A DNA stretch of 64,000 nucleotides, from the NCBI GenBank assembly GCA_015231955.1, contig JADGAN010000013.1, forward strand, positions 1 to 64,000, given 5' to 3'. Of this stretch, positions 1 through 64,000 are shown in pieces; the first letter of the stretch is position 1; every line of letters begins with the position of its first letter. The notes under the pieces are model-generated. The model was given only the letters and a program-made list of their open reading frames with translations, was not told the DNA's origin and made no database searches. The DNA comes from Oligoflexia bacterium (GTDB lineage: Bacteria; Bdellovibrionota; Bacteriovoracia; Bacteriovoracales; Bacteriovoracaceae). The position numbers and the translations under genes were made by a program.

Positions 1-133
1 GAGGCCCAGTTAAATTTCAAGGCCTAAATCAATTTTTTTCGAAGAAGCTGAAGTGGAATAGCTGACAGCTATTCAGCTGATAGCATCTGGATGAAAGTTG
101 ATGGTTGAAGGGAGTGAGCAGTTACAATAATAT

Positions 134-1051
134 TTAATCTAACTTTCGATGTTCATCGATATAGTGGGCAGTTTCTCTAAAGATATTCTTGAAAATTTTA
201 TTTTTACACGTTTTTGCCAATTGTACCGCAAAAGGATTTGCGGTATTAACCGTGATCACCTGAATAATAGTAATTAGTGTCTTTTCCTGTTGTTTATCTT
301 TTAGCGTATAGAATTTACCCAAGGTTCTCACCGATTTAAAAATATGGGAGATAGGGTTTGTTGTAGGTATTGTCTCCATAGGGAAATAGAATGCGTGATG
401 TGGATGAAGAGTTAAGCTGGAAGCAGTATCAGCAAGCAGCTCTTGCATATTTAAAGCGCTGCTTGCTACTTGCGGTTTGTTTAAATCAATTAAAAGCGGA
501 AACCCTTTAAGCAGCAAAGTTAAAGAAAAATTTTTCCACAAAACAGTGAAGTCCAATTTTTTCTCCAACTCTATACTTGAAGAATCGGCGTCAAAAGGGC
601 AAGTCACTGTTGATTTATAGACTAGTTGCTCCACAATATTTTTATCTACAAAATTAGCAATATCCTCATAGTAATCATTTGTTCTCTCCTTGCTAATGAA
701 GGCAATCTTATTAATCATAAGTGTTCCTTCTTGATCTTCCAGGTCTGGAAATAATCGCTTTAACCGCTGGATATAATCTTTCGAATCAGAAGTAGTGCGA
801 ATATCACTAAACATTTGAAATTTCCCTTCCGCAAGCACGGGAATGTTTAGTGGAAAATCCATCGATTTTTCCTCCTGATAAAAACCAGGATTGGCCTGCT
901 TATTTTCTTTGTCTTCACAAAAACCAATTTTATTAGGATTGTAATTTGACTTAAGACCATAGCTCTCTTCCGCCAGCGCAGAGGCCATACAAAAGAGCAT
1001 TAAAGAAAATTTTGCAACTAAGAACAGTGTTGATTTTTTTTTATTTTTCAT
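134..1051 (-). CDS. Secreted protein of unknown function
   Basis: I do not recognise this 305-residue protein. It begins with a lysine-rich n-region followed by a hydrophobic stretch and an AxA-like end (about residues 1-27, ...MASALA), which reads as a Sec signal peptide, so it is probably exported. The mature part has no obvious repeats, no lipobox and no further membrane segments, apart from a hydrophobic stretch near residues 175-190. Only two or three cysteines are visible. It stands alone, followed downstream on the same strand only by the window edge. No good Shine-Dalgarno precedes the ATG, so the start is chosen because it gives a complete signal peptide. Function unknown. Confidence 0.6.
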   Translation of the reverse strand: MKNKKKSTLFLVAKFSLMLFCMASALAEESYGLKSNYNPNKIGFCEDKENKQANPGFYQEEKSMDFPLNIPVLAEGKFQMFSDIRTTSDSKDYIQRLKRLFPDLEDQEGTLMINKIAFISKERTNDYYEDIANFVDKNIVEQLVYKSTVTCPFDADSSSIELEKKLDFTVLWKNFSLTLLLKGFPLLIDLNKPQVASSALNMQELLADTASSLTLHPHHAFYFPMETIPTTNPISHIFKSVRTLGKFYTLKDKQQEKTLITIIQVITVNTANPFAVQLAKTCKNKIFKNIFRETAHYIDEHRKLD

Positions 1052-1183
1052 GACAGCAATTATAATGAATTATTGCTGTTCCCTTGATTTTTTTTTTAAC
1101 TACTTAATATGACGTCTCTATATGCTACTGTGATCACTCTATACTGGCACAAAAAGTAGGCACCAGCAAAAGCATAATAAATA

Positions 1184-1260
1184 TGGTGCGCTCAAGAGGG
1201 ATCGAACCTCTGACCTTTGGTTCCGGAAACCAATACTCTATCCGACTGAGCTATGAGCGC
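1184..1260 (-). tRNA. tRNA-Arg (anticodon CCG)
   Basis: Read on the minus strand, the 77-nt sequence folds as a full cloverleaf. The acceptor arm pairs GCGCTCA with TGAGCGC. The D arm is standard. The anticodon stem TTGGT/ACCAA encloses the 7-nt loop TTCCGGA, giving anticodon CCG, and the T loop is TTCGATC. The 3' CCA is encoded in the genome. CCG reads the arginine codon CGG. Confidence 0.95.
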
Positions 1261-1275
1261 CTACAGTGAATTTTT

Positions 1276-1304
1276 ATTTTAATGAGAATGTTGCAATTTT
1301 GCAA
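1276..1304 (-). promoter_or_regulatory. Candidate sigma-70 promoter for tRNA-Arg
   Basis: On the minus strand a TTGCAA hexamer (1304-1299) is separated by exactly 17 nt from TAAAAT (1281-1276), ending 15 nt before the tRNA 5' end. Hexamers, spacing and distance all fit a housekeeping promoter. It was found by eye only. Confidence 0.55.
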
Positions 1305-1315
1305 GGTTTGTAATT

Positions 1316-2362
1316 TTAACAATCTTCTAACTTAAGATAAAGGGTGATGCGATCAAGTTCGGCCCAAGCTATCTCCTCACTACTTGCAGGAATAGCAGTT
1401 CTAAAAATTTGTGCTGAAGTGTTCACACGCAGGATATCGCTACCCCCACAATGGGAAGCAAGCACTTCGGTACGACGTACGAGCGTGCGGCCAACACCTT
1501 TTACCCGCTTGCTTAAGAGGGGCGCGGAAGAGCCCGCAAGGAAAGCTTCAAATTGGATCATGCTCTCAAAGCCAGCTCCCATTTCAAAACGCTCGCTTAA
1601 GTCAATCTGAGAGATAATCAATCTTTTATGTGCTGGAACTTTGACCGGAATCGCCATCATACAGCTTTTGCGCATGAAAGGTGTCGTAGGCAACAAGCGC
1701 AAGAGGTAGCGCTTAGGGAAGATATCGAGGATATTTCGTTCATAATCAAAATCGGCATAGAGGCCACCACTACCAATGCTATTAGCGGGACAACCACTTC
1801 CAGTGATAGCAATCGCTTTATCTTGAATAATTCCAGACAGAAGTTCTCCCTCTTGCAATGAAAAGCGGTTGCCAACATGAGTGGTAATTTTCATACTGCT
1901 TGTAAACGGATTTAGGCCACGGGAGATGATGTAGTCATCGTCATCGACACTGACAGCACGTAACATCTCATGAAACACCAAATAGTAAATATCGCGATCT
2001 TTTTCAAAGTGCTCGAACCATTTATCATGATCGAGAACGATGCGTCCTGATTCTCCAAGAGCATCAACGATAGAGCCTTGATTGTCAATGAGAGGCCCAC
2101 TCTCCACACTCACGACATTGATAGAAAGAGTGGATCGCAACATCTCTAAACTCAAATTATGATTGCTCGTTAACCTCAATCCTTGGTCGGTAGTCGATAA
2201 AAAATTAAGTACACGTTCTCCAACCTTTATAAAGGTTGCACGTATATGATCGCCTCCATTATTTTCATCGTGACCTCGCCTTGCAAAAACATCAACACTC
2301 AAACTAAACACCAAAAGCAAAAGCAAATTGTAAAAAAATAACTTGGAACTCATCATCCTCAT
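1316..2362 (-). CDS. Secreted DUF4360-type protein with extra N-terminal domain
   Basis: A 348-residue exported protein. The signal peptide covers about residues 1-27 (...SLSVDVFA). Residues about 30-165 form a region with the motif VFHEMLRA followed by DDDDYIIS, a pattern I associate with secreted hypothetical proteins of predatory bacteria. The C-terminal half (from about 183) begins GSGCPANSIGSGG and continues with a conserved RKSC and a basic, hydrophobic strand pattern typical of DUF4360. The last 60 residues align by eye with the shorter protein at 3263-3859: Cys-Gly, LR.NTS, then AWA.L, and a terminal Cys. The ATG follows AAGGAGA at 8 nt. Function unknown; cysteine pairs suggest disulphides outside the cytoplasm. 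Confidence 0.7.
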   Translation of the reverse strand: MRMMSSKLFFYNLLLLLVFSLSVDVFARRGHDENNGGDHIRATFIKVGERVLNFLSTTDQGLRLTSNHNLSLEMLRSTLSINVVSVESGPLIDNQGSIVDALGESGRIVLDHDKWFEHFEKDRDIYYLVFHEMLRAVSVDDDDYIISRGLNPFTSSMKITTHVGNRFSLQEGELLSGIIQDKAIAITGSGCPANSIGSGGLYADFDYERNILDIFPKRYLLRLLPTTPFMRKSCMMAIPVKVPAHKRLIISQIDLSERFEMGAGFESMIQFEAFLAGSSAPLLSKRVKGVGRTLVRRTEVLASHCGGSDILRVNTSAQIFRTAIPASSEEIAWAELDRITLYLKLEDC

Positions 2363-2405
2363 ATTTAAGTCTCCTTATTCACTATTCGTTGTTCATTATT
2401 GCTGA

Positions 2406-3197
2406 TTATTGTATCTCTTCCTTAGTTATATTTAAATTGCTCAAAGGAAAAAGGTTTATACAAATTTTATACACTTCATTTTTTTCCCCCACCTCTAATG
2501 TTTCGGAAAGTTTTTTTCGAAACTCTCGAATCATCTTTTTTGCCAGTGGTAACTTACTGCGATCAATGGCCATAGTTGAAGAGATAAAATCGCGCTCACT
2601 CACAAAATCACGCTCTAAAGAGGTACGTGCTAACTCTAAATTAAAAGCGTGCGCCTTTCTTAGGGCCACATCGGAAACCTCATCTGTTGTGCTATAGTGA
2701 ATTCCTGTAGGCCACCAAGTTCCATCCTCTTTTTGTGCCAAAAGTCCTAGGCGTAACAAGCGAGCAATGGCGTTTTTTACCTCAAGTATTTTTAAATTTA
2801 AGCGTTTTGCAATCCACTCCTCATCACTCTTAAAATCCACCGTCTCTGCAAGAGAGAGAATGGCAAAGTGATACCACTCCGATATCAGATGAAATTGATC
2901 CATTGTTAGTTCCATCCGCTCTGAAGGAATTCCCACTTGTAACTTTTTGCCATTCCCTTTTATGGGAAACAATCCCAAGATTGCATCCGCCTCTGCTGGC
3001 GACAATGCCAATCGCTCGATCGTTCGCTTCACCAATTTCCTGGACGCTCTCCTTTTGCCATGTAAGATTTCCGAGAGGGCCGAAGGAGAGAGTCCAAGTC
3101 TTCTGGCATATGCACGCAGGGAGTAGGAGCTATTTCTTAGTTGTGCCTCTGCAAACACCTCGTGTAACTTCTTTTGAAAGGCCAGTTGCTCTTGCAT
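2406..3197 (-). CDS. TIGR02147-family transcriptional regulator
   Basis: A 263-residue cytoplasmic protein matching the TIGR02147 family, which is typical of Bdellovibrionota and Fibrobacter. Residues 20-65 hold a helix-turn-helix with the family phrase SLRAYARRLGLSPSALSEIL. The middle part (about 100-160) is a winged-helix-like segment beginning with QFHLISEWYHFAILSL and containing the W-I-A-like phrase EEWIAKRLN. The C-terminal part carries the usual REFRKKLSETLE helix. Family members are presumed DNA-binding regulators but targets are largely unknown. It lies between two genes for secreted DUF4360 proteins on the same strand, so these are the obvious candidate targets. The ATG is preceded by a GGGGA-type ribosome-binding site. 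Confidence 0.85.
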   Translation of the reverse strand: MQEQLAFQKKLHEVFAEAQLRNSSYSLRAYARRLGLSPSALSEILHGKRRASRKLVKRTIERLALSPAEADAILGLFPIKGNGKKLQVGIPSERMELTMDQFHLISEWYHFAILSLAETVDFKSDEEWIAKRLNLKILEVKNAIARLLRLGLLAQKEDGTWWPTGIHYSTTDEVSDVALRKAHAFNLELARTSLERDFVSERDFISSTMAIDRSKLPLAKKMIREFRKKLSETLEVGEKNEVYKICINLFPLSNLNITKEEIQ

Positions 3198-3262
3198 CTT
3201 TCCCCACCTATTTTACTGGTAGTAGTTACAATAAAGAGGAACTACGCCTTTTTTCATGCAAT

Positions 3263-3859
3263 TTAACGGCCACCTCCGCAGCGCCGAAATACAATTTCAA
3301 AATTCACTTCTGGCCCCAGCTTGGCCCAAGCACTCTCGTGATGCTCACTACTTTTCACCATAACCGAGGTATTTGCACGTAGATTAAATTGTTGACCACA
3401 AGCACCCCAAATCACCTCTGAACTTCCCAAATCACCTTCGTACGATCCTACACCTAATGTTCTCTCATAGACAGGTCCTCTGGAACCTGCAAAGAAAATT
3501 TCGGTTCTGATATTGCCCTCACCTCCGACAGGAATCATCGCCTGATAGACCATTTTTTTCATTCTAAATCCTGCTTGATAGCCGCTCGCTACCGTAACAG
3601 GAGCGGCCAAAGCGCAGGCCTTACGATCCACTAGATTCGCCTCCGATGTTTGCGCCATGTAATTCAGCTCTAGCTCGATCAAACCATCCTCTGCAGAGTA
3701 GCTCCATGGAACAGTGCCACCAGGGCATCCTGTGCCTCCAAAGCTGATACTTTCAATTTTCAAAATAGGATTACTATTCTCATTAGCGCGCAGCATTCCG
3801 AGTGAAAAGATTTGCCCCCCAAATACCATGGCGCATGCAATTAAATTTCTCCATTTCAT
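3263..3859 (-). CDS. Secreted DUF4360-family protein
   Basis: The reading frame is open up to 4015, but the real start is most likely the ATG at 3859, which follows AGGAGAG at 4 nt and opens a clean signal peptide (MKWRNLIACAMVFGG...). This gives a 198-residue exported protein. Its mature part begins with the DUF4360 signature GGTGCPGGTVPWSYS, has a central RKAC, and ends with CG....LRANTS and AWAKLG, matching the tail of the protein at 1316-2362. Cysteines are paired in number, consistent with disulphides. No function is known for the family. The two copies bracket the TIGR02147 regulator and are probably diverged duplicates. Confidence 0.75.
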   Translation of the reverse strand: MKWRNLIACAMVFGGQIFSLGMLRANENSNPILKIESISFGGTGCPGGTVPWSYSAEDGLIELELNYMAQTSEANLVDRKACALAAPVTVASGYQAGFRMKKMVYQAMIPVGGEGNIRTEIFFAGSRGPVYERTLGVGSYEGDLGSSEVIWGACGQQFNLRANTSVMVKSSEHHESAWAKLGPEVNFEIVFRRCGGGR

Positions 3860-4083
3860 AAAACTCTCCTGGTTTTTAAGTTTCTCTAGTTTTTTAAGAG
3901 GAATTTTTCCTCTCATGATGATAGATATAGTCTCACAAATTTCTTGTTGCAAGTTTTGATGGAACAAAGCGTTCCGTTTTTGTGCCGGCGCTTGTTTGGA
4001 ACAAAAAAGTGACATCGCTCAGAAAATAAAGTAGAAGTTTCATGCAAAAGTAAAACTCTCTTTAACTAACAAGGATGACTACA

Positions 4084-4635
4084 ATGACGACTCTATTAAA
4101 AAAGCTTTTACCTCTCTTTATAATGGTATTATTGGTAGCGTTTGTTGCCCTTCCTGCCTTTGCAGCAGCAGAGGTTGCAGTGGGTGTGCAGCCAGTGCCA
4201 ATCACCTTAGAGAAAGATCTCGGAGGAAAAGTTGACGGAAGCACTTGGAGCAGCTCTGATATCAAAGGAAAAATTTACACACTCGTCTATGTTGACCCTG
4301 ATATGAAAGATCTCAATCCAAAAATGGAAGAAGCGCTTAAACAAGAGGCATTTCCCAAAGACAAATATGGCAGTATTGCTGTCATTAATATGGGCGCAAC
4401 CTGGAAACCAAACTTCATTTTAGACTCTATTTTAAAAGATAAACAAGAAAAATTTCCCAATACCATCTATGTCAAAGATTTGAAAAAGACACTTGTAAAA
4501 GAGTGGGGTATCGCTGATGACAACTATGACGTACTCATTTTCGACAAGGATGGCAAAATTATTTTTAGAAAAGATGGCCAATTAAGTGACGACGAAATCA
4601 AAGCACTAGTTGCACTAATTAGAAAAAGTTTATAG
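4084..4635 (+). CDS. ytfJ: YtfJ-family periplasmic protein
   Basis: A protein of about 183 residues closely matching the YtfJ family (thioredoxin-like fold, function undefined). Hallmarks are ITLEKDLGGKVDGS, the phrase YVDPDMKDLNP, DKYGSIAVINMGATWKPNF, TIYVKDLKKTLVKEWG and a C-terminal D.DGKI.F.KDGQLSDDEI. A hydrophobic signal peptide ending ALPAFAAA exports it. An upstream ATG at 4075 overlaps the Shine-Dalgarno AAGGA; the ATG at 4084 sits 8 nt behind it and is preferred. It has no CxxC, so a thiol redox role is not supported by sequence. The gene lies 35 nt before the ceramide operon but need not belong to it. Confidence 0.9.
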   Translation: MTTLLKKLLPLFIMVLLVAFVALPAFAAAEVAVGVQPVPITLEKDLGGKVDGSTWSSSDIKGKIYTLVYVDPDMKDLNPKMEEALKQEAFPKDKYGSIAVINMGATWKPNFILDSILKDKQEKFPNTIYVKDLKKTLVKEWGIADDNYDVLIFDKDGKIIFRKDGQLSDDEIKALVALIRKSL

Positions 4636-4670
4636 TCTATGGCCTACAACTATTTTGGAGTGACTGACTT

Positions 4671-5969
4671 ATGCTCTTTTCCCCACATGAGAGAATTGTA
4701 AAAGCAATTCAAGGTTTCATTAAAGATCGCTATATTGAAAAAGCAAACTTCCTTCGCCTGCACAAAATGTATCCTTATTTTCGTAGCATCGATGATAACG
4801 GAACGACTAGAGTTACTGTTGGCGGCAAACAACAAGTGATGATAGGTTCAAATAATTACCTTGGTCTTACTCACCATCCTTACGTAAAAGAACAGGCGTG
4901 TAAAGCAATTGAAAAGTATGGCACTGGTTGTACAGGTTCCCGCTTTTTAAATGGGAGTTTGACAATCCATGAAGAGTTAGAAGATAAGCTTGCAAAGTTT
5001 GTAGGACAAGAGACCTCCTTGGTTTTTGCAACAGGAATGCAAGTAAACCTAGGTGCGCTCTCTGCGCTTCTTGGGCCGCGTGACTGCGCCTTCTCCGATG
5101 TTGAGAACCACGCTTCGATTATCGATGGTTTTCGCCTGAGCCTTAGCGATGCCATTTACAAATATAAACACAATAACATGGATGAGCTCGAAGATTTGAT
5201 TGCCTCTCATTGTCACATGTACGATCGCATGGTGATTGTCACCGACGGGGTATTCTCTATGACTGGGGATATTGCTCTCATTCCTGAGATTGCAGCGATC
5301 GCTAAAAAATATGGGGCCCTTTTCTACATTGATGATGCTCATGGAATTGGTGTTCTAGGCGACCATGGACGTGGGACGGCAAACTACTTTGGCCTTACTT
5401 CCCATGATGTGCATTTTCAGATGGGGACTTTTTCAAAATCTTTTGCGACAATTGGTGGCTTTCTTGCTGGCAGCAAAGATTCTATCGATTATGTTAAGCA
5501 CCATGCTCGCGCTTTTATCTTTTCGGCGGCATTGGCCCCTTCAGCAGTGGCCACCGTTCGCGCTTGCTTAGAGCTCATTTCCAAAGATGATAGCTTTCAG
5601 AAAAGACTCTTTGAAAATAGTGAATTCATGAGGAGAGGGTTAAGCGATATTGGCTTTAGTACCCTAAGTTCTATTACACCTATCGTGCCTGTCTTTGTTG
5701 GTGACGACATTATGGCAATGAAACTTACCATGTTCCTTCACGATCAAGGTGTTTTTGTTACGCCAGTGATTGCACCGGCCACTCCTCCAGGCATGGCCCT
5801 TATTCGCACCAGCTACTCTTCAGCGCACACGCGAGAAGAGTTACAATATTGCCTTGATGTCTTTGCAAAAGCGTATCGTACCTTTGAACTGCACAAAATT
5901 GAATTTAAAGGATCACACAACCATCCAGGTCATCAAGCAAAAGGAAACTTGCAAGGAATCAAACAATGA
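4671..5969 (+). CDS. spt: Serine palmitoyltransferase (alpha-oxoamine synthase)
   Basis: A 432-residue PLP enzyme of the alpha-oxoamine synthase family, which condenses an acyl thioester with an amino acid. The family is shown by SNNYLGL (60-66), GTGCTGSRFLNG (84-95), HASIIDG (147-153), the PLP-ring Asp/His in IDDAHGIGVLG (D221, H224), and the internal-aldimine lysine in GTFSKSF (K256). By itself the family also includes 8-amino-7-oxononanoate synthase and Kbl. I call it serine palmitoyltransferase because the next two overlapping or adjacent genes are a bacterial ceramide-synthase-like acyltransferase and a CerR-like reductase. It would make 3-ketosphinganine from serine and a C16 acyl donor in the cytoplasm. 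A separate, true Kbl occurs at 47049. First gene of the operon; Shine-Dalgarno GGAG is rather distant. Confidence 0.85.
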   Translation: MLFSPHERIVKAIQGFIKDRYIEKANFLRLHKMYPYFRSIDDNGTTRVTVGGKQQVMIGSNNYLGLTHHPYVKEQACKAIEKYGTGCTGSRFLNGSLTIHEELEDKLAKFVGQETSLVFATGMQVNLGALSALLGPRDCAFSDVENHASIIDGFRLSLSDAIYKYKHNNMDELEDLIASHCHMYDRMVIVTDGVFSMTGDIALIPEIAAIAKKYGALFYIDDAHGIGVLGDHGRGTANYFGLTSHDVHFQMGTFSKSFATIGGFLAGSKDSIDYVKHHARAFIFSAALAPSAVATVRACLELISKDDSFQKRLFENSEFMRRGLSDIGFSTLSSITPIVPVFVGDDIMAMKLTMFLHDQGVFVTPVIAPATPPGMALIRTSYSSAHTREELQYCLDVFAKAYRTFELHKIEFKGSHNHPGHQAKGNLQGIKQ

Positions 5970-7096
5970 GTTCAAGCCTCACTCTGATTGAAGTCAAAAA
6001 TGTGCAATTAGAAAGAGCTTTTTTGGAGATGCCCTGGACAATTTATCAAGACGATCCTATGTGGGTTCCCCCTTTAAAACTTGCGCTTAAAGACCTCTTG
6101 AACGAAAAGAAACACCCCTTTTACGAAACAGCAAAAATGAAACGCTGGCTCTGTTTTCGCGGAGGCAAGGCAGTGGGTCGAATTGCCTCCATCATTAACC
6201 ATCGTCATAATCAATTTCATCAAGAGCAGTGCGGCCATTTTGGCTTTTTCGAATGCATTAATGATGATCTGGTTGCAAACGCCTTAATCAAACGTGTCAG
6301 TGAAGATTTACGTGCTCAAGGAATGACGTCAATGAAGGGTCCTGTGAACCCTTCCACCAATTATGAGAGTGGCATGCTTATTGATGGCTTCGATGATCCT
6401 CCACAAATCATGATGACTTATAATAAAAGCTACTATCCGGAGATGTTTTATCGTTTAGGCTTTCATAAGCAGATGGATCTTTACGCTTATATGGCCAAAG
6501 CCTCAACTGAGCCCCCAAACACTTTCGTTAGAATTGCAGAGCGCGTTTATAAAGTTCCAAACATCAAATGGCGCCCCATCAACCTTAAAAATTTTGCAGA
6601 AGAGGTGCGTTTTATTCTTGATGTATATAATGCCAGTTGGGAAAAGAATTGGGGATTTGTTCCGGTAACAGAAAAAGAGTTCAAGCATATTGCCAATGAT
6701 ATTAAAAGTATTTGTAAACCTGAATATACTTGTCTAGTAGAGATTGGTGGTGATCCTGCAGGTGTACTGATAGCACTTCCAGACTATAACCGTATCTTTC
6801 ATAAAGTTAAAGATGGGAAACTCTTCCCTACCGGCCTTTTGAAAATTCTCCTTGGTCAAAAAAAGATTGATCGTATTCGCGTTCCCATTATGGGTGTAAA
6901 GAAAGAGTATCGCAAACATGGAGTTGCAGTGCTCATGTATATGGAACTCTATAAAGCAATCAAGGCCAATCCTAAAATAAAAGAACTAGAGATGAGTTGG
7001 ATACTAGAAAATAACGAAGATATGAATCGCGCTATTCACCTTATGGGTGTAAAAGAACCTTACAAAACATACCGCATTTACGAAAAGAGCTTATAG
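5966..7096 (+). CDS. bcerS: Bacterial ceramide synthase-like GNAT acyltransferase
   Basis: A 376-residue GNAT-fold protein of the type identified as bacterial ceramide synthase in Caulobacter and relatives. It N-acylates the sphingoid amine. The N-terminus carries the family phrase PW.IY.DDP.WVPPL (residues 23-40) and then a region FYETAKMKRWLCFRGGKAVGRI resembling the first half of a GNAT domain, with GPVNPSTNYESGMLIDGFD in the middle. A second acetyl-CoA-type motif (PIMGVKKEYRKHGVAVLMYMEL) lies near 305-330. It has no signal peptide or clear membrane span. Its ATG overlaps the spt stop codon as ATGA, which implies translational coupling. The order spt-bcerS-cerR makes the assignment strong; acyl-chain preference cannot be read from sequence. 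Confidence 0.82.
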   Translation: MSSSLTLIEVKNVQLERAFLEMPWTIYQDDPMWVPPLKLALKDLLNEKKHPFYETAKMKRWLCFRGGKAVGRIASIINHRHNQFHQEQCGHFGFFECINDDLVANALIKRVSEDLRAQGMTSMKGPVNPSTNYESGMLIDGFDDPPQIMMTYNKSYYPEMFYRLGFHKQMDLYAYMAKASTEPPNTFVRIAERVYKVPNIKWRPINLKNFAEEVRFILDVYNASWEKNWGFVPVTEKEFKHIANDIKSICKPEYTCLVEIGGDPAGVLIALPDYNRIFHKVKDGKLFPTGLLKILLGQKKIDRIRVPIMGVKKEYRKHGVAVLMYMELYKAIKANPKIKELEMSWILENNEDMNRAIHLMGVKEPYKTYRIYEKSL

Positions 7097-7107
7097 GATT
7101 TTATCAC

Positions 7108-8130
7108 ATGAAAATTTTAATCACAGGCAGTACTGGTCTTGTTGGATCACATTTATCCGAAAAACTCTCTCTCCTTAGCAATGAAGTGTATGCACTTGTG
7201 CGCACGAAAAGCAAGTGGGAAGAGTGGGTAAAAAAGGCCTCTCCACGTGCGATGAAATTTATCACGCCTATTTTTGGAGAGTTAGAAAATTTTCCGATGG
7301 AGCAACTTCCAGCAGACCTCGATGCAGTTATTCACTTGGCCGCAGTCGTGCACTCTCACTCTCCCGAAGAATTTTTCAAGCAAAATAGTGAGGCCACTAA
7401 GAAATTTTTTGCAAATTTAGTTGCCCATTATCCAACTCAAAATCGTTCACTAAAATTCATCAATGTATCTTCTCTGGCCGCCCATGGAAACAATCATAAG
7501 GATCGCAAGCATGATCTCCCTGTAAGTAGCTACGGAAAATCGAAATTATTGGCAGAACAATTTATTCGTGAGCAACTACCAAAGAGTTGGTCTCTGGAGA
7601 TTGTGCGACCACCGATTGTAATGGGAGAGCGGGATCTAGCTTTTCTTGAAGTGGCAAAAATGCTAAAGCGTGGTTACTATCTTGCTCCAGGAAACAATGG
7701 TGATGAACTTCATTATAGTTTTATCTCTGTTCATGATCTTGTGGAGTTTTTACTCAATGTTTTAAATAGCGATAATCAAGCACAAACTCGCACCTACTAT
7801 CCTGCTTATCCGAAGGCCATCAAATATGATGACCTTTGTAATATCATTGCAACCAAGGCCGGATTTAGCTCTCCAAAAAAATACACTATTCCCAAGGCCG
7901 CTATCCGTCCTTTGGCGGTTTTAATTAGTTTTCTCGCTACTTCCATCATTCCTGCACTGAAAAATATCCGACTAACTCGTGATAAATCTAATGAAATTTT
8001 GGCCGGTAGTTGGTTAACTCCTTACCAAAAAGAACAGGCATTAGAAAAAAAGTTTGAATACAAATATGATTTTGCTCTTACCGCAAAAATGACTATGGCA
8101 TATTACAAAGAACAAGGGTATATAAAATAG
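7108..8130 (+). CDS. cerR: NAD(P)-dependent sphingolipid (ceramide) reductase, CerR-like
   Basis: A 340-residue extended short-chain dehydrogenase/epimerase. The Rossmann glycine motif is TGSTGLVG at residues 7-14. The VIHLAA..H strand follows near 75, SSLAAHG near 130, and the catalytic Tyr-Lys in SSYGKSKLLAEQF around 148. The C-terminal substrate-binding part, with KAAIRPLAVLISFLATSI, contains an amphipathic or membrane-associated stretch. In the Caulobacter pathway CerR reduces the keto group of the ceramide intermediate. Position 11 nt after the ceramide synthase gene supports the same role here. On family evidence alone it could act on another sugar- or lipid-linked ketone. It is preceded by a poor ribosome-binding site, as expected for an operon gene translated by coupling. 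Confidence 0.82.
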   Translation: MKILITGSTGLVGSHLSEKLSLLSNEVYALVRTKSKWEEWVKKASPRAMKFITPIFGELENFPMEQLPADLDAVIHLAAVVHSHSPEEFFKQNSEATKKFFANLVAHYPTQNRSLKFINVSSLAAHGNNHKDRKHDLPVSSYGKSKLLAEQFIREQLPKSWSLEIVRPPIVMGERDLAFLEVAKMLKRGYYLAPGNNGDELHYSFISVHDLVEFLLNVLNSDNQAQTRTYYPAYPKAIKYDDLCNIIATKAGFSSPKKYTIPKAAIRPLAVLISFLATSIIPALKNIRLTRDKSNEILAGSWLTPYQKEQALEKKFEYKYDFALTAKMTMAYYKEQGYIK

Positions 8131-8189
8131 AAGGATAAATTTTATCCTCTTTCATTTTGGCAACTGACCTTAGAAGGAGGTTTTGTTCT

Positions 8190-8756
8190 ATGGTAACTTT
8201 CCATGAAAATTCGCACACACATGCCAACACCAACAACAATCACGTTCTGAGTAAAGCGATGTTTGTAGATCGCCCATTTACAGAGGGCATTCCACTCTTA
8301 ATAGAATGCTTAAAGACCAATGGCATCTTCTTAGTAGTGGAAAACAATCCTATCACTGTTGGCTGGGTCAATATCGGAATGATTTGGTCAAAGCCTATGA
8401 TCACAGTAATGGTTCGGAAACAACGTCATACTCACGCTCTTATGGAAAAAGCATCACACTTTTCTCTTTGCCTTCCTCATAAAAATTGGATGACAGAGCA
8501 ACTTGAACTTTGCGGCACTCACTCTGGAAAAAATCTTAATAAGATAAAAGAGTTTCATTTAAAGTCAGCACCAGGATACCTTGCTGGAAACACTATCCTC
8601 ACCGATTGCAATTGGTTTTACGAGGCAGAAATTGTTCATAAAAATGAAATCGATCCCAAGACACTAAGCTCCTCTATCAAAAATCAATTCTACTTCAGTA
8701 ACGATTACCATACCGTCTATTATGGAGAGATCAAGCACTCTTATAAAAAAGACTAA
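8190..8756 (+). CDS. Flavin reductase-like FMN-binding protein
   Basis: The frame is open from a TTG at 8157, but the ATG at 8190 follows AAGGAGG (8174-8180) at 9 nt and is clearly the start, giving 188 residues. The protein resembles the flavin-reductase-like, FMN-binding split-barrel family: V.NNPITVGWVNIGMIWSKPMITVMVRK, then T.ALMEKASHFSLCLP, and LCGTHSGKNLNKIKEF, a typical order of strands. Members bind FMN and reduce it or another substrate with NAD(P)H. The N-terminus has a His/Thr/Asn-rich insert encoded by simple ACA/AAC repeats. It lies 60 nt downstream of cerR in the same orientation, so it may belong to the lipid operon, but its substrate is unknown. Confidence 0.75.
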   Translation: MVTFHENSHTHANTNNNHVLSKAMFVDRPFTEGIPLLIECLKTNGIFLVVENNPITVGWVNIGMIWSKPMITVMVRKQRHTHALMEKASHFSLCLPHKNWMTEQLELCGTHSGKNLNKIKEFHLKSAPGYLAGNTILTDCNWFYEAEIVHKNEIDPKTLSSSIKNQFYFSNDYHTVYYGEIKHSYKKD

Positions 8757-8774
8757 GACTAACCTCGAACGTTA

Positions 8775-10868
8775 ATGAAGAAAAAAAATAAAAACACCAA
8801 ACCGGCAATTTTAGCTCCTCCTCTTAAACCTCCTCTTTCTACCCTTTCCACTCTCCCTAAACTATCCCTACTCGCTCTTTTGTTGATTATATTCATCGTT
8901 TATATGATCACGCTCCATCCCTCTACTGGAGCAGGTGATACAGGAGAGTTTGTTACTGTGGCAAACTATCTAGGTGTTCACCATCCGCCCGGCTATCCTC
9001 TCTACTCTATTTTAGGCCACCTCTTTATTCTCATTGCAGGCCTACTTCCAGGGACAGGCCATGAAGCTGTTGTCATCAATTTTTCTTCGGCGATTTATGC
9101 ACTTGCCACGCTTGGACTCTTTGCCTGCTTATTACACCGCCATGGTATCCGCCCACTGCTCAACCTTGCAATCACCGGAGTGCTAGCTTTTTCACCTCTC
9201 TTCTGGTCTTATGCTACTGTTGCAGAAGTATTCCAATTAAATAATCTTCTCTGCATGCTACTTCTGGTATTAACCGAAAAAGTTTTAAGCAATAAGCAAA
9301 TACAACTACCAACGATTTTGTCCGGTGCTTTCGTGGGTGGACTGGCACTCTCCCACCATCACACCGCTGTTTTATTGGTTATTCCCTGTTTTATTGCAGT
9401 CACTCTTAAAATAGGTGCCATATTCAAGCAGCAACCTAAACTACTTTTTCTTGCCATGTTCGTCTTCTTTTTAGGGCTCACTCCCTATGCACTACTGCCG
9501 CTTCACTCTAGTGGTATCCCCCTGATCTATTGGGGAGATCAAAGCACGCTAGAAGGTTTTTTTCATCACTTTTTTCGAGGAGAGTATGGTACCTGGCAAC
9601 TCTTGGCCCAGGGCGAGGCCACTGTCACGACACCACGACTAAAACAAGTCTATCTTTTTTTCTATGAGTTTAGTCGTGCAACTCTTTTTCTCGGTGTGCC
9701 CCTCCTGCTTTTCTTATTCATAGCTGGCAAACGCCTTAAAGAGCATATCACTCCCTTTATCACTCTGCTGATGATCTCTTTTCTCTTCTATTTTTCAATT
9801 TTTACTCTACTATCCAATAACAACCTCTCTCATCCCGTCTATTATGATCTAAATCTTCGCTTTTGGATTTTGCCACAACTACTGCTCTTTCTGATCATCC
9901 CCACTCTTATTCAGCTCACAAAGCGCCTTCCCGCCATTCCCTTGAAGTTTGAAAAGTATTTCTTACTGCTTCCTGCAATAGCACTGGCGCTACACTTTAA
10001 TGAGTGCAATCAAAAAAGTGCTCCCGACTACGCTGGCCTCTATCAAGCAACATTGGAGCGTCTTCCTCAAAACGCCCTGGTGCTCTCTTCCGGTGATGTG
10101 GAAAACAATAACTTCCGTTACATTCAATATGTCAAAAATGTCCGTCGTGATGTGGTTATCATTGATCGCGGAACGCTCTATAAAAGTTGGTCGAAGTCCT
10201 ACGTAAGCAAGCACTTTCCCAGTGTCACCCTGCCGGCCACCACGATGGGATATGCCGGCCTTGCACAGGAGTACACACTACTAGAGTTGCTCAAGGCCAA
10301 TAGTCGTAACTTTCCCATTTTTCTCTCTCCGATGTCCCATTTTGAACAGGTGAAAAAAGTTGAAGAGAGTGTACGCGCTTGGGCACACCTGGTGGCCTTT
10401 GGCCCTCTCTTGCAAGTTATCCCTTTGAGTGTATGGAACAGCAACAAGCTACTTACTATCACCACACTCGCTAGTGCCTTTCAATTTTTCGATCGCCTCG
10501 ATGAAAAATACCCTATCACCTATACACGGAAATTATCTTGGGATTACGCCATGGCAGACCAATACAATCAGATAAAACTTAGTCTTTGTATTGAAGCGCT
10601 CAATTTCCTCTTAGCAAATCCTCCCCCCGATACTGCTCTTGCACGAAAAATCATCACAACCTCTGAACATGTGATTGCCAGCTTTCCCACTCCGCCCATT
10701 GACTACCATAAAATGGTGGCCGGAGCATTAAGTATCCTTTCTCCTCGAGATAAACCGACTATAGCTAAATTTCTTTTTCACGCCAAAAAATATTTAAATG
10801 AAGGTGACCCGCAGGCCATCGATTATCCCAGTTACCAAAAAGTCTACCAGCACTACAACTCTCTCTAG
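8775..10868 (+). CDS. DUF2723 multi-pass membrane protein (PMT/GT-C-like)
   Basis: A 697-residue integral membrane protein. The first luminal loop after TM1 has the DUF2723 hallmark HPSTGAGDTGEF and then HHPPGYPLYSILGHLF, the acidic and HPPGYPLY motifs that relate this family to GT-C glycosyltransferases of the protein-O-mannosyltransferase type. About nine to eleven hydrophobic segments follow up to about residue 410. The C-terminal 280 residues are soluble and probably periplasmic (ALVLSSGDVENNNF..., typical of the family). GT-C enzymes move sugars from polyprenyl phosphate donors; substrate here is unknown. It is 18 nt behind the flavin-reductase-like gene with no evident Shine-Dalgarno, so it may be read through from the ceramide operon and could decorate lipid or protein. 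Confidence 0.8.
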   Translation: MKKKNKNTKPAILAPPLKPPLSTLSTLPKLSLLALLLIIFIVYMITLHPSTGAGDTGEFVTVANYLGVHHPPGYPLYSILGHLFILIAGLLPGTGHEAVVINFSSAIYALATLGLFACLLHRHGIRPLLNLAITGVLAFSPLFWSYATVAEVFQLNNLLCMLLLVLTEKVLSNKQIQLPTILSGAFVGGLALSHHHTAVLLVIPCFIAVTLKIGAIFKQQPKLLFLAMFVFFLGLTPYALLPLHSSGIPLIYWGDQSTLEGFFHHFFRGEYGTWQLLAQGEATVTTPRLKQVYLFFYEFSRATLFLGVPLLLFLFIAGKRLKEHITPFITLLMISFLFYFSIFTLLSNNNLSHPVYYDLNLRFWILPQLLLFLIIPTLIQLTKRLPAIPLKFEKYFLLLPAIALALHFNECNQKSAPDYAGLYQATLERLPQNALVLSSGDVENNNFRYIQYVKNVRRDVVIIDRGTLYKSWSKSYVSKHFPSVTLPATTMGYAGLAQEYTLLELLKANSRNFPIFLSPMSHFEQVKKVEESVRAWAHLVAFGPLLQVIPLSVWNSNKLLTITTLASAFQFFDRLDEKYPITYTRKLSWDYAMADQYNQIKLSLCIEALNFLLANPPPDTALARKIITTSEHVIASFPTPPIDYHKMVAGALSILSPRDKPTIAKFLFHAKKYLNEGDPQAIDYPSYQKVYQHYNSL

Positions 10869-10869
10869 T

Positions 10870-11667
10870 TTAGAAGGAGAGATGAAAAAGTGTGCAGCTA
10901 TTTTGATAAAGTTTAGGGGCAAGCTCGCTAAGAGGAGTATTTTTTAAGCTACTTAACTTTTCTGCAATCACGGGAATAAAGTGAGGAGCATTCTCTTGGC
11001 CACGATGGGGAATGGGAGCAAGGTAGGGAGCATCTGTTTCCACCACGATGCGCTCGATTGGCGTCATCGCCACCACCTCCCGCACATTATCCGCCTTTTT
11101 AAAGGTGATCATCCCATTAAAACCAAGATAGAAACCAAGATCGAGTGCACACTCTGCCAGTTCCCTTCCAGAGCTATAGCTATGAAAAACACCGAGGAGG
11201 CGCCCACTAGGAAGTGCTGCTGCCGCATTTTTGATAATCGCCATCATATCCTCGTCTGCCTCGCGGGAGTGAATCACCACCGGAAGCTTTAGTTTAATCG
11301 CCAGCTCTAGTTGTGCTTCAAAGGCCAAACGCTGCTCTGCGGGTGTAGAAAAATTATAATGGTAATCGAGTCCAATTTCTCCGATGGCGACAACCTTGGA
11401 TCGGTTTTGATTCACACTCTCTTCCAATAGTTTAGTAGTTACAGCGACAGAAAACTCTTTAGCATTGTGGGGGTGTAGACCTTGAGTGGTATACACACAA
11501 GCAAAATTATTGGCAATCTCAATCACGCGCTCCAAATTAGAAAGATCAGTAGCGATAGTGATCAATTTCTCTACACCAACACTATTGGCCTTTTTAATCG
11601 TCTCTTCCAATGGCAGAGCTGTTAGTGAGTCTAGGTGTGCATGCGTTTCAATATACTTCATGTTCAT
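10870..11667 (-). CDS. tatD: TatD-family metal-dependent deoxyribonuclease
   Basis: A TatD-type hydrolase of about 265 residues with a TIM-barrel metal-dependent fold. It has the N-terminal metal site THAHLD, then IGEIGLDYHYN (Glu and Asp/His), VVIHSREAD, a FHSYSSG histidine and the C-terminal VVETDAPYLAP. These are all five family motifs, so the enzyme should be active. Family members act as 3'-5' exonucleases on single-stranded DNA or RNA and are linked to repair or DNA turnover. I chose the ATG at 11667, which overlaps the stop of the upstream YfiH gene as ATGA; a second ATG at 11661 is also possible. Last gene of a minus-strand operon. Confidence 0.9.
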   Translation of the reverse strand: MNMKYIETHAHLDSLTALPLEETIKKANSVGVEKLITIATDLSNLERVIEIANNFACVYTTQGLHPHNAKEFSVAVTTKLLEESVNQNRSKVVAIGEIGLDYHYNFSTPAEQRLAFEAQLELAIKLKLPVVIHSREADEDMMAIIKNAAAALPSGRLLGVFHSYSSGRELAECALDLGFYLGFNGMITFKKADNVREVVAMTPIERIVVETDAPYLAPIPHRGQENAPHFIPVIAEKLSSLKNTPLSELAPKLYQNSCTLFHLSF

Positions 11668-12290
11668 GATCTTAAATCGCAATTGTAATCGTAGATATTG
11701 TAGTTTCTTAATCGTAGGTTATCTCGACGATGACTATTTAGTCTTGGTGCTGTTGAACACATAGTGCAAAGTGGACACAGCTGAACTTCAAGCTTATAGT
11801 GCTCTTGCAGCTGAGTGATTGCGGCCTTTGCCAAATCAAAATAGATTTTTCCAGTACGCTCCTCTAAACAATCAGAGGGAAAATAGGTTTTAAATTCACT
11901 TCCAACTTCATAGCAACAAGGCCTGATCGCCGGACCAATAAAAGCGTAATAGGGATCGAGCAACTGTAAGCTAGGGTGAGCAAGAATTTTTTGCTGTACA
12001 CTTCTCCAGCCTGCATGAATGGCCGCAACCCCTTTATGCCCAATCACCACAACCGGGAGACAATCGGCAGTTTTAATGCCTAAAGGTTTCTGGGTAAATT
12101 GCTCCTGTAACACCACCATACCATCGGCCGTACCTACGATATGATGACTATCACCTTGATCCGCTTTCTCAACCAACAGCAACTCCCCACCATGTACTTG
12201 ATTCACCTCTAGAAAAGCAAAGGGTGGTCGCTCTGTTAAATAGATTTGATAAGCACCTTTGGGTAATTTTTTTTCATAAACAAGTGACAT
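11664..12290 (-). CDS. pgeF: YfiH/PgeF-family (laccase-domain) purine nucleoside or peptidoglycan editing enzyme
   Basis: A 208-residue multicopper-oxidase-like YfiH protein. It has the family zinc-site and core motifs: VNQVHGGEL (first His), GTADGMV, KTADCLPVV (Cys), AAIHAGWRSV (second His), and FIGPAIRPCCYEVG. The usual C-terminal D.........C......FFS.RR.G appears in altered form as CPLCTMCSTAPRLNSHRRDN. E. coli PgeF removes miscoded L-Ser from peptidoglycan precursors, while other members cleave purine nucleosides. The short 208-residue length against the usual 240 reflects a reduced N-terminus. Adjacency to the RluD-type gene is a conserved arrangement (rluD-yfiH). Confidence 0.88.
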   Translation of the reverse strand: MSLVYEKKLPKGAYQIYLTERPPFAFLEVNQVHGGELLLVEKADQGDSHHIVGTADGMVVLQEQFTQKPLGIKTADCLPVVVIGHKGVAAIHAGWRSVQQKILAHPSLQLLDPYYAFIGPAIRPCCYEVGSEFKTYFPSDCLEERTGKIYFDLAKAAITQLQEHYKLEVQLCPLCTMCSTAPRLNSHRRDNLRLRNYNIYDYNCDLRS

Positions 12291-12292
12291 AT

Positions 12293-13324
12293 TTACTTAC
12301 TCAAAACTTGATTGAAAATTTCCGGGTAAGGGGCCACAATCTTTAGCTCCTTCCCACTTATGGGATGTATAAACGCAATTGATCTCGAATGCAACAAAGG
12401 ATACTCATAATTTTGTAAGATTTCACGAAAGTCCATGGGCATCTTGATTAAGTGATCGCTAGGACGAGCATAGAGGGGATCCATAACAATGGGAGTTCTT
12501 AAGTGACTGCTTAAGTGTACGCGAATTTGGTGAGTACGCCCAGTCTCGATACGCAGCTGCAGATGATAGAGGCAGCTGCACAACTCTTTTATCACCTTAT
12601 AGTGAGTGATCGCCTCTTTACCCTTATCCTTGGCCTCGATAACCGCCATTTTCAATCGATTGCTCGGATGCCGACCAATCCGCGAGCAAAACGACCCACT
12701 GCCTGCAATCCTCTCCCCACTGTTTTTCGTTGTAATCACCACCGCCTCATAAATTTTTTCGATACGGTGAGAAGAGAAGAGCAGCACCATCTCCTCATGA
12801 GCGCGCGCATTTTTTGCCACCACCATTGCCCCGGTTGTCCCAATATCCAGGCGATGAACAATCCCGGGGCGCTTGATCCCTCCAATACCTTGAAGGTCGG
12901 GACAACGATATAAAAGCGCATTCACAAGTGTCCCGCGAGCATGCCCAGGAGCGGGATGCACTACCATCCCTGCACGTTTGTTAATAGCAATAATATCCTC
13001 ATCCTCATATAAAATATCGAGAGGAATATTTTCTGGAAGGGCCGTACTATCCACGGGAGGTGGGATTTGCACAACAATTTCTGTGCCCACTTTAGGAAGT
13101 TTGCTTAATGAAAGCTTGCACACCGATGCTACCGCAGTGATCTCACCACTTTCAAAAAGTTTTTTAATAAAGGTTCGACTGATCTCTAACTTATGCGATA
13201 AAAATTGATCTAGCCGCCGAAAAGAGGTGTGGGTCTCTTCATCAATAACAAGCGTGGTGGCATCACCAAAATCGGCTTCATTGCTAGTGCCATGACCATT
13301 ACCATTTTCACTTTCACTTTCCAT
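12293..13324 (-). CDS. rluD: RluA/RluD-family pseudouridine synthase
   Basis: A 343-residue pseudouridine synthase. After a 25-residue Glu/Asn/Gly-rich head encoded by simple repeats, an S4 RNA-binding domain follows (RRLDQFLSHKLEISRTFIKKL, about 37-57). The catalytic domain begins with LDILYEDEDIIAINKRAGMVVHPA, and the catalytic aspartate lies in HRLDIGTTGAMVVAKN. GRTHQIRVHLSSHL marks motif III. In E. coli RluD makes pseudouridines 1911, 1915 and 1917 of 23S rRNA helix 69. Domain layout and the yfiH neighbour support RluD over RluC. Its start overlaps the end of the upstream HTH gene by 11 nt. Confidence 0.9.
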   Translation of the reverse strand: MESESENGNGHGTSNEADFGDATTLVIDEETHTSFRRLDQFLSHKLEISRTFIKKLFESGEITAVASVCKLSLSKLPKVGTEIVVQIPPPVDSTALPENIPLDILYEDEDIIAINKRAGMVVHPAPGHARGTLVNALLYRCPDLQGIGGIKRPGIVHRLDIGTTGAMVVAKNARAHEEMVLLFSSHRIEKIYEAVVITTKNSGERIAGSGSFCSRIGRHPSNRLKMAVIEAKDKGKEAITHYKVIKELCSCLYHLQLRIETGRTHQIRVHLSSHLRTPIVMDPLYARPSDHLIKMPMDFREILQNYEYPLLHSRSIAFIHPISGKELKIVAPYPEIFNQVLSK

Positions 13325-14189
13325 GCGCCTGAATTTCTTTTAAGTGATTCACATAAGAGGTGGCCACCATTTCTGCATTTAAGCGTAAGCACTTGGCATA
13401 TTGATAAACAAAGCCTCGAACATAAGTAAGTGCAGGAAGTTTACAAAAATCATCATCTTCAATGCTCTTAATATAACTTCGAGATATTTTCGTTAAGTCG
13501 CACATACGATCGAGCGGCACATTTTTATACTCTCGGATTCTCTTTAAAAACTCACCAGTAAAGCGAGTGGTTCCGGCCACCTCATTTTCAAAGGAGTCAT
13601 CCACATTATAGTTAAGTCCAAAACGCTTCTGTGCTGACAATCTTGAAACGTCTGCCTCTTTGCGATTGATTTGAAACTCTTTTTGAAAATCGAGTGGTAT
13701 GATTTGCGAAAGGTCTTTAGGTTTTGTATTCACTACAGTAGGTGCTACTAGTGTTGTTTGCTGATCATTACGATAGGCCGTGGTGTTTGCATTCGAAGAG
13801 AGAGGGTTAAATGATGAAGATGAAGAAACAGAATTTCCATATTGTTGACGGTCATTGCGATCTCGTTCTCTTAAAACAAATGCAGAACTAGCATTGGGCC
13901 CAAAGGAAAGAGATCCGCCACTTGCACCAATACCTTTTACCTGATCGTACTCGCGCCTTTTATAGGGAATACTTAAAACAGAGTATGCGGCTTCAATTAA
14001 ATCGAGCATATCGAGGCACTCTTCTCTTGTCATCACCGAATAGAGTGCAAGCCCATCTCCCGAGTAGGTGTTCTTTGCTCGCACATACCCTTCATAAATT
14101 TGATCTTGAGTCGCACTGGTATCGACCTCTAGAACTTCATAGTAGTTCTTTGCATCGGATGCTTTCTGATCATCTCTTCGTAAATTCAT
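13314..14189 (-). CDS. Degenerate J-domain / RodZ-type HTH fusion protein
   Basis: A cytoplasmic protein of about 291 residues with two recognisable ends. Residues about 15-85 look like a DnaJ J-domain (NYYEVLEVDTSATQDQIYEGY ... IEAAYSVLSIPYKRREYD). The HPD tripeptide needed to stimulate DnaK is absent; GDGLALYS stands in its place. A Ser/Asn-rich linker follows. The C-terminal 80 residues (TGEFLKRIREYKNVPLDRMCDLTKISRSYI...) form the RodZ-type HTH_25 domain with the diagnostic LPALTYVRGFV(Y)QYAK. No transmembrane helix follows, unlike RodZ. The start at 14189 is preferred over 14213 because AGGGA precedes it. It is encoded directly after a MinD/FlhG-like ATPase; a role in polar or cell-shape organisation is inference. 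Confidence 0.75.
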   Translation of the reverse strand: MNLRRDDQKASDAKNYYEVLEVDTSATQDQIYEGYVRAKNTYSGDGLALYSVMTREECLDMLDLIEAAYSVLSIPYKRREYDQVKGIGASGGSLSFGPNASSAFVLRERDRNDRQQYGNSVSSSSSFNPLSSNANTTAYRNDQQTTLVAPTVVNTKPKDLSQIIPLDFQKEFQINRKEADVSRLSAQKRFGLNYNVDDSFENEVAGTTRFTGEFLKRIREYKNVPLDRMCDLTKISRSYIKSIEDDDFCKLPALTYVRGFVYQYAKCLRLNAEMVATSYVNHLKEIQAHGK

Positions 14190-14244
14190 TTTTATTCGTT
14201 CCCTAATGACCATTAATTAATAGAGTAAAACTATAGTTAGATTT

Positions 14245-15357
14245 CTATGGCGAAGTCAAAAGGCGATGCACTATTCGATCAAAATTTGTTACCAAACGCG
14301 AGCTTGGAAACTCCATCAGAAGTGGCCTTCGCTTTTTGATACTCTGCCAAACAACAGCATCGTAATCGAGATATCCCACATAATCAACCTCAATTCCAAA
14401 GTAGCGTTTACAGATGGCCTTGATCGAAAATCCAATATCGATATCGGCCTGGGTGCGCACCTGGTTCATAATGAGCTTGGGGCGAAATTTGCTAATTTCA
14501 TCGCGCAACTTTACTCCTCTAACTGCATCGAGATCGATCACCCTCTGAACAAGATCGGTAGGAATATTTTTAGGTCCCGAAAGCTTAGCATTCATCACTT
14601 GATCAATAAGAGGACGAATATTCAAAAGCTCCTCAACCATTTTTAGTCGCTGGTAGTACACAGAGCGAATGAAGCGGTAAGTGTTTTCAATCGAGGTTGG
14701 CTCTGGCAGCACCGTCAAAATGCCATGGTTGGAGGAGATGAAAAAATCTAACGTGTTACTAGCAGTGCCGGCCCCTAAATCAAAAAGTACAAAATCGGCG
14801 TCGATATGAGCAAGGTTGGAGAGGAGCTTACTTTTATGCATCGACTTTAAGTTAGCAATGCCCAAATCGTCCTGCGCACCACTAATCAGCTGTAAATTAG
14901 GAATAGGTGTTTTCGTTAGGAGTTCCCCTATCGATTTCACTTTTTTGGTAAGGTAATCGGATAGAGTCACCTCAGGAATTGGTACTCCAAGGCAAGTATG
15001 TAAATTAGCGCCCCCTAGATCGAGGTCAATGCTGACCACCTTGTGTCCCATCAACGCAAGACAGATGCTCACATTGGCAGTCACCAAGCTCTTTCCAACA
15101 CCACCCTTGCCTCCACCCACGGCCCAAATCTTAGGCCCATGATAAGCAAGTGCTTCCCCCACAATATTGCCACTTACCCATGGTAATTCTAGCTCTGCTT
15201 CTTCGATCGGCCCTGCTAGTTCTGGTTGTGGTTGTGATTGTGGTTGTGGTTCTGGTTGCTCCATAACAGCTTCACGTGCGCTGTTATTACTGCTGCCGCT
15301 ACTATTTTCCTCAACAGGCGGATCCCCAAAAATAAACTCATTGGTTGTATGTGACAA
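14245..15357 (-). CDS. MinD/FlhG-like deviant-Walker P-loop ATPase
   Basis: A 370-residue ParA/MinD superfamily ATPase. After a low-complexity, Pro/Gln/Ser/Asn-rich head of about 60 residues, the deviant Walker A is GGGKGGVGKSLVTANV, the Walker A' region is DLDLGGANLHTCLG, and the Walker B region is FVLFDLGAGTASNTLDFF. LPEPTSIENTYRFIRSVYYQRLK matches the FlhG/YlxH subgroup more than MinD. No C-terminal MinD-type membrane-targeting helix is obvious. Such proteins place flagella or other polar machines. The start is a TTG behind a run AAGGGGGG at 5 nt; no ATG lies before residue 32, which is after the start of the low-complexity region. No flagellar gene is visible in the window. It heads a five-gene minus-strand operon. 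Confidence 0.8.
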   Translation of the reverse strand: MSHTTNEFIFGDPPVEENSSGSSNNSAREAVMEQPEPQPQSQPQPELAGPIEEAELELPWVSGNIVGEALAYHGPKIWAVGGGKGGVGKSLVTANVSICLALMGHKVVSIDLDLGGANLHTCLGVPIPEVTLSDYLTKKVKSIGELLTKTPIPNLQLISGAQDDLGIANLKSMHKSKLLSNLAHIDADFVLFDLGAGTASNTLDFFISSNHGILTVLPEPTSIENTYRFIRSVYYQRLKMVEELLNIRPLIDQVMNAKLSGPKNIPTDLVQRVIDLDAVRGVKLRDEISKFRPKLIMNQVRTQADIDIGFSIKAICKRYFGIEVDYVGYLDYDAVVWQSIKKRRPLLMEFPSSRLVTNFDRIVHRLLTSP

Positions 15358-15569
15358 GTTCCCCCCTTCCCCTCATTGCCGTTTGCTTAAACAAATAGTG
15401 CAAATCCCCCGATCTATTTGCTACTATCCGCGTCGCATGACACGCTCTATTTGTATCTCATTTCATCTCACGACCATCTCCCTAAAATTGCAGTTACACA
15501 TGCATAAAAAAATTGTATGAAATAAAAAGTGATATTAAAAGAGCAAAAATAATTTAACGGGTCATTTTT

Positions 15570-16634
15570 ATGCAGAACAACTTTAAAGATAATCTTTCAG
15601 GTGATCTTTTAAAAGTCAGTGCGTCAATCATAAAGACCTCACCTCACCTTGTAGAAAAAGTGTGGGGAGGTGTGGCCCTACAGAAAGCCAGCAAGAGTTC
15701 AAGGCCTATTGGAGAGAGCTGGGAGGTGGCCGATCTTGAAGATGGCCAATGCTCATGTGCAGGAATCTCCATTCGTGACTTTGTTAATGCACGTGGAAGT
15801 AGTAGCGATTTCTGGGGAGAACATGGGCGTTGCCCCTATGTGGTTAAATATATCGATGCTGCCGAAAACCTCTCCTTGCAAGTGCATCCTAGCGATGAAT
15901 ATGTTCGAAATTTTGTGAATGAAAACGGCCAAGGAAAGAGCGAGTGCTGGATCATTCTTGGTACATCAGCGTTGAAATCCCAAGAAGAGGCAAAAACTCC
16001 TGGAATTTACCTCGGAATGAAACCAGGAAGCGATCGCACCCACTTTGAACAATCTCTTTACGACTTAAGTAGTTGTCATCTCCTACAAATGATGAACTTT
16101 TATCCCGTTATTCCTGGAGACTTTTGGGTGGTGCCTGCAGGAACAGTCCATGCCATTGGAGCAGGGGTAATGCTCTTAGAGATTCAGCAGTTTTGTGGTA
16201 TCACTTACCGCATCTGGGATTGGAATCGAAAAAATTCACGCGAATTGCATATTGAACAAGCACTTGGTGCTATCAATTTTGATAGCACCTTCAATGGATC
16301 ACTTGCAGGCCTTGCTCAGAAAAATATTTGGAGGCAAGTACCTATGCCGATGGATGGGAAGGCCCACTCTCGTGAGCGCCTTCTCTATGAACACCCCGAT
16401 TTTAGAGTCAGTATTCTCAATTTGCGAACTAATGATTTGCAAATTTTCTCTCTTGAACAACGCGAGTGTAAGCGTGCACTAACCATCCTCTGTATTGAAG
16501 GAAAAATTGAAGTTGCCAGAGGTGATGATCGCATCGTATGCGACTGTTTTGAAACCCTACTACTCCCCTTTGCCGGTCCAACCTTTATTGAAATTTTTGC
16601 TTTCGAAAAAAGCAAAGTGGTTATCGTTGATTAA
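15570..16634 (+). CDS. manA: Type I mannose-6-phosphate isomerase
   Basis: A 354-residue class I phosphomannose isomerase, interconverting fructose-6-phosphate and mannose-6-phosphate. Zinc-binding cupin motifs are visible: PYVVKYIDAAENLSLQVHPSD (Gln/His), GKSECWIIL (Glu), and GDFWVVPAGTVHAIGAGVMLLEIQQ (His, with the active-site segment). The N-terminal PHLVEKVWGG and IGESWEVAD are typical. It supplies mannose for polysaccharide or glycan precursors. It is transcribed divergently from the FlhG-like gene across a 212-nt gap and converges on the beta-barrel gene, overlapping it by 4 nt at the stops. Confidence 0.92.
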   Translation: MQNNFKDNLSGDLLKVSASIIKTSPHLVEKVWGGVALQKASKSSRPIGESWEVADLEDGQCSCAGISIRDFVNARGSSSDFWGEHGRCPYVVKYIDAAENLSLQVHPSDEYVRNFVNENGQGKSECWIILGTSALKSQEEAKTPGIYLGMKPGSDRTHFEQSLYDLSSCHLLQMMNFYPVIPGDFWVVPAGTVHAIGAGVMLLEIQQFCGITYRIWDWNRKNSRELHIEQALGAINFDSTFNGSLAGLAQKNIWRQVPMPMDGKAHSRERLLYEHPDFRVSILNLRTNDLQIFSLEQRECKRALTILCIEGKIEVARGDDRIVCDCFETLLLPFAGPTFIEIFAFEKSKVVIVD

Positions 16635-17881
16635 TAATAGTACAGCAGAGAAACTCCCGCCTCTGTTGCTAAAAGTTTCTGAGTCGTAATCGCATTCCCC
16701 TTATCCTTGGCGGTTAAGGGATGCATCATATAGACATTACCCTCCAAATCTTTCATTACACTAAAGTTTAGCTTTCCTACCAGGTAAGTAAACTCACTTT
16801 TAGGGTCGTAGTCAATAATGGCCTTGGCCTCAATCAAGGAGTGCATTTGATACTTTGTAATAAGCGCCAGCAAGTACTCTTGTGGAAGGAAGCGATCCTC
16901 TTTAGGCACAAAACCCAAAGCGGAGGACTTCATCCTCTCTTGCAGTCCTGCTTCAAAACGCAAGTGCAACTTGTCATTTAATTGCCGGTCAAACCCAAGA
17001 AGAAAATCGCTATAACTTTGATCATTGGCCGTTGATACTTTAGAAAAGACATCACTACTATAAAGACCTCTCGCTGTTTGATGAAAAACTTGTGCAAAGA
17101 AGAGAGCGTCTTTTGTATTCAACCGTAGCTCTGCTCCAACTTTTGTTCTCTCTAAATCACGCCCTCCCAGCAAAGAAAAACCTAGATTATCGCCAACTTC
17201 AAAATTGAGTCTTCCCCAAAAACTTAAAACGCCAGGGCGATCATTAATTTTATCTTGGCGCCTTCCTTCGTTTTTAGAAGCAAGCATATAAAGATGAAAT
17301 TGCGTACCGTCGTTCATATAATATTGGCAATACCCTCCATCGTTTCCTTGGGAGAAGGCGGGAACAGGAGAGAGTGCTTGGGGATAGTTGAAGGGATTGA
17401 TAGGATTAAAAATCTCTCCTAATCCATAGTTAATGATAAAACGCCCGACCTCAGCTTTAATTTTTTGAGAGTCAAATTGATAGTAGAGTGTTGTGAAAGA
17501 GTATTCCTCTTCACTACTTTTATGCCGCTTGTTCTTTGTAAGATCAACATATTCACGGGCCACTAAAACAGAGGGATGGTTAAGCAGGGCCGCCACCTGA
17601 TAGGGTCTTTGCAATAAGTTGGAGTAGAAATATTTAGCAAAAAAATTAAACTCTACACGATGATTTTCTAAAAATTTCTCCTGCAGTTTTGCCTCTCCAC
17701 TAACATGATACATTGCCTGTGGAGAACTCCAGTTTTCTCCTAAGTGACCAGCACGCTCTTGATTTTCTAAGAGTGCTGTTTGCCCATAAAACATTCCAGA
17801 TAACTCCGTCCCATGGCCCCATGCTGGAAACAAAAAGCAACTTAAAATCACCGCAACAACAATCAATCTCTTTACATTCAC
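16631..17881 (-). CDS. Outer-membrane beta-barrel-like protein linked to an ABC/LolA set
   Basis: A 416-residue exported protein. A signal peptide (residues 1-23, ...FPAWGHG) is followed by alternating hydrophobic/polar strands with many Tyr and Phe, ending in the sequence GVSLLYYY. An aromatic final residue is typical of outer-membrane barrels recognised by BamA. A glycine-rich phrase GRFIINYGLGEIFNPINPFNYPQ near 165-187 resembles the DUF1302-like barrels found next to LolA-like proteins. The next genes on the same strand are a LolA-like protein (3-nt gap) and an ABC ATPase. The set probably moves a lipid or lipoprotein to the outer membrane, but no cargo can be named. Confidence 0.65.
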   Translation of the reverse strand: MNVKRLIVVAVILSCFLFPAWGHGTELSGMFYGQTALLENQERAGHLGENWSSPQAMYHVSGEAKLQEKFLENHRVEFNFFAKYFYSNLLQRPYQVAALLNHPSVLVAREYVDLTKNKRHKSSEEEYSFTTLYYQFDSQKIKAEVGRFIINYGLGEIFNPINPFNYPQALSPVPAFSQGNDGGYCQYYMNDGTQFHLYMLASKNEGRRQDKINDRPGVLSFWGRLNFEVGDNLGFSLLGGRDLERTKVGAELRLNTKDALFFAQVFHQTARGLYSSDVFSKVSTANDQSYSDFLLGFDRQLNDKLHLRFEAGLQERMKSSALGFVPKEDRFLPQEYLLALITKYQMHSLIEAKAIIDYDPKSEFTYLVGKLNFSVMKDLEGNVYMMHPLTAKDKGNAITTQKLLATEAGVSLLYYY

Positions 17882-17883
17882 AA

Positions 17884-18648
17884 TTAATCTCGCTCTAAAG
17901 TTTTTAAATTAAAATGAGACGAGGAAAAAGAGGTATCATAATCCACTTCTTGATACTTTAAAATAGTCTTTTGACTCTTCTTATCTGCCGGTTGCATCTC
18001 CCATACCGTTGGAATGGTGTGCTTATCAATCTCTTTGACCGCGCTTAATTTTAGAGTGCGAATCAGTGTACCTTTTTTATCATAATAACGTTGATAGACT
18101 GGAAGGCAACTTTTATAAGATAGCAGCACCACGATCTTTGGCCAAATCACTTTGGCATCCCCTTTGGCCATCCCTTCGACTACAAGGTAGTTTTCTCCCT
18201 CTACCTTTTCGTCGGCCAAATACTTATGAGAGTAATCTTTGGCCAGCGATGATGCCTTTAAGAGATCGTCGTTGGTGAAATCAGATCCCATCCATCCGGT
18301 AAGCAACATGGAGGGAGAAACCACTACTGTTTTCTTTAATTTTGGAAAGTAGTTCCACATCTTATTCTCTAACCGCAATGTTCCAACACCCTTCTCTTTT
18401 GCCGGGGAGGTGATAAAAATAAGCGATTTTGAATCGCCTGCAGAATCAGCATTAATTTCAAGTGTACGCTTCCAATCAGGGGTCTCAATCTCCATGCTAA
18501 GCTTTGCACTTGAACTCTCCCCACGAATTTGTTCTTCGCTAAACTTAAGCCAATCTCCGGCAGGAGCAGCTGTCCCTAATTTTAAAAGGGCCGCACACAC
18601 AACAAAATTTTTCTGGAAGAGCGTTATTAAGATGCGATTGTCTGACAT
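17884..18648 (-). CDS. LolA-like outer-membrane lipoprotein-sorting protein
   Basis: An exported protein of about 254 residues resembling the LolA-like sorting proteins that accompany FtsX-type ABC or RND exporters (PF17131 type). Diagnostic stretches are TPDWKRTLEINADSAGDSKSLI, SPAKEKGVGTLRLENKMWNYFPKLKKTV, the GSDFTNDDLLK phrase and DKKGTLIRTLKLSAVKEIDKHTIPTVWEM. It would hold a hydrophobic substrate in the periplasm. The ATG at 18648 has GGAG at about 8 nt and gives a plausible signal sequence (FVVCAALLKLGTAAPA). The start overlaps the ABC ATPase end by 22 nt, so the two are one operon. Confidence 0.8.
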   Translation of the reverse strand: MSDNRILITLFQKNFVVCAALLKLGTAAPAGDWLKFSEEQIRGESSSAKLSMEIETPDWKRTLEINADSAGDSKSLIFITSPAKEKGVGTLRLENKMWNYFPKLKKTVVVSPSMLLTGWMGSDFTNDDLLKASSLAKDYSHKYLADEKVEGENYLVVEGMAKGDAKVIWPKIVVLLSYKSCLPVYQRYYDKKGTLIRTLKLSAVKEIDKHTIPTVWEMQPADKKSQKTILKYQEVDYDTSFSSSHFNLKTLERD

Positions 18649-19325
18649 GATAATACTCCATCTTGCATTCTCCAAACTACCTTTACCTGATCAATTAACC
18701 GCTGGTCATGAGTGGAGAAGACAAAAGTCAATTTTTGTTCCTGATTCAATTTTTTAAAAAGGTTAATGATATCTTGAGCAGTTTTAGAATCGAGATTTGC
18801 TGTCGGTTCATCGGCCAAAATCAGCGAGGGCCTTCCCGCCACTGCTCTTGCGATGGAGATTCGCTGTTGCTGACCTCCACTAAGTTCACGAGGAAAACGA
18901 TTTTTTAAGTGATGAATCCCTACCTGCTCTAAGGCCCACTCGCTTCGTTCAACAATCTCTTTTTGTGGTAATCCTTGCAATTGCAAGGGCAACTGCACAT
19001 TCTCACTGGCCCGTAAAATCGGAAGCAATTGATAATCTTGAAAGATAAATCCCAAGTTATGCAGCCGATAATGGGTTCGTTCCGAAGGCGATGGCCCTTC
19101 CGCACTCATCCGCATCTTGGATTTGTGATGAATCACCTCACCCGCACTAGGGAGCAGGATACCTGCGACAATATTCAAAAAGGTGGTTTTTCCGGAGCCC
19201 GAAGGCCCGACAACCGCAATAAAATCGCCCACTGATATGATGGCATCAATGTCTTGAATTGCCGTCACCCGAGTATTCTCATCCTCACCATAAACTTTAC
19301 TGATTTTTTTTATTTCAATTAGCAT
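18627..19325 (-). CDS. ABC transporter ATP-binding protein (LolD/MacB type)
   Basis: A 232-residue ATPase of the LolD/FtsE/MacB class. Walker A is GPSGSGKTT at about 41-49, the Q-loop is FIFQDYQLLPILRASENVQLPL, the signature is LSGGQQQR, Walker B is LILADEPTANLD, and the H-loop is FSTHD. The phrases EPTANLD and NVQLPL are characteristic of lipoprotein or macrolide exporters using FtsX-type permeases. No permease gene adjoins it on the same strand; the only candidate is the FtsX-type gene at 20896 on the other strand, two genes away. It heads the ATPase, LolA-like and barrel operon. Confidence 0.88.
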   Translation of the reverse strand: MLIEIKKISKVYGEDENTRVTAIQDIDAIISVGDFIAVVGPSGSGKTTFLNIVAGILLPSAGEVIHHKSKMRMSAEGPSPSERTHYRLHNLGFIFQDYQLLPILRASENVQLPLQLQGLPQKEIVERSEWALEQVGIHHLKNRFPRELSGGQQQRISIARAVAGRPSLILADEPTANLDSKTAQDIINLFKKLNQEQKLTFVFSTHDQRLIDQVKVVWRMQDGVLSCQTIAS

Positions 19326-19467
19326 GATTATTGCACCGTCAGGGAGTCACAAAGGATTCTCAAGAAAATAAAACAATACCATCTTAGATTTCGTCTAGTC
19401 AAATCCTCTCTAGGAGTGGTAAGAGTGGCCATTATCATTTCAAACAACTACTAAGGAGCAAAAGACC

Positions 19468-20328
19468 ATGAGTGATGCTTTCTTTACCGAATACTTTTAC
19501 TACAAGTCACTAGGCTTTACCGCCAAAATCAAAAAACTCTTACACTCAGAGGAGTCTCCTTGGCAAAAGATCGACGTCTATGAGACAGAGAGGATTGGAA
19601 AATTGCTCACACTCAATGGAAAAACTATGGTTAGCGAACTCGATGAGTTTGTTTATCATGAAGTTTTGGCCCATGTCTCTTATGCGGTTGCCAGACAGCA
19701 TCGTCGCGTGCTGATCATTGGTGGTGGCGACGGTGGTGTGGTTCGTGAATTTGTCAAACACCCAGATATCGAACAAATTGACCTGGTTGAAATCGATGAG
19801 CGCGTCGTGGAAGTCTCTAAAATCTACTTCCCGGAGTGTACCGTTGGACTATCGGATCCTCGTGTGCGCGTACTTTGTGAAGATGGGATTAAATTTATCG
19901 AGGAGAAGATCGATCCAGGAAGCTATGACATTGTCATCATTGACTCTACCGACCCTGAAGAAATGGCAGAGGGCCTCTTTACCGACCGCTTTTATAAGGC
20001 GATCAACCGTGCACTCTCTCCCGAAGGAATCATGCTTGCACAAACAGAGAACCCCTTCCTCGATGAGTTCGGACTTAAAAAAATTTATGACAATCTAAGA
20101 GCGGCCTTTCCCTCCGTGGAATCTTTCACTGCACCTATCATTATCTACCCCGGCGCTTACTGGAGTTTTGCCTTTGCTTCGAAAAAGTTTCGAGGCACCG
20201 ACTTAAATCCACACAAGCAGGCGCAAATGCAAAAGCTACAGCAGACTTTGCGTTGGTACAACATGGATTGGCATCGTGGTGCCTTTGCACTTTCAAACTT
20301 TCACCGCAAGCAAATTGGACAAGAATGA
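19468..20328 (+). CDS. speE: Spermidine synthase (polyamine aminopropyltransferase)
   Basis: A 286-residue aminopropyltransferase that transfers the aminopropyl group of decarboxylated S-adenosylmethionine to putrescine. Visible motifs are LTLNGKTMVSELDEFVYHE (substrate side), VLIIGGGDGGVVREFVKH (AdoMet-type loop), LVEIDERVVEVS, and the catalytic YDIVIIDSTDP. PGAYWSFAFASK marks the C-terminal core. The Shine-Dalgarno AAGGAG precedes the ATG. The gene is followed by a thioesterase through an ATGA overlap, then by an FtsX-type permease, so the three are likely co-transcribed though functionally unrelated on present knowledge. Confidence 0.93.
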   Translation: MSDAFFTEYFYYKSLGFTAKIKKLLHSEESPWQKIDVYETERIGKLLTLNGKTMVSELDEFVYHEVLAHVSYAVARQHRRVLIIGGGDGGVVREFVKHPDIEQIDLVEIDERVVEVSKIYFPECTVGLSDPRVRVLCEDGIKFIEEKIDPGSYDIVIIDSTDPEEMAEGLFTDRFYKAINRALSPEGIMLAQTENPFLDEFGLKKIYDNLRAAFPSVESFTAPIIIYPGAYWSFAFASKKFRGTDLNPHKQAQMQKLQQTLRWYNMDWHRGAFALSNFHRKQIGQE

Positions 20329-20885
20329 AAATGAGTGCAAGTAAGAGCTGCAACTTAAGATCGCAAAAAAAATTGGATTTAACTCGATACTCTCTAGCAG
20401 GTATTGGTGATAGCGATAGCGATAGCAACAGCAGTAGCAATAGCGCTGGAGTAATCGTTAAGGACAAGATCAACGGCCACGTCTATCATCAAATATCTAG
20501 TCGCGTTTTATACATCCACACCGACTGCTCCGGAGTAGTCTATCACGCCCACTACTTGATGTACTTTGAGATGGCCCGTGCTGCAATCATGAGGACGTGT
20601 GGCCATCCCTACGCCAAGGTAGAAGAGAGTGGCATCTACTGTCCTATTATTGATACCTCCCTTTCCTATCTTCGGCCCCTCAAATACGATCAACTCTTCT
20701 TCATTCATATTAGGCCTGCGGCATTAGAGCGGGCCACCATGCGCTTTGATTACGTGATTAGTGATGAAGATCAAAACATCTACTGCCGTGGCCACACTAC
20801 CCACTGTACAGTCAATCGACAATTCCGCCCCATTCAAGTGGATATCTCATTTAAAGAGATTTACGAGAAGTTTTCGCTGTCATAG
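20325..20885 (+). CDS. Hotdog-fold acyl-CoA thioesterase (YbgC/4-HBT type)
   Basis: A 186-residue protein. Its first 47 residues are a Ser/Asp/Asn-rich extension encoded by repeated GATAGC codons. The rest is a 4-hydroxybenzoyl-CoA thioesterase-type hotdog domain. The active-site region is HTDCSGVVYHAHYLMYFEMARAA, where Asp of the canonical D..G.V.......F D is present. LRPLKYDQLFFIHIRP and CRGHTTHCTVNR complete the fold. It would hydrolyse acyl-CoA or acyl-ACP; YbgC members associate with envelope machinery. The start is the ATG overlapping the speE stop (ATGA). The frame is open further upstream within speE but that would lack a ribosome-binding site. Confidence 0.85.
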   Translation: MKMSASKSCNLRSQKKLDLTRYSLAGIGDSDSDSNSSSNSAGVIVKDKINGHVYHQISSRVLYIHTDCSGVVYHAHYLMYFEMARAAIMRTCGHPYAKVEESGIYCPIIDTSLSYLRPLKYDQLFFIHIRPAALERATMRFDYVISDEDQNIYCRGHTTHCTVNRQFRPIQVDISFKEIYEKFSLS

Positions 20886-20895
20886 AATTTCTCCT

Positions 20896-22122
20896 ATGAC
20901 GATTTCAAAAACCTTCTTTAAATTTCTTTTTACCTACTCTTTCCGTAACCTCTGGCGACGCCCGAAACAAACCCTCGTGCTCATGAGTGCCATCATCTTT
21001 TCTTGCGTTTTTATCTTGTGGGTCTTTAATTTAAACTATGCAAGCTTTAAAGAGATTATCAAAGAGATCACCTCTCAGTACGTAGGCATCTCCCAGCTCA
21101 CCCATGAAAACTATTATAAACTTGATAAAAATAGTGTGAATAGTTACAAGTATCTTACCTCACAAATATTGCCACCGTCGCTACAAGAGGAACTCGCTCA
21201 AGGAAAATTCTCTTTACGAGTCTCCTCTCCCGTCTTCCTCTCTGCCAGTAAAAAAACGTTAGGGGTTATGTTGGTTGGCACTCACGCCCACGATGAGTTT
21301 AACCGAAAGAGTATTGCCAACACTATTGTTAGCGGTAGCTACTTCGATGAAAGCAGTAATAAAAAGTCAATACTTCTCGGAAAACGCTTGGCCTATGCTT
21401 TGAAAGTAAGCCCCGGAGAAGAGATCGTTGTCCTGGGCCAAGGGGTGGATGGTTCCCTTGCCAACGATCTCTTTGTAGTCAGAGGGATTTTTGATTTTGG
21501 TGGTGGAGAGTTGGAAAAAGAGGTGGCCTTTACAACGATTGAAAACGCTCGTGAATTTTTCAGCATGCCTCCTACCTCTTTTCACATCGTAGTTGCTAAT
21601 CGTGAACTTAAGAGCAGTGAGCTGCCCCCTTCCTCGAAGGTGATCTCTTGGCGCGATCTCATGCCTGATGTGGCACTAAGTTTAGATTTTTTTGCTCTCT
21701 TTATCTGGATCGTCTCTATCGTAATTATCATAGTAGTAAGCTTTGGTACTGCAAACTCTCTCTTTATCTCCTTCGTTGAGCGAAAAAAAGAGATGGAGAT
21801 GCTGAATATTGTGGGTGCCCCCAATCTTTTTGTGATCTCCTCTCTTTTTATTGAGGTGTGCCTGTTAACCCTTCTCTCCCTCGCTATTGGGAACATACTT
21901 AGCTACTTTGTCATTCTCTTCTTCTCCCATAATCCTATTAATTTAGAACTCTTTACTGGGGGTAGGCCCATTATGATGGGAGGAATTATCATTCACCCGA
22001 AGATATACTTTTCTGTTTCTAGCAAATTTTATCTTGAGACCAATTTCCTCATCCTTCTCTTCACCTTGCTGGCCATGATCTATCCGCTTCTGCGTGTCCT
22101 CCCAAGTTCAAAACAGCATTAA
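20896..22122 (+). CDS. FtsX/MacB-type ABC transporter permease
   Basis: A 408-residue membrane protein once the start is put at 20896; the open frame runs upstream into the thioesterase gene. TM1 follows a basic FRNLWRRPKQTLVLMSAI, the classic opening of FtsX/MacB permeases. A periplasmic domain of about 240 residues follows, and then three C-terminal TM segments. The first of these precedes FVERKKEMEMLNIVGAPNLFV, the cytoplasmic coupling motif (..E.R..E...L...GA..). It would pump or extract a lipid or lipoprotein with an ATPase. The best partner is the ATPase at 18627-19325, which lacks its own permease. The start is 8 nt after the thioesterase stop. Confidence 0.85.
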   Translation: MTISKTFFKFLFTYSFRNLWRRPKQTLVLMSAIIFSCVFILWVFNLNYASFKEIIKEITSQYVGISQLTHENYYKLDKNSVNSYKYLTSQILPPSLQEELAQGKFSLRVSSPVFLSASKKTLGVMLVGTHAHDEFNRKSIANTIVSGSYFDESSNKKSILLGKRLAYALKVSPGEEIVVLGQGVDGSLANDLFVVRGIFDFGGGELEKEVAFTTIENAREFFSMPPTSFHIVVANRELKSSELPPSSKVISWRDLMPDVALSLDFFALFIWIVSIVIIIVVSFGTANSLFISFVERKKEMEMLNIVGAPNLFVISSLFIEVCLLTLLSLAIGNILSYFVILFFSHNPINLELFTGGRPIMMGGIIIHPKIYFSVSSKFYLETNFLILLFTLLAMIYPLLRVLPSSKQH

Positions 22123-22259
22123 TAATCGCCTCTATAGCGACCACTACTAAGAAACATTAACTTGCCAATAATTTCCTCCCATGATATCCCCAAAATAAGC
22201 GCTACGCAATAAAGCTGCTTCTGTTACCCTATTTGGCTTCAATTAAACCCAGGAAATCT

Positions 22260-22973
22260 ATGAAGAGTGGTGAGCATATCTTAGTCTTAGAAGATGATCC
22301 AGAGTACCTATTTATCTATAAAGACATCTTCGATTCAAAATATCAGATGACTTACCTGACCACTATTGCAGAGTTTGAGCAATTTTTTCAAAAAAAAGAC
22401 TCGCAATACCCGCAAGCAGCAGCAACAAAAATCGACTTGGCAATTGTCGATCTGAAGCTCCCTGATGGCCATTTTCTCAACCACCTGTCTATCAGTAATA
22501 ATCTTGCTCTCGATGTCCCCTTTGTCGTCATCTCTTCCGACTATGAGATCAGCTCTCTTCGCTACTGCCTTGATGAGGGCGCTTTGGACTACTTTGTAAA
22601 ACCCTTTAAACGAAGTGAGCTTATTGTAAAAATTGAGCGCATCTTAAGCAAGAACAAGGAATCTAGCTCGAAATTGCAAAACAATATCCCTGATCCTAAT
22701 CCTCCGCTTACCACGCAGCTTCAACCTTCTATTCCGAGTGATCTCCTCTCCCATTTAACCAAGAAGGAGTATGAAATCATGATGCTCTTTCTTAAAAGCC
22801 CTAACTATACTCTTCACCGGAAGCATTTAGTTGAGATTATCTGGAAAAACGTCTCTGTCTATCCCAAAACCCTTGATGTCCATCTCTATAATCTTCGAAA
22901 AAAAATTCTCTCATTTGGATTTGTTATTACTTACTCGAAGGAAACAACCCAGTGGACACTCAGCAAAATTTAA
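22260..22973 (+). CDS. Response regulator with winged-helix output domain
   Basis: A 237-residue OmpR-like regulator. The receiver domain spans about 6-130: the acidic pair is in LVLEDDPEY, the phospho-acceptor Asp in LAIVDLKLPDG, the Thr/Ser in VVISSDYE, and Lys in DYFVKPFKRSE. A Pro/Asn/Gln-rich linker leads to a C-terminal winged helix (LTKKEYEIMMLFLKSPNYTLHRKHLVEIIW ... KTLDVHLYNLRKKI), typical of Trans_reg_C. I set the start at the ATG at 22260, behind AGGAAA; a TTG at 22233 is in frame. The downstream kinase gene overlaps its end by 22 nt and is almost surely the partner. The YcaO gene converges from downstream. Confidence 0.88.
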   Translation: MKSGEHILVLEDDPEYLFIYKDIFDSKYQMTYLTTIAEFEQFFQKKDSQYPQAAATKIDLAIVDLKLPDGHFLNHLSISNNLALDVPFVVISSDYEISSLRYCLDEGALDYFVKPFKRSELIVKIERILSKNKESSSKLQNNIPDPNPPLTTQLQPSIPSDLLSHLTKKEYEIMMLFLKSPNYTLHRKHLVEIIWKNVSVYPKTLDVHLYNLRKKILSFGFVITYSKETTQWTLSKI

Positions 22974-24658
22974 AGAGAAAAGAGCTGCCTCTCTTAAAAG
23001 ATTTTACCTACTTTGCAAGCATAGATCTTTTCATTATTCAAAACATTACAACAATTGTATGGATCTATGTGCTGTTCAGGCCACATTGGAATGAATGGAT
23101 TTTAGTCTTCTTTGTTGATTTTGTCGCCTTCTTACTCATGACCAAATTTACTGATATTAATCTATTCAATAAAATCTATCCCGATACAAAGATCTACTTT
23201 CCCAAAATCGATTTTGAACAAATTTCAAAATTAAATCCTCATGAAAAATACAATCTGCTCAACTCTATAGCAGAGTTTCCAGCGGCCAGATCCCATTATA
23301 TTTTTTGGACCAATTTTTTTAAAATAATCCCTGGTTTTATTGTACTAGTTTTTTTCTGCCACACTCATGGTGAAGCGTATACTAGTCGTTTGCTCAAAGG
23401 CATCCTTGCAGAAATCATCTGTATCTACTATATGTATAGTTATACTTTTGCCTGCGTTAGCGATAACGTCTCTGATCTTATTAGTAAGCTTCATCAAAAA
23501 TTTGATTTCAAAGAGGCATTTCTTCTCTATCCCTTAAAAACACCTTCCAACTATTTTATGGCCGTTGAAAACATTGCCCTTTTCACTATCTCTATTTTAT
23601 ATATTTGGCTCGTCTTCACCATGCTGCTTACTAATGGTGTCTACGACAAAAAAACAGTTTTTAACTTGTTGGCGATTATTTTTGTTGCCATTCTTAATCT
23701 TGGCAGTATCTATTACCACAATCGAAAATTTTTATTAAAAGGACTGAATCAGATTTTCAACAACATCAAGCAACTAGATCACAAAAACTATAAAATCCTT
23801 CCACTTCATAGCTCGCAACCACTCATGACCTTTGATCAAACCTTTAATAGTTTAGTACAAAAAATTGAAACAAGAGATCGTGCACTTGAAAAATGGCTTG
23901 CCTTAGAGTTGCACACCCAAAAATATAAAAACCTTGGAGAGATTGCTGGGTTAGTGGTACACGATCTCAATGCTCCATTACAGGCCATCGACTATGCAGT
24001 TGATGTTCTCTATGAAGATCATGGATTAAATCAAAATAAATACATCCTCAATATCAAAAACAACGCCGATCGTGCTATTCAATTAGTTCGCTCCATCACG
24101 GCCCGTTTGAAAAACGAGAAAGGCAATGAAGATCATTGCTCCATCAATGAGGCATACACCTACACTATTCAAATTTTAAAATCTCAGTTTTCAGAACAAA
24201 ATATTGAACAGGTACTTTTTTACTTTGATCATCGTCTAAACAACGCTAAGATAAATATCTCAAGAGTAGACTTAATCCATATTTTTTACAATCTTTTTAA
24301 AAATTCTCTTGAAAATTTCCTAGAAAATCCTGAGATAAAAAAACCATTTATTGCTACCTATGGGCACTATGACAGCATCAACTATGAAAAAAATCTTTTA
24401 CTTTTTGATAATGGATCGGGACTTACTCTTAGCGAATTTGACCAAATGACTGATAATGAATCTATGTTAAAAATATCGGGACATAAAGGCCTTGGACTGA
24501 AGCTTACCAGAAGACTCATTGAAAGAAATAGCGGGAAAATAACCATTGTCAATCTTTCAGAAATTTCTGATTTTGTTTTCCCTCCTGAGTTACTTCCACA
24601 CCTGCTTATCGAGAATGCCCCAGGCCAAGGCACAACTTATCGACTAACTCTGAAGTAA
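22952..24658 (+). CDS. Membrane sensor histidine kinase
   Basis: A 568-residue kinase. The N-terminal 280 residues hold about five to six hydrophobic segments, so sensing may happen in or at the membrane. The H-box is GLVVHDLNAPLQAIDYAV, with the phospho-accepting His near residue 336, using HDLN in place of HELR. The ATPase region has the N-box IFYNLFKNSLENF, the G1 box FDNGSGL and the G2 box GHKGLGLKLTRRLIE. It starts with GTG inside the end of the response regulator gene; no ATG occurs near the beginning of the frame. The signal is unknown. It converges on the YcaO gene with a 12-nt gap, but the promoter it controls cannot be read from sequence. Confidence 0.87.
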   Translation: MDTQQNLKRKELPLLKDFTYFASIDLFIIQNITTIVWIYVLFRPHWNEWILVFFVDFVAFLLMTKFTDINLFNKIYPDTKIYFPKIDFEQISKLNPHEKYNLLNSIAEFPAARSHYIFWTNFFKIIPGFIVLVFFCHTHGEAYTSRLLKGILAEIICIYYMYSYTFACVSDNVSDLISKLHQKFDFKEAFLLYPLKTPSNYFMAVENIALFTISILYIWLVFTMLLTNGVYDKKTVFNLLAIIFVAILNLGSIYYHNRKFLLKGLNQIFNNIKQLDHKNYKILPLHSSQPLMTFDQTFNSLVQKIETRDRALEKWLALELHTQKYKNLGEIAGLVVHDLNAPLQAIDYAVDVLYEDHGLNQNKYILNIKNNADRAIQLVRSITARLKNEKGNEDHCSINEAYTYTIQILKSQFSEQNIEQVLFYFDHRLNNAKINISRVDLIHIFYNLFKNSLENFLENPEIKKPFIATYGHYDSINYEKNLLLFDNGSGLTLSEFDQMTDNESMLKISGHKGLGLKLTRRLIERNSGKITIVNLSEISDFVFPPELLPHLLIENAPGQGTTYRLTLK

Positions 24659-24670
24659 ATCATGTATTTC

Positions 24671-25708
24671 TTATACGATAGGATGAATTTCCCAGCTTTC
24701 TATTGCAACTTTAATTCCTACACTCTGGTATTTTTTTCCAAAGATAAGCGGCACTCTATTTCTGGAGATAGCTTTCATGACAACAAATGACTTGGCCGCT
24801 ACTGGGGTTAGATCCACAAAATAGATTTCTGATGGCATTGCACTTGGGTAAACACTCTTCTTTCTATAATGGCGGCCAGAAAGCCACCCCTTAAGCTCTT
24901 CAATTCCTGCACTTCGCAAAAAAATCTCTTGGTGATAAAGAGGTGAAGGTGCAAATGGAGGCAGCTCTATCTCGTTCTCCTCACCTTCTAGAAAAACTAG
25001 CCGTTGCAACATCTCTTGCAATGATTTCTCCATGGCCACTTCAAACACTTGATCTGCAGCAAGCCCATAAACCATGGGCGAGTTTTTACTTGGATTAATA
25101 GGAAAAGCAAATACCCCCAAAACATTTAACGCAGAGTCTGGAGAAATATCTACAAATTTATAAATTTTTATTCTATATCTATCTGCTAAAGCAGTAATAA
25201 CCTCACTTCCAATCTCCTTTGCGGCCCCTACTATCTCTTGCGGCAAAGTCTCACCATACCACGATCGCAAAATTGCATCACGCTCGACAAGCTCCGCTTG
25301 CGCCTTCTCCATGGCCATATTTACATCAGTATGAATTGCAACTCCATTGGATAGGGAATATCTCCATTCACAATTGTCGGAGGAAGGGAAAACTATTTTT
25401 TTCTCAATCACACCTTGGTACTGGTTGAAGCGATTATAAAACTTAAACAGATGCTCTTCGCTAGTTTTTAAAACTTCAGCAATACTTACCCGTTCTAAAA
25501 GCTCATATTGTGAACGAATAACCGCATTCGCTTCTGTTTTCAAGTCAGCAGCACTACCACTCATGATTTCGTTATCATTGTTCAAAGCTTGAGCGCAAAA
25601 TCCTGCAACATTAACTTCAATGTTATTAATTTTTTTCTTTTCAATAAAAACATCAATGGTTTTCCAGTTATGAAAATGGCCACTTACAAAATCATTCTCT
25701 AACATCAT
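24671..25708 (-). CDS. Stand-alone YcaO-domain protein (RiPP cyclodehydratase/thioamidase family)
   Basis: A 345-residue YcaO ATP-dependent enzyme. All three ATP-site motifs are visible: SQYELLER (66-73), the SNGVAIHTD (120-128) and ELVERDAILRSWYG (139-152) pair, and SLQEMLQ (229-235). YcaO proteins activate a peptide amide with ATP to form azolines, amidines or thioamides. It has no fused E1-like or ocin-ThiF partner domain and does not end in the PxPxP tail seen in many azoline-forming enzymes (it ends WEIHPIV). It therefore resembles the stand-alone types, such as those of bottromycin or thioamide pathways. Upstream on the same strand are a 10-codon ORF and a GNAT gene. Two adjacent ATGs (25708, 25705) are possible starts; the Shine-Dalgarno is weak (AAAGAG). 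Confidence 0.88.
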   Translation of the reverse strand: MMLENDFVSGHFHNWKTIDVFIEKKKINNIEVNVAGFCAQALNNDNEIMSGSAADLKTEANAVIRSQYELLERVSIAEVLKTSEEHLFKFYNRFNQYQGVIEKKIVFPSSDNCEWRYSLSNGVAIHTDVNMAMEKAQAELVERDAILRSWYGETLPQEIVGAAKEIGSEVITALADRYRIKIYKFVDISPDSALNVLGVFAFPINPSKNSPMVYGLAADQVFEVAMEKSLQEMLQRLVFLEGEENEIELPPFAPSPLYHQEIFLRSAGIEELKGWLSGRHYRKKSVYPSAMPSEIYFVDLTPVAAKSFVVMKAISRNRVPLIFGKKYQSVGIKVAIESWEIHPIV

Positions 25709-25736
25709 TTATTTTTTCTCTTTGTCCAAAAATACA

Positions 25737-25772
25737 AATGCATGGGAATTTGTTTATTAATTCCCATGCATT
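25737..25772 (-). terminator. Perfect 14-bp hairpin between 10-codon ORF and YcaO gene (attenuator-like)
   Basis: The arms AATGCATGGGAATT (25772-25759 as read on the minus strand) and its exact complement (25750-25737) enclose an 8-nt loop. A short T-rich tract (TGTATTTTT) follows on the minus strand. It begins 11 nt after the stop of the 10-codon ORF and ends 28 nt before the YcaO ATG. It could be a partial terminator or an mRNA-stabilising hairpin that favours expression of the small ORF over YcaO. The loose T tract makes full termination unlikely. Confidence 0.6.
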
Positions 25773-25783
25773 GCAAGTTCAAA

Positions 25784-25816
25784 TTACCAAGTTACTAATG
25801 CATATCTCTTTTTCAT
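25784..25816 (-). CDS. Candidate 10-residue peptide (RiPP precursor or leader peptide)
   Basis: A minus-strand ORF of ten codons encodes MKKRYALVTW and ends in TAA. Its ATG is preceded by AAAGGAG (25829-25823) with a 6-nt spacer, which is one of the better ribosome-binding sites in this region and much better than that of the YcaO gene. It lies 32 nt after the GNAT stop and 75 nt before the YcaO start, followed by a perfect hairpin. The layout (very short ORF, hairpin, modification enzyme) recalls mccA of microcin C, although no MccB-like adenylating enzyme is present. Thr9 and the amide backbone would be the only plausible YcaO targets; there is no Cys or Ser. A regulatory leader peptide is the main alternative. 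Confidence 0.5.
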   Translation of the reverse strand: MKKRYALVTW

Positions 25817-25848
25817 TTTTCACTCCTTTGAAATAGAGGTTAGTAAAA

Positions 25849-26475
25849 TCACAAGCAAAACTGAGTATTAAATACTTCGTTTGCCTTGTTATTATTAAAT
25901 TTTGTTAATGATGTAAGCACTCCCCAGCGATCAGTAGCAACCGTACCACTCACACTAAAGCCCATTCTACAAAGTCTAATCATTTGCTTTTGATTATTGA
26001 CTGAGATATGTGCTTCTATCCTTTCAACTTGATGTTGTTCTAAAATTTCAATCACCCTTTTAGCGGCCGCTTCAAATAAATTTTTCCCCCGATGTGCTTT
26101 TTCAATCAAGCAGTAACGGAGATAATAGCTACCCCAGTCGTAAACATTGCCAGAAAGGTATCCTATAATTTCATCTCTATAGGTGAACACAAAATGATCA
26201 ATAACATATTTATAATAGTCACTCTTATATTCATTACTGCTATTATAAAAAAAATTATTTCCAATTGCGTTCTGCTGACTTCTTTTTAAAAAAGCCAATG
26301 CTTCTAACTCCCCACCCACTCGAAATCCATACTCCTCAAAAAACTTATCATTGTCTGGAAAATAATTTCTCCACTCTATTTTAAAAATTTTCCTTGTTAG
26401 ATGTTCTGTTTTATCATCGTCAATGGATTTTGTAGCTTTTGTATTTTGCGCAGGAAGAGCTAAAAACTTATTCAT
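25849..26475 (-). CDS. GNAT-family N-acetyltransferase
   Basis: A 208-residue protein whose C-terminal 130 residues are a GNAT domain: FTYRDEIIGYLSG (strand 4), YCLIEKAHRGKNLFEAAAKRVIE (acetyl-CoA pyrophosphate loop, R/Q..G.G replaced by HRGKNL), and VNNQKQMIRLCRMGFSVSG near the end. The first 75 residues are charged and of unknown fold. It is the first gene of the minus-strand unit GNAT, 10-codon ORF, YcaO. In RiPP clusters GNATs either modify the peptide N-terminus or give self-protection (MccE in microcin C). Which applies here is not known. It is divergently transcribed from the radical SAM gene across 150 nt. Confidence 0.8.
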   Translation of the reverse strand: MNKFLALPAQNTKATKSIDDDKTEHLTRKIFKIEWRNYFPDNDKFFEEYGFRVGGELEALAFLKRSQQNAIGNNFFYNSSNEYKSDYYKYVIDHFVFTYRDEIIGYLSGNVYDWGSYYLRYCLIEKAHRGKNLFEAAAKRVIEILEQHQVERIEAHISVNNQKQMIRLCRMGFSVSGTVATDRWGVLTSLTKFNNNKANEVFNTQFCL

Positions 26476-26516
26476 GTTTTTATTTTATGAAGGATTTAAA
26501 AAAAACAAAGCTATTT

Positions 26517-26541
26517 TTAACGCGGTTAACAAAACTTAACC
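26517..26541. promoter_or_regulatory. Overlapping inverted repeats in the GNAT/radical SAM divergent promoter region
   Basis: Two overlapping dyads are visible: TTAAC-GCG-GTTAA (26517-26529) and GGTTAA-CAAAAC-TTAACC (26524-26541). They lie between the divergent GNAT and radical SAM genes, 42 nt from the former start. This arrangement is what a shared operator would look like. The cognate regulator is unknown; the two-component system at 22260-24658 is one candidate by proximity only. Confidence 0.4.
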
Positions 26542-26625
26542 ATCCCCCAACTTCTCTCTCGATTAAAATAGAAAGTATGTGATGCTAATGTTTCGATAAA
26601 TCAAATAGATATCGAGGGTTCAGCT

Positions 26626-28155
26626 ATGAAAAAAATTATATTAATTAACTACAGTGGATATCAATTCACCACCAATACTTTTATCCCCGACAACTCTCTT
26701 GCAGTATTGGCGGCACTTCTTTCCCAACATGCATTCCCAGTGGAAGTATTAGACCTACACAATATGCACGATATGAAATTAATTGCGAAAAATTTCCATC
26801 AATCCTCTGCTGAAGAATTGTATAGCTCCATTCAACAGCAAAGGCCTTTCGATCAACATCATCTTAACCGGTATAAAGAATCGATTGATCAAGCTGAGAC
26901 ACTCTATATGGAGAGCATCTTCAGTAAAATCATCGATAAAATCAAGCACGAAGATGTACAATACATAGGATTTAAATTATGGATGGGGCGAGGACTTACC
27001 AGCATCATCACTCTTGCAACTCAAATCAAAAAATCGTTTCCACATATCACGTTGATTGGAGGCGGTCCTGCTCTCCAATATATGCAACACCACTTCAGTA
27101 AACTTTGCAACCTTTTTGACCATCTCCTCTATGGCGAAGGAGAATACGCCTTTCTCAAAATTCTAGGTATAAGCGCACACCCCTTTCACTCTTCTCATCT
27201 AGATCATTTTCCACCACCACTTTATAGCAAAGAAATTTTTTCAAACCTCCACCATTTCCATAAAATGAGAATCATCGACGACTCTCGCGGTTGCTTCAAC
27301 GATTGTGCCTTTTGCTCTCACTCTCATCTCATTGGAAAAAATGTTCGTACTCGCCAACCCCGGCGCATCGTCGATCAAATGCAAAAAATGGCTTATGAAG
27401 AGGGCATCACTTTTTTTAGATTTTCCGGTTCAAATACCCCATGGCATTTAGTCACTGCTATTGGAGAAGAGATCTTATCTCGCAATCTAAAAATCAATTA
27501 CTCTATCTTTTCTTCGCTCAATAATGCCAATGCCAAAGATTTTCCCATGCTCTCACACTCGGGCCTTCGAAGCATCTTTTTTGGGGTAGAGAGTGGTGAT
27601 GCATATTTATTAAAAGTCATTCATCAAAAATCCAATATCAGCAACGCTCATACCATCAAACTCATTCAAGCTGCAATGGAAGCACAAATTTTTGCCTGCC
27701 TTTCGCTAATCTATCCCTCTCCCTTTGAAGACAGCAACTCCACTCAAAATAGCTTGCAGCTCTTACAACAAATTTTCAAGCACCAAAAACTAGGATCCGT
27801 GCTCGTAATGCCTCCCTTCCTCTCACCTGGTTCTCGCTGGTGGAGTGAAATGGCCCAATTTGGTTTCGCTTTTATAGATGGAGTAGATCAGCAACAATAC
27901 ATTCTCAATATGGCCACCAAGTGCTACGACTACTTTTTCATAGAAGATTCTATTGCCAACATGGGATACACGCTCAATAGCAAAAGCATGTCCACCCTTA
28001 TGAGCGAATGCGCACACTTTATAAAGACGCTCACCACAGATCATGGCATCTCAACCAACCTCTCTGAAACCACCTATATGCTCTCTCAACTCTACGATCT
28101 TCCAGCAGCGACTTTCACGGCAACAACCACCTACTCCCTCCTGACAGGAAAATAA
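26626..28155 (+). CDS. B12-binding-type radical SAM protein
   Basis: A 509-residue radical SAM enzyme. The first 190 residues form a Rossmann-like, cobalamin-binding-type domain (PDNSLAVLAALLSQHAFPVEVLDLHN, LIGGGPALQY, LLYGEGEYAFLKIL). The radical SAM core follows with the cluster cysteines in RGCFNDCAFC (C223, C227, C230), the RFSGSNTP strand, and FFGVESGDAYLLKVIHQK, the AdoMet-binding GxE-like motif. No DxHxxG is seen, so base-off cobalamin binding is not certain from sequence. Such enzymes methylate or otherwise alter unreactive carbon, including in RiPPs such as bottromycin. It is divergent from the YcaO unit and shares its promoter region. A GAGGG ribosome-binding site precedes the ATG. 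Confidence 0.85.
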   Translation: MKKIILINYSGYQFTTNTFIPDNSLAVLAALLSQHAFPVEVLDLHNMHDMKLIAKNFHQSSAEELYSSIQQQRPFDQHHLNRYKESIDQAETLYMESIFSKIIDKIKHEDVQYIGFKLWMGRGLTSIITLATQIKKSFPHITLIGGGPALQYMQHHFSKLCNLFDHLLYGEGEYAFLKILGISAHPFHSSHLDHFPPPLYSKEIFSNLHHFHKMRIIDDSRGCFNDCAFCSHSHLIGKNVRTRQPRRIVDQMQKMAYEEGITFFRFSGSNTPWHLVTAIGEEILSRNLKINYSIFSSLNNANAKDFPMLSHSGLRSIFFGVESGDAYLLKVIHQKSNISNAHTIKLIQAAMEAQIFACLSLIYPSPFEDSNSTQNSLQLLQQIFKHQKLGSVLVMPPFLSPGSRWWSEMAQFGFAFIDGVDQQQYILNMATKCYDYFFIEDSIANMGYTLNSKSMSTLMSECAHFIKTLTTDHGISTNLSETTYMLSQLYDLPAATFTATTTYSLLTGK

Positions 28156-28365
28156 AAGTCGGCTGGACACCATTGTGGCCGGAACACCATTGACAAGAAT
28201 CTATGGCATCCATAAATCTTATTTACCCCTAGAAATAAAAAAAAATATTTTTAAGTTTTTGAAATAATTTACTTTTTATAAAAGGCCCCCTAGATTCCGA
28301 TATAAATCGTTTATCATATACAAAAGACATCTCTTGCTTAAAAAAAGAAGAGGGAATGAATAACG

Positions 28366-29292
28366 ATGAATAATAAAAACTGGGATCTTTTTATGAACAA
28401 ACTATTCTTGCGAAAAAAATTGAAATACAGTTGCAACAGCATGCTTGCAATGATGCTTTTTGCAAGCATCATCTCTAGTTGTACCTCTAAGGTGCATCCT
28501 GTGACTCAAGCAACTACACCATCAAGCAGCAGTACACCCACCTCATCTCCTACAGACAATACATACACCACTATTCCTAGTAACAGCAACAACAGCAATG
28601 GTTCTAATGCTGTTGTCGCAATCACACCAACACCCTCTACCAATTCAGGATTGGCCCACAATATAGTGTATGGAGATGCTACAGGGAGTTCTGCTAAAAC
28701 TTGTGATGCCTATGGAATTGACACGGCCACCTCCTCATGGAACTACGATTACCATCGCATACCTGTAGTCGCGAATGGAAATTTATCTGGTGGAGTTATG
28801 TGGAGTACTGCAAACAATCTGCAAGCAGAAGTGTTTGGAGCAGACCAAGAGTATTTGCGAACAGATTCTACCTTGCAAGTACGTGTCGTTGCCAAACCAG
28901 GACCACGCGGCTGTGACCTTATTAACACACCTCCATCCAGCGTTACCAACCTTGGTGTTCGCTACTGGATTAGTTATGGAGAACTAGAAGTTACCGTTGG
29001 TGTTCGCTTAAGAGATAGCAATAGCAACTCTTATAATAGCATTATCAAATTCTCTGGGGTAAAAACCAATGAGTGCTCTCCACCTCGCTACTTTCAGAGC
29101 ATTCCCCGTAGTGGAGGCGCACTAGCACTTGATATCCTTAACGTGAAATCCAATTATGAGTGTGTAAACAAATATGGCATCGGCATTGGAGGAACCTCTC
29201 CTTACTGTCCCTACGCCTATCTTCAATGGCTAGGTTGCTGGGAGATAGAGTTGCAGATCGCTACCGACGATACTAAACGTATTCCAGAGTAA
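28366..29292 (+). CDS. Putative lipoprotein with Ser/Thr/Pro-rich linker
   Basis: A 308-residue envelope protein of unknown function. A basic, hydrophobic leader ends in ASIISSC, a plausible lipobox with Cys at about residue 39, so it is probably a lipoprotein. A stretch of about 60 Ser, Thr, Pro and Asn residues then acts as a spacer. The C-terminal 200 residues form a domain with six to eight cysteines (SAKTCDAYG, GCDLIN, TNECSPPRY, YECVNKYG, PYCPYAYLQWLGCWEIELQ) and likely disulphides. Start at 28366 follows AGAGGGA; ATG at 28393 is an alternative. A 210-nt gap separates it from the radical SAM gene, so co-regulation is not implied. Confidence 0.6.
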   Translation: MNNKNWDLFMNKLFLRKKLKYSCNSMLAMMLFASIISSCTSKVHPVTQATTPSSSSTPTSSPTDNTYTTIPSNSNNSNGSNAVVAITPTPSTNSGLAHNIVYGDATGSSAKTCDAYGIDTATSSWNYDYHRIPVVANGNLSGGVMWSTANNLQAEVFGADQEYLRTDSTLQVRVVAKPGPRGCDLINTPPSSVTNLGVRYWISYGELEVTVGVRLRDSNSNSYNSIIKFSGVKTNECSPPRYFQSIPRSGGALALDILNVKSNYECVNKYGIGIGGTSPYCPYAYLQWLGCWEIELQIATDDTKRIPE

Positions 29293-29496
29293 TAAAATTG
29301 CACTTGTCTCAAAATGGGACAACTATTTTCCATTTTGGGAAAACGTCCATGTAAGAAGCATTGACCTGTGTGGACGGCATATCAACTATCAAGAACTTAA
29401 ACTACTCTCACACCCTTTTTCCTCGAACAATCGATTGGTATGAATTTTGCTAAATAAGAAACAAGAATATTAACCTTTCACCTAAGAGGGTAATCT

Positions 29497-29874
29497 ATGA
29501 CATCACTTCAAGAGCGCGTCCTACAGTACTATATCCAGGTTCACAAAAATCCAACAATCAAATTCATGGCCGCTGATACCAAGATCCAAATTTCTAGATT
29601 ATTTCGCATTTTAAATGGGCACGAAATGAAGATATCGGAGTTTGAAAAATTTCAGGAATCGATTCAAAAAAAAGCTCAGCTCAATCATGAAGATTATAAA
29701 AAACAAACGGGATCTAGCTTTGATTATTTATCTGCTAAAGGGCAGAACGATATTGCCAAGATTGTACAACGAAAAGCAAAACTTACGGCAATTCACGGTG
29801 GACACCACATAAACGACACTAATGCATCTCAAAATGTCATTTTATCAGAGCTAAGGATTGTTGATCATGGATAA
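29497..29874 (+). CDS. Small HTH-like protein, first of a three-gene unknown operon
   Basis: A 125-residue protein without signal peptide or membrane span. Residues 10-60 (YYIQVHKNPTIKFMAADTKIQISRLFRILNGHEM) read as a helix-turn-helix resembling the N-terminal part of TIGR02147 regulators, but this is a weak match by eye. The C-terminal half is basic. The ribosome-binding site is AGAGGG. It overlaps the next gene by 8 nt, and that gene abuts the third, so the three are surely translated as a unit. I cannot assign a function; a DNA-binding role is a guess. Confidence 0.55.
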   Translation: MTSLQERVLQYYIQVHKNPTIKFMAADTKIQISRLFRILNGHEMKISEFEKFQESIQKKAQLNHEDYKKQTGSSFDYLSAKGQNDIAKIVQRKAKLTAIHGGHHINDTNASQNVILSELRIVDHG

Positions 29875-30394
29875 GCTTTTGCCAGTTGAGCGAATCGTAT
29901 TGGAATCACTTGCACGCGGATCAAAGGGGACGCTAGAAGTTACACTCGACACCTCAATACCCATGGCCATCGCACATAATATCTTGCAACATTTTCTATT
30001 ACAAGGTCTGGTAGTATTTTCTACTTCTGAACAAAAATACTCCCTTTGCTTAAGTGAACTAACTGCTTGTGCAAAAAATTTCAACTCTAAAGAGGGTAAA
30101 AAACATGAAATCTGTGACCTCTTTGAGGCCTTAGCAATGCTTGGTCTGCAATTAATCCCTAAGAAAAAAAGTTCCTATGGTAGACCACAGCTTAAAATGC
30201 GTAAAGTTTGGTTGAATTACGAGGATGAAATTCAAGTGAACCAACTGCTCTACAACCTTGAAATGCTTGTTGATAGGGCCGTTCACTCACCCAAAAAAAA
30301 CTCTACTGACTCTAAAATCTCAGATCAACGTTTAATCTTATGGGGCCATTCCCATTATGGTTCGCTAGTTAAAACAACATTGAAAACAATTTAA
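29867..30394 (+). CDS. Winged-helix-like protein of unknown function
   Basis: A 175-residue cytoplasmic protein. The first 65 residues (PVERIVLESLARGSKGTLEVTLDTSIPMAIAHNILQHFLLQGLVV) look like a winged helix with the recognition helix at about 33-47. Such a domain forms the middle part of TIGR02147 regulators, so the first two genes of this operon together may mirror that architecture split in two. The rest is charged, with a central KKKSSYGRPQLKMRKVW. The start is the ATG overlapping the previous stop region by 8 nt. No catalytic motif was found. Confidence 0.55.
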   Translation: MDKLLPVERIVLESLARGSKGTLEVTLDTSIPMAIAHNILQHFLLQGLVVFSTSEQKYSLCLSELTACAKNFNSKEGKKHEICDLFEALAMLGLQLIPKKKSSYGRPQLKMRKVWLNYEDEIQVNQLLYNLEMLVDRAVHSPKKNSTDSKISDQRLILWGHSHYGSLVKTTLKTI

Positions 30395-31225
30395 ATGATC
30401 CTACTACCCCTTGAAAATCATTCCAAACTTAAGGCAACTCTAAGCGATCTGCAAAAAGATTTTCATCTTTTTATTCCCTGGCCCTTATTGCTTCAAGCTT
30501 ATCTGCCTCTCTTAACATGTCATACCCAGAGCAGTTACACGATTATCGGTATGAAAACTCTTGCCGAATTGAATCTGACTTCAAAGAACAATCTTCTTTT
30601 TCTTCACCACGCTCACCTCTGGTACAATCATTTCCCCGAAGAGTGCTACTGCTTCGATGATTTGCTGGATCGATTCACCATTTTAGTATCCATAGCTTCT
30701 AGTACAGTGCTAACCAGTAATGCCTTCTCCGAGTGGGTTACTAATGGCAATCGTGCGTATCGCGTCTTATCCGATCCTTTCACCAGTAATAAAGCAGCTT
30801 TCCACTTTCGGAGCTCTCGCTCCAAGTCACTCTTCCTTAAAGAAATTAGGTGTAATTTAAAACCCAAAACGATTGTTTTTACCTCTGATCAGCAATTTAT
30901 TGTCGATCTCAAAAACATCCTAACCCCTTTTGCTAGTGATGAGCTAACCATCTCTTCGCTCGCTACCCCGACCCAAAGTAAAACTCCGCTCAATCTTTAT
31001 CTCTTTTTTGAAAAAGATCACTTCTCCCTTTTTATCGCAGATTTGATTGCGCTCTCATCATCATCTTCATCATCTTCTTCTTCCCTCGCTATCTTTCTCG
31101 ACATGGATGAGGAGCACACATCCAAATCACTTTCCAGATCTTCTTATTCTCAAAGATCTCAAGCGATCTTGCGAGAAATTTACCTCACCTTAAAAATTAA
31201 ACTAAACGATTTTTTCGGGATCTAA
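30395..31225 (+). CDS. Unknown cytoplasmic protein with poly-serine tract
   Basis: A 276-residue protein with no recognised domain. It is rich in Leu, Phe and Ser, has few charged runs, and contains a run of nine serines near residue 224 encoded by TCA/TCT repeats (31056-31085). Hydrophobic stretches exist but none is a convincing membrane helix. It starts one base after the second gene's stop, which supports translational coupling and a shared role. The alternating strands around 165-240 (KTIVFTSDQQFIVDLKNIL) might form a Rossmann-like or receiver-like fold, but no conserved active site is visible. Function unknown. Confidence 0.5.
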   Translation: MILLPLENHSKLKATLSDLQKDFHLFIPWPLLLQAYLPLLTCHTQSSYTIIGMKTLAELNLTSKNNLLFLHHAHLWYNHFPEECYCFDDLLDRFTILVSIASSTVLTSNAFSEWVTNGNRAYRVLSDPFTSNKAAFHFRSSRSKSLFLKEIRCNLKPKTIVFTSDQQFIVDLKNILTPFASDELTISSLATPTQSKTPLNLYLFFEKDHFSLFIADLIALSSSSSSSSSSLAIFLDMDEEHTSKSLSRSSYSQRSQAILREIYLTLKIKLNDFFGI

Positions 31226-31285
31226 GCGTTTTCCTTTTTTACATTCTATAAAGAAACGACTATGCTTTTTTCCAGGAGGTACCTC

Positions 31286-31915
31286 ATGAAATTTAAATTT
31301 AAATTTGCTTGTCTTTTATCTCAGTTAATATTGGCATCCTTAGCGCTATCCCACTCATCCAATCTCTTGGCCTATGGAACAGGGTTATCATCCTACCCAC
31401 TTCCAGAGCATAGTGGAGCTTTAACTACAGAGTTTAGCACCTTTTTCTCTGATGAGAAGGGACTAGGGTTACAAGCACGCTACTTAAGGAAAATCAATCA
31501 ACGAGTCGCCATCGAAGGCAGCATAGGTGCCTCCGATTCCCAACTCTCCAAACGTTTTGGGGTTGCCGGTGATATTGAAGTTTCTCCTGATGTTGATCAC
31601 TACCCGCGTTTTGTGGTTCGCCCCTTTATAGAGCGCTCTACCGAGTATGGCAAAAATTACAACACCATTGGTGCCTATCCTATTCTCTCAAAAGGATATG
31701 TATTTTTTGAGAACACGGGATACCCTTTTGTGTCCCTTCCCATGAGTGTTGCTTTCTCTTCTGGTACTAACCAATTCCGCATGGCCGCTGCTTTCGGTAT
31801 CACAGGAAAGCTACCGATCTCTGGTTATGATAATGTCCTCTTAAACCTCGAAGGCAGCATCAACATTACTCAAAGCTTTAATGGCATATTCCTGGGTCTA
31901 TCCTATCCGCTCTAA
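31286..31915 (+). CDS. Putative exported beta-barrel-like protein
   Basis: The frame opens at 31262, but AGGAGG sits right before the ATG at 31286, which also starts a good signal peptide (KFKFACLLSQLILASLALS...). The resulting 209 residues consist mostly of alternating hydrophobic and polar strands with glycines and aromatics and end in the sequence FLGLSYPL. An outer-membrane location is plausible. It has no cysteines in the mature part. It converges on mtaB, and the two 3' ends overlap by 38 nt. Function unknown. Confidence 0.6.
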   Translation: MKFKFKFACLLSQLILASLALSHSSNLLAYGTGLSSYPLPEHSGALTTEFSTFFSDEKGLGLQARYLRKINQRVAIEGSIGASDSQLSKRFGVAGDIEVSPDVDHYPRFVVRPFIERSTEYGKNYNTIGAYPILSKGYVFFENTGYPFVSLPMSVAFSSGTNQFRMAAAFGITGKLPISGYDNVLLNLEGSINITQSFNGIFLGLSYPL

Positions 31916-33206
31916 ATACCCTTCGCTCTAAATCAAACTCTCTCAGCCTTACATCCAAAATCTCATTCGCATTTACAACATCAATATCAGCATCAGCATC
32001 GCACTCCACTTCAAGGTAATTTGGAGTATAACCGCGATTCCCCTTCCCCTCAAAGAGCACAGGAACCACTCGCCCCTGCATCTTCTCTGCAAACTTAAGC
32101 AGCTTCTCCTCTGCAAGCACACTGAGACGCTTTACTCGCTCATCAGCAATGCGTTTGTGAACATGCTTATAGCGCTGATCGATCATCTCAAAGGCCTTGG
32201 TACCAGGCCTTGGCGAAAAGGGAAAGAGATGAAAGAAATGAATCGGAAGTTCACTTACTCTCTTGATGGCCTCTTCAAAATGCTCCTCCTCCTCTCCAGG
32301 AAAACCAGCAATAAGATCACAACCAATCCCGGCATCCGGAAAGAAGTTTAAAATTTTTGCAACGACTCGCTCATAATCTTGAAAGCGATAACGTCGCCCC
32401 ATCAAGCTAAGCACATGATCGCTAGCGCTTTGTAGTGGTAAATGAAAATGAGGCAGAAAAGTCTCCTCCCCCTTCAGCACCTCTAAAAGGGCATCACTGA
32501 CGGTATTGGGTTCAATAGACGACAAACGCAGCCGCCTCAACCCCTCATGTTTAAGCGTTAAAACCTCGCGGACAACATCGCTCAGTCGCAGCCGCCCACC
32601 ATCACCACTCCTATACTCACCAATATTCACTCCTGTCAGCACCACCTCTTTCACACCAGCAGCAAGCTCCCTACGCACGCTTACTATCACCTCTGCAATC
32701 TCCGTGGAGCGCACCCTTCCACGCGCATGCGGAACAATACAGTAGGCACAAAAGTAGTTACAACCATCATGAATCTTCACAAAAGCGCGCGTTCTAAACT
32801 TACTGGTCGCCGCCTCCCCAATTGACTGTGTCTTCTCTCCCTCAAAGGAGACAGTACCACGCTCGCGATAGAGCTTATCAATCAAGCGAGCACTCTTTTC
32901 CTTCTCTTCTGCACGAATCAAAAGATCAATCTCTAGCGACGCTCGAATCTCATCCCGCTGCACCTCTGCAAAACAGCCCGAAACCACCAGCAGCGCCTCG
33001 GGATGATCACGCTTGGCCCGCCGAATAACATTGCGGCAACTGGCATCCGCCTGTGCAGTAACCGTGCACGTCTGAAGAAACACAATTTCGCAGGCCTTGC
33101 CAAAGGGAACAACCCGATATCCAAGCGCCACCAAATCCCTCATCACTCCCTCACTCTCAGAGGCATTCAAGCGACATCCCAATGTAAAATAAGACACTCT
33201 ACGCAT
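31878..33206 (-). CDS. mtaB: tRNA t6A37 methylthiotransferase
   Basis: A protein of about 442 residues of the MiaB/RimO/MtaB radical SAM family. The N-terminal UPF0004 domain has TLGCRLNASES (Cys), then CTVT and VVSGCFAEV (further Cys). The radical SAM cluster lies in KIHDGCNYFCAYCIVPHARGRVRS, and the family phrase HFHLPLQSASDHVLSLMGRRY follows. The C-terminal TRAM domain is present (LFEGKGNRGYTPNYLEVE). The phrase GCRLN, the YxxxC-type start and the phrase SSIEPN point to MtaB, which makes ms2t6A at position 37 of tRNAs reading ANN codons. The ATG at 33206 (MRRVSYFTLGCRLN) is preferred to 33260. Interestingly, tRNA-Lys, a likely substrate, is encoded 235 bp upstream. Confidence 0.9.
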   Translation of the reverse strand: MRRVSYFTLGCRLNASESEGVMRDLVALGYRVVPFGKACEIVFLQTCTVTAQADASCRNVIRRAKRDHPEALLVVSGCFAEVQRDEIRASLEIDLLIRAEEKEKSARLIDKLYRERGTVSFEGEKTQSIGEAATSKFRTRAFVKIHDGCNYFCAYCIVPHARGRVRSTEIAEVIVSVRRELAAGVKEVVLTGVNIGEYRSGDGGRLRLSDVVREVLTLKHEGLRRLRLSSIEPNTVSDALLEVLKGEETFLPHFHLPLQSASDHVLSLMGRRYRFQDYERVVAKILNFFPDAGIGCDLIAGFPGEEEEHFEEAIKRVSELPIHFFHLFPFSPRPGTKAFEMIDQRYKHVHKRIADERVKRLSVLAEEKLLKFAEKMQGRVVPVLFEGKGNRGYTPNYLEVECDADADIDVVNANEILDVRLREFDLERRVFRADRIDPGICH

Positions 33207-33367
33207 ATATACACCACTTCCTTTCTCTCTTTCTTGACCTTCGACGGATGGTGATAACATAGCTTCTAAAAATTGGCCTTAAAAAAATCTTGCGCATCAT
33301 TATACGACTCTTTTGATACGACTCTTTGCTTTTTATTAACTCTCAACAATTTCTTGAATATTTGTTA

Positions 33368-33396
33368 TTGACAGAAAAAATAAAAAAACTTATTTT
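33368..33396 (+). promoter_or_regulatory. Sigma-70 promoter upstream of tRNA-Lys/tRNA-Glu
   Basis: A consensus TTGACA (33368-33373) is followed by exactly 17 nt and TATTTT (33391-33396), in an A/T-rich context, 44 nt before the first tRNA. The match and position fit a strong housekeeping promoter for the tRNA pair. Confidence 0.7.
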
Positions 33397-33440
33397 CAAC
33401 ACACATTGAAAGTCGTAAAACGATTTTCCCTGTAAGAAGG

Positions 33441-33517
33441 GGTCTCGTAGCTCAGTCGGTTAGAGCACCTCCCTTTTAAGGAGGGGGTCCTGTGTTCAAG
33501 TCACAGCGAGATCACCA
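33441..33517 (+). tRNA. tRNA-Lys (anticodon TTT)
   Basis: A 77-nt cloverleaf with acceptor GGTCTCG/CGAGATC (one G-T pair) and D arm GCTC..GAGC. The anticodon stem CCTCC/GGAGG holds loop CTTTTAA with anticodon TTT. The T arm is TGTG TTCAAGT CACA, and the CCA is encoded. It reads AAA/AAG. Confidence 0.96.
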
Positions 33518-33531
33518 CTTTAGACCGAAAT

Positions 33532-33609
33532 GCTCCCATCGTCTAGCCCGGTCTAGGACATCGCCTTTTCACGGCGGTAACTGGGGTTCGAATCCCCATG
33601 GGAGTGCCA
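33532..33609 (+). tRNA. tRNA-Glu (anticodon TTC)
   Basis: A 78-nt cloverleaf, acceptor GCTCCCA/TGGGAGT with one G-T pair. The anticodon stem TCGCC/GGCGG surrounds loop TTTTCAC with anticodon TTC. The T arm has GGTTCGAATCC and the CCA is encoded. It lies 14 nt after tRNA-Lys, so both come from one transcript. Confidence 0.96.
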
Positions 33610-33622
33610 AAATACATAAAAG

Positions 33623-33650
33623 GCCAGCAGCAATGCTGGCTTTTTTATTT
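33623..33650 (+). terminator. Intrinsic terminator after the tRNA pair
   Basis: GCCAGCA, a GCAA tetraloop and TGCTGGC form a perfect 7-bp GC-rich hairpin followed by TTTTTTATTT, a textbook Rho-independent terminator. Confidence 0.9.
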
Positions 33651-33783
33651 TCAGCAGACTAAACTTTCCAGCATGAATTCCCTCTATCCTTCTATTTATA
33701 GTTGCTCCCACAGTAAGCTGTTATACAATAAAAAATAGATATTTTTCTCTATCCTCCACCATCTGAGCAGGGCCAGAAGCAGT

Positions 33784-35853
33784 ATGAACATCAACTATTT
33801 TAAGACATTGATAATGCTGTTAATACTTTTGATATTAAACCTCTATGGCCATTCCACAGTTATCCTTGCTGCTGAATTTTCAAGTGAAGAAGAGCGCTTT
33901 CTTTTACTACTCGATCATTTTGAAAGGAATTATTCCACTCACTATGCAAATTTGGGCGATGATAAACTACAAGGGTATACTCAGGCGCTTTATGAGCGAC
34001 TTTCAGGCATCCCCATAAAACAAGATCGTCTTAGCGATAAAACAATTCGAGACATCCTTCGGGAAATGGTTCCGCTTCCTACGGCCATTTCCGATACAAC
34101 ACTACAAGATCTTACTCATTTTATTGAGCAATCGACCGATCCTCTCTCGCTTCGAAATACCGTCGCATTAGTAAGCAAAGCACTTCCCGATCAAGGCTTA
34201 GACTTTTTCACGTCTCTCTACAATCCTTTTGATCTCTGTTACTTTGATCATGCTAGAGAGAGATGGTTGAAGGCAATTAATGACTACACCACTACCGTTC
34301 CTCACAAAGATCATCCTGAGGTTCAAGTAAAGATGATCGGCGCTCATACCATCGATCCAAACGAGAGTGTCAAAACATTGATAGACCACTTCTTACCCAA
34401 TCAACATGCTTTCTCTGCTCTCTATGAGGGCGTCTCTTCCTCTGAATCAAAAGACAAAAGAAAAATCTTCATTAACTATATTTTTGATAACTGCAATCAA
34501 AAGTCCCCTCATTTTGATAATCCCTCTGCACCCATCACCATCCCAACCATCACTGACATTTTAGGAAAAATAGGATTGCAACTCTTTAAAGAAGCGCTCG
34601 AAGAAGAGCGGAATACTCAAAACTATCGGAATGCAGTCTTCCTCTCTTCAGTAAAAACTTACCACGGTTACCACTTCCGAGCAGAAGAGACAGGTGCATC
34701 ACCAGCGCAAAAACATGCTGTTTGGATCGCTGGCCCCTCATCTTCAGGAAAAACCTACTCTTTAAAAAATATCTTGAAAGAGCAAATCCTAATACGAAAC
34801 GCTCCAGATGAGAGTGCACCTCCTCCCTATCCTCCACCCTCGTTTATCACAATTGATGGTGCCATCGATCGCGAACTCTCACAAATGAGACAACTCATTG
34901 TTCGCTGTGCTCTCTCCCTAGGATACCCCGGGATTAGCGATTTGCATGAGCATACTTTCCTGCAAGTCAAGGAATATGTTAAAGAGGCCGCAATGAGATC
35001 GACTAACCCGACTCTCCATCTAGCGATTCCTAATACCTTTACGGAAAAGGCCGAAGTCATCGTTCATTCCATTCTTAATCTTCCAACAGAAGATATGTCT
35101 AAGCTTGCTGAAAATCATTTCCAACAAATGTTAATCAATATCAAAGAAGATAAGACCTCTACCGATAGTGAAAGTATCATTTTATCAACAGATCCTGCCG
35201 ATGAAAATACTCTAAGGATCAGCAGCATGGGCCGCTTTCAAACCAGAGTTACTTTTCAAGGAGAGCGGAGGGCCTTTCTTGCTCCGAAAGAGGTCTTAAC
35301 ACTACAAACATTAGAAGGAAATCCACTCGATTTGACACTCTCTTATCCCAATCAGGCGTTACCAATAGAATCGAAAATTTATGAAAAAGATTACTTTGCG
35401 GCCGGTGTTTGGATGAGCAGTGGTGCTCAAGAAGCTCTGATGAAAATTCCTGGGAGCGAAATTTTTGAACTGTTAAATGATCGCATTACCTTTAGAAGAG
35501 TTTACAAGCTAGAGAACGGCATAAAGAAAACTTATTGGAGAGAACGATTGTATGAGGATGGTTCTCCCACTGAAGAAGATTTGACCATTTCGAAACGCAC
35601 CTTCGATGCTTATCAAAATTATGTTATTACCATAAAAAGTTTATTGGAAACCATAGAAAGCATACCTAAAAACCAACAAGATCTCTTCCGTGACGATATA
35701 AGCAAGCTACCCATAAGAAAGATTGATAATCAAGATTATGAAATCCTCGATCTTTATGAGTGGGTTCAGGATCCTGTAGGCAGAAGACACTTTCGTGTCC
35801 ATGAGGCACCCAAAATCAAACGTAGAAAAAGTATTAAAGATCCACTTGCCTAA
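33784..35853 (+). CDS. Exported P-loop protein, possibly zeta-toxin-like
   Basis: A 689-residue protein with a hydrophobic leader (residues about 8-30, ending STVILAAEF) that reads as a signal peptide. Residues 30-300 are of unknown fold with many acidic and polar residues. A P-loop, WIAGPSSSGKTYSLKNIL, lies near residue 315, followed by FITIDGAIDRELSQMRQLIV and, later, LHLAIPNTFTEKAEVIV. This order resembles the zeta-toxin/AAA-kinase fold (Walker A, then a D...R segment), but I see no certain Walker B. An exported NTP-binding kinase would be unusual and could be an effector delivered outside the cell. Such use is inference. The gene follows the tRNA terminator and ends overlapping the cysteine-rich gene on the opposite strand by 4 nt. 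Confidence 0.6.
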   Translation: MNINYFKTLIMLLILLILNLYGHSTVILAAEFSSEEERFLLLLDHFERNYSTHYANLGDDKLQGYTQALYERLSGIPIKQDRLSDKTIRDILREMVPLPTAISDTTLQDLTHFIEQSTDPLSLRNTVALVSKALPDQGLDFFTSLYNPFDLCYFDHARERWLKAINDYTTTVPHKDHPEVQVKMIGAHTIDPNESVKTLIDHFLPNQHAFSALYEGVSSSESKDKRKIFINYIFDNCNQKSPHFDNPSAPITIPTITDILGKIGLQLFKEALEEERNTQNYRNAVFLSSVKTYHGYHFRAEETGASPAQKHAVWIAGPSSSGKTYSLKNILKEQILIRNAPDESAPPPYPPPSFITIDGAIDRELSQMRQLIVRCALSLGYPGISDLHEHTFLQVKEYVKEAAMRSTNPTLHLAIPNTFTEKAEVIVHSILNLPTEDMSKLAENHFQQMLINIKEDKTSTDSESIILSTDPADENTLRISSMGRFQTRVTFQGERRAFLAPKEVLTLQTLEGNPLDLTLSYPNQALPIESKIYEKDYFAAGVWMSSGAQEALMKIPGSEIFELLNDRITFRRVYKLENGIKKTYWRERLYEDGSPTEEDLTISKRTFDAYQNYVITIKSLLETIESIPKNQQDLFRDDISKLPIRKIDNQDYEILDLYEWVQDPVGRRHFRVHEAPKIKRRKSIKDPLA

Positions 35854-36251
35854 CAATGGTTTAAGAAGTCTGCAAATTCATTGCAGCACTGAATATGATC
35901 CAAAAACGGTTCAGATTGTGCCATACTCTCAAGTGTCTGTCGTGTTTGCTTTAAAATCTCTGGGCGATTAGCGTTAGTGATAACTAATCCTTGGGCCATT
36001 AGTTGTTTTAAAATAGCAATGGGATGTGGTCCAAAACGGTGAGTGCAACCTTTTCCGATAAGTAAAAGTTCGAACAGGGCCGCTTGCTTTAGAGGGTTTT
36101 GCTCTCTCTCGAGAAGAGTGCATCTCCCGCTTAGAGATGCCAAATATGTGCAAAGCTTGGCAGGCCCTTCACCTAGATAAATGGCCAAGGGACAAGGCGC
36201 GCGCCTACAGCACCATCCACAATGAAGACATGCGGGTTGAATATTCTCCAT
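35850..36251 (-). CDS. Cysteine-rich putative metal- or Fe-S-binding protein
   Basis: A 133-residue cytoplasmic protein with ten or so cysteines. The N-terminus has PACLHCGWCCRRAPCPLAI, a CxxCxxCC...C cluster resembling YkgJ-type iron- or zinc-chelating domains, and further on CTYLASLSGRCTLL and GKGCTHRFG. The last third ends in IQCCNEF and a final Cys. These could bind one or two metal centres. No enzyme motif is present. It converges on the P-loop gene with a 4-nt overlap and has no obvious operon partner. Confidence 0.6.
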   Translation of the reverse strand: MENIQPACLHCGWCCRRAPCPLAIYLGEGPAKLCTYLASLSGRCTLLEREQNPLKQAALFELLLIGKGCTHRFGPHPIAILKQLMAQGLVITNANRPEILKQTRQTLESMAQSEPFLDHIQCCNEFADFLNHC

Positions 36252-36688
36252 AAGATCTCACAAACTCACCTTACAATAAAGAAAGTATACACTGATCAAA
36301 AAACAAGGGACAATAATGATTTGAAAAATTTTCTTCTGTACAGATAATATTTTGTATGTAACATACTTAGCAAAGGGGTCTAGTACGATAAAGTAAGCGT
36401 TACTAGAGGTAAATTGAATGGTCGGGCCGCCATTCTTTTACAGCGGAGGGCTATCTTGCTGTTCACCATACCTCAATCAATCTCATCGCATTTTCATCAA
36501 CACTTCAGTAATCCTTTGATAACCACTACAGCTGGCTTCAAAAGCTAGTTGCTTAGTGCCTATGAGGGAAATAGAGGCGTGCTTGGATTACTTTAAAATC
36601 AGAAACACTCCATTGAATAAAAGAATCTTCTCAATACCTCTATTTCCCTTTTTATAGACAAGAAAATATTGCCAAGGAGGGAGATATT
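36252..36688. other. 437-nt intergenic region before the trehalose operon
   Basis: No open frame with coding character was found on either strand. The right half carries the 12-bp inverted repeat with T tract listed separately, directly before the AAGGAGG Shine-Dalgarno of the trehalose synthase gene. The left half is A/T rich and may hold promoters for the cysteine-rich gene (leftward) and the operon (rightward); no clear -35/-10 pair stood out. Confidence 0.5.
36567..36648 (+). repeat. Long-range 12-bp inverted repeat in the trehalose operon leader
   Basis: GGGAAATAGAGG (36567-36578) is the exact complement of CCTCTATTTCCC (36637-36648); A66/T49 extends the match by one pair. A run TTTTTA follows directly. 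The intervening 58 nt could fold as a closed domain, so this may be a terminator/antiterminator leader. It ends 40 nt before the start codon of the synthase. Confidence 0.5.
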
Positions 36689-38908
36689 ATGAAAATATTT
36701 CTTCGCTTTCTTCTGCCCTTGATTCTCATCATCTGTGCTCTTGCTTATGCCGTAGTTCCTCTAGTTGATTCGCTGACAATTAAATGGTTTGCGAGAGACA
36801 TCGAGGCCAGAAGTAAGCTCATTTTCTCCACCATACAAGAACCCCTGGCCGAGCTAATTACGGCACAAGAGAACAAAGGTAAAAACAAAATTGAGAGGCT
36901 CTTTAGTAAAGCCACTCAAGATGAACGACTCTATGCCATGGCATTATGTGATAAGAACAACACGCTTTTTGTAAAAAACAGCACTTTTCCCGATGACATC
37001 ACCTGTCCGACCAGCAACTCCTATAATATGATGAAAGAGCTTCCCAGCGGACCTATCTATATCGCATCCTATGTGCTTTATCATCCTACTGATAGCAACT
37101 TAAAAATAGGAGAGCTAATACTACTCCACGATTTAAGCTTCATCGAAAGAAGGAGTGCTTTAACCAAAGAGTACATTATCTATTTTCTTGTATCCCTGGG
37201 GATGATTATTGCTTTGCTTACAATCATTGTTGCAAAAATAAGTTTTTTGGGATGGATGAAGGGGATTCGTGCTTTGGTTAATGGAGAACTGCTTTGGAAT
37301 AAAAGTGCTAAGGCCACTTCGCCGGAGTTTGATCCCATCTTAAGAGACTTGCGACACTTTGTCAGGGAGGTTGAAAAAGAGCGAAGGTTTCGAGATGAGG
37401 TAAGAATTAGCTGGAATCCTAAAGCACTCAAAGGAATTTTACAAAAAGAACTTTTAGATGAAGAGGTGATCATTGTCTCCAATAGAGAACCCTATCTTCA
37501 CGTTAAGAAAGAAAATAAAATTGAAATACAGTTTCCTGCGAGCGGAGTTGTGACAGCGCTGGAACCTATTATGCGTGCCTGCTCGGGAACCTGGATTGCC
37601 CATGGGAGTGGATCGGCAGATAGAGAGGTGGTGGATAAGAATGATCGTATTGTTGTTCCTCCTGATGCCCCATCGTATACCTTAAGAAGAGTGTGGCTTA
37701 GCAAAGAAGAAGAGGATGGGTACTACTTGGGATTTGCCAATGAAGGGCTTTGGCCTTTATGCCATATCGCCCACGTGAGACCTATCTTTCGCAGCTCCGA
37801 TTGGCAAGTTTATCAAAAGGTGAATAAGAAATTTGCAGAGGCAGTTGCTAAGGAAGCAAAGACTAAAAATCCTGTCATCCTGGTGCAAGATTATCATTTT
37901 GCTTTATTGCCTAAACTCATTAACGAACTCCTTCCAAAGGCCACTATTATCACCTTCTGGCATATCCCTTGGCCCAATCCCGAATCTTTTGGCATTTGTC
38001 CTTGGAAGGATGAAATTTTAGAAGGATTGCTTGGCAGCACCATCATTGGCTTCCATACACAATTTCACTGCAATAATTTCATTGAAACTGTTGATCGTTA
38101 TCTAGAGTGTAGAATCGATCGCGCCAACTCCAGCATCTCCTTCAAAGGAAAATTATCGGCGGTCAATAACTATCCTATTTCGATAGAGTATCCTGTCCGC
38201 TGGAGCAAAAATGCAAAATCGATTGAAACTTGCAGGAGTGATGTTCTAATCAAGCACAACATTCGAGCTGAAACACTCATTGGCGTTGGCGTTGATCGCA
38301 TGGATTACACCAAGGGAATACTGGAGCGATTTCGTTCAGTTGAACGCCTTTTTGAGGCCTTTCCAGAGTGGATCGGAAAATTTGTCTTTATTCAAATTGC
38401 CGCCCCTTCCAGAAGTAGTATCGATAATTATCAGCGCTTCTCCAACGAAGTAGAGGTGCTCGCAAGCAAGATTAACCATAAATTTTCGTCAGGAAACTAC
38501 GTTCCGATTGTTTTAATTGCTGAGCACCGCGATCCTGCTGCTGTTTTTGAATATTACCGTGCTAGCAATTTTTGTTTCGTTAGTAGCTTGCATGATGGAA
38601 TGAATTTGGTGGCCAAAGAGTACCTTGCCGCCAAGGATGATGAACTGGGCATGTTGATTTTAAGCCAATTTGCGGGGGCCGCTCAAGAGCTGCCAGAGGC
38701 AATCATTGTCAATCCCTATGATATTGATCAGTGTGCACAAGCTATTAATAGTGCTCTATCCATGTCGGTTACTGAACAAAAAGAGCGCATGCAAAGTATG
38801 AGAAGCTACATTCAAGAGTTTAATGTTTACCGCTGGGCCGGTAGAATGCTCATGGATGCCGCCAGACTAAGAAGACGCAATAAAATATTGGGAAAGATCT
38901 CTTTATGA
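36689..38908 (+). CDS. otsA: Membrane-anchored GT20 trehalose-6-phosphate synthase
   Basis: A 739-residue protein. The N-terminal 240 residues look like a sensor: TM1 at about 4-24, an extracytoplasmic domain of about 130 residues, TM2 at about 160-182, and a HAMP-like linker. The rest is a GT20 glycosyltransferase: VIIVSNREPY, the H...P-type HIPWPNPESFGICPW, VGVDRMDYTKGI, and SSLHDGMNLVAKEYLAA. These match OtsA motifs for UDP/ADP-glucose and glucose-6-phosphate binding. The related glucosylglycerol-phosphate synthase is the alternative, but the next gene is a trehalose-phosphatase. Membrane anchoring and the sensor-like part are odd for OtsA, usually a soluble protein of about 470 residues. 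The Shine-Dalgarno is AAGGAGGG. Confidence 0.85.
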   Translation: MKIFLRFLLPLILIICALAYAVVPLVDSLTIKWFARDIEARSKLIFSTIQEPLAELITAQENKGKNKIERLFSKATQDERLYAMALCDKNNTLFVKNSTFPDDITCPTSNSYNMMKELPSGPIYIASYVLYHPTDSNLKIGELILLHDLSFIERRSALTKEYIIYFLVSLGMIIALLTIIVAKISFLGWMKGIRALVNGELLWNKSAKATSPEFDPILRDLRHFVREVEKERRFRDEVRISWNPKALKGILQKELLDEEVIIVSNREPYLHVKKENKIEIQFPASGVVTALEPIMRACSGTWIAHGSGSADREVVDKNDRIVVPPDAPSYTLRRVWLSKEEEDGYYLGFANEGLWPLCHIAHVRPIFRSSDWQVYQKVNKKFAEAVAKEAKTKNPVILVQDYHFALLPKLINELLPKATIITFWHIPWPNPESFGICPWKDEILEGLLGSTIIGFHTQFHCNNFIETVDRYLECRIDRANSSISFKGKLSAVNNYPISIEYPVRWSKNAKSIETCRSDVLIKHNIRAETLIGVGVDRMDYTKGILERFRSVERLFEAFPEWIGKFVFIQIAAPSRSSIDNYQRFSNEVEVLASKINHKFSSGNYVPIVLIAEHRDPAAVFEYYRASNFCFVSSLHDGMNLVAKEYLAAKDDELGMLILSQFAGAAQELPEAIIVNPYDIDQCAQAINSALSMSVTEQKERMQSMRSYIQEFNVYRWAGRMLMDAARLRRRNKILGKISL

Positions 38909-39657
38909 AATACCTCTTTAATCACCTGCAAACATGGTTCCCTCAAATGCCGCAAAAAAAGATACTCTTTGCCTTTGATTTAGATGGGACACTAGCTCCA
39001 ATTGTCAACAAGCCAGAACGTGCTAAAATACCAAATTCCACTCGGAAATTGCTAGAACTCCTCTCCACACAAAAACAAGGAAACTTGCTGATTCTTACAG
39101 GAAGAAGTAACTCCAGTGCAAAAAAAATCATTGGAAATCTCCCGTGCCATCTCATAGGGAATCATGGTCTAGAGGCCGATTTTATTCACAAGAATTTAAA
39201 ACAGAGATGGATTGATCGTTGCAGAAAAATTATCAATGAGCTAAACGATATACTCCCTGTAGATGATTATTTTATTGAAGATAAAAAATACTCTATTTCT
39301 ATTCATGATAAAGATAAAACCAACCATAAGCAGTTCAAGAAAAAAATTTTGACAATACTAGCACCAATTCTTACTTCTAAAGATCGGATTATCCTTGGTA
39401 AAAATGTCATCAATATTATGCCAACGGATAAAATAGACAAGGGAACAACACTGATGACAGTGAAGCGATTATACAAATCAGATTTCGTGATTTTCGCAGG
39501 TGATGATTGTACTGATGAAGATGTTTTTAAAATAAACAAGAGCAATGTTATCACAGTAAAAATTGGACTTAAGAGAAATTCTTGCGCTAGATTCTATCTA
39601 AAAGAACAAAAAGAAATTAATCGATTTTTGAAAACACTAATCATGCAATCATCATAA
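38905..39657 (+). CDS. otsB: Trehalose-6-phosphate phosphatase
   Basis: A 250-residue HAD-superfamily phosphatase that removes phosphate from trehalose-6-phosphate. The HAD motifs are FAFDLDGTLAPIV (nucleophile Asp and general acid), LTGRS, GNHGLEAD (family specific), KK.... SIHDKD, and FAGDDCTDEDVF (motif IV). Its ATG overlaps the synthase stop as ATGA, so it is translationally coupled. This tight coupling makes the trehalose assignment of both genes firm. Confidence 0.92.
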   Translation: MKYLFNHLQTWFPQMPQKKILFAFDLDGTLAPIVNKPERAKIPNSTRKLLELLSTQKQGNLLILTGRSNSSAKKIIGNLPCHLIGNHGLEADFIHKNLKQRWIDRCRKIINELNDILPVDDYFIEDKKYSISIHDKDKTNHKQFKKKILTILAPILTSKDRIILGKNVINIMPTDKIDKGTTLMTVKRLYKSDFVIFAGDDCTDEDVFKINKSNVITVKIGLKRNSCARFYLKEQKEINRFLKTLIMQSS

Positions 39658-39678
39658 TTACTATAAGGAGTATGGCCA

Positions 39679-41463
39679 ATGTATGAGTATGGTTTAATTG
39701 GTAATTGCCAGATATCGGCGCTTATCAGTAAGAAAGGCAGTATTGATTGGTTGTGTTTACCAAGGCCTGATGACCCTCCAGTTTTTGGAAAGCTCTTAGA
39801 TCCTAATGGCGGAAGTTTTTCCATCGAGATGATAGGCCCGGCAGAGAGTACGCAAAAATATATTGTCAACACCAACATCTTGCAAACAATAGTGACTCAA
39901 GCAGATGGACAAAAAATAGAGATCACAGACTTTTGTCCCCGTTTTTTACAATATGGAAGAGTCTATCGACCAATTGCTCTCTTTAGAATCATAAAACCGC
40001 TCGTAGGAAACCCAATAATAACAATTTCCTGCAATCCCATACAAGGATGGAATAAGACTCCTTTAAAAGCGATCCGAGGCAACAGTCATCTTCGCTATGA
40101 ATATCGAGGGGATGATCTCAGGCTTACCACAAATATGTCCTTAACCTACTTAACTGAAGGCACTGCTTTTGCCATCATTGAACCCCTTTGTTTTGCTTTG
40201 ACCTGGGGCCATGGCATAGAAGATGATTTACCCCGTGTGACCTCTAATTTTTTAGAGCAAACCTTGCAGTATTGGCAATCCTGGGTAAAGAGTTGCTCTA
40301 TTCCTAGCTCTTATCAGATGGAGACCATTCGATCTGCACTAACACTAAAGCTTCACTGCTATGAAGATACAGGTGCTATTTTGGCCGCTCTCACCACCAG
40401 TCTACCGGAAGAGCACGGTGCAAGTCGCAATTGGGATTATCGCTTCTGCTGGCCAAGAGATGCTTACTTCACCCTTTCCGCCTTTTACAATCTAGGACAG
40501 TATGAAGAGATGGAGGGTTTTCTTCGTTACCTTCTGGGAATTGCAGAGCAAAGCTATTATTTAAAAGATCAACTCCGCCCAGTCTATCGTTTAGATCAAT
40601 CGGTGCCTTCAGGAGAAGAGGAGCATAGCAATTGGGCCGGCCACAAAGACAGTGCCCCTGTTCGCAGCAATAACCAAGCAGCAGAACATGTACAAAACGA
40701 TATCTATGGAGAGATGCTGTTAATCTTGGCCCCCATTTTTTTAGATGAACGCTTTCAACATTTGCGAAATCAGCACATCCAAAAGTTGCTCTTTCAACTT
40801 GTAAACTCTTGTAAAAAAATGATCTCTAAACCAGATGCTGGATTATGGGAATTTCGTAATGGTTGGAAGGTGCACGCCTTTTCCAACCTCATGTGTTGGG
40901 CGGGCATTAATCGTGCTAATAAATTTAGAGCTAGTGGTATACTCAAATTTCCAGGCCACAACCTTGAAGAGGCGGAGGCCTTCGCTTTACAAGAGCTTAT
41001 GCTTTCTGTAAAAAATGGGGTAATGAGAAGTAGCACTGATGATAATAGCGCTCTAGATGCCTCATTGCTTTTATTACCCATGCTAGGATATCCCGATAAA
41101 GTAATCAGCTCCAATACAGTTTCTGCAATCACCAATAATCTTGTTTTTTGTGATGAGAACAATAAAAGTTATCCTGGCTTTTATTATCGTTACACCCATC
41201 AAGACGATTTTGGAGCACCAAAATCTGCTTTTACCATTTGTTCCTTTTGGGCGATTCAAGCGATGATAAAACTCAATAGAAAAGAGGAATCCAAAGAGAT
41301 CATGCAAATGGTGATGGGCGCGGCCAATCATCTAGGCCTCTTTTCCGAGCATTTCATTCCCAGCATAAAAGCACAGCGAGGTAATTTTCCTCAAGCGTAC
41401 TCCCACGTTGGTCAAATCAATGCAAGTTTTTCCATTAGCGATCGCTGGGAAGATGTTTTATAG
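39679..41463 (+). CDS. GH15 glycoside hydrolase (trehalase/glucoamylase-like)
   Basis: A 594-residue glycoside hydrolase family 15 protein. The N-terminal beta domain begins with YEYGLIGNCQISALISKKGSIDWLCLPRPDDPPVFGKLL, the standard opening of bacterial GH15 enzymes. The (alpha/alpha)6 barrel follows with ASRNWDYRFCWPRDAYFTLSAFYNLG and later GLWEFRNGWKVHAFSNLMCWAGI, which carries a catalytic acidic residue. Bacterial and archaeal GH15 proteins of this layout include trehalases. Placed 21 nt after otsB, it probably hydrolyses trehalose or a related glucan, closing a synthesis-breakdown cycle. There is no signal peptide, so it acts in the cytoplasm. Confidence 0.85.
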   Translation: MYEYGLIGNCQISALISKKGSIDWLCLPRPDDPPVFGKLLDPNGGSFSIEMIGPAESTQKYIVNTNILQTIVTQADGQKIEITDFCPRFLQYGRVYRPIALFRIIKPLVGNPIITISCNPIQGWNKTPLKAIRGNSHLRYEYRGDDLRLTTNMSLTYLTEGTAFAIIEPLCFALTWGHGIEDDLPRVTSNFLEQTLQYWQSWVKSCSIPSSYQMETIRSALTLKLHCYEDTGAILAALTTSLPEEHGASRNWDYRFCWPRDAYFTLSAFYNLGQYEEMEGFLRYLLGIAEQSYYLKDQLRPVYRLDQSVPSGEEEHSNWAGHKDSAPVRSNNQAAEHVQNDIYGEMLLILAPIFLDERFQHLRNQHIQKLLFQLVNSCKKMISKPDAGLWEFRNGWKVHAFSNLMCWAGINRANKFRASGILKFPGHNLEEAEAFALQELMLSVKNGVMRSSTDDNSALDASLLLLPMLGYPDKVISSNTVSAITNNLVFCDENNKSYPGFYYRYTHQDDFGAPKSAFTICSFWAIQAMIKLNRKEESKEIMQMVMGAANHLGLFSEHFIPSIKAQRGNFPQAYSHVGQINASFSISDRWEDVL

Positions 41464-41464
41464 T

Positions 41465-42556
41465 TTAATACCATTTGAAAATCTTAAGCCCAGTAAGAAA
41501 GGTAATGGTTCCAAAGAGAAAAAGTGCCACAAGGTAGATTTGCAGCGACTCCACACTTGCACCCTCAAGCATAACTCTACGATAACCATCGGTGACCACA
41601 GTTAAGGGAAGGTATTTAATGATAAGCTTGGCCCAGCTAGGAAAATTTTCGTAACTAAAAAAAACACCCGATAACACAATCATTGGCGTGGTAATGGTAT
41701 TGATGATTCCTGTACCAATTTCGATCACCGTGGTTCTTGAGGCAACCAAGATGGCCAGACCACTAAAGGCCCAATGACCAGCAAGAAAAATCAGCAGCAA
41801 CAAAGACCAACTCCCATGAACCTTAAAATCCAAAAACAACATAGCAAAAAAAATCAAGATAGCGGCCTCAAAGATAGCAAAGAGAACGCGGACAAAGATC
41901 AACGAGAGTAAGTAGGTACTCTTACGCATGGGCGTTGCAACTAATCTTCGTAACAATTTTTTTGATCGCCTTTCAATCAGTCCATAACTCAGTCCCCACA
42001 TGCAAGACATCATCACTCCCATTGCAACTAGTCCTGGAAGCAGAAAATCGACATAGCGAGTACCAGGCACTTCCATCGCCGTTACGCCCTCATTGGTTGC
42101 AGGCAACCCATTTTTTTCCAGCTGGGCACGCACAATCAAGTATGTAAGTTGTGCTTCTGGATTTTTGGGGTCAAAGGAGTAGTGATAGGAGTTGTGAATA
42201 TCGTCGTAAGCAATCATGACTTGTACAATTCCACGTTTGAGCAGTGTATCTGCAATCAAATTATCACTCGTCACGTAAAAGGAGATGCGATTCCGCCCTA
42301 TAGACTGACTACTTATCGTGCTTTGATACACTAAAATCTCTTGACCATCAAGCGTGGTATTTTTTTCTTTACTTAGATTTATGTCCGGCATTTTGTTAAT
42401 AGAAACAATTCGGTTCACCTCTTCTCTCGGTGAAAAAGCAATACTTAATCCGATGGCCATCAAAATAGGAAATCCAATTCCCCAAAAAAGAACACCTGGA
42501 TCGCGAAGTAGCTCTTTAAATTGAGTTTGAATGAGCTTTAGAAAAACTTTCATCAT
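41465..42556 (-). CDS. ABC-2 type transporter permease
   Basis: A 363-residue ABC-2 permease. One N-terminal TM (LFWGIGFPILMAIGLSIAF, about 24-43) is followed by an extracytoplasmic loop of about 130 residues, then five or six TM segments. LLPGLVAMGVMMSCMWG, LLRRLVATPMRKSTYLLSLI and the loop IVLSGVFFSYENFPSWAKLIIKYLPLTVVTDGYR are hallmark ABC-2 phrases. It pairs with the ATPase gene just upstream, which overlaps it by 41 nt. The cargo cannot be predicted; drug, polysaccharide or lipid export are all possible. It converges on the GH15 gene with a 1-nt gap. Confidence 0.88.
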   Translation of the reverse strand: MMKVFLKLIQTQFKELLRDPGVLFWGIGFPILMAIGLSIAFSPREEVNRIVSINKMPDINLSKEKNTTLDGQEILVYQSTISSQSIGRNRISFYVTSDNLIADTLLKRGIVQVMIAYDDIHNSYHYSFDPKNPEAQLTYLIVRAQLEKNGLPATNEGVTAMEVPGTRYVDFLLPGLVAMGVMMSCMWGLSYGLIERRSKKLLRRLVATPMRKSTYLLSLIFVRVLFAIFEAAILIFFAMLFLDFKVHGSWSLLLLIFLAGHWAFSGLAILVASRTTVIEIGTGIINTITTPMIVLSGVFFSYENFPSWAKLIIKYLPLTVVTDGYRRVMLEGASVESLQIYLVALFLFGTITFLTGLKIFKWY

Positions 42557-43310
42557 CTAACCTTCTTCCTGTAAGTGCAACAAAGAGTTCATCCAAATTG
42601 GATTTGTTATGATTTTTAAGCAGTTGCTCTAGTGTACCTTGTTCTAAAATTTTTCCTTGATCAATAATCACGATACGATCACAAAGCACTTGCGCCTCTT
42701 CCATATAGTGTGTGGTTAAAATCAGCGCAGAATTATTCTCATTTTTCATTTTAAATAAAAGCTCCCAAATCTCCCTTCTTGCATGAGGATCCAGTCCAGT
42801 GGTTGGTTCATCGAGTAAAATAATTTTAGGCGAGTGTAGTAGAGCAACTGCAAGCGCTAGCTTTTGCCGTTGCCCTCCTGATAGATGCATGGTCCACGCT
42901 TTTCGTTTTTCTAGCAGACCAACTTTCTTCAGCAGATCTAAAATGCGCTCCTCCGTTACACCCTCATAGAAAGAGGCAAAAAGCCAAAGCGTCTCCTCTA
43001 CATTTATGCGCTCAAAAAAATGGGTCTCTTGCAGTGAAAGACCCATCATTTTATAAATGGGTGTTGCATGGGTGTTCCAGCGCATCTCTTCGAACTTTCC
43101 CTGCTCTTCACTTGTAAAAACCACATCACCACTATCAGGAGTTTGAATCCCTTCAATAATTTCCACTAGCGTAGTTTTTCCCGCACCATTAGGCCCAAGA
43201 ATGGCGACAAACTCCCCTGCATAGACTGAAAGATCAACCCCTCTTAGTGCATAAACATCTTTAAAACTCTTACGAATATTAACAGCATTGATTAATTTTC
43301 TTTTTTCCAT
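42516..43310 (-). CDS. ABC transporter ATP-binding protein (ABC-2 exporter)
   Basis: A 264-residue ATPase of the DrrA/NodI/CcmA class. Walker A is GPNGAGKTT (38-46), the Q-loop is GLSLQETHFFERINVEETL, the signature is LSGGQRQK, Walker B is ILLDEPTTGLDPHARREIW and the H-loop is LTTHYMEEAQ. The end of the gene overlaps the permease start by 41 nt, an unusually long overlap, so the two are translationally linked. Together they make a two-gene exporter. Confidence 0.92.
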   Translation of the reverse strand: MEKRKLINAVNIRKSFKDVYALRGVDLSVYAGEFVAILGPNGAGKTTLVEIIEGIQTPDSGDVVFTSEEQGKFEEMRWNTHATPIYKMMGLSLQETHFFERINVEETLWLFASFYEGVTEERILDLLKKVGLLEKRKAWTMHLSGGQRQKLALAVALLHSPKIILLDEPTTGLDPHARREIWELLFKMKNENNSALILTTHYMEEAQVLCDRIVIIDQGKILEQGTLEQLLKNHNKSNLDELFVALTGRRLDDESFSKAHSNSI

Positions 43311-43386
43311 GCTCCGAAGCTTAGACCGAAAGCCTGGCCCTCACAAGCCTTTTTTTTACATTTTATAAAGCTTACGGTATAGGATA

Positions 43387-44127
43387 ATGATGTCGTTGTT
43401 TAAAAGTGTAGAGGGAATCATCCTCTCGAAGGTTCCTTGCCGAGAAAAAGATTTGATCGCAAACCTCCTGCTCCGAAGTGGTCATCGCATTGGTGTGCTC
43501 TTTTATGGAGGGCGTGTAGGCAAGCAAGCAGCACTCCTAGAAGTAGGGAATATGCTAAAGTTACAAGTTCGCCGTAGCAAAAGCCGCGCCGACGATGGCC
43601 TCTACTCGGCCAATGAATGGAGTGTAATTTGGCGCTATCGACATATTCGTAATAACTATCGTGCTTACTACACTCTTTGTTTTTATGTTGAAATCATTAG
43701 CAAATTATCAACTGAAGAAAATTTATTTGCCTTTTCTTCTGCTAATAATGAGAGAGATTCTTCCAACGTTACTTCTGCCGATGCAGGAATTTTCCGTGTC
43801 TTTAGTAATGCCGTTTTCTATCTTGAAGATGCCACCACAAAAAGCGCCACACCCGATTTTGTTCAAGCACTCACCCTCTTTCTTTGCAAGCTCCTCTACG
43901 AAGCAGGCATTGCCCCCTCTAGTCCCAAATCCGAAGCAAGCGGTGAAAACACTTACCGCATTTTAACTAGAGTAAAAGATTTAAAATATAGTGACTACCG
44001 ACTACTCGACTACGAAAATACCACTGGTGCCTTCTATGAACTTTATAACTATCTCTGTCACCACTGTCATTGGCATAAACACTCCATCAAAAGCTTTGCC
44101 CTGATTGATCAAGACATCTTGCAATAA
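43387..44127 (+). CDS. recO: DNA repair protein RecO
   Basis: A 246-residue RecO. The N-terminal OB-fold begins with VEGIILSKVPCREKDLIANLLLRSGHRIGVLFYGGRVGK, the standard opening of RecO, and is followed by a helical domain (YYTLCFYVEIISKL...). The zinc-finger cysteines of many RecO proteins are not evident. RecO loads RecA on SSB-coated single-stranded DNA with RecR. The C-terminal part is diverged. Two adjacent ATGs (43387, 43390) follow AGGA; the second has better spacing. Confidence 0.8.
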   Translation: MMSLFKSVEGIILSKVPCREKDLIANLLLRSGHRIGVLFYGGRVGKQAALLEVGNMLKLQVRRSKSRADDGLYSANEWSVIWRYRHIRNNYRAYYTLCFYVEIISKLSTEENLFAFSSANNERDSSNVTSADAGIFRVFSNAVFYLEDATTKSATPDFVQALTLFLCKLLYEAGIAPSSPKSEASGENTYRILTRVKDLKYSDYRLLDYENTTGAFYELYNYLCHHCHWHKHSIKSFALIDQDILQ

Positions 44128-44159
44128 GATCTTCTACAAAAGAAGTGTACTTATTTTTA

Positions 44160-45938
44160 ATGAAAGCATATACTCCTTGGACTATGAAAAGATTGCTCCG
44201 CTACCTCTATCCCTATGTGCGCCCCTATTGGAAGTTGGCGCTAATTGCGCTCTTTCTCTCGCTTCCCTTTGCGGGAATCAAGGGTGTGCAAGTGTGGCTG
44301 GTTAAACACGTTGTCAACACGCTCACTCCTCATGCCAATTTTATGGAGGCCTTTAAGTTAGCAATGGCCCTGCTCGGTCTCGCAATTTTAAATTATCCTT
44401 GCCGCTTTTTTCATTTCTATCTGATGAGGTATGTGATCGACCTAGCTGCCTGCTTGATGAGAAACGATATCTACAAAAAATTGCAGCGACTACCACTCTC
44501 CTTCTTTGTCAGCAATAAATCGGGTGCACTCATCTCCAATATTTTAAACGATACTCGCCTCTTGGCCGATGGACTTAAAAGTGCGATCGATATTGTTCGC
44601 GAACCACTGACCGCCATGGTGATGTTCGGCATGGCCCTCTATAGCGACTGGCATTTGACCCTGGTGATTCTCATTGTGGCACCACTATTTATCCTCATTT
44701 TTGTCAAGAGTGGGCGCAAAGTTCGCGGCAATCAAGAGGAGGTGCAAGAGCAGCTGGCACACATGACTCATGCAATATCAGAGGGAATTGGTGGGCAAAA
44801 AATTAGCAAGGCCTTTAACCTACAAGATTACATTCGTAATCGCTTTCAAAAAGTACAGGAGCGCTTCTTTCGTTTTCAGATGAAGACGGCAGCAGTGGAG
44901 GAGAATGCTCATCCACTGGTTGAACTGGTGGGTGCACTCGCTTTTGCAGGGGTCATCTTATACGCTCAACATCGCATCAGTATTGGTGCTATTACCCCTG
45001 GAGATTTTTTTAGTTTTGTCACCGCTTTGGCCCTGATGATGGATCCACTCCGAAAATATAGCCAGGCCAACGTTCGTATCAACCAAGCACGCGCCGCTGG
45101 TGAGCGCCTCTTTGAAATTCTCGCCCTCCCCGAAGAGCAGGATGAGGGAACAATTGAACTTAAAGAGTTTAAAGATAAGATTGAGTTTGATCGAGTCACC
45201 TTTCGCTACAAAGAGGGAGAGGCAGAGATTGTACGCAACCTTTCACTTACCATTCGTAAAGGTGAGCGCGTAGGCATTGTCGGTCTTTCAGGTGCTGGCA
45301 AATCCACCATTATCAACTTACTCCTCCGCCTCTATCGTGTACGCACAGCTTGTGGAGAAGGAGAGATTCGCATCGATGGCATCAATATCGAAAAGTACAC
45401 TTTACAAAGTTTACGTCAAGTCTTTGGACTCGTAAGCCAAGACCTCTTTTTATTTCACGATACTGTCCAAGAAAATATTTGTGTTGGGCACACCTATACC
45501 ACTGCTGATATCAGTCGTGCACTTACGATTGCTGGAGCAAAAGATTTTGTTGAGCAACTTCCTCTAGGAATCGCCACCATGATTGGCGATCGCGGCACTC
45601 GCCTCTCTGGGGGACAATGCCAGCGCCTTACCATTGCTCGTGCGGTTCTTCGTAATCCCGCCATTCTTCTCTTTGATGAGGCCACCTCTGCTCTGGATAA
45701 CGCCTCTGAAAAAGAGGTGCAGGCGGCACTCGATCGCTGGTCTAGCGCTGCAGATACCACGGCGGCAAAAACGGTCATTGCTGTGGCCCATCGTTTAACC
45801 ACCATCCAAAACTACGATCAAATTGTGGTGATGAGGGATGGCGAAGTGATTGAGCAAGGCAAACACGATGAGTTGATGGGTGCTAGCGGTGAATACTATA
45901 AATTATATGATCTCAGCATGCGAGGAAGATCAAGTTGA
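44160..45938 (+). CDS. MsbA-like ABC exporter (fused membrane and ATPase domains)
   Basis: A protein of about 592 residues with the type IV ABC exporter layout. Six TM segments lie in the first 310 residues, with YKKLQRLPLSFFVSNKSGALISNILNDT as the coupling region. An ATPase follows with Walker A GLSGAGKST, Q-loop GLVSQDLFLFHDTVQENI, signature LSGGQCQR, Walker B ILLFDEATSALD, and H-loop AVAHRLTT. It resembles lipid A flippase MsbA and related half-transporters working as homodimers. The start is uncertain: ATG at 44160, GTG at 44145 and ATG at 44184 are all possible, none with a clear Shine-Dalgarno. It follows recO by 32 nt. Confidence 0.88.
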   Translation: MKAYTPWTMKRLLRYLYPYVRPYWKLALIALFLSLPFAGIKGVQVWLVKHVVNTLTPHANFMEAFKLAMALLGLAILNYPCRFFHFYLMRYVIDLAACLMRNDIYKKLQRLPLSFFVSNKSGALISNILNDTRLLADGLKSAIDIVREPLTAMVMFGMALYSDWHLTLVILIVAPLFILIFVKSGRKVRGNQEEVQEQLAHMTHAISEGIGGQKISKAFNLQDYIRNRFQKVQERFFRFQMKTAAVEENAHPLVELVGALAFAGVILYAQHRISIGAITPGDFFSFVTALALMMDPLRKYSQANVRINQARAAGERLFEILALPEEQDEGTIELKEFKDKIEFDRVTFRYKEGEAEIVRNLSLTIRKGERVGIVGLSGAGKSTIINLLLRLYRVRTACGEGEIRIDGINIEKYTLQSLRQVFGLVSQDLFLFHDTVQENICVGHTYTTADISRALTIAGAKDFVEQLPLGIATMIGDRGTRLSGGQCQRLTIARAVLRNPAILLFDEATSALDNASEKEVQAALDRWSSAADTTAAKTVIAVAHRLTTIQNYDQIVVMRDGEVIEQGKHDELMGASGEYYKLYDLSMRGRSS

Positions 45939-45988
45939 CAAACAACCTCATACAAGTGAAAAAATAGTATAAACAGGAGATCACTGGT

Positions 45989-47029
45989 ATGAAAATGAAA
46001 GCACTAGTAAAAAAATCACGAGAAAGAGGACTCTGGTTGGAAGAGGTTCCAGTACCAACCATTAGCGATACAGAAGTACTGATAAAAATCAAGAAGACCG
46101 CTATCTGCGGAACCGATATCCACATTTATGAATGGGATGAGTGGGCACAAAAAACCATTCCTGTTCCCATGCACGTTGGCCACGAATTTGTAGGAGAGAT
46201 TTGTGAGATTGGTGGTTCCTCGGACAAACGCCATGGACTCAAAGTTGGTATGCGCGTTTCTGGAGAAGGCCACATTGTATGTGGACACTGTCGTAATTGC
46301 CGAGCAGGCTCTCGTCACCTCTGTATTAACACCAAAGGGATTGGGGTGCATCTGCCGGGTTCCTTTGCCGAATATTTGGCATTACCAGCAGAAAATGTTT
46401 TCCCCATTCCCGATGACATCAGTGATGATGAGGCCTCGATCCTTGATCCCTTTGGCAATGCTGTTCATACCACGCTCTCTTACGACCTGATTGGCGAAGA
46501 TGTGCTGATCACTGGTGCTGGCCCCATTGGTATTTTGGCCGGTGCGGTCGCCAAACATGTGGGGGCCCGTAAAGTAGTTATCACTGATATGAATGAGTAT
46601 CGCCTTGAGCTTGCTCGCAAGATGGGTATCGAGCATGTGATCAACATCAAAAATAAAAACCTCAAAGAGGTGATGAAAGATCTGCATATGAGTGAAGGTT
46701 TTGATGTTGGACTAGAAATGTCGGGTTCCCCTGTGGCCCTAGAAGGAATGCTAGAAGTAATGAGGATGGGCGGAAAGATCGCTCTTCTCGGGATCCTCCC
46801 TAATGGAGCGCAAGTCTCCTGGCAGCACATTATCTGGAAAGGCCTCTTCTTGAAAGGCATTTACGGCCGAGAGATGTATGAGACATGGTACAAAATGGTG
46901 GCCATGCTACAATCGGGACTTAATATTGATCCCATCTTCACTCATCGTTTTCCAATTGAGCGTTTTAAAGAAGGATTTGAAATAATGTCTCAAGGACAAT
47001 CGGGCAAAGTTATTTTAGAATGGAAGTAA
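45989..47029 (+). CDS. tdh: L-threonine 3-dehydrogenase
   Basis: A 346-residue zinc-dependent medium-chain dehydrogenase. The catalytic zinc ligands are in [19 protein letters not shown] (Cys, Asp/Thr) and [11 protein letters not shown] (His, Glu). The structural zinc site is [16 protein letters not shown]. The NAD-binding motif is [22 protein letters not shown]. The sequence follows E. coli Tdh closely, including TDIHIY and [12 protein letters not shown]. It oxidises threonine to 2-amino-3-ketobutyrate. The kbl gene 19 nt downstream completes the pathway. The Shine-Dalgarno CAGGAGA precedes the ATG. Confidence 0.96.
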
Positions 47030-47048
47030 TGGAGGAGGTAAAACAAAC

Positions 47049-48275
47049 ATGAGTTACAAGAAAGTAAAAGAAATCTATTCGCAAACAATCAAAGAGATTA
47101 AAGAAGCAGGTCTTTATAAAGACGAACGCATCATCTGTTCTCCTCAAGGAGGCAGAGTAAAAGTACGCTTTCCTGCAGAGGCACCGATACGAGAGATCAT
47201 CAACTTGTGCTCTAACAATTACCTTGGACTTTCCAGTCACCAAGAGGTGATCAAGGCCGCTCACGAAGGACTTGATGCCCGTGGGATGGGACTCTCTTCA
47301 GTGCGCTTTATTTGTGGTACTCAAGATATCCATAGAGAGCTTGAGCACAAGATCAGCTCCTTTCTTAATATGGAAGATGCCATTCTCTTTGGCTCTTGCT
47401 TTGATGCTAATGGTGCTCTCTTTGAAGGCATTTTAAATGCGGAAGATGCTATCTTTTCTGATCGCTTGGTTCACGCTTCCATTATCGATGGTGTCCGCCT
47501 TTGCAAGGCCCATCGCTTCGTTTTTGAACACTCCGACTTAAAAGATCTCGAGAGTAAACTGATCAGCAGTCAAAAAGAACATAAGTTTAGAATTAAGCTC
47601 ATTATCACCGATGGCGTTTTCTCCATGGATGGTGATATGGCCCGCTTAGATGAGTTAGCAGCTATTGCTGAAAAATACGATTGCCTACTCGCTGTTGATG
47701 ACTCTCATGCTACTGGCTTTATTGGCCGCAATGGTAGGGGTGTGCACGAACATTATGGAGTGATGGATAAGGTTGATATTATTACCACAACCTTTGGCAA
47801 GGCCTTGGGTGGCGCCTCTGGTGGATGTATCGCTGCTAAAAAAGAGATCATTGAACTCTTAAAACAGCGAGCACGTCCCTACTTATTTAGTAATACACTC
47901 ATGCCTGCCGTAGTGAATGCCACCATCCGTGTCATTGATCTTTTAAGCAGCAGTACAGAACGCAAAGACAAACTAGAGGAGCTCACGACCTACTGGAGAT
48001 CCTCTCTGCAAAAAGCAGGTTTTGAATTAAAACCAGGGAACACCCCGATTATCCCTATCATGCTTTACGATGCAAAGCTAGCACAGGCCTTTAGCCAAGA
48101 ACTTTTTAATGAAGGGATCTATGCTGTGGGATTTTTCTATCCAGTCGTCCCACAAGGGCAAGCACGTATTCGCACACAAATCTCAGCAGCGCTTGACCGT
48201 CGTGATCTAGAATTTGCAGTCGAGGTATTTACAAAGATTGGGAAAAAACTTGGTGTACTGAAAAATGGCCAATAA
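47049..48275 (+). CDS. kbl: 2-amino-3-ketobutyrate coenzyme A ligase (glycine C-acetyltransferase)
   Basis: A 408-residue alpha-oxoamine synthase that cleaves 2-amino-3-ketobutyrate with CoA to glycine and acetyl-CoA. Motifs are NLCSNNYLGLSSHQEV, GLSSVRFICGTQDIHRELE (typical of Kbl, where BioF and Spt have different phrases), SDRLVHASIIDG, VDDSHATGFIG, and the lysine in TTFGKALGGASGG. Paired with tdh in one operon behind a GGAGGAGG ribosome-binding site. It differs clearly from the homologous enzyme at 4671, supporting a separate role for that one. Confidence 0.95.
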   Translation: MSYKKVKEIYSQTIKEIKEAGLYKDERIICSPQGGRVKVRFPAEAPIREIINLCSNNYLGLSSHQEVIKAAHEGLDARGMGLSSVRFICGTQDIHRELEHKISSFLNMEDAILFGSCFDANGALFEGILNAEDAIFSDRLVHASIIDGVRLCKAHRFVFEHSDLKDLESKLISSQKEHKFRIKLIITDGVFSMDGDMARLDELAAIAEKYDCLLAVDDSHATGFIGRNGRGVHEHYGVMDKVDIITTTFGKALGGASGGCIAAKKEIIELLKQRARPYLFSNTLMPAVVNATIRVIDLLSSSTERKDKLEELTTYWRSSLQKAGFELKPGNTPIIPIMLYDAKLAQAFSQELFNEGIYAVGFFYPVVPQGQARIRTQISAALDRRDLEFAVEVFTKIGKKLGVLKNGQ

Positions 48276-48292
48276 AGACCTCTTCGGGCCTG

Positions 48293-49006
48293 TTAAATTG
48301 AAAACGCAACTAACTCTCGTTCAATCTTCTGCTTTCCTCTTACCTCAACGCTTTTAACAACAAATTTTAGTGGGTTATTTTTAGTAATCCATTGATGAGT
48401 GATACTCTCTACATTTTCTCCAGAAATATTCATCACGATTTTTGTTTTAATATACTGACAAAGAAAGCTACCGGCCTTTACCTTAATCTCTTCATCTCGC
48501 ATCTCCAAGATAGTGGCATCGATGGCCACAATATTGCTAATCGGAGCAAGTGCTCCTGCTCCCCGTGCGAAGCTCTTTTTACAACTATTAATAAAATGCT
48601 CTTTGTTTATTTTATAAGCTCTATCATTGCGACTCATGGAAATTGCTTCCTCATTAGAATCAACCACGGTTTCCGACTCTGTAAACTTACTTACCTCTGG
48701 TGGAACTGATCCTACAATCGTTCCACCAGGAATAGTACTCGTATGCTCAAGCGTTCGCGTAATCTCATACTTTTTTGTAAGACCTTTGGGATTTAAAGTT
48801 ACCTCATTTTTCCAAAGCTTGTTGCATTCGGCCTCTGCATCCACCTCTGTAGGCCTTACTGCGGAAATATTGGAGTCTGAATCTCCCGCTGCCGGTGCAG
48901 GAGTATTTCCATCATTATCCCCACAACTTGTCAGCGTAGAGAGAAAAACAATGATTAGTGCGATAGCACCAAAGAATGAAAGAATTGTATTTTTATTGAT
49001 GTTCAT
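48293..49006 (-). CDS. Putative lipoprotein of unknown function
   Basis: A 237-residue protein whose signal peptide ends in STLTSCGDNDGN: lipobox LTSC with Cys at about residue 28, so it should be lipidated. The next 25 residues are Asn, Asp, Ala and Pro rich. The C-terminal part (CNKLWKNEVTLNPKG..., SFLCQYIKTKIVMNISGENVESITHQWI) has alternating strands like those of secreted DUF3108-type or lipocalin-like domains, a weak impression. The ATG at 49006 behind AAGGGGA is chosen over the one at 49033. It converges on kbl with a 17-nt gap. Function unknown. Confidence 0.65.
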   Translation of the reverse strand: MNINKNTILSFFGAIALIIVFLSTLTSCGDNDGNTPAPAAGDSDSNISAVRPTEVDAEAECNKLWKNEVTLNPKGLTKKYEITRTLEHTSTIPGGTIVGSVPPEVSKFTESETVVDSNEEAISMSRNDRAYKINKEHFINSCKKSFARGAGALAPISNIVAIDATILEMRDEEIKVKAGSFLCQYIKTKIVMNISGENVESITHQWITKNNPLKFVVKSVEVRGKQKIERELVAFSI

Positions 49007-49067
49007 AAAAAATCCCCTTTTCTCGCTTATCATTTACGAATACGCGCTTAAAAGGTGATCTTTTACA

Positions 49068-50774
49068 TTATTTAAAGGAGCTTGTATAGGAGGCGAGCGA
49101 AATCATTGGCAGCAACATATATTGAATCGCTTTTCGTAACATGGGATGTTTTCTTAGAAAGCGGCCAACCTTGCTAGCAGGACCTGGTGAGTGACGATAG
49201 TAACTTTTTACTACAGAGCGACCTACATCACTGGTAGACAAATATTTGTTACGAAAATGACGCAAAATCCGCACCTCACGCGCCCAAGGTGTTCCATAGA
49301 TAGCAGTTGCAAAAAAGCAGCCTTCAACCACGGTAGAACTCTCTTTAATCGTCAGTGAAGCAAGGGGTGTTGAGGAGGATGTGGTTCTAGTGGTGGTTGT
49401 GTTTGTACCACGATTATTGGTTGTCGTCGTTGTCGTTGTGTCCACCACTGTGCTGGTATAGCTGGCCCCCTGCGCGGCCATATTATTTAAGGTTAACCTA
49501 TTATCAGCAGAGGTGGTGGCATTATCACTAGATACCCCTAACACATGCCCATTATACGATTTTTCCGGATTGGAAAAGTAGTAAAGCCTTGTCCCAAGAT
49601 AGCTCATCACTGTTCCATAAGTTCCCGTGTAATAACCATAGGAGTAACTATAGGCCCCCGATCCACTGGCATTCGCACGATCGTGATGAGCACCCCAATT
49701 GTGTCCCAACTCATGGGTAAACGTCAGCATAAAAGAGGAGTAGTTGAGAATTGCAATGGTTGAAAAAGCATAAGGAGCATTATAAGCAACACTCCCTGGT
49801 GTTAAAAGCCACCCTAATCCTGCATAGGGACCGCCAATATAGTCGGTCCAAAAACTCACAAAGTCAGCACCAACTTGAGTTCTAATCGTATGAATTTCAT
49901 CTAAATAACCATCGCTAGTACCTGTAATCCTATTAAGATCGGTACTCAAATTTCCAGTCTCCTCGTAGGCCACCTGTTGCGCTTGCACAATCCTTATCGA
50001 ATAATTTACACTAGCATTACTTAAGGCCAAGTTCGCCCCATCTTCAGCACTTTGAATGATCAGATCAATTCCACCCATAGCAGAAGCGCCTGTATTCACC
50101 GCTGTGGTGTAAACCACCAAAACATCAATCAGTGAACCATCATCGTCTGCCTTGGCATAAATGAGATCTTGATTTTGATTTTGATTTTGATGAGTGCCCT
50201 CCTCTGGCACCCTTTTCACTTTTTGCAAATTTTGGTAGTGGGGCGGATAAAGAGCATCATCCTTTTGGATTGTTAAATCACCAGCGACTTCTGCAAGCGA
50301 GTAGTTGATGGGAAAATCACGATTTTGCCCAGAATTTCCTAGAATTGTACGAATGATAAAATTCCGATTGTCATACTTAACATAAGAGTAGGCACGACCA
50401 TCAATCACCGTAATAATAATATTCTCTACCGATCTGCCATCGAAAAATCCATACCAAGTAAAATTGGTCGGACTACGCCATACCACCTTCATCGTCCATA
50501 CCAACACCCGCAAATCACCCGTAAGATTAAGCATGAAACTTTCTTGATTGGGGTCGGTGAGCAATTCAAAATTAATATCGATGGTACGCTCTCCCAATAA
50601 CCGCATGCCTGTACTAGCAGGTGGGGCCGGCAGGGGAAAAGGTACATCACTTACGCTACTATTTACTGGTCTACTATTGTCTATGAATAGATTTTCAATG
50701 GCATCGTCTGCCTTAACCGTAGTAAGTACAAATAAAAATAAAAAAATTGTTACTATTGTAGTAATTGCTTTCAT
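49068..50774 (-). CDS. Secreted reprolysin-like zinc metalloprotease with CFI-box C-terminus
   Basis: A 568-residue exported protein. The signal peptide covers residues 1-22. A propeptide of about 190 residues leads to a metzincin domain starting SLIDVLVVYTTA, with the zinc site HELGHNWGAHHD (about residues 353-364) and Met-turn region TVMSYLG, as in M12-like proteases. FSNP follows, as usual in this family. A Thr/Asn/Ser-rich linker leads to the C-terminal sorting-type domain starting CFFATAIYGTPWAREV and ending in a Leu-rich, weakly hydrophobic segment. The CFI-box domain is known from many secreted proteins but its processing is poorly understood. A simple NQNQNQ repeat occurs near residue 195. 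Substrates are unknown. Confidence 0.87.
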   Translation of the reverse strand: MKAITTIVTIFLFLFVLTTVKADDAIENLFIDNSRPVNSSVSDVPFPLPAPPASTGMRLLGERTIDINFELLTDPNQESFMLNLTGDLRVLVWTMKVVWRSPTNFTWYGFFDGRSVENIIITVIDGRAYSYVKYDNRNFIIRTILGNSGQNRDFPINYSLAEVAGDLTIQKDDALYPPHYQNLQKVKRVPEEGTHQNQNQNQDLIYAKADDDGSLIDVLVVYTTAVNTGASAMGGIDLIIQSAEDGANLALSNASVNYSIRIVQAQQVAYEETGNLSTDLNRITGTSDGYLDEIHTIRTQVGADFVSFWTDYIGGPYAGLGWLLTPGSVAYNAPYAFSTIAILNYSSFMLTFTHELGHNWGAHHDRANASGSGAYSYSYGYYTGTYGTVMSYLGTRLYYFSNPEKSYNGHVLGVSSDNATTSADNRLTLNNMAAQGASYTSTVVDTTTTTTTNNRGTNTTTTRTTSSSTPLASLTIKESSTVVEGCFFATAIYGTPWAREVRILRHFRNKYLSTSDVGRSVVKSYYRHSPGPASKVGRFLRKHPMLRKAIQYMLLPMISLASYTSSFK

Positions 50775-50831
50775 TCCATTCCCTCCCTAGAAAAAATGAA
50801 AGCATAGAAAATTTTTCTTTTCTAGAAATTT

Positions 50832-52736
50832 CTAGCGATTTTTGAAGCGCGCCTCTAATTCAGCAAGTTTTTGCTGAAATTCCTCTTCTCTTATGACCAA
50901 CTGATTTGATTCTTCATCAAATACAGCATAAAAAGAGTGCAACTCTTTTTCGATCTCTCCATGACGAATGCTTAATTTTGCAATTTTTGCTCCACCTTGA
51001 TCACTAGGATTCATTAATTCTGCATTGATCTCTTTTTGTTCCTCTTCTAAAGCAATAATCTTTTGCTCCAACTTTTCCACTCGCTCACGAAGTGGAACTA
51101 GAATTGCAGAGCGCTCCTTGATAATTTGTTGTCTTATGAATTTATAGGTTTTGCTATCAAGCAACTCCTCACCGTTCTCGCTACCACTACCACTACCACT
51201 ACTATTGCCGCCCTCTTTTTGCTCCCCCTCCTTCTCCTCTTCATCATACCCACCCTTTTCCAAGAACTCCTCGTAAGTGCCATCAAAAAATTCCACTCCA
51301 TTTTTTTGAAAAACAATGAGTTTATTAGGAAGACGCCTTAAGAGTAATTCGTTGTGAGTGACAATTAAAACTGTACCAGGGAAATCATCCAGTCCATTTA
51401 AGAGTGCCTCACTCGATTCCATATCTAAATGGTTGGTGGGCTCATCAAGAAACAAGAGATTACAAGGAGTGGCCAAAATTTTCCCAAGTAACACCCGTGA
51501 TTTCTCACCTCCGGAGAGAACCGCTATCTTCTTTTTAGCATCATCCCCCGAAAACATCATGGTTCCACAAATACCCCGCACCTGGGTGTAGGCCATCCCG
51601 GGATTGGACTGGCGGATCTCTTCCTCTATTGAAAGTTGTGGTAATAAGCTATCGCGGTTGGTTTGTTCAAAATAAGCAAGCTTAGCATTAGTATGCAGCT
51701 CAATTGATCCACTATCTGCACTCATCTTGCCTGCCAGTAAATTTAAAAGTGTAGTTTTCCCTTTTCCATTTTTTCCAATAATTGCTACTCGATCCTCGTG
51801 TCCAATATAAAAGGAGACATTTTGAATCAGTGGTAGCTGCACACCACGCTTATCCTTGTCATAGCAAAAGCTGAGAGACTTTACCTGCAAAGGCAACTTC
51901 CCTGTAAAAGGAGCATAGGTGAATGAAAAATCGAGATCGTGTAGCTTTTCTAACTTATCTTTTACATCTATTTTTGAAAGCATTTTTAATCGTGATTGAG
52001 CCAAAGCCCCTTGTCTTGCCTTGGCCCTAAACTTATTAACAAACTCCTCGATCTCACTGACTCGCTTCTCCTCATTAACTCGAGTTTTTTCATAAATCTC
52101 TTCTTCTTGCGCAATCTTCGCAAAATAGTCGGCGGTTTTTCCTGGGATTTTGCGAACACGCTTGCGATGAATTCCCAAAATATGTGTTACCACCGAATCC
52201 ATAAAACCACGATCGTGAGTGATCAGCATCACCTCACTTTGCCAACTTCGTAAGAAAGAGGCAAGCCAGCGCAAAGAGAGAATATCTAAATAGTTGGTTG
52301 GCTCATCTAAAAGCAGTAATTTTGCATCGGAGACCAAAAGTTTTGCTAGATTCAAACGAACCTGATAACCACCAGAAAGTGTACGCGGGTCTTTTGCAAA
52401 ATCCTCTTTAGTAAACCCCAGTCCAGAGAGCACTTTTTCCACCTTGTAGCTTGCATCTCGCTCTCCTTCTGGAAGCCCTAAGCACCCTTCTTCTACGACA
52501 CTCTTTTCACTGATGGAGATCTTTTGCGAAAGATAACCTATGGAGTAGTTTTTAGAGGTAACGATTTTTCCTTGATCGCTAAGCTCTTCACCTATGAGAG
52601 TACGAAAGAGTGTGGTTTTGCCATGGCCATTGCGACCGACCAGTCCTATGCGTTCACCATCATTAATTGCAAAGTTTACATTTTCAAAAATTAAATTAGA
52701 ACCAAAAGATTTCGCTAAATCAAAAGCTTGTAACAT
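50832..52736 (-). CDS. ABC-F family ATPase (Uup/EttA-like)
   Basis: A 634-residue protein with two ABC domains and no membrane segment. The first has Walker A GRNGHGKTT, signature LSGGYQVR and Walker B LLLDEPTNYLD. The second has Walker A GKNGKGKTT, signature LSGGEKSR and Walker B LFLDEPTNHLD. An interdomain arm rich in charged residues lies between, and a C-terminal coiled coil (LREKRVEKLEQKII..) follows a Gly/Ser/Glu/Asn-rich insert. ABC-F proteins act on the ribosome; Uup-type members with a C-terminal coiled coil also bind DNA. The role here cannot be narrowed. It is the last gene of the stretch starting with the BtuFCD-like genes and begins 2 nt after them. Confidence 0.92.
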   Translation of the reverse strand: MLQAFDLAKSFGSNLIFENVNFAINDGERIGLVGRNGHGKTTLFRTLIGEELSDQGKIVTSKNYSIGYLSQKISISEKSVVEEGCLGLPEGERDASYKVEKVLSGLGFTKEDFAKDPRTLSGGYQVRLNLAKLLVSDAKLLLLDEPTNYLDILSLRWLASFLRSWQSEVMLITHDRGFMDSVVTHILGIHRKRVRKIPGKTADYFAKIAQEEEIYEKTRVNEEKRVSEIEEFVNKFRAKARQGALAQSRLKMLSKIDVKDKLEKLHDLDFSFTYAPFTGKLPLQVKSLSFCYDKDKRGVQLPLIQNVSFYIGHEDRVAIIGKNGKGKTTLLNLLAGKMSADSGSIELHTNAKLAYFEQTNRDSLLPQLSIEEEIRQSNPGMAYTQVRGICGTMMFSGDDAKKKIAVLSGGEKSRVLLGKILATPCNLLFLDEPTNHLDMESSEALLNGLDDFPGTVLIVTHNELLLRRLPNKLIVFQKNGVEFFDGTYEEFLEKGGYDEEEKEGEQKEGGNSSGSGSGSENGEELLDSKTYKFIRQQIIKERSAILVPLRERVEKLEQKIIALEEEQKEINAELMNPSDQGGAKIAKLSIRHGEIEKELHSFYAVFDEESNQLVIREEEFQQKLAELEARFKNR

Positions 52737-52738
52737 TG

Positions 52739-53503
52739 TTAATCTCGTATTTTGGGTTTAATCCAACACTCACCCATTTCATCTCTAGTAATAATAAAGG
52801 CGTTATCGGTATGATAAATTTCTTGTAAATTTTTTTCAGTAATTGCACTATCGCTTAAAACCTGCCCATGCTTTAACAACATCACCCCATCCATCGCTCC
52901 TAAAATATTCAAGTCGTGAATGGCCATAACAATGGTTAGTCCCACAGAGAGCTGCAGCTGCTTTAGAATCTTTAGCAATTCTATCTGATATTTAATGTCT
53001 AAGTTACTAAGCGGTTCATCTAGTAACAAAATTTTAGTCCCTTTAATTAAAAACATCGCGAGAAATGCACGCCTAATCTCACCACCACTTAATTCACAAA
53101 TCGCACGCTTGCGTTTATGCTCTAGCCCCACACGCCTTAAGACCAAATCAAAATCATACTTCCCCTGCTGCACTCCCATCTCTAAAATCTCTTCCACCGT
53201 AAAGGGCAGAGTTTGATCAATATATTGAGGAAAATAACTTACAACTTGAGAAAGCTCTTTGGCGCTATAACCTTTTATAGTATTCCCCCAAACCTCAATC
53301 TGCCCACTTTTTGGCAATAAAATCCCTGATAGCATTTTAAGTAGTGTCGATTTTCCTGAGCCATTGGCCCCTAAAAGTCCAATCAACTTACCGGCCGCAA
53401 TCTCTCCACTGAAATCACCAATGGCGCCATCACTCTTGTGATAGCAATAGCTTAAATGTTCAAAGCGAAGAGCAAGCTGTGGCTGACTATTGCCGGAGCA
53501 CAT
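52739..53503 (-). CDS. btuD: ABC importer ATP-binding protein (BtuD/FecE-like)
   Basis: A 254-residue ATPase for a vitamin B12, haem or siderophore importer. Walker A is GANGSGKST (44-52), the Q-loop is VVSYFPQYIDQTLPFTVEEI, the signature is LSGGEIRR, Walker B is KILLLDEPLSNLD and the H-loop is MAIHDLN. The start overlaps the permease gene end by 17 nt, behind AAGGAGAG. Substrate choice rests with the binding protein; B12 is favoured but iron chelates are possible. Confidence 0.88.
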   Translation of the reverse strand: MCSGNSQPQLALRFEHLSYCYHKSDGAIGDFSGEIAAGKLIGLLGANGSGKSTLLKMLSGILLPKSGQIEVWGNTIKGYSAKELSQVVSYFPQYIDQTLPFTVEEILEMGVQQGKYDFDLVLRRVGLEHKRKRAICELSGGEIRRAFLAMFLIKGTKILLLDEPLSNLDIKYQIELLKILKQLQLSVGLTIVMAIHDLNILGAMDGVMLLKHGQVLSDSAITEKNLQEIYHTDNAFIITRDEMGECWIKPKIRD

Positions 53504-54455
53504 TTTCTCTCCTTAATAGGTATAAAAAATAGGGGGCGCCTAAAAGTGCCGTCACTACGCCCACAGGAATTTCCGTTGGATGCAGAAGTGTCCGTGCCAG
53601 CATATCGGAAAAGACCAAGAATACTCCTCCTAAGAGGGTGACAATCGGCAGTAACCGCTCATGACTAGCACCAACAAAACTCCTGGCCACATGAGGAGTA
53701 ATTAACCCCACAAAACCCACAATCCCCACAAGAGAGACTGCGGCCGCTGTCATCAAGGACATGGCCACAAATAGCAGCACACGCTCTCGGTGAACTGCAA
53801 ATCCCAGGGTGATGGCCAACTCATCTCCAAGCATCAGAGCATTCACTGCCTTTGCTCTCACCATTGCTATCACAACTCCGATCACGATAAACACCAGTGC
53901 ATAGGGAATAAGCGACCAATCCACCATAGTAAGATCTCCCGAAAGCCAAGCGATCGCTCCTCTAAGCCCCTCTGGAGAGAAGATATTTAAGATAAAGGTA
54001 AGTAGTGCCTGTAAAAAAAAGCTTATTCCTAATCCAGAGAGCAGCAAGCGTAGTGGCCAAAAGGTTCCTCGTTGCCATCCCCACACGAGTGTTGCCACTG
54101 TCACCAGCAAGGCGCCGATAAAAGCAAAGAGCGGAACAGTGAAAAGACCAAAAAGAGAACTCCCAAGATAAATCGCCAGCACTGCAAAGAGTGCCGAACC
54201 ACTGGAGATCCCAAGAATAAAGGGATCTGCTAAAGGGTTGCGAAGAATGCTTTGTAAAATAGTCCCTGCAGTAGCAAGAGCGGCACCTACCAAAAAGGCA
54301 ACAAAAACTCGTGGAGCACGGAGGGAATAAAAGATTTGAGCATCATCACTACTCATCTGCCATGGCAAAATAATAGAGGGGCAACAAAAAAGTGCTGCCA
54401 CCACCACTACGATGGCAAACAACAAAAAAATCACGATGAGTTTTGGCCTAAACAT
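53487..54455 (-). CDS. btuC: ABC importer permease (BtuC/FecCD type)
   Basis: A 322-residue, ten-TM permease of the FecCD family. Characteristic phrases are RAPRVFVAFLVGAALATAGTILQSILRNPLADPFILGISSGSALFAV and GFVGLITPHVARSFVGASHERLLPIVTLLGGVFLVFSDMLART near the C-terminus. These are shared by BtuC, FhuB and FecCD. It lies between the ATPase and binding-protein genes, overlapping both (17 and 25 nt), so the three form one import operon. Confidence 0.9.
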   Translation of the reverse strand: MFRPKLIVIFLLFAIVVVVAALFCCPSIILPWQMSSDDAQIFYSLRAPRVFVAFLVGAALATAGTILQSILRNPLADPFILGISSGSALFAVLAIYLGSSLFGLFTVPLFAFIGALLVTVATLVWGWQRGTFWPLRLLLSGLGISFFLQALLTFILNIFSPEGLRGAIAWLSGDLTMVDWSLIPYALVFIVIGVVIAMVRAKAVNALMLGDELAITLGFAVHRERVLLFVAMSLMTAAAVSLVGIVGFVGLITPHVARSFVGASHERLLPIVTLLGGVFLVFSDMLARTLLHPTEIPVGVVTALLGAPYFLYLLRRENVLRQ

Positions 54456-55333
54456 TTTCCTAGCTCCGAAATTCCTTCAATCACTCGAGGCCCTGCTCGA
54501 TAAAGGCGATCACTCACAAAAAAGATCTTTCCTTGCTTTGCCGCCTTGGTAGCTTTTAATTTCTCTCTTAGTACACTTTCCTCTGCGATGGAAAAGCTAT
54601 GCCCCTTCCCTATAAAGATATAATCGGGGTTTTCACGCAAGATCGCTTCTAAAGAAAAACGAGGATATGAAGAAAGCGACGATTCTGCAATGTTTTTTAA
54701 ATGAGTCAATTTTAAAGCATCATCAATAATAGTACCTTTTCCTGCAGCAATGAGTGGACTATGCCAGATCAAAAAAATTGCTTTTTTTGCGTCTACATTC
54801 CCCTGCCTCTTCCTCTTCGCACTTTCTTCCTTGATCCCTTTAAGATCGCTCTCCATTTTCTTGGTAAGTTCCAAGGCATTGGCAGTAATTTTTTCACTCT
54901 GAAAAACTTTTGCCATCTTCAAAATCTCTTCACTGAGGGCCGCAACTCTGGTTGCACGAAAAACATGCATCTTGATTTTAAGTGATTTCAGTTTATTTGC
55001 AATCTCCTTGGGATTGCCATCACTATTTACCAACACAACATGAGGTTTTAACCGCACCATTGCCTCAAGTGAAGGTGTGGCCATTCCACCAACCTTCTCT
55101 TTCTTCTTCGCCGCCTCAGGGTAATCGCAAAAGTCAGTTACTCCCACCAGCATCTCTTCTGCTCCAATAGCATAAGCAATCTCTGTTAAATTGGGGGCCA
55201 GTGAAACGACGCGAAGATTATCTCGATCCTTACCTTTTTCCTTACCTTTATCTTTGGCATAAACGGCCCCTTGATAGAATAGGAGGGGAGAAGCAAGCAA
55301 TAAGAGAAGGAGAAGCCATTTCTTGAGCAACAT
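54431..55333 (-). CDS. btuF: Periplasmic cobalamin/iron-chelate binding protein (BtuF-like)
   Basis: A 300-residue class III solute-binding protein. A Leu-rich signal peptide (1-26) is followed by a Lys/Glu/Gly-rich stretch and the core: VVSLAPNLTEIAYAIGAEEMLVGVTDFCDYP, VGGMATPSLEAMVRLKPHVVL, and YPRFSLEAILRENPDYIFIG. This follows BtuF more closely than siderophore binders (the SLAPNLTE and CDYP phrases). A B12-type cobamide is the best guess. I checked the 218-nt upstream gap for a cobalamin riboswitch box and did not see one. It starts the operon, divergent from tldD. Confidence 0.82.
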   Translation of the reverse strand: MLLKKWLLLLLLLASPLLFYQGAVYAKDKGKEKGKDRDNLRVVSLAPNLTEIAYAIGAEEMLVGVTDFCDYPEAAKKKEKVGGMATPSLEAMVRLKPHVVLVNSDGNPKEIANKLKSLKIKMHVFRATRVAALSEEILKMAKVFQSEKITANALELTKKMESDLKGIKEESAKRKRQGNVDAKKAIFLIWHSPLIAAGKGTIIDDALKLTHLKNIAESSLSSYPRFSLEAILRENPDYIFIGKGHSFSIAEESVLREKLKATKAAKQGKIFFVSDRLYRAGPRVIEGISELGKCLGQNSS

Positions 55334-55551
55334 CGTGGAGTTTTCCTTGCGACTTTACGCGGAAAAGTGGAAAATCCTTTTTCTGTAAAAATTCGCTGGT
55401 TTTGTGTAATTTTCTGTTTCTTTTTACGAATAAGAGTTCTATTAAGTTATATGTGAAAATAATTCTGATTTTTATGAGCTTTAATAGTTTTTACATTTTT
55501 TAAGATCAGTATTTTAAAACCTGCTTTGGTAAAACTCAAAAGGAAGCATGG

Positions 55552-56964
55552 ATGTTATCACTCAACGTGGCCCAAAATGTTCTTAGCTCCGCTCTTGATA
55601 AGGGAGCAACGTTTGCTGATATCTTTGTGGAAAAAAATCGCTCGCTCCTCATAAAAACATTAAATGGCAAAGTCGATAAGTTAGAGACTGGTACCGATTT
55701 TGGTATTGGAGTACGCCTCATCTTTGGGACTAAGGTTCTCTATGGGATCACTAACTCTTGTGAAGAGCATGAGCTGCTAACCTTGGTAAACTCCATTGCC
55801 CTCTTTGAAAAGGCGTCTGTTTGCAATAAACCACAACAAAGGGGCATTCCCCCGATCCCCACCATCACCCGGGCCCTAAACCAACACCCAAGCAGTGGTG
55901 GACTCGATTCTCATAAAAGTGAACACTCCTATGATTATAAAATAGAGCGCTTATTACAAATGGATCAAACTGTTCAAAAAGCGCACTCCCGTATCTCCCA
56001 GGCACAAGCGCAGCTGCTTCAGCGTCTGCAAAATGTGGCCATCTTTAACAGTGAAGGACTGGCAATCTCCGATGAACGACACTACACACGCCTCACGGCC
56101 TTTGCGGTTGCCTCCGATGGAAAAGAGCAAACAGTGGCCAGTAAAAGTTTGGGAGCATTGGATGGTTTTGATTACACTAATCACATATCACTCGATGCCC
56201 TCGGAGAAGAGGCCGCTCGCAAAGCAGTAACCATCTTAAATGCCAAACTTTGTCCAGCAGAAAAAATGCCTGTCATTCTTGGCAATGGATTTGGAGGAGT
56301 GATTTTTCACGAAGCGTGTGGACACCTACTAGAGTCTGCCGCTGTGGAAAAGCAGGCCTCTATCTTTACAGATAAGATGGATAACATAATCGCCTCTCCG
56401 ATAATTAATGCCATCGATGATGGAACCATCAAAAATGCATGGGGCTCGATCAATATCGATGATGAAGGGATGGCCAGTTCACGGCTCGAACTCATCCGCG
56501 AAGGCAAATTAGTGAACTTTATGATGGATCTCGTGGGCCACTTAAAAACAGGATACGCTCGCACTGGTTCTGCTCGTAGAGAAAGTTATCGCTTTCCTCC
56601 AGCAGCAAGAATGCGCAATACTTTTATCGCTCCCGGATCACACTCCTTTGAAGAGATGATCACCTCCATCGACTATGGGCTTTGGGCCAAAAACTTTGGT
56701 GGTGGCTCCGTACAACCGGGCACTGGTGATTTTAATTTTGTTGTAGAAGAGGGCCACCTTATTCGCAATGGAAAAATTGCAGAGGCCGTGAAAGGCGCAA
56801 CCTTAATCGGCAATGGAGCAGAAGTTTTAAAGAATATCAGCATGGTTGGTTGTGATCTTGATAGCGGTGTAGGGATATGTGGAAGTGTTAGTGGATCTGT
56901 ACCCGTAACCGTAGGCCAGCCAAGTCTTAAGGTAGATGCCATTGTTGTAGGTGGACGAGGATAA
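55552..56964 (+). CDS. tldD: TldD metalloprotease subunit
   Basis: A 470-residue TldD. The zinc motif is FHEACGHLLESAAV (HExxxH), which is unique to TldD in the TldD/TldE pair. Other conserved phrases are GTDFGIGVRLI, GGGSVQPGTGDFNF, and GSVSGSVPVTVGQPSLKVD at the end. TldD/TldE is a cytoplasmic protease that digests unfolded peptides and, in E. coli, processes the microcin B17 precursor and CcdA. Its start is the ATG at 55552 behind AAGGAAG. The tldE gene starts 4 nt after its stop. It is divergent from the BtuF-like gene. Confidence 0.95.
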   Translation: MLSLNVAQNVLSSALDKGATFADIFVEKNRSLLIKTLNGKVDKLETGTDFGIGVRLIFGTKVLYGITNSCEEHELLTLVNSIALFEKASVCNKPQQRGIPPIPTITRALNQHPSSGGLDSHKSEHSYDYKIERLLQMDQTVQKAHSRISQAQAQLLQRLQNVAIFNSEGLAISDERHYTRLTAFAVASDGKEQTVASKSLGALDGFDYTNHISLDALGEEAARKAVTILNAKLCPAEKMPVILGNGFGGVIFHEACGHLLESAAVEKQASIFTDKMDNIIASPIINAIDDGTIKNAWGSINIDDEGMASSRLELIREGKLVNFMMDLVGHLKTGYARTGSARRESYRFPPAARMRNTFIAPGSHSFEEMITSIDYGLWAKNFGGGSVQPGTGDFNFVVEEGHLIRNGKIAEAVKGATLIGNGAEVLKNISMVGCDLDSGVGICGSVSGSVPVTVGQPSLKVDAIVVGGRG

Positions 56965-56968
56965 AGAA

Positions 56969-58366
56969 ATGAAAACTGAACTTTGTGAACATATTCTAAA
57001 GCGAGCTAAAGATAAAGAGACTACTGGATGTGAACTTTTATGGCGAAGAGATGAATCCATTGCAATGAAGAGCGCTGGTGAAGGAAAAATAAATAGCGTC
57101 ACGCACTCCAATCGTGCTGTCGTCGGCGTAAGAATTATTAAAGATCACCGTGTGGGAATCAGTTACAGTGAGGCCATGGATGTAGAATCTCTTGATTGCA
57201 TGCTGGATGAAGCAATTAATAACTCTCGGTTTTTAGATTCTAAAGAGTATGAAGTCATCGATGTAGGTAGCGATAGCGGTGGGATTAACTCCTTTGGGTT
57301 GATGAATTTTTCAGAGCTAAACAATGATGAACTCTTTGCCAAAGAGAGCGAGTGGGACAATCAAGAAGCACTCTTACAAAAAATGCAAGAGATGACGCTT
57401 TTTATGGAGAGTGAAATACGTGCTCGCAGCGCCTTGGTCTCCTCGATTCCTTACAATAGTGTAAATAAAGTGATTAGCGAATTTGTAGTAGCAAACTCTC
57501 TTGGAATTCACCGTCAGAGCAGAAGAAAATTTTATACGGCACATACTGGTGCAGTTCTGAAACGCAGCAACACTATTGCTGGTTTTTGGGAAAACCACTT
57601 AAGTCGCCGCTTGCGCGATGTAGATCTTGAATACTGTCTCAAACAATCTCTACAAAGAGCTAACGATATTTTAGATGCCAGGCCCATTCCCACTGGAAAC
57701 TATCAGGTGGTTTTCTCCCCAGAAACGCTAGGAACATTGTTTGACTGTTTTTCTATCATCTTTTCTTCCAAAGCATCACTAGAAGGACATAACCCTTTTA
57801 AAGATAAGTTGGGTACCTCTGTGGCCAATCAAGAGCTAACTATTAGCGATCGTCCACTCTATCCGGCAGGACTTGCTTATTCCCTCTTTGATGATGAAGG
57901 AATGATGAGAAAAGATATGCCTTTGATCGAACGAGGGATACTTAAGAATTTTTATTTTAACAGTGCTACCGCACGCTACTTCAAAAGTAAAAATAATGGC
58001 TTTGCTAGACGCTCTCCACGGGGAGCTCTCGACGTATCCGGGCAACAGCAATACATCTCTCCCGGAAGAGAAAACAATAGTAATCTTTTAAATGATTGTT
58101 TTTATATTATTAAATTAGAAGGCATTCACGCAGGAGCAAATCCCGTTTCAGGAGAATTTTCCTTTCCTGCACAAGGATACCTTTATAATAGCAGAGGTGA
58201 AGTCACACAAAGTGTTCGCAGCGTTACCGTTGCAGGAAATTTTTATCAAATGCTTTCGCAAATTGAGGCCATTGGCAATCAAGTAGAAAGGAGTTCTACT
58301 GGAGATTTTTTTGCTCCGAAAATTCGCTTCAAAGGACTCAAAATAGGGAGTGATACAAAAAATTAA
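56969..58366 (+). CDS. tldE: TldE/PmbA protease subunit
   Basis: A protein of about 465 residues homologous to TldD but without the HExxxH motif, as expected for the non-catalytic TldE/PmbA partner. Diagnostic phrases are VGVRIIKDHRVGISYSEAMD, PTGNYQVVFSPETLGTLFDCF, FDDEGMMRKDMPLIERGILKNFYFNSATARYF, and GANPVSGEFSFPAQGYLY. The ATG at 56969 is chosen over a GTG at 56951 because GAGGAT precedes it at a suitable distance and it avoids an overlap with tldD. It completes the protease. Confidence 0.92.
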   Translation: MKTELCEHILKRAKDKETTGCELLWRRDESIAMKSAGEGKINSVTHSNRAVVGVRIIKDHRVGISYSEAMDVESLDCMLDEAINNSRFLDSKEYEVIDVGSDSGGINSFGLMNFSELNNDELFAKESEWDNQEALLQKMQEMTLFMESEIRARSALVSSIPYNSVNKVISEFVVANSLGIHRQSRRKFYTAHTGAVLKRSNTIAGFWENHLSRRLRDVDLEYCLKQSLQRANDILDARPIPTGNYQVVFSPETLGTLFDCFSIIFSSKASLEGHNPFKDKLGTSVANQELTISDRPLYPAGLAYSLFDDEGMMRKDMPLIERGILKNFYFNSATARYFKSKNNGFARRSPRGALDVSGQQQYISPGRENNSNLLNDCFYIIKLEGIHAGANPVSGEFSFPAQGYLYNSRGEVTQSVRSVTVAGNFYQMLSQIEAIGNQVERSSTGDFFAPKIRFKGLKIGSDTKN

Positions 58367-58424
58367 TTTTTTTAACTAAAAATATTAAACGAAATATTTA
58401 TACCGATTTAACGAGGTTTGCTCT

Positions 58425-59267
58425 ATGGAAAATTATGAAAACATTGTCTCTTTAAGAAGTCCGCATCGGGAAAATATCCCTGGAAGCAGCAGCAACAGCA
58501 ACAGCAGTAATGCAACCAGTGCGCCCACATTGAGTAACAAAGGTAAATTAGTACGACCTGAAAATTGTGCTAATTGCCCCGCTCTTGACAGCAGCATCTT
58601 TTGCGATCCCACACTTCAAAAGATGTTAAATGTTGGAGACCATCGCGTGGTGAACGTCTATAAAAAAGGGCAGACACTCTTTGTGCAAGGAAATCCTCCT
58701 TATGGTCTTTACTGCATCAGCTCTGGAAAAATTAAAATCTCCAACGTTGGCCCTGATGGTAAAGAGTCTATCGTAAGAATTGCCATTGCTGGAGATATTC
58801 TAGGACATCGTAGTTTATTTACCGGTCAACACTACATGGGCACGGCCACTGCGCTTGAAGACTCTGTGGTTTGTTTTATCGATAAAAAATTTATGGAGAG
58901 CTTAATCCAACAAGAGCCAAAAATTGCCTTTAACATTATCATGAAGATGGGACGTGACCTGGGAAGAGCAGAAAAGATGGTTGCATCCTTCTCTCAAAAG
59001 AATGTGCCCGAGCGTCTGGCCGAACTGCTTTTAAATCTCCGACTGGCCTATGGTGTTCCTGATCAAGGCCGTTGGCGCTTGGATATTAAATTAACGAGAG
59101 AAGAGATGGCATCAATGATCGGTACCGCAAGTGAAACGTTGATTCGTTTTCTTTCAGAATTTAAAGATCAAGGGCTTATTGAGCAGATTGGAAAAACTAT
59201 TTACCTTGTCAACCTTAAGGGGTTAATGGATTTAGGTCATCTCACCGATGACCATCTTTGGTATTAG
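58425..59267 (+). CDS. CRP/FNR-family transcriptional regulator
   Basis: A 280-residue regulator. A Ser/Asn-rich head is encoded by AGCAAC repeats. Cysteines occur in ENCANCPALDSSIFC (C-x2-C-x9-C). The cNMP-binding-like beta roll follows (VYKKGQTLFVQGNPPYGLYCISSGKIKIS, IAGDILGHRSLFTG), and the C-terminal HTH is FNR-like (LTREEMASMIGTASETLIRFLSEFKDQGLIEQ). With three N-terminal cysteines and additional ones in the core (C about 102), a redox- or Fe-S-sensing role is possible, but the family includes many without a cluster. It precedes a second, HTH-less cNMP-type protein by 9 nt. Targets are unknown. Confidence 0.9.
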   Translation: MENYENIVSLRSPHRENIPGSSSNSNSSNATSAPTLSNKGKLVRPENCANCPALDSSIFCDPTLQKMLNVGDHRVVNVYKKGQTLFVQGNPPYGLYCISSGKIKISNVGPDGKESIVRIAIAGDILGHRSLFTGQHYMGTATALEDSVVCFIDKKFMESLIQQEPKIAFNIIMKMGRDLGRAEKMVASFSQKNVPERLAELLLNLRLAYGVPDQGRWRLDIKLTREEMASMIGTASETLIRFLSEFKDQGLIEQIGKTIYLVNLKGLMDLGHLTDDHLWY

Positions 59268-59276
59268 GATTTTTGC

Positions 59277-59723
59277 ATGATTCACTATGTTCGCTTGCAT
59301 CAACGACAACAAAAATATTTTGCTGACTATGGCGACTTAGTTACCTTCCCACACACCTCAATCCTCTATTATGAAGGACACGTCCCTTTGGCCGGATACT
59401 TAATAGTAAAAGGATCCATCCTTTTACTAAGGAGAGGAAAAATTGTCGCGGAGGTTGGGCCTGGCAACCTTTTGGGAGCAAGTGAATTCAACAGACGTCA
59501 ACCCTCTCCTCTTCGTGCTATAGTGACGGCCAATGGCCAACTGATCATCTTAGGTTACTCCGCAATGAAAGAGATTCACTCTTGCCCGGAAGGAGTGCGC
59601 ATGCTTCATGAAATTTTTGGGGAACACAATTGGTACTGGAATAATAACAAGAAGAAGGATAAAAAGGAGATGCAAAATCCCCCAAACACTACCAATAGTA
59701 ACGAGGATAACCATTTATGCTAG
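59277..59723 (+). CDS. Cyclic-nucleotide-binding-domain protein without DNA-binding domain
   Basis: A 148-residue protein made only of a CRP-like beta roll: VTFPHTSILYYEGHVPLAGYLIVKGSILLLRRGKIVAEVGPGNLLGASEF. It lacks the PRES-type phosphate-binding cassette with the conserved Arg, so cAMP binding is doubtful. The C-terminal 25 residues are Asn/Lys rich. It follows the CRP/FNR gene by 9 nt and overlaps the yqhD start by 7 nt, so the three are co-transcribed. It may modulate the neighbouring regulator, but this is a guess. Confidence 0.75.
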   Translation: MIHYVRLHQRQQKYFADYGDLVTFPHTSILYYEGHVPLAGYLIVKGSILLLRRGKIVAEVGPGNLLGASEFNRRQPSPLRAIVTANGQLIILGYSAMKEIHSCPEGVRMLHEIFGEHNWYWNNNKKKDKKEMQNPPNTTNSNEDNHLC

Positions 59724-60928
59724 ATTTTAGTTTTCAAAATCCCACCAAAATTATCTTTGGTAGGGGTAAAATCGCTCGCTTAAGCAAAGAGATTTTAAAG
59801 AACAAAAAAATCTTGCTCACCTATGGTGGTGGCAGCATCAAAAACAATGGTGTTTACGATCAAGTTCACACCGCACTCAGTGGTTACAAAGTGTTTGAGT
59901 TTGGGGGCATTGAACCCAATCCTAGCTTTGAAACGCTCATGAACGCTGTTGAACTTGCTCGCACTGAAAAGGTGGATTATATTCTTGCAGTTGGCGGCGG
60001 CTCAGTCATTGATGGTTCAAAATTTATTGCGGCCGCAATCCATTTTGAAGGAGACCCTTGGGATATTTTGGCAAAACATGCAGGACTACAAAAAGTTGTC
60101 CCACTAGCGACTGTTCTTACTTTACCTGCCACCGGATCGGAAATGAATAGTGGCGCAGTAGTAAGCCGAAAAAGCACTCAAGAAAAGCTTGCCTTTCACT
60201 CTCCGCTAATTTTTCCACAATTCTCCATTCTCGATCCAACCACCACTTTTACCTTACCTCTCAGGCAAACCACCAATGGTATCGTCGATGCTTTTGTTCA
60301 CGTCATGGAACAGTACCTCACCTATCCAGTAGATGCTCCTCTGCAAGATCGCTTCTCCGAGGGCATCTTGCAAACACTGATCGAGGAGGGACCAAAGGCG
60401 CTGACAACTCCTCACGATTACAATGTTCGTGCTAACATCATGTGGAGTGCAACCCTGGCCTTAAACCACTTGCTCAGCATGGGTGTTCCTGGGGATTGGA
60501 CCACGCATATGATTGGGCATGAAATCACTGCAGAGTATGGACTAGACCATGCACAAACACTTGCAATCGTCTTACCCTCTGTTATGTATGTAAAGCGCGA
60601 TGAAAAACAAGAAAAAATTATTCAATATGCAAAACGCGTTTGGAATATTGGCCCTGCTGATGCTCGCGAGGCCCTCTTAAAACTACATCCAGAGGATGCT
60701 GATAGCGAAACCGCTATCACTAACAAAATTATCGAACTGGCCATTGCTAAGACCCGTCAATTTTTTGAAAGTCTAGGGGCCAAAACCAACCTCTCTGATT
60801 ATGGAATTGATAGCAACTCCGTCTCCATCCTACTCGGTCGTCTCGAACAGCATGGCATGGTTAAACTTGGCGAGAAAGGGAGCGTAACGCTAGCAACCAG
60901 CAAAGAGATCCTTGAGAATTGCCTCTGA
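59717..60928 (+). CDS. yqhD: YqhD-like iron-containing alcohol (aldehyde) dehydrogenase
   Basis: A 403-residue type III alcohol dehydrogenase very close to E. coli YqhD, which reduces short aldehydes with NADPH. Matching stretches are NPTKIIFGRGKIARL, LLTYGGGSIKNNGVYDQV, FGGIEPNPSFETLMNAVELAR, AVGGGSVIDGSKFIAAA and the metal-binding region HVMEQYLT ... HMIGHEITAEYGLDHAQTLAIVLP. The GGGS and metal ligands (Asp, three His) are present. It overlaps the cNMP-domain gene and the following cysteine desulfurase gene, in a run of four genes. A role in detoxifying reactive aldehydes is likely. Confidence 0.94.
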   Translation: MLDFSFQNPTKIIFGRGKIARLSKEILKNKKILLTYGGGSIKNNGVYDQVHTALSGYKVFEFGGIEPNPSFETLMNAVELARTEKVDYILAVGGGSVIDGSKFIAAAIHFEGDPWDILAKHAGLQKVVPLATVLTLPATGSEMNSGAVVSRKSTQEKLAFHSPLIFPQFSILDPTTTFTLPLRQTTNGIVDAFVHVMEQYLTYPVDAPLQDRFSEGILQTLIEEGPKALTTPHDYNVRANIMWSATLALNHLLSMGVPGDWTTHMIGHEITAEYGLDHAQTLAIVLPSVMYVKRDEKQEKIIQYAKRVWNIGPADAREALLKLHPEDADSETAITNKIIELAIAKTRQFFESLGAKTNLSDYGIDSNSVSILLGRLEQHGMVKLGEKGSVTLATSKEILENCL

Positions 60929-61989
60929 TGATTTACTTCGATCACGCAGCGTCCACTCCACTCCATCCTCTCGTCTATGCATCTCTAAAAGAGTCGCTCT
61001 TAAACGATTTCGCCAATCCCTCTGCTCCCCATGCCCTGGGACGTGCACTGGCCAAACGTATTGATAACGCCCGTCTGCAACTACTGCAATCGCTAAAGGC
61101 CGATTCTAAGCAATATATGGTGATCTTTACTGCCTCGGCAACCGAATCCAACAATCTGCTCATTCATAGTGCTACAAATAGCAGTTGCATCTACTCCAAT
61201 GCCGATCACCCTAGCATGGTTGTTCCTGCATCCAAGACAAAGAAGGGAGGCGAATCACATTCGGTTCACCATCTGCTTACCCATGTAAACAACACCAGCG
61301 GGCTCATCCTCCCAATTGAAGAAATTTCTGCAAAATTAAAGCAGGATAATCCTAGTTGTTTTATTCACGTCGATGCCGCCCAATCTTTTAAAAAATTTCC
61401 AATCTCCCTTACCAGTGGAACTATCGACTCCCTCACACTATCCGCACATAAATGTGGTGGTCCCAAAGGGGTGGCCGCACTTATTATCAAACAGAATCAA
61501 AAACAAAAATTGCTCCCACTCTTTTTTGGAGGCGACCACGAGGGGGGCCTTCGGCCTTCGACCCTCAATACCCCGCTGATTCTCGCCTGGGAAAAGATCT
61601 TTTCTCTTGCGCTTCCCGATGTATCTCCTATTGCCAGCATCAACCAATTCCTTCGAGAAAAACTCTCTGAAAAAAAAATGCATTTTCATTTTCCCTTTTC
61701 TCCAGAAAATCACTCTCCCTATATTCTGCTTCTTGCCACTCCTAAAATTCCTAGCGATATTATTGTTCGCCATCTCGAACAAAAAGAGATCTACCTCTCA
61801 AGCGCTGCCGCTTGCTCTTCTAAAATTCGTGGCAATAATCCCACCTTTCATGCTCTGGGTATCGAAGAAAAGTTGCACAAACATATCCTCCGACTCTCTT
61901 TTTCTGCGGCAACAACGAACAGTGAAGCCGAAGAGTTTGCACAAACGCTGATCGCTATCGTTGAAGAGTTAAGCAGATTACGATTATAA
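60928..61989 (+). CDS. Cysteine desulfurase-like class V aminotransferase
   Basis: A 353-residue PLP enzyme of the NifS/IscS fold: IYFDHAASTPLHP, FANPSAPHALGRAL, FTASATESNNLLIH, FIHVDAAQSF, and the PLP lysine in LTLSAHKCGGPKGVAAL. The catalytic Cys loop region is LSSAAACSSKIRGNNPTFHALGI, so desulfurase activity is plausible. It is shorter than IscS (about 400) and lacks the scaffold partner iscU next to it. The ATG shares its A with the yqhD stop (TGATG). It converges on the phospholipase-D gene with a 6-nt overlap. Confidence 0.86.
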   Translation: MIYFDHAASTPLHPLVYASLKESLLNDFANPSAPHALGRALAKRIDNARLQLLQSLKADSKQYMVIFTASATESNNLLIHSATNSSCIYSNADHPSMVVPASKTKKGGESHSVHHLLTHVNNTSGLILPIEEISAKLKQDNPSCFIHVDAAQSFKKFPISLTSGTIDSLTLSAHKCGGPKGVAALIIKQNQKQKLLPLFFGGDHEGGLRPSTLNTPLILAWEKIFSLALPDVSPIASINQFLREKLSEKKMHFHFPFSPENHSPYILLLATPKIPSDIIVRHLEQKEIYLSSAAACSSKIRGNNPTFHALGIEEKLHKHILRLSFSAATTNSEAEEFAQTLIAIVEELSRLRL

Positions 61990-63612
61990 GTGCTCGTAGA
62001 AGTGTCTAGCTGCAAATCTGGAGGAGAAGGAGAAGATATCTTGTGGTAACTCCTCTACTTTCGTGATTTTTGTGGCCTTCTCTGGTGAGATGTCGATGTC
62101 AAAAACTTTCCTGGTATTCTCCGCAAAATTTTTATCAAAGACAACCGCATTTAATTCAGTGTCTATATGCTCTGAACGTGGATTTAAATTATAAGAACCA
62201 ATGGTAGTAAATTCATCATCAATAATCATAAATTTACTATGCATGGTCGTTCCCTTCCGCAAATACACCTCTACACCGGCATCAATTAGCGGTGGAAGGC
62301 TTGCAATAATTGGTGCTGCCACCATGGCCTCATCTGCACTCTTATCGGAGTTGGTAAAAAGTCTAACCTTTACCCCTCTCTTCACCGCATCGATTAATGC
62401 TTCTTGAATTGGTTTCATCGTCACATAGTAAGCATTCTCAATGTCAATCTGCTTTTCTGCACCGTAGATTGCCTTCAAATACATTCCCAAAATATTGTTA
62501 TCTCCTTTGGGGCCTGGTAGGTGTGAAATCATTGCAACATCACAAGTGCCATTATCCTCACACCTTTCTGTTGTCACCTTGGCCTCTTCTGTTGGTTTTT
62601 GCCCATTCCATAATTTAGCAAAGGCATCGATTGCTAAGCTTGCGGCCGGACCAGCAATCTCCACATCAGTATCTCTCCAGCATCCATAATGATTGGGATC
62701 GACCCAATTGCGCCAATCAGGAACTGCTTCATAGGCGTGAGAGTAACAGTTTCCCATGTTCATCCCACCTGTAATAAAACTTTTCCCATCAACAACCATG
62801 AGCTTACTATGCATCCCATAGGCACCGTGTACTGGACTTTTCCAAGGGATAAATTGCACACCACTCGCTTTCATCATTTCTATGGTTTCCAAATGTTTAT
62901 TTCGAGTAAACACATTCCCATCAAGCATGACTTTAACCTCCACACCTTTTCGTGCGGCCGCTGCTAAGTGTGCTGCATATTTTTTTCCCGTCTCATCATT
63001 ATCAATCGCCCATGCCATAATATAGATCTGCTTTTTAGCACTATCAATGAGTTCATACCTGCGTTTAAACGACTCTGGCCCATCAACTAAAAGTTTTGCT
63101 GTATTGCCTTTTACAAAGCAAGCTTGTCCCAAGCTCTCTAGCTCCTGTTTAAATGCTGGACTGCTGATTTTAGTGGCGCTATGGTTTGGTCCAATAAAGA
63201 TTTTTTCTTTAAACTCTTTATCCAATTGCTCCCAATTTTTTCGCTTCTCTCCATCTGCTAACTCCACATCAAACATATTGATAGCACGATTAGTGACCTC
63301 GCCTAACAGCTCTGGCGTCGGTGGGCCTAACAAAGTTGTTTGACTTCCAACAATGCTGACAACAGGAGATACAACAGGACGAAGCAGTCCAATAGAGTTA
63401 AGCGCGGAGAGTGTTCCGTAGAGTCCATCACTAAAAAGGTTTTCAAACCAACCTCCCCACGAACCATCGTCATTCGTACTCCCCGGTAGAACATTCGTCT
63501 TGTTTGCACCACTCTCAACTGCACCCTCTATGGCCATTACTGGGGCCACTGCCGCTACTGATGACGAAATCAACAGTAACAGCAACATTGATCTTACTTT
63601 TCTGATATCCAT
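61984..63612 (-). CDS. Exported phospholipase D-like / cardiolipin synthase-like protein
   Basis: An exported protein of about 542 residues with two HKD motifs, HSKLMVVDGKSFITGGMN and HSKFMIIDDEFTTIGSYN, so both catalytic halves are intact. The N-terminal signal peptide reads MDIRKVRSMLLLLLISSSVAAV. The fold is that of PLD-superfamily enzymes that hydrolyse or transfer phosphatidyl groups. Bacterial cardiolipin synthases have membrane segments, which are absent here, so a secreted phospholipase is more likely. The ATG at 63612 lies 8 nt after GGAAGG; a GTG at 63621 is in frame. Just upstream lies a pentanucleotide repeat. Confidence 0.85.
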   Translation of the reverse strand: MDIRKVRSMLLLLLISSSVAAVAPVMAIEGAVESGANKTNVLPGSTNDDGSWGGWFENLFSDGLYGTLSALNSIGLLRPVVSPVVSIVGSQTTLLGPPTPELLGEVTNRAINMFDVELADGEKRKNWEQLDKEFKEKIFIGPNHSATKISSPAFKQELESLGQACFVKGNTAKLLVDGPESFKRRYELIDSAKKQIYIMAWAIDNDETGKKYAAHLAAAARKGVEVKVMLDGNVFTRNKHLETIEMMKASGVQFIPWKSPVHGAYGMHSKLMVVDGKSFITGGMNMGNCYSHAYEAVPDWRNWVDPNHYGCWRDTDVEIAGPAASLAIDAFAKLWNGQKPTEEAKVTTERCEDNGTCDVAMISHLPGPKGDNNILGMYLKAIYGAEKQIDIENAYYVTMKPIQEALIDAVKRGVKVRLFTNSDKSADEAMVAAPIIASLPPLIDAGVEVYLRKGTTMHSKFMIIDDEFTTIGSYNLNPRSEHIDTELNAVVFDKNFAENTRKVFDIDISPEKATKITKVEELPQDIFSFSSRFAARHFYEHL

Positions 63613-63624
63613 ACCAGTCACCTT

Positions 63625-63651
63625 CCTTTCCTTTCCTTTCCTTTCCTTTCC
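63625..63651. repeat. Pentanucleotide repeat (CCTTT)5 at the PLD gene ribosome-binding site
   Basis: Five exact tandem copies of CCTTT plus CC lie directly upstream of the phospholipase D-like gene. Read on the minus strand they are GGAAA units that merge into the Shine-Dalgarno GGAAGG. Slippage here would change 5'-UTR length by multiples of 5 nt. Confidence 0.9.
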
Positions 63652-63811
63652 TGGAAAAAAATAAATTAACGCTCTGTGCTCCCAAGTCTATTTTCTTTTT
63701 TCCTACTCACCAATAAAATTTCTTAACTTTTTTGCTTACTGCTATAAAAACAAAGCATTAACTAAAATTTTCCTCGTATACTTCTGCTTCTTTTCTTTCT
63801 TGTTCTCTGTA

Positions 63812-63835
63812 AATTGCCAACCCTCCTTGGCAATT
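63812..63835. promoter_or_regulatory. 9-bp inverted repeat, candidate operator
   Basis: AATTGCCAA (63812-63820) and TTGGCAATT (63827-63835) form a perfect dyad with a 6-nt spacer. It sits 69 nt before the start of a DtxR/MntR-like gene and 200 nt before the divergent PLD gene. It may be the regulator's own binding site; the spacing is compatible with a dimeric repressor. Confidence 0.5.
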
Positions 63836-63904
63836 CACCATAGCAAGCAATGTGATATGTAAAAGCATATTGTCTCTAAGCAATTTTGCAGCTAATGTTT
63901 TGAA

Positions 63905-64000
63905 ATGAAAAAGAAGAATGAACTTACCCACTCTATGGCACATTACCTGTTAGCAATCCATCATCTTAAGGAAGATAAGGGATATGCCAGGGCCACTGAT
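63905..64000 (+). CDS. DtxR/MntR-family metal-dependent regulator (5' part, cut by window end)
   Basis: An open frame of 32 codons runs from ATG at 63905 to the window end. Its sequence, KKNELTHSMAHYLLAIHHL then KEDKGYARATD, matches the opening helix-turn-helix of DtxR/MntR-type repressors (LT.S.E.YL..I..L....G..R.TDIA). A stop codon in frame at 63893-63895 rules out an upstream start. No clear Shine-Dalgarno is visible. Metal specificity cannot be judged from this fragment. The inverted repeat upstream would fit autoregulation. Confidence 0.65.
   Translation, partial: MKKKNELTHSMAHYLLAIHHLKEDKGYARATD

Follow-up and report, generated by a model that had tools for sequence, protein, structure and literature searches.

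The window, i.e., the whole analysed stretch of 64,000 nucleotides of an Oligoflexia bacterium, holds a reading frame of only ten codons between the genes for a GNAT acyltransferase-like protein and a YcaO protein. This arrangement raises the question whether so short an ORF is a gene at all and, if so, whether its peptide is modified by the neighbouring YcaO, regulates the YcaO gene or serves another purpose.

The ten-codon ORF in the window

The ORF, ATGAAAAAGAGATATGCATTAGTAACTTGGTAA on the minus strand (25816-25784), reads MKKRYALVTW-stop. A single sense codon (AAA) separates its ATG from an in-frame TGA at 25822-25820, which excludes a longer N-terminus and fixes the ATG as the start. The GNAT gene lies upstream on the same strand and ends 32 nt before the ORF. 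The elements listed in the earlier note, namely the ORF, an AAAGGAG 6 nt upstream, a perfect hairpin and then the YcaO gene, were all confirmed on the window sequence (Table 1).

The arms of the hairpin span 25772-25759 and 25750-25737. The site was scored as terminator-like, and its region folds with z = -3.8, none of 200 shuffled sequences being equally stable. Given the tail TGTATTTTTG on its 3′ side, the hairpin is a plausible, not a strong, intrinsic terminator. The Rfam search at the hairpin gave no match to a known RNA element.

Table 1. Coordinates of the features around the ten-codon ORF in the window.
Feature	Position	Strand	Remarks
Response regulator, C-terminal DNA-binding domain	22233..22973	+	PF00072, PF00486; beside YcaO in most Bdellovibrionota loci
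Histidine kinase, long N-terminal sensor region	22952..24658	+	PF02518; regulator/kinase pair convergent with YcaO
YcaO protein, 345 aa, stand-alone, no fused E1-like part	24671..25708	-	Pfam PF02624, E 2.4e-15
Perfect 14-bp hairpin, 8-nt loop, T-rich tail, terminator/attenuator type	25737..25772	-	Between precursor and YcaO gene
Ten-codon ORF MKKRYALVTW, proposed RiPP precursor	25784..25816	-	Conserved as M[KR][KR][KRQ]?[FY]Axx[STC]-hydrophobic, 20 loci
In-frame TGA	25820..25822	-	Immediately 5′ of the ORF
Shine-Dalgarno AAAGGAG	25823..25829	-	6 nt 5′ of the ATG
GNAT acyltransferase-like protein, upstream cassette gene	25849..26475	-	Pfam PF00583, E 3.8e-10; kept directly upstream of the peptide
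B12-binding radical SAM protein	26626..28155	+	Divergent from GNAT; equivalent neighbour in L015, L016, L018 and L065

Conservation of the peptide at related YcaO loci

One ten-codon ORF with a Shine-Dalgarno sequence would not be significant by itself; what makes it so, on the sequences compared here, is that its residues are conserved at 20 loci. The protein search of related genomes revealed clear YcaO relatives at 31-39% identity, and the DNA in front of them gave MKKRYATLSF and MKKKFALLSF at the matching position. The wider scans covered 84,980 species, each represented by one genome, 369 genomes of the window's phylum and 284 genomes of the phylum of a Polyangiaceae genome. Within the window's phylum, 16 genomes gave a YcaO match with E < 1e-28 and all others 5e-14 or worse, and the tree separates this clade from other YcaOs (97/97).

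In total, 20 related YcaO loci from distantly related genomes of Bdellovibrionota and Myxococcota have an ORF of 9-10 codons at the same place, and their YcaO proteins mostly share 26-36% identity with that of the window. This count comprises those clade loci whose upstream DNA could be read and holds the ORF, L027 and L067 being cut at contig ends; the named homologues are mostly from metagenome-assembled genomes. The clade YcaO of G633 (L104, 5270-6283, G633:C610) is isolated, and neither the peptide nor a GNAT or HO-like gene accompanies it.

The 20 peptides are MKKRYALVTW (window), MKKRYATLSF, MKKKFALLSF (L015), MRRKFALYSF, MKKQFALICF (L018), MKKRFALNCL, MKKRFALGTL, MKKRYATISF, MKKKFAQISF, MKKFALGTL, VKKKFAHMSF (GTG start), MKKYGFVTV, MKKFAQYCI, MRKKYAHASM, MKKKYAKICT, MKKRFAQSCI, MKKKFAQHCL, MKIKFAAICF, MKKKFAQLSF and MKKFATGTF. 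They follow the pattern M-[KR]-[KR]-[KRQ]-[FY]-A-x-x-[STC]-hydrophobic, with Ser, Thr or Cys as the penultimate residue in every case and free variation at positions 7 and 8. All 20 ORFs have an SD-like purine motif in front of them, in most cases at a distance of 4-8 nt; for L022 and L029, a G-run lies closer to the start than the motif that was scored.

Across the peptide ORFs pN/pS is 0.39, synonymous changes exceeding non-synonymous ones most strongly at K2, F/Y5 and A6, and codons are switched synonymously for Ser (AGC/TCN), Arg (AGA/CGT) and Leu (TTA/TTG/CTN). The residue identity of the peptides is 0.50 vs 0.43 +/- 0.01 with shuffled nucleotide columns. These comparisons indicate that selection acts on the peptide residues rather than on the codons. 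The comparison of homologous YcaO/GNAT loci proposed in the earlier note thus came out in favour of the ORF, as its SD, its length of 9-10 codons and its residue pattern are all kept through synonymous changes.

The specificity of the peptide was assessed with a degenerate pattern of ten residues, which matches 13 of the 369 genomes of the phylum: in ten at the clade YcaO locus and in three elsewhere, in a chance-like manner. Counted by genome, the association with clade YcaO genomes has a Fisher p of 2e-13, a value of a kind that the kinship of genomes inflates; the pattern was composed after the peptides had been seen, and the result describes near-confinement to the locus, not an independent discovery. 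The reversed pattern gave four matches, none of them in clade genomes. The off-locus candidates were dismissed: those in G117 and G301 have no strong SD, the former lying antisense within a longer ORF, and that in G011 contains an internal stop.

That the ORF is an untranslated product of chance near an SD-like sequence has practically no probability left. Its small size is all that speaks for such an origin; against it stand 20 loci that share both the position of the ORF and a residue pattern almost absent elsewhere, and the conservation and the pattern search led to its rejection. By the evidence of these sequences, the ten-codon gene is real, under selection and bears every sign of translation.

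The hairpin recurs as well. In 17 of the 20 loci a stem-loop directly 3′ of the peptide stop is more stable than shuffled sequences (mean z -3.8), the stem sequences being unrelated with none obviously shared; a convincing hairpin is absent in L020, L024 and L096. The distance from the peptide stop to the next gene is 41-122 nt in the loci where it was measured. A hairpin in this position and the near-invariant length of the ORF would suit a regulatory leader peptide, the alternative put forward in the earlier note, by which translation of, or ribosome stalling on, the ten codons controls the hairpin and read-through into the HO-like or YcaO genes, the peptide itself staying unmodified. There is also a precedent in mccA, where ribosomes affect termination (PMC6495379). 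However, selection on residues instead of codons disfavours it, as does the position of the ORF after the GNAT gene and not first on the transcript. Moreover, residues 7, 8 and 10 vary although they are near the ribosome active site as synthesis ends, and attenuation leaves the retention of the penultimate S/T/C and of the aromatic-Ala pair unexplained. As the full explanation, a leader peptide is considered improbable; such a role is compatible with that of a precursor, and both can coexist.

Enzymes of the cassette and a proposed precursor role

The conserved cassette consists either of GNAT, peptide, HO-like enzyme and YcaO or of GNAT, peptide and YcaO together with a B12 radical-SAM gene. 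In the window, YcaO fold and motifs of the ATP-site type are both found: the AlphaFold model (pLDDT 87.7) has YcaO structures as its best PDB matches (6ci7, 6pe3, 6gri and LynD; archaeal YcaO, McbD, LynD), and the conserved motifs E69xxER, SNG, ExxER and ExxQ align with TruD, LynD and MJ1094. The GNATs of the cassettes form a distinct conserved family. Their likening to MccE in the earlier note found no support, the PDB sequence relatives being general GNATs and N-terminal acetyltransferases with no MccE among those listed. An overlap of 4 nt between the end of the GNAT gene and the start of the peptide gene, present in four loci, suggests translational coupling.

The B12 radical SAM protein is a possible alternative tailoring enzyme, since clusters hold either an HO-like enzyme or this neighbour; all four other loci with the radical-SAM gene (Table 1) are without the HO-like enzyme. 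The HO-like protein is found in most other clusters and not in the window, for instance directly behind MKKYGFVTV, MRKKYAHASM and MKKKYAKICT and in front of YcaO. Its model (pLDDT 95.5) matches 3DDE, CADD, UndA and BesC, and its conserved Glu, His and Asp residues (EExxH, E140, H171, D175 and H178) would be suited to a two-metal site. It resembles these two-metal enzymes in fold, whereas the sequence identity to them is only 12-17%. Peptides of the radical-SAM type all end in an aromatic residue and those of the HO-like type have mixed endings, the numbers being small. A single clade of radical-SAM-type clusters is not supported, since three changes are required on the tree (the misframed rows L096 and L067 being disregarded). 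The cluster of L016 has two GNATs of one family, the additional one (2879-3508) lying beyond the radical-SAM gene. In the window, four proteins without Pfam match (308, 125, 178 and 276 aa; 28366-31225) adjoin the radical-SAM gene.

YcaO chemistries include thioamidation and other backbone reactions besides azoline formation, and TfuA or E1-like partners are common in the known thioamide and azoline YcaO pathways. No TfuA was seen beside YcaO, the neighbours being GNAT, HO-like or radical-SAM protein, regulator and kinase. No E1-like or ocin-ThiF/RRE partner was detected among the profile-scanned window genes beside YcaO, and none recurs in the neighbourhoods, whose genes were partly profile-scanned. 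Likewise, the cassettes share no protease and no exporter.

An encoded precursor beside a modifying enzyme, the two conserved together, is the mark of a RiPP and is found at the 20 loci, to which the pattern is nearly confined. Taken as a whole, the reading of the ten-codon gene as the precursor and substrate of the neighbouring YcaO is held with high confidence. The peptide would combine a short recognition part, MKK[KR][FY]A, with a variable core of four residues, xx[STC]-hydrophobic, fused within 9-10 residues. The statement of the earlier note that there is no room for a separate leader is modified by the conserved MKK[KR][FY]A in front of the variable tail, which may represent a very short leader-like part.

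According to the proposed mechanism, GNAT and peptide genes would be co-transcribed and transcription would mostly end at the hairpin behind the peptide gene, as it does in mccA-mccB; the peptide would consequently be made in excess over the enzymes. YcaO would then activate the peptide backbone with ATP, most likely by cyclodehydrating the invariant penultimate Ser, Thr or Cys, the residue that azoline TOMMs require and that all 20 peptides offer. An azoline at this residue is given somewhat better than even chances; in the window peptide the site would be Thr9, with an expected mass change of -18 Da. The product would be completed by a second enzyme, i.e., the B12 radical-SAM protein in the window and the HO-like protein in other loci. 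The GNAT would acylate a Lys or the N-terminus of the peptide, self-protection being another possible role.

The same genes could also build a small cofactor-like molecule on the peptide and then release it, as PQQ is released from its precursor peptide. The YcaO-substrate step would be retained and only the product would differ, with the HO-like or radical-SAM enzyme and YcaO acting on the conserved Tyr/Phe-Ala. Conservation of [FY]-[AG], the relation of the HO-like fold to CADD and PqqC and a cassette without exporter would fit; however, the C-terminal half differs from species to species, and HO-like and radical-SAM enzymes interchange, unlike what a single shared cofactor would lead one to expect. 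This scaffold role is rated slightly below even the leader peptide.

Among the closest known systems, microcin C resembles the locus in layout. Both have a very short ORF with a strong SD, a hairpin and an ATP-using modifying enzyme, and a GNAT is part of both. The likeness claimed in the earlier note extends beyond the window, as short gene, hairpin and modifying enzyme recur in 17 of the 20 loci with unrelated hairpin sequences. In the mcc operon, the hairpin and the ribosome on mccA yield abundant monocistronic precursor mRNA by ribosome-induced termination (PMC6495379); we infer a similar transcript logic, with excess precursor mRNA, for the YcaO peptide loci. Membership in the microcin C family was rejected: the gene downstream of the peptide is YcaO or HO-like, and the MccB-type adenylating enzyme is lacking, as the earlier note had remarked. 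Furthermore, unlike in microcin C, the peptide pattern is unrelated, the GNAT lies upstream and no exporter gene recurs.

RiPP genes of this size exist, as biarylitide precursors have five residues (PMC13417212, PMC12951456). Like bytA (5 aa), the gene described here is too short for ordinary gene callers and leaves a leader of very few residues; the biarylitide enzyme is a cross-linking P450 instead of a YcaO and the motif is different. The YcaO-dependent RiPPs (azol(in)e TOMMs such as microcin B17 and cyanobactins, bottromycin-type products and thioamitides) share the YcaO family motifs and Ser, Thr or Cys in the proposed core. In contrast to them, the present loci have a precursor of 9-10 residues without a separate long leader, and no E1-like or ocin-ThiF partner or TfuA was recognised. 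The locus thus apparently encodes a RiPP without the defining partner enzymes of the microcin C, thioamide and standard TOMM families that is microcin C-like at the transcript level.

In open-licence papers, no earlier description was found of YcaO with short precursors or HO-like enzymes, of YcaO from Bdellovibrio or Bdellovibrionota, or of the peptide strings. Judging from the comparisons above, the ten-codon gene very probably supplies one of the shortest peptides known from which a chemically modified natural product is made. If the precursor reading is true, the peptide is the shortest natural YcaO substrate as far as could be found, and neither a separate long leader nor a partner protein is necessary for a YcaO to recognise its peptide. 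The system would be simple to test, with one synthetic decapeptide and one enzyme, and the pattern would allow a search for further RiPP genes of this family, which at 33 bases escape ordinary gene callers.

The sensor kinase and a possible signalling role

The N-terminal sensor region of the histidine kinase, searched alone, was found in all 16 genomes of the phylum with a clade YcaO vs 4 of 353 others (Fisher p 1e-24, again a type of value that is inflated by the kinship of genomes). For G021 and G025, the kinase was matched on a different contig, that of YcaO breaking off near YcaO or its neighbours. Among the four genomes with the kinase and no clade YcaO, the contig of G355 breaks off within the regulator gene that follows the kinase, and that of G263 shortly behind a partial match to the kinase. 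Kinase and regulator without YcaO seem genuine only in G358 (L099, G358:C176) and G359 (L100, G359:C41), which belong to one genus; here the pair lies near a small HTH-like gene with no peptide cassette, possibly due to cassette loss or as listening only.

From this co-occurrence the kinase may have a part in signalling or in cluster control, i.e., the two-component system would respond to the product or switch the cluster on. A signalling product is a tentative proposal, which the co-occurring kinase would make testable in Bdellovibrio-like bacteria. Held just as loosely is the comprehensive view of an undescribed RiPP class of Bdellovibrionota and Myxococcota, in which a fused mini-leader and core of 9-10 residues, a stand-alone YcaO and exchangeable second enzymes would yield an acylated heterocyclic, species-specific signal read by a dedicated sensor kinase.

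The genome of the window has a second kinase/regulator pair (L101, 6359-8754, G000:C43) with no YcaO, GNAT or HO-like gene alongside. In the Polyangiaceae loci L023, L024, L027 and L105, the gene behind YcaO encodes a protein of about 1750-1840 residues instead of the two-component pair, and in three of these four loci this large protein matches the kinase weakly.
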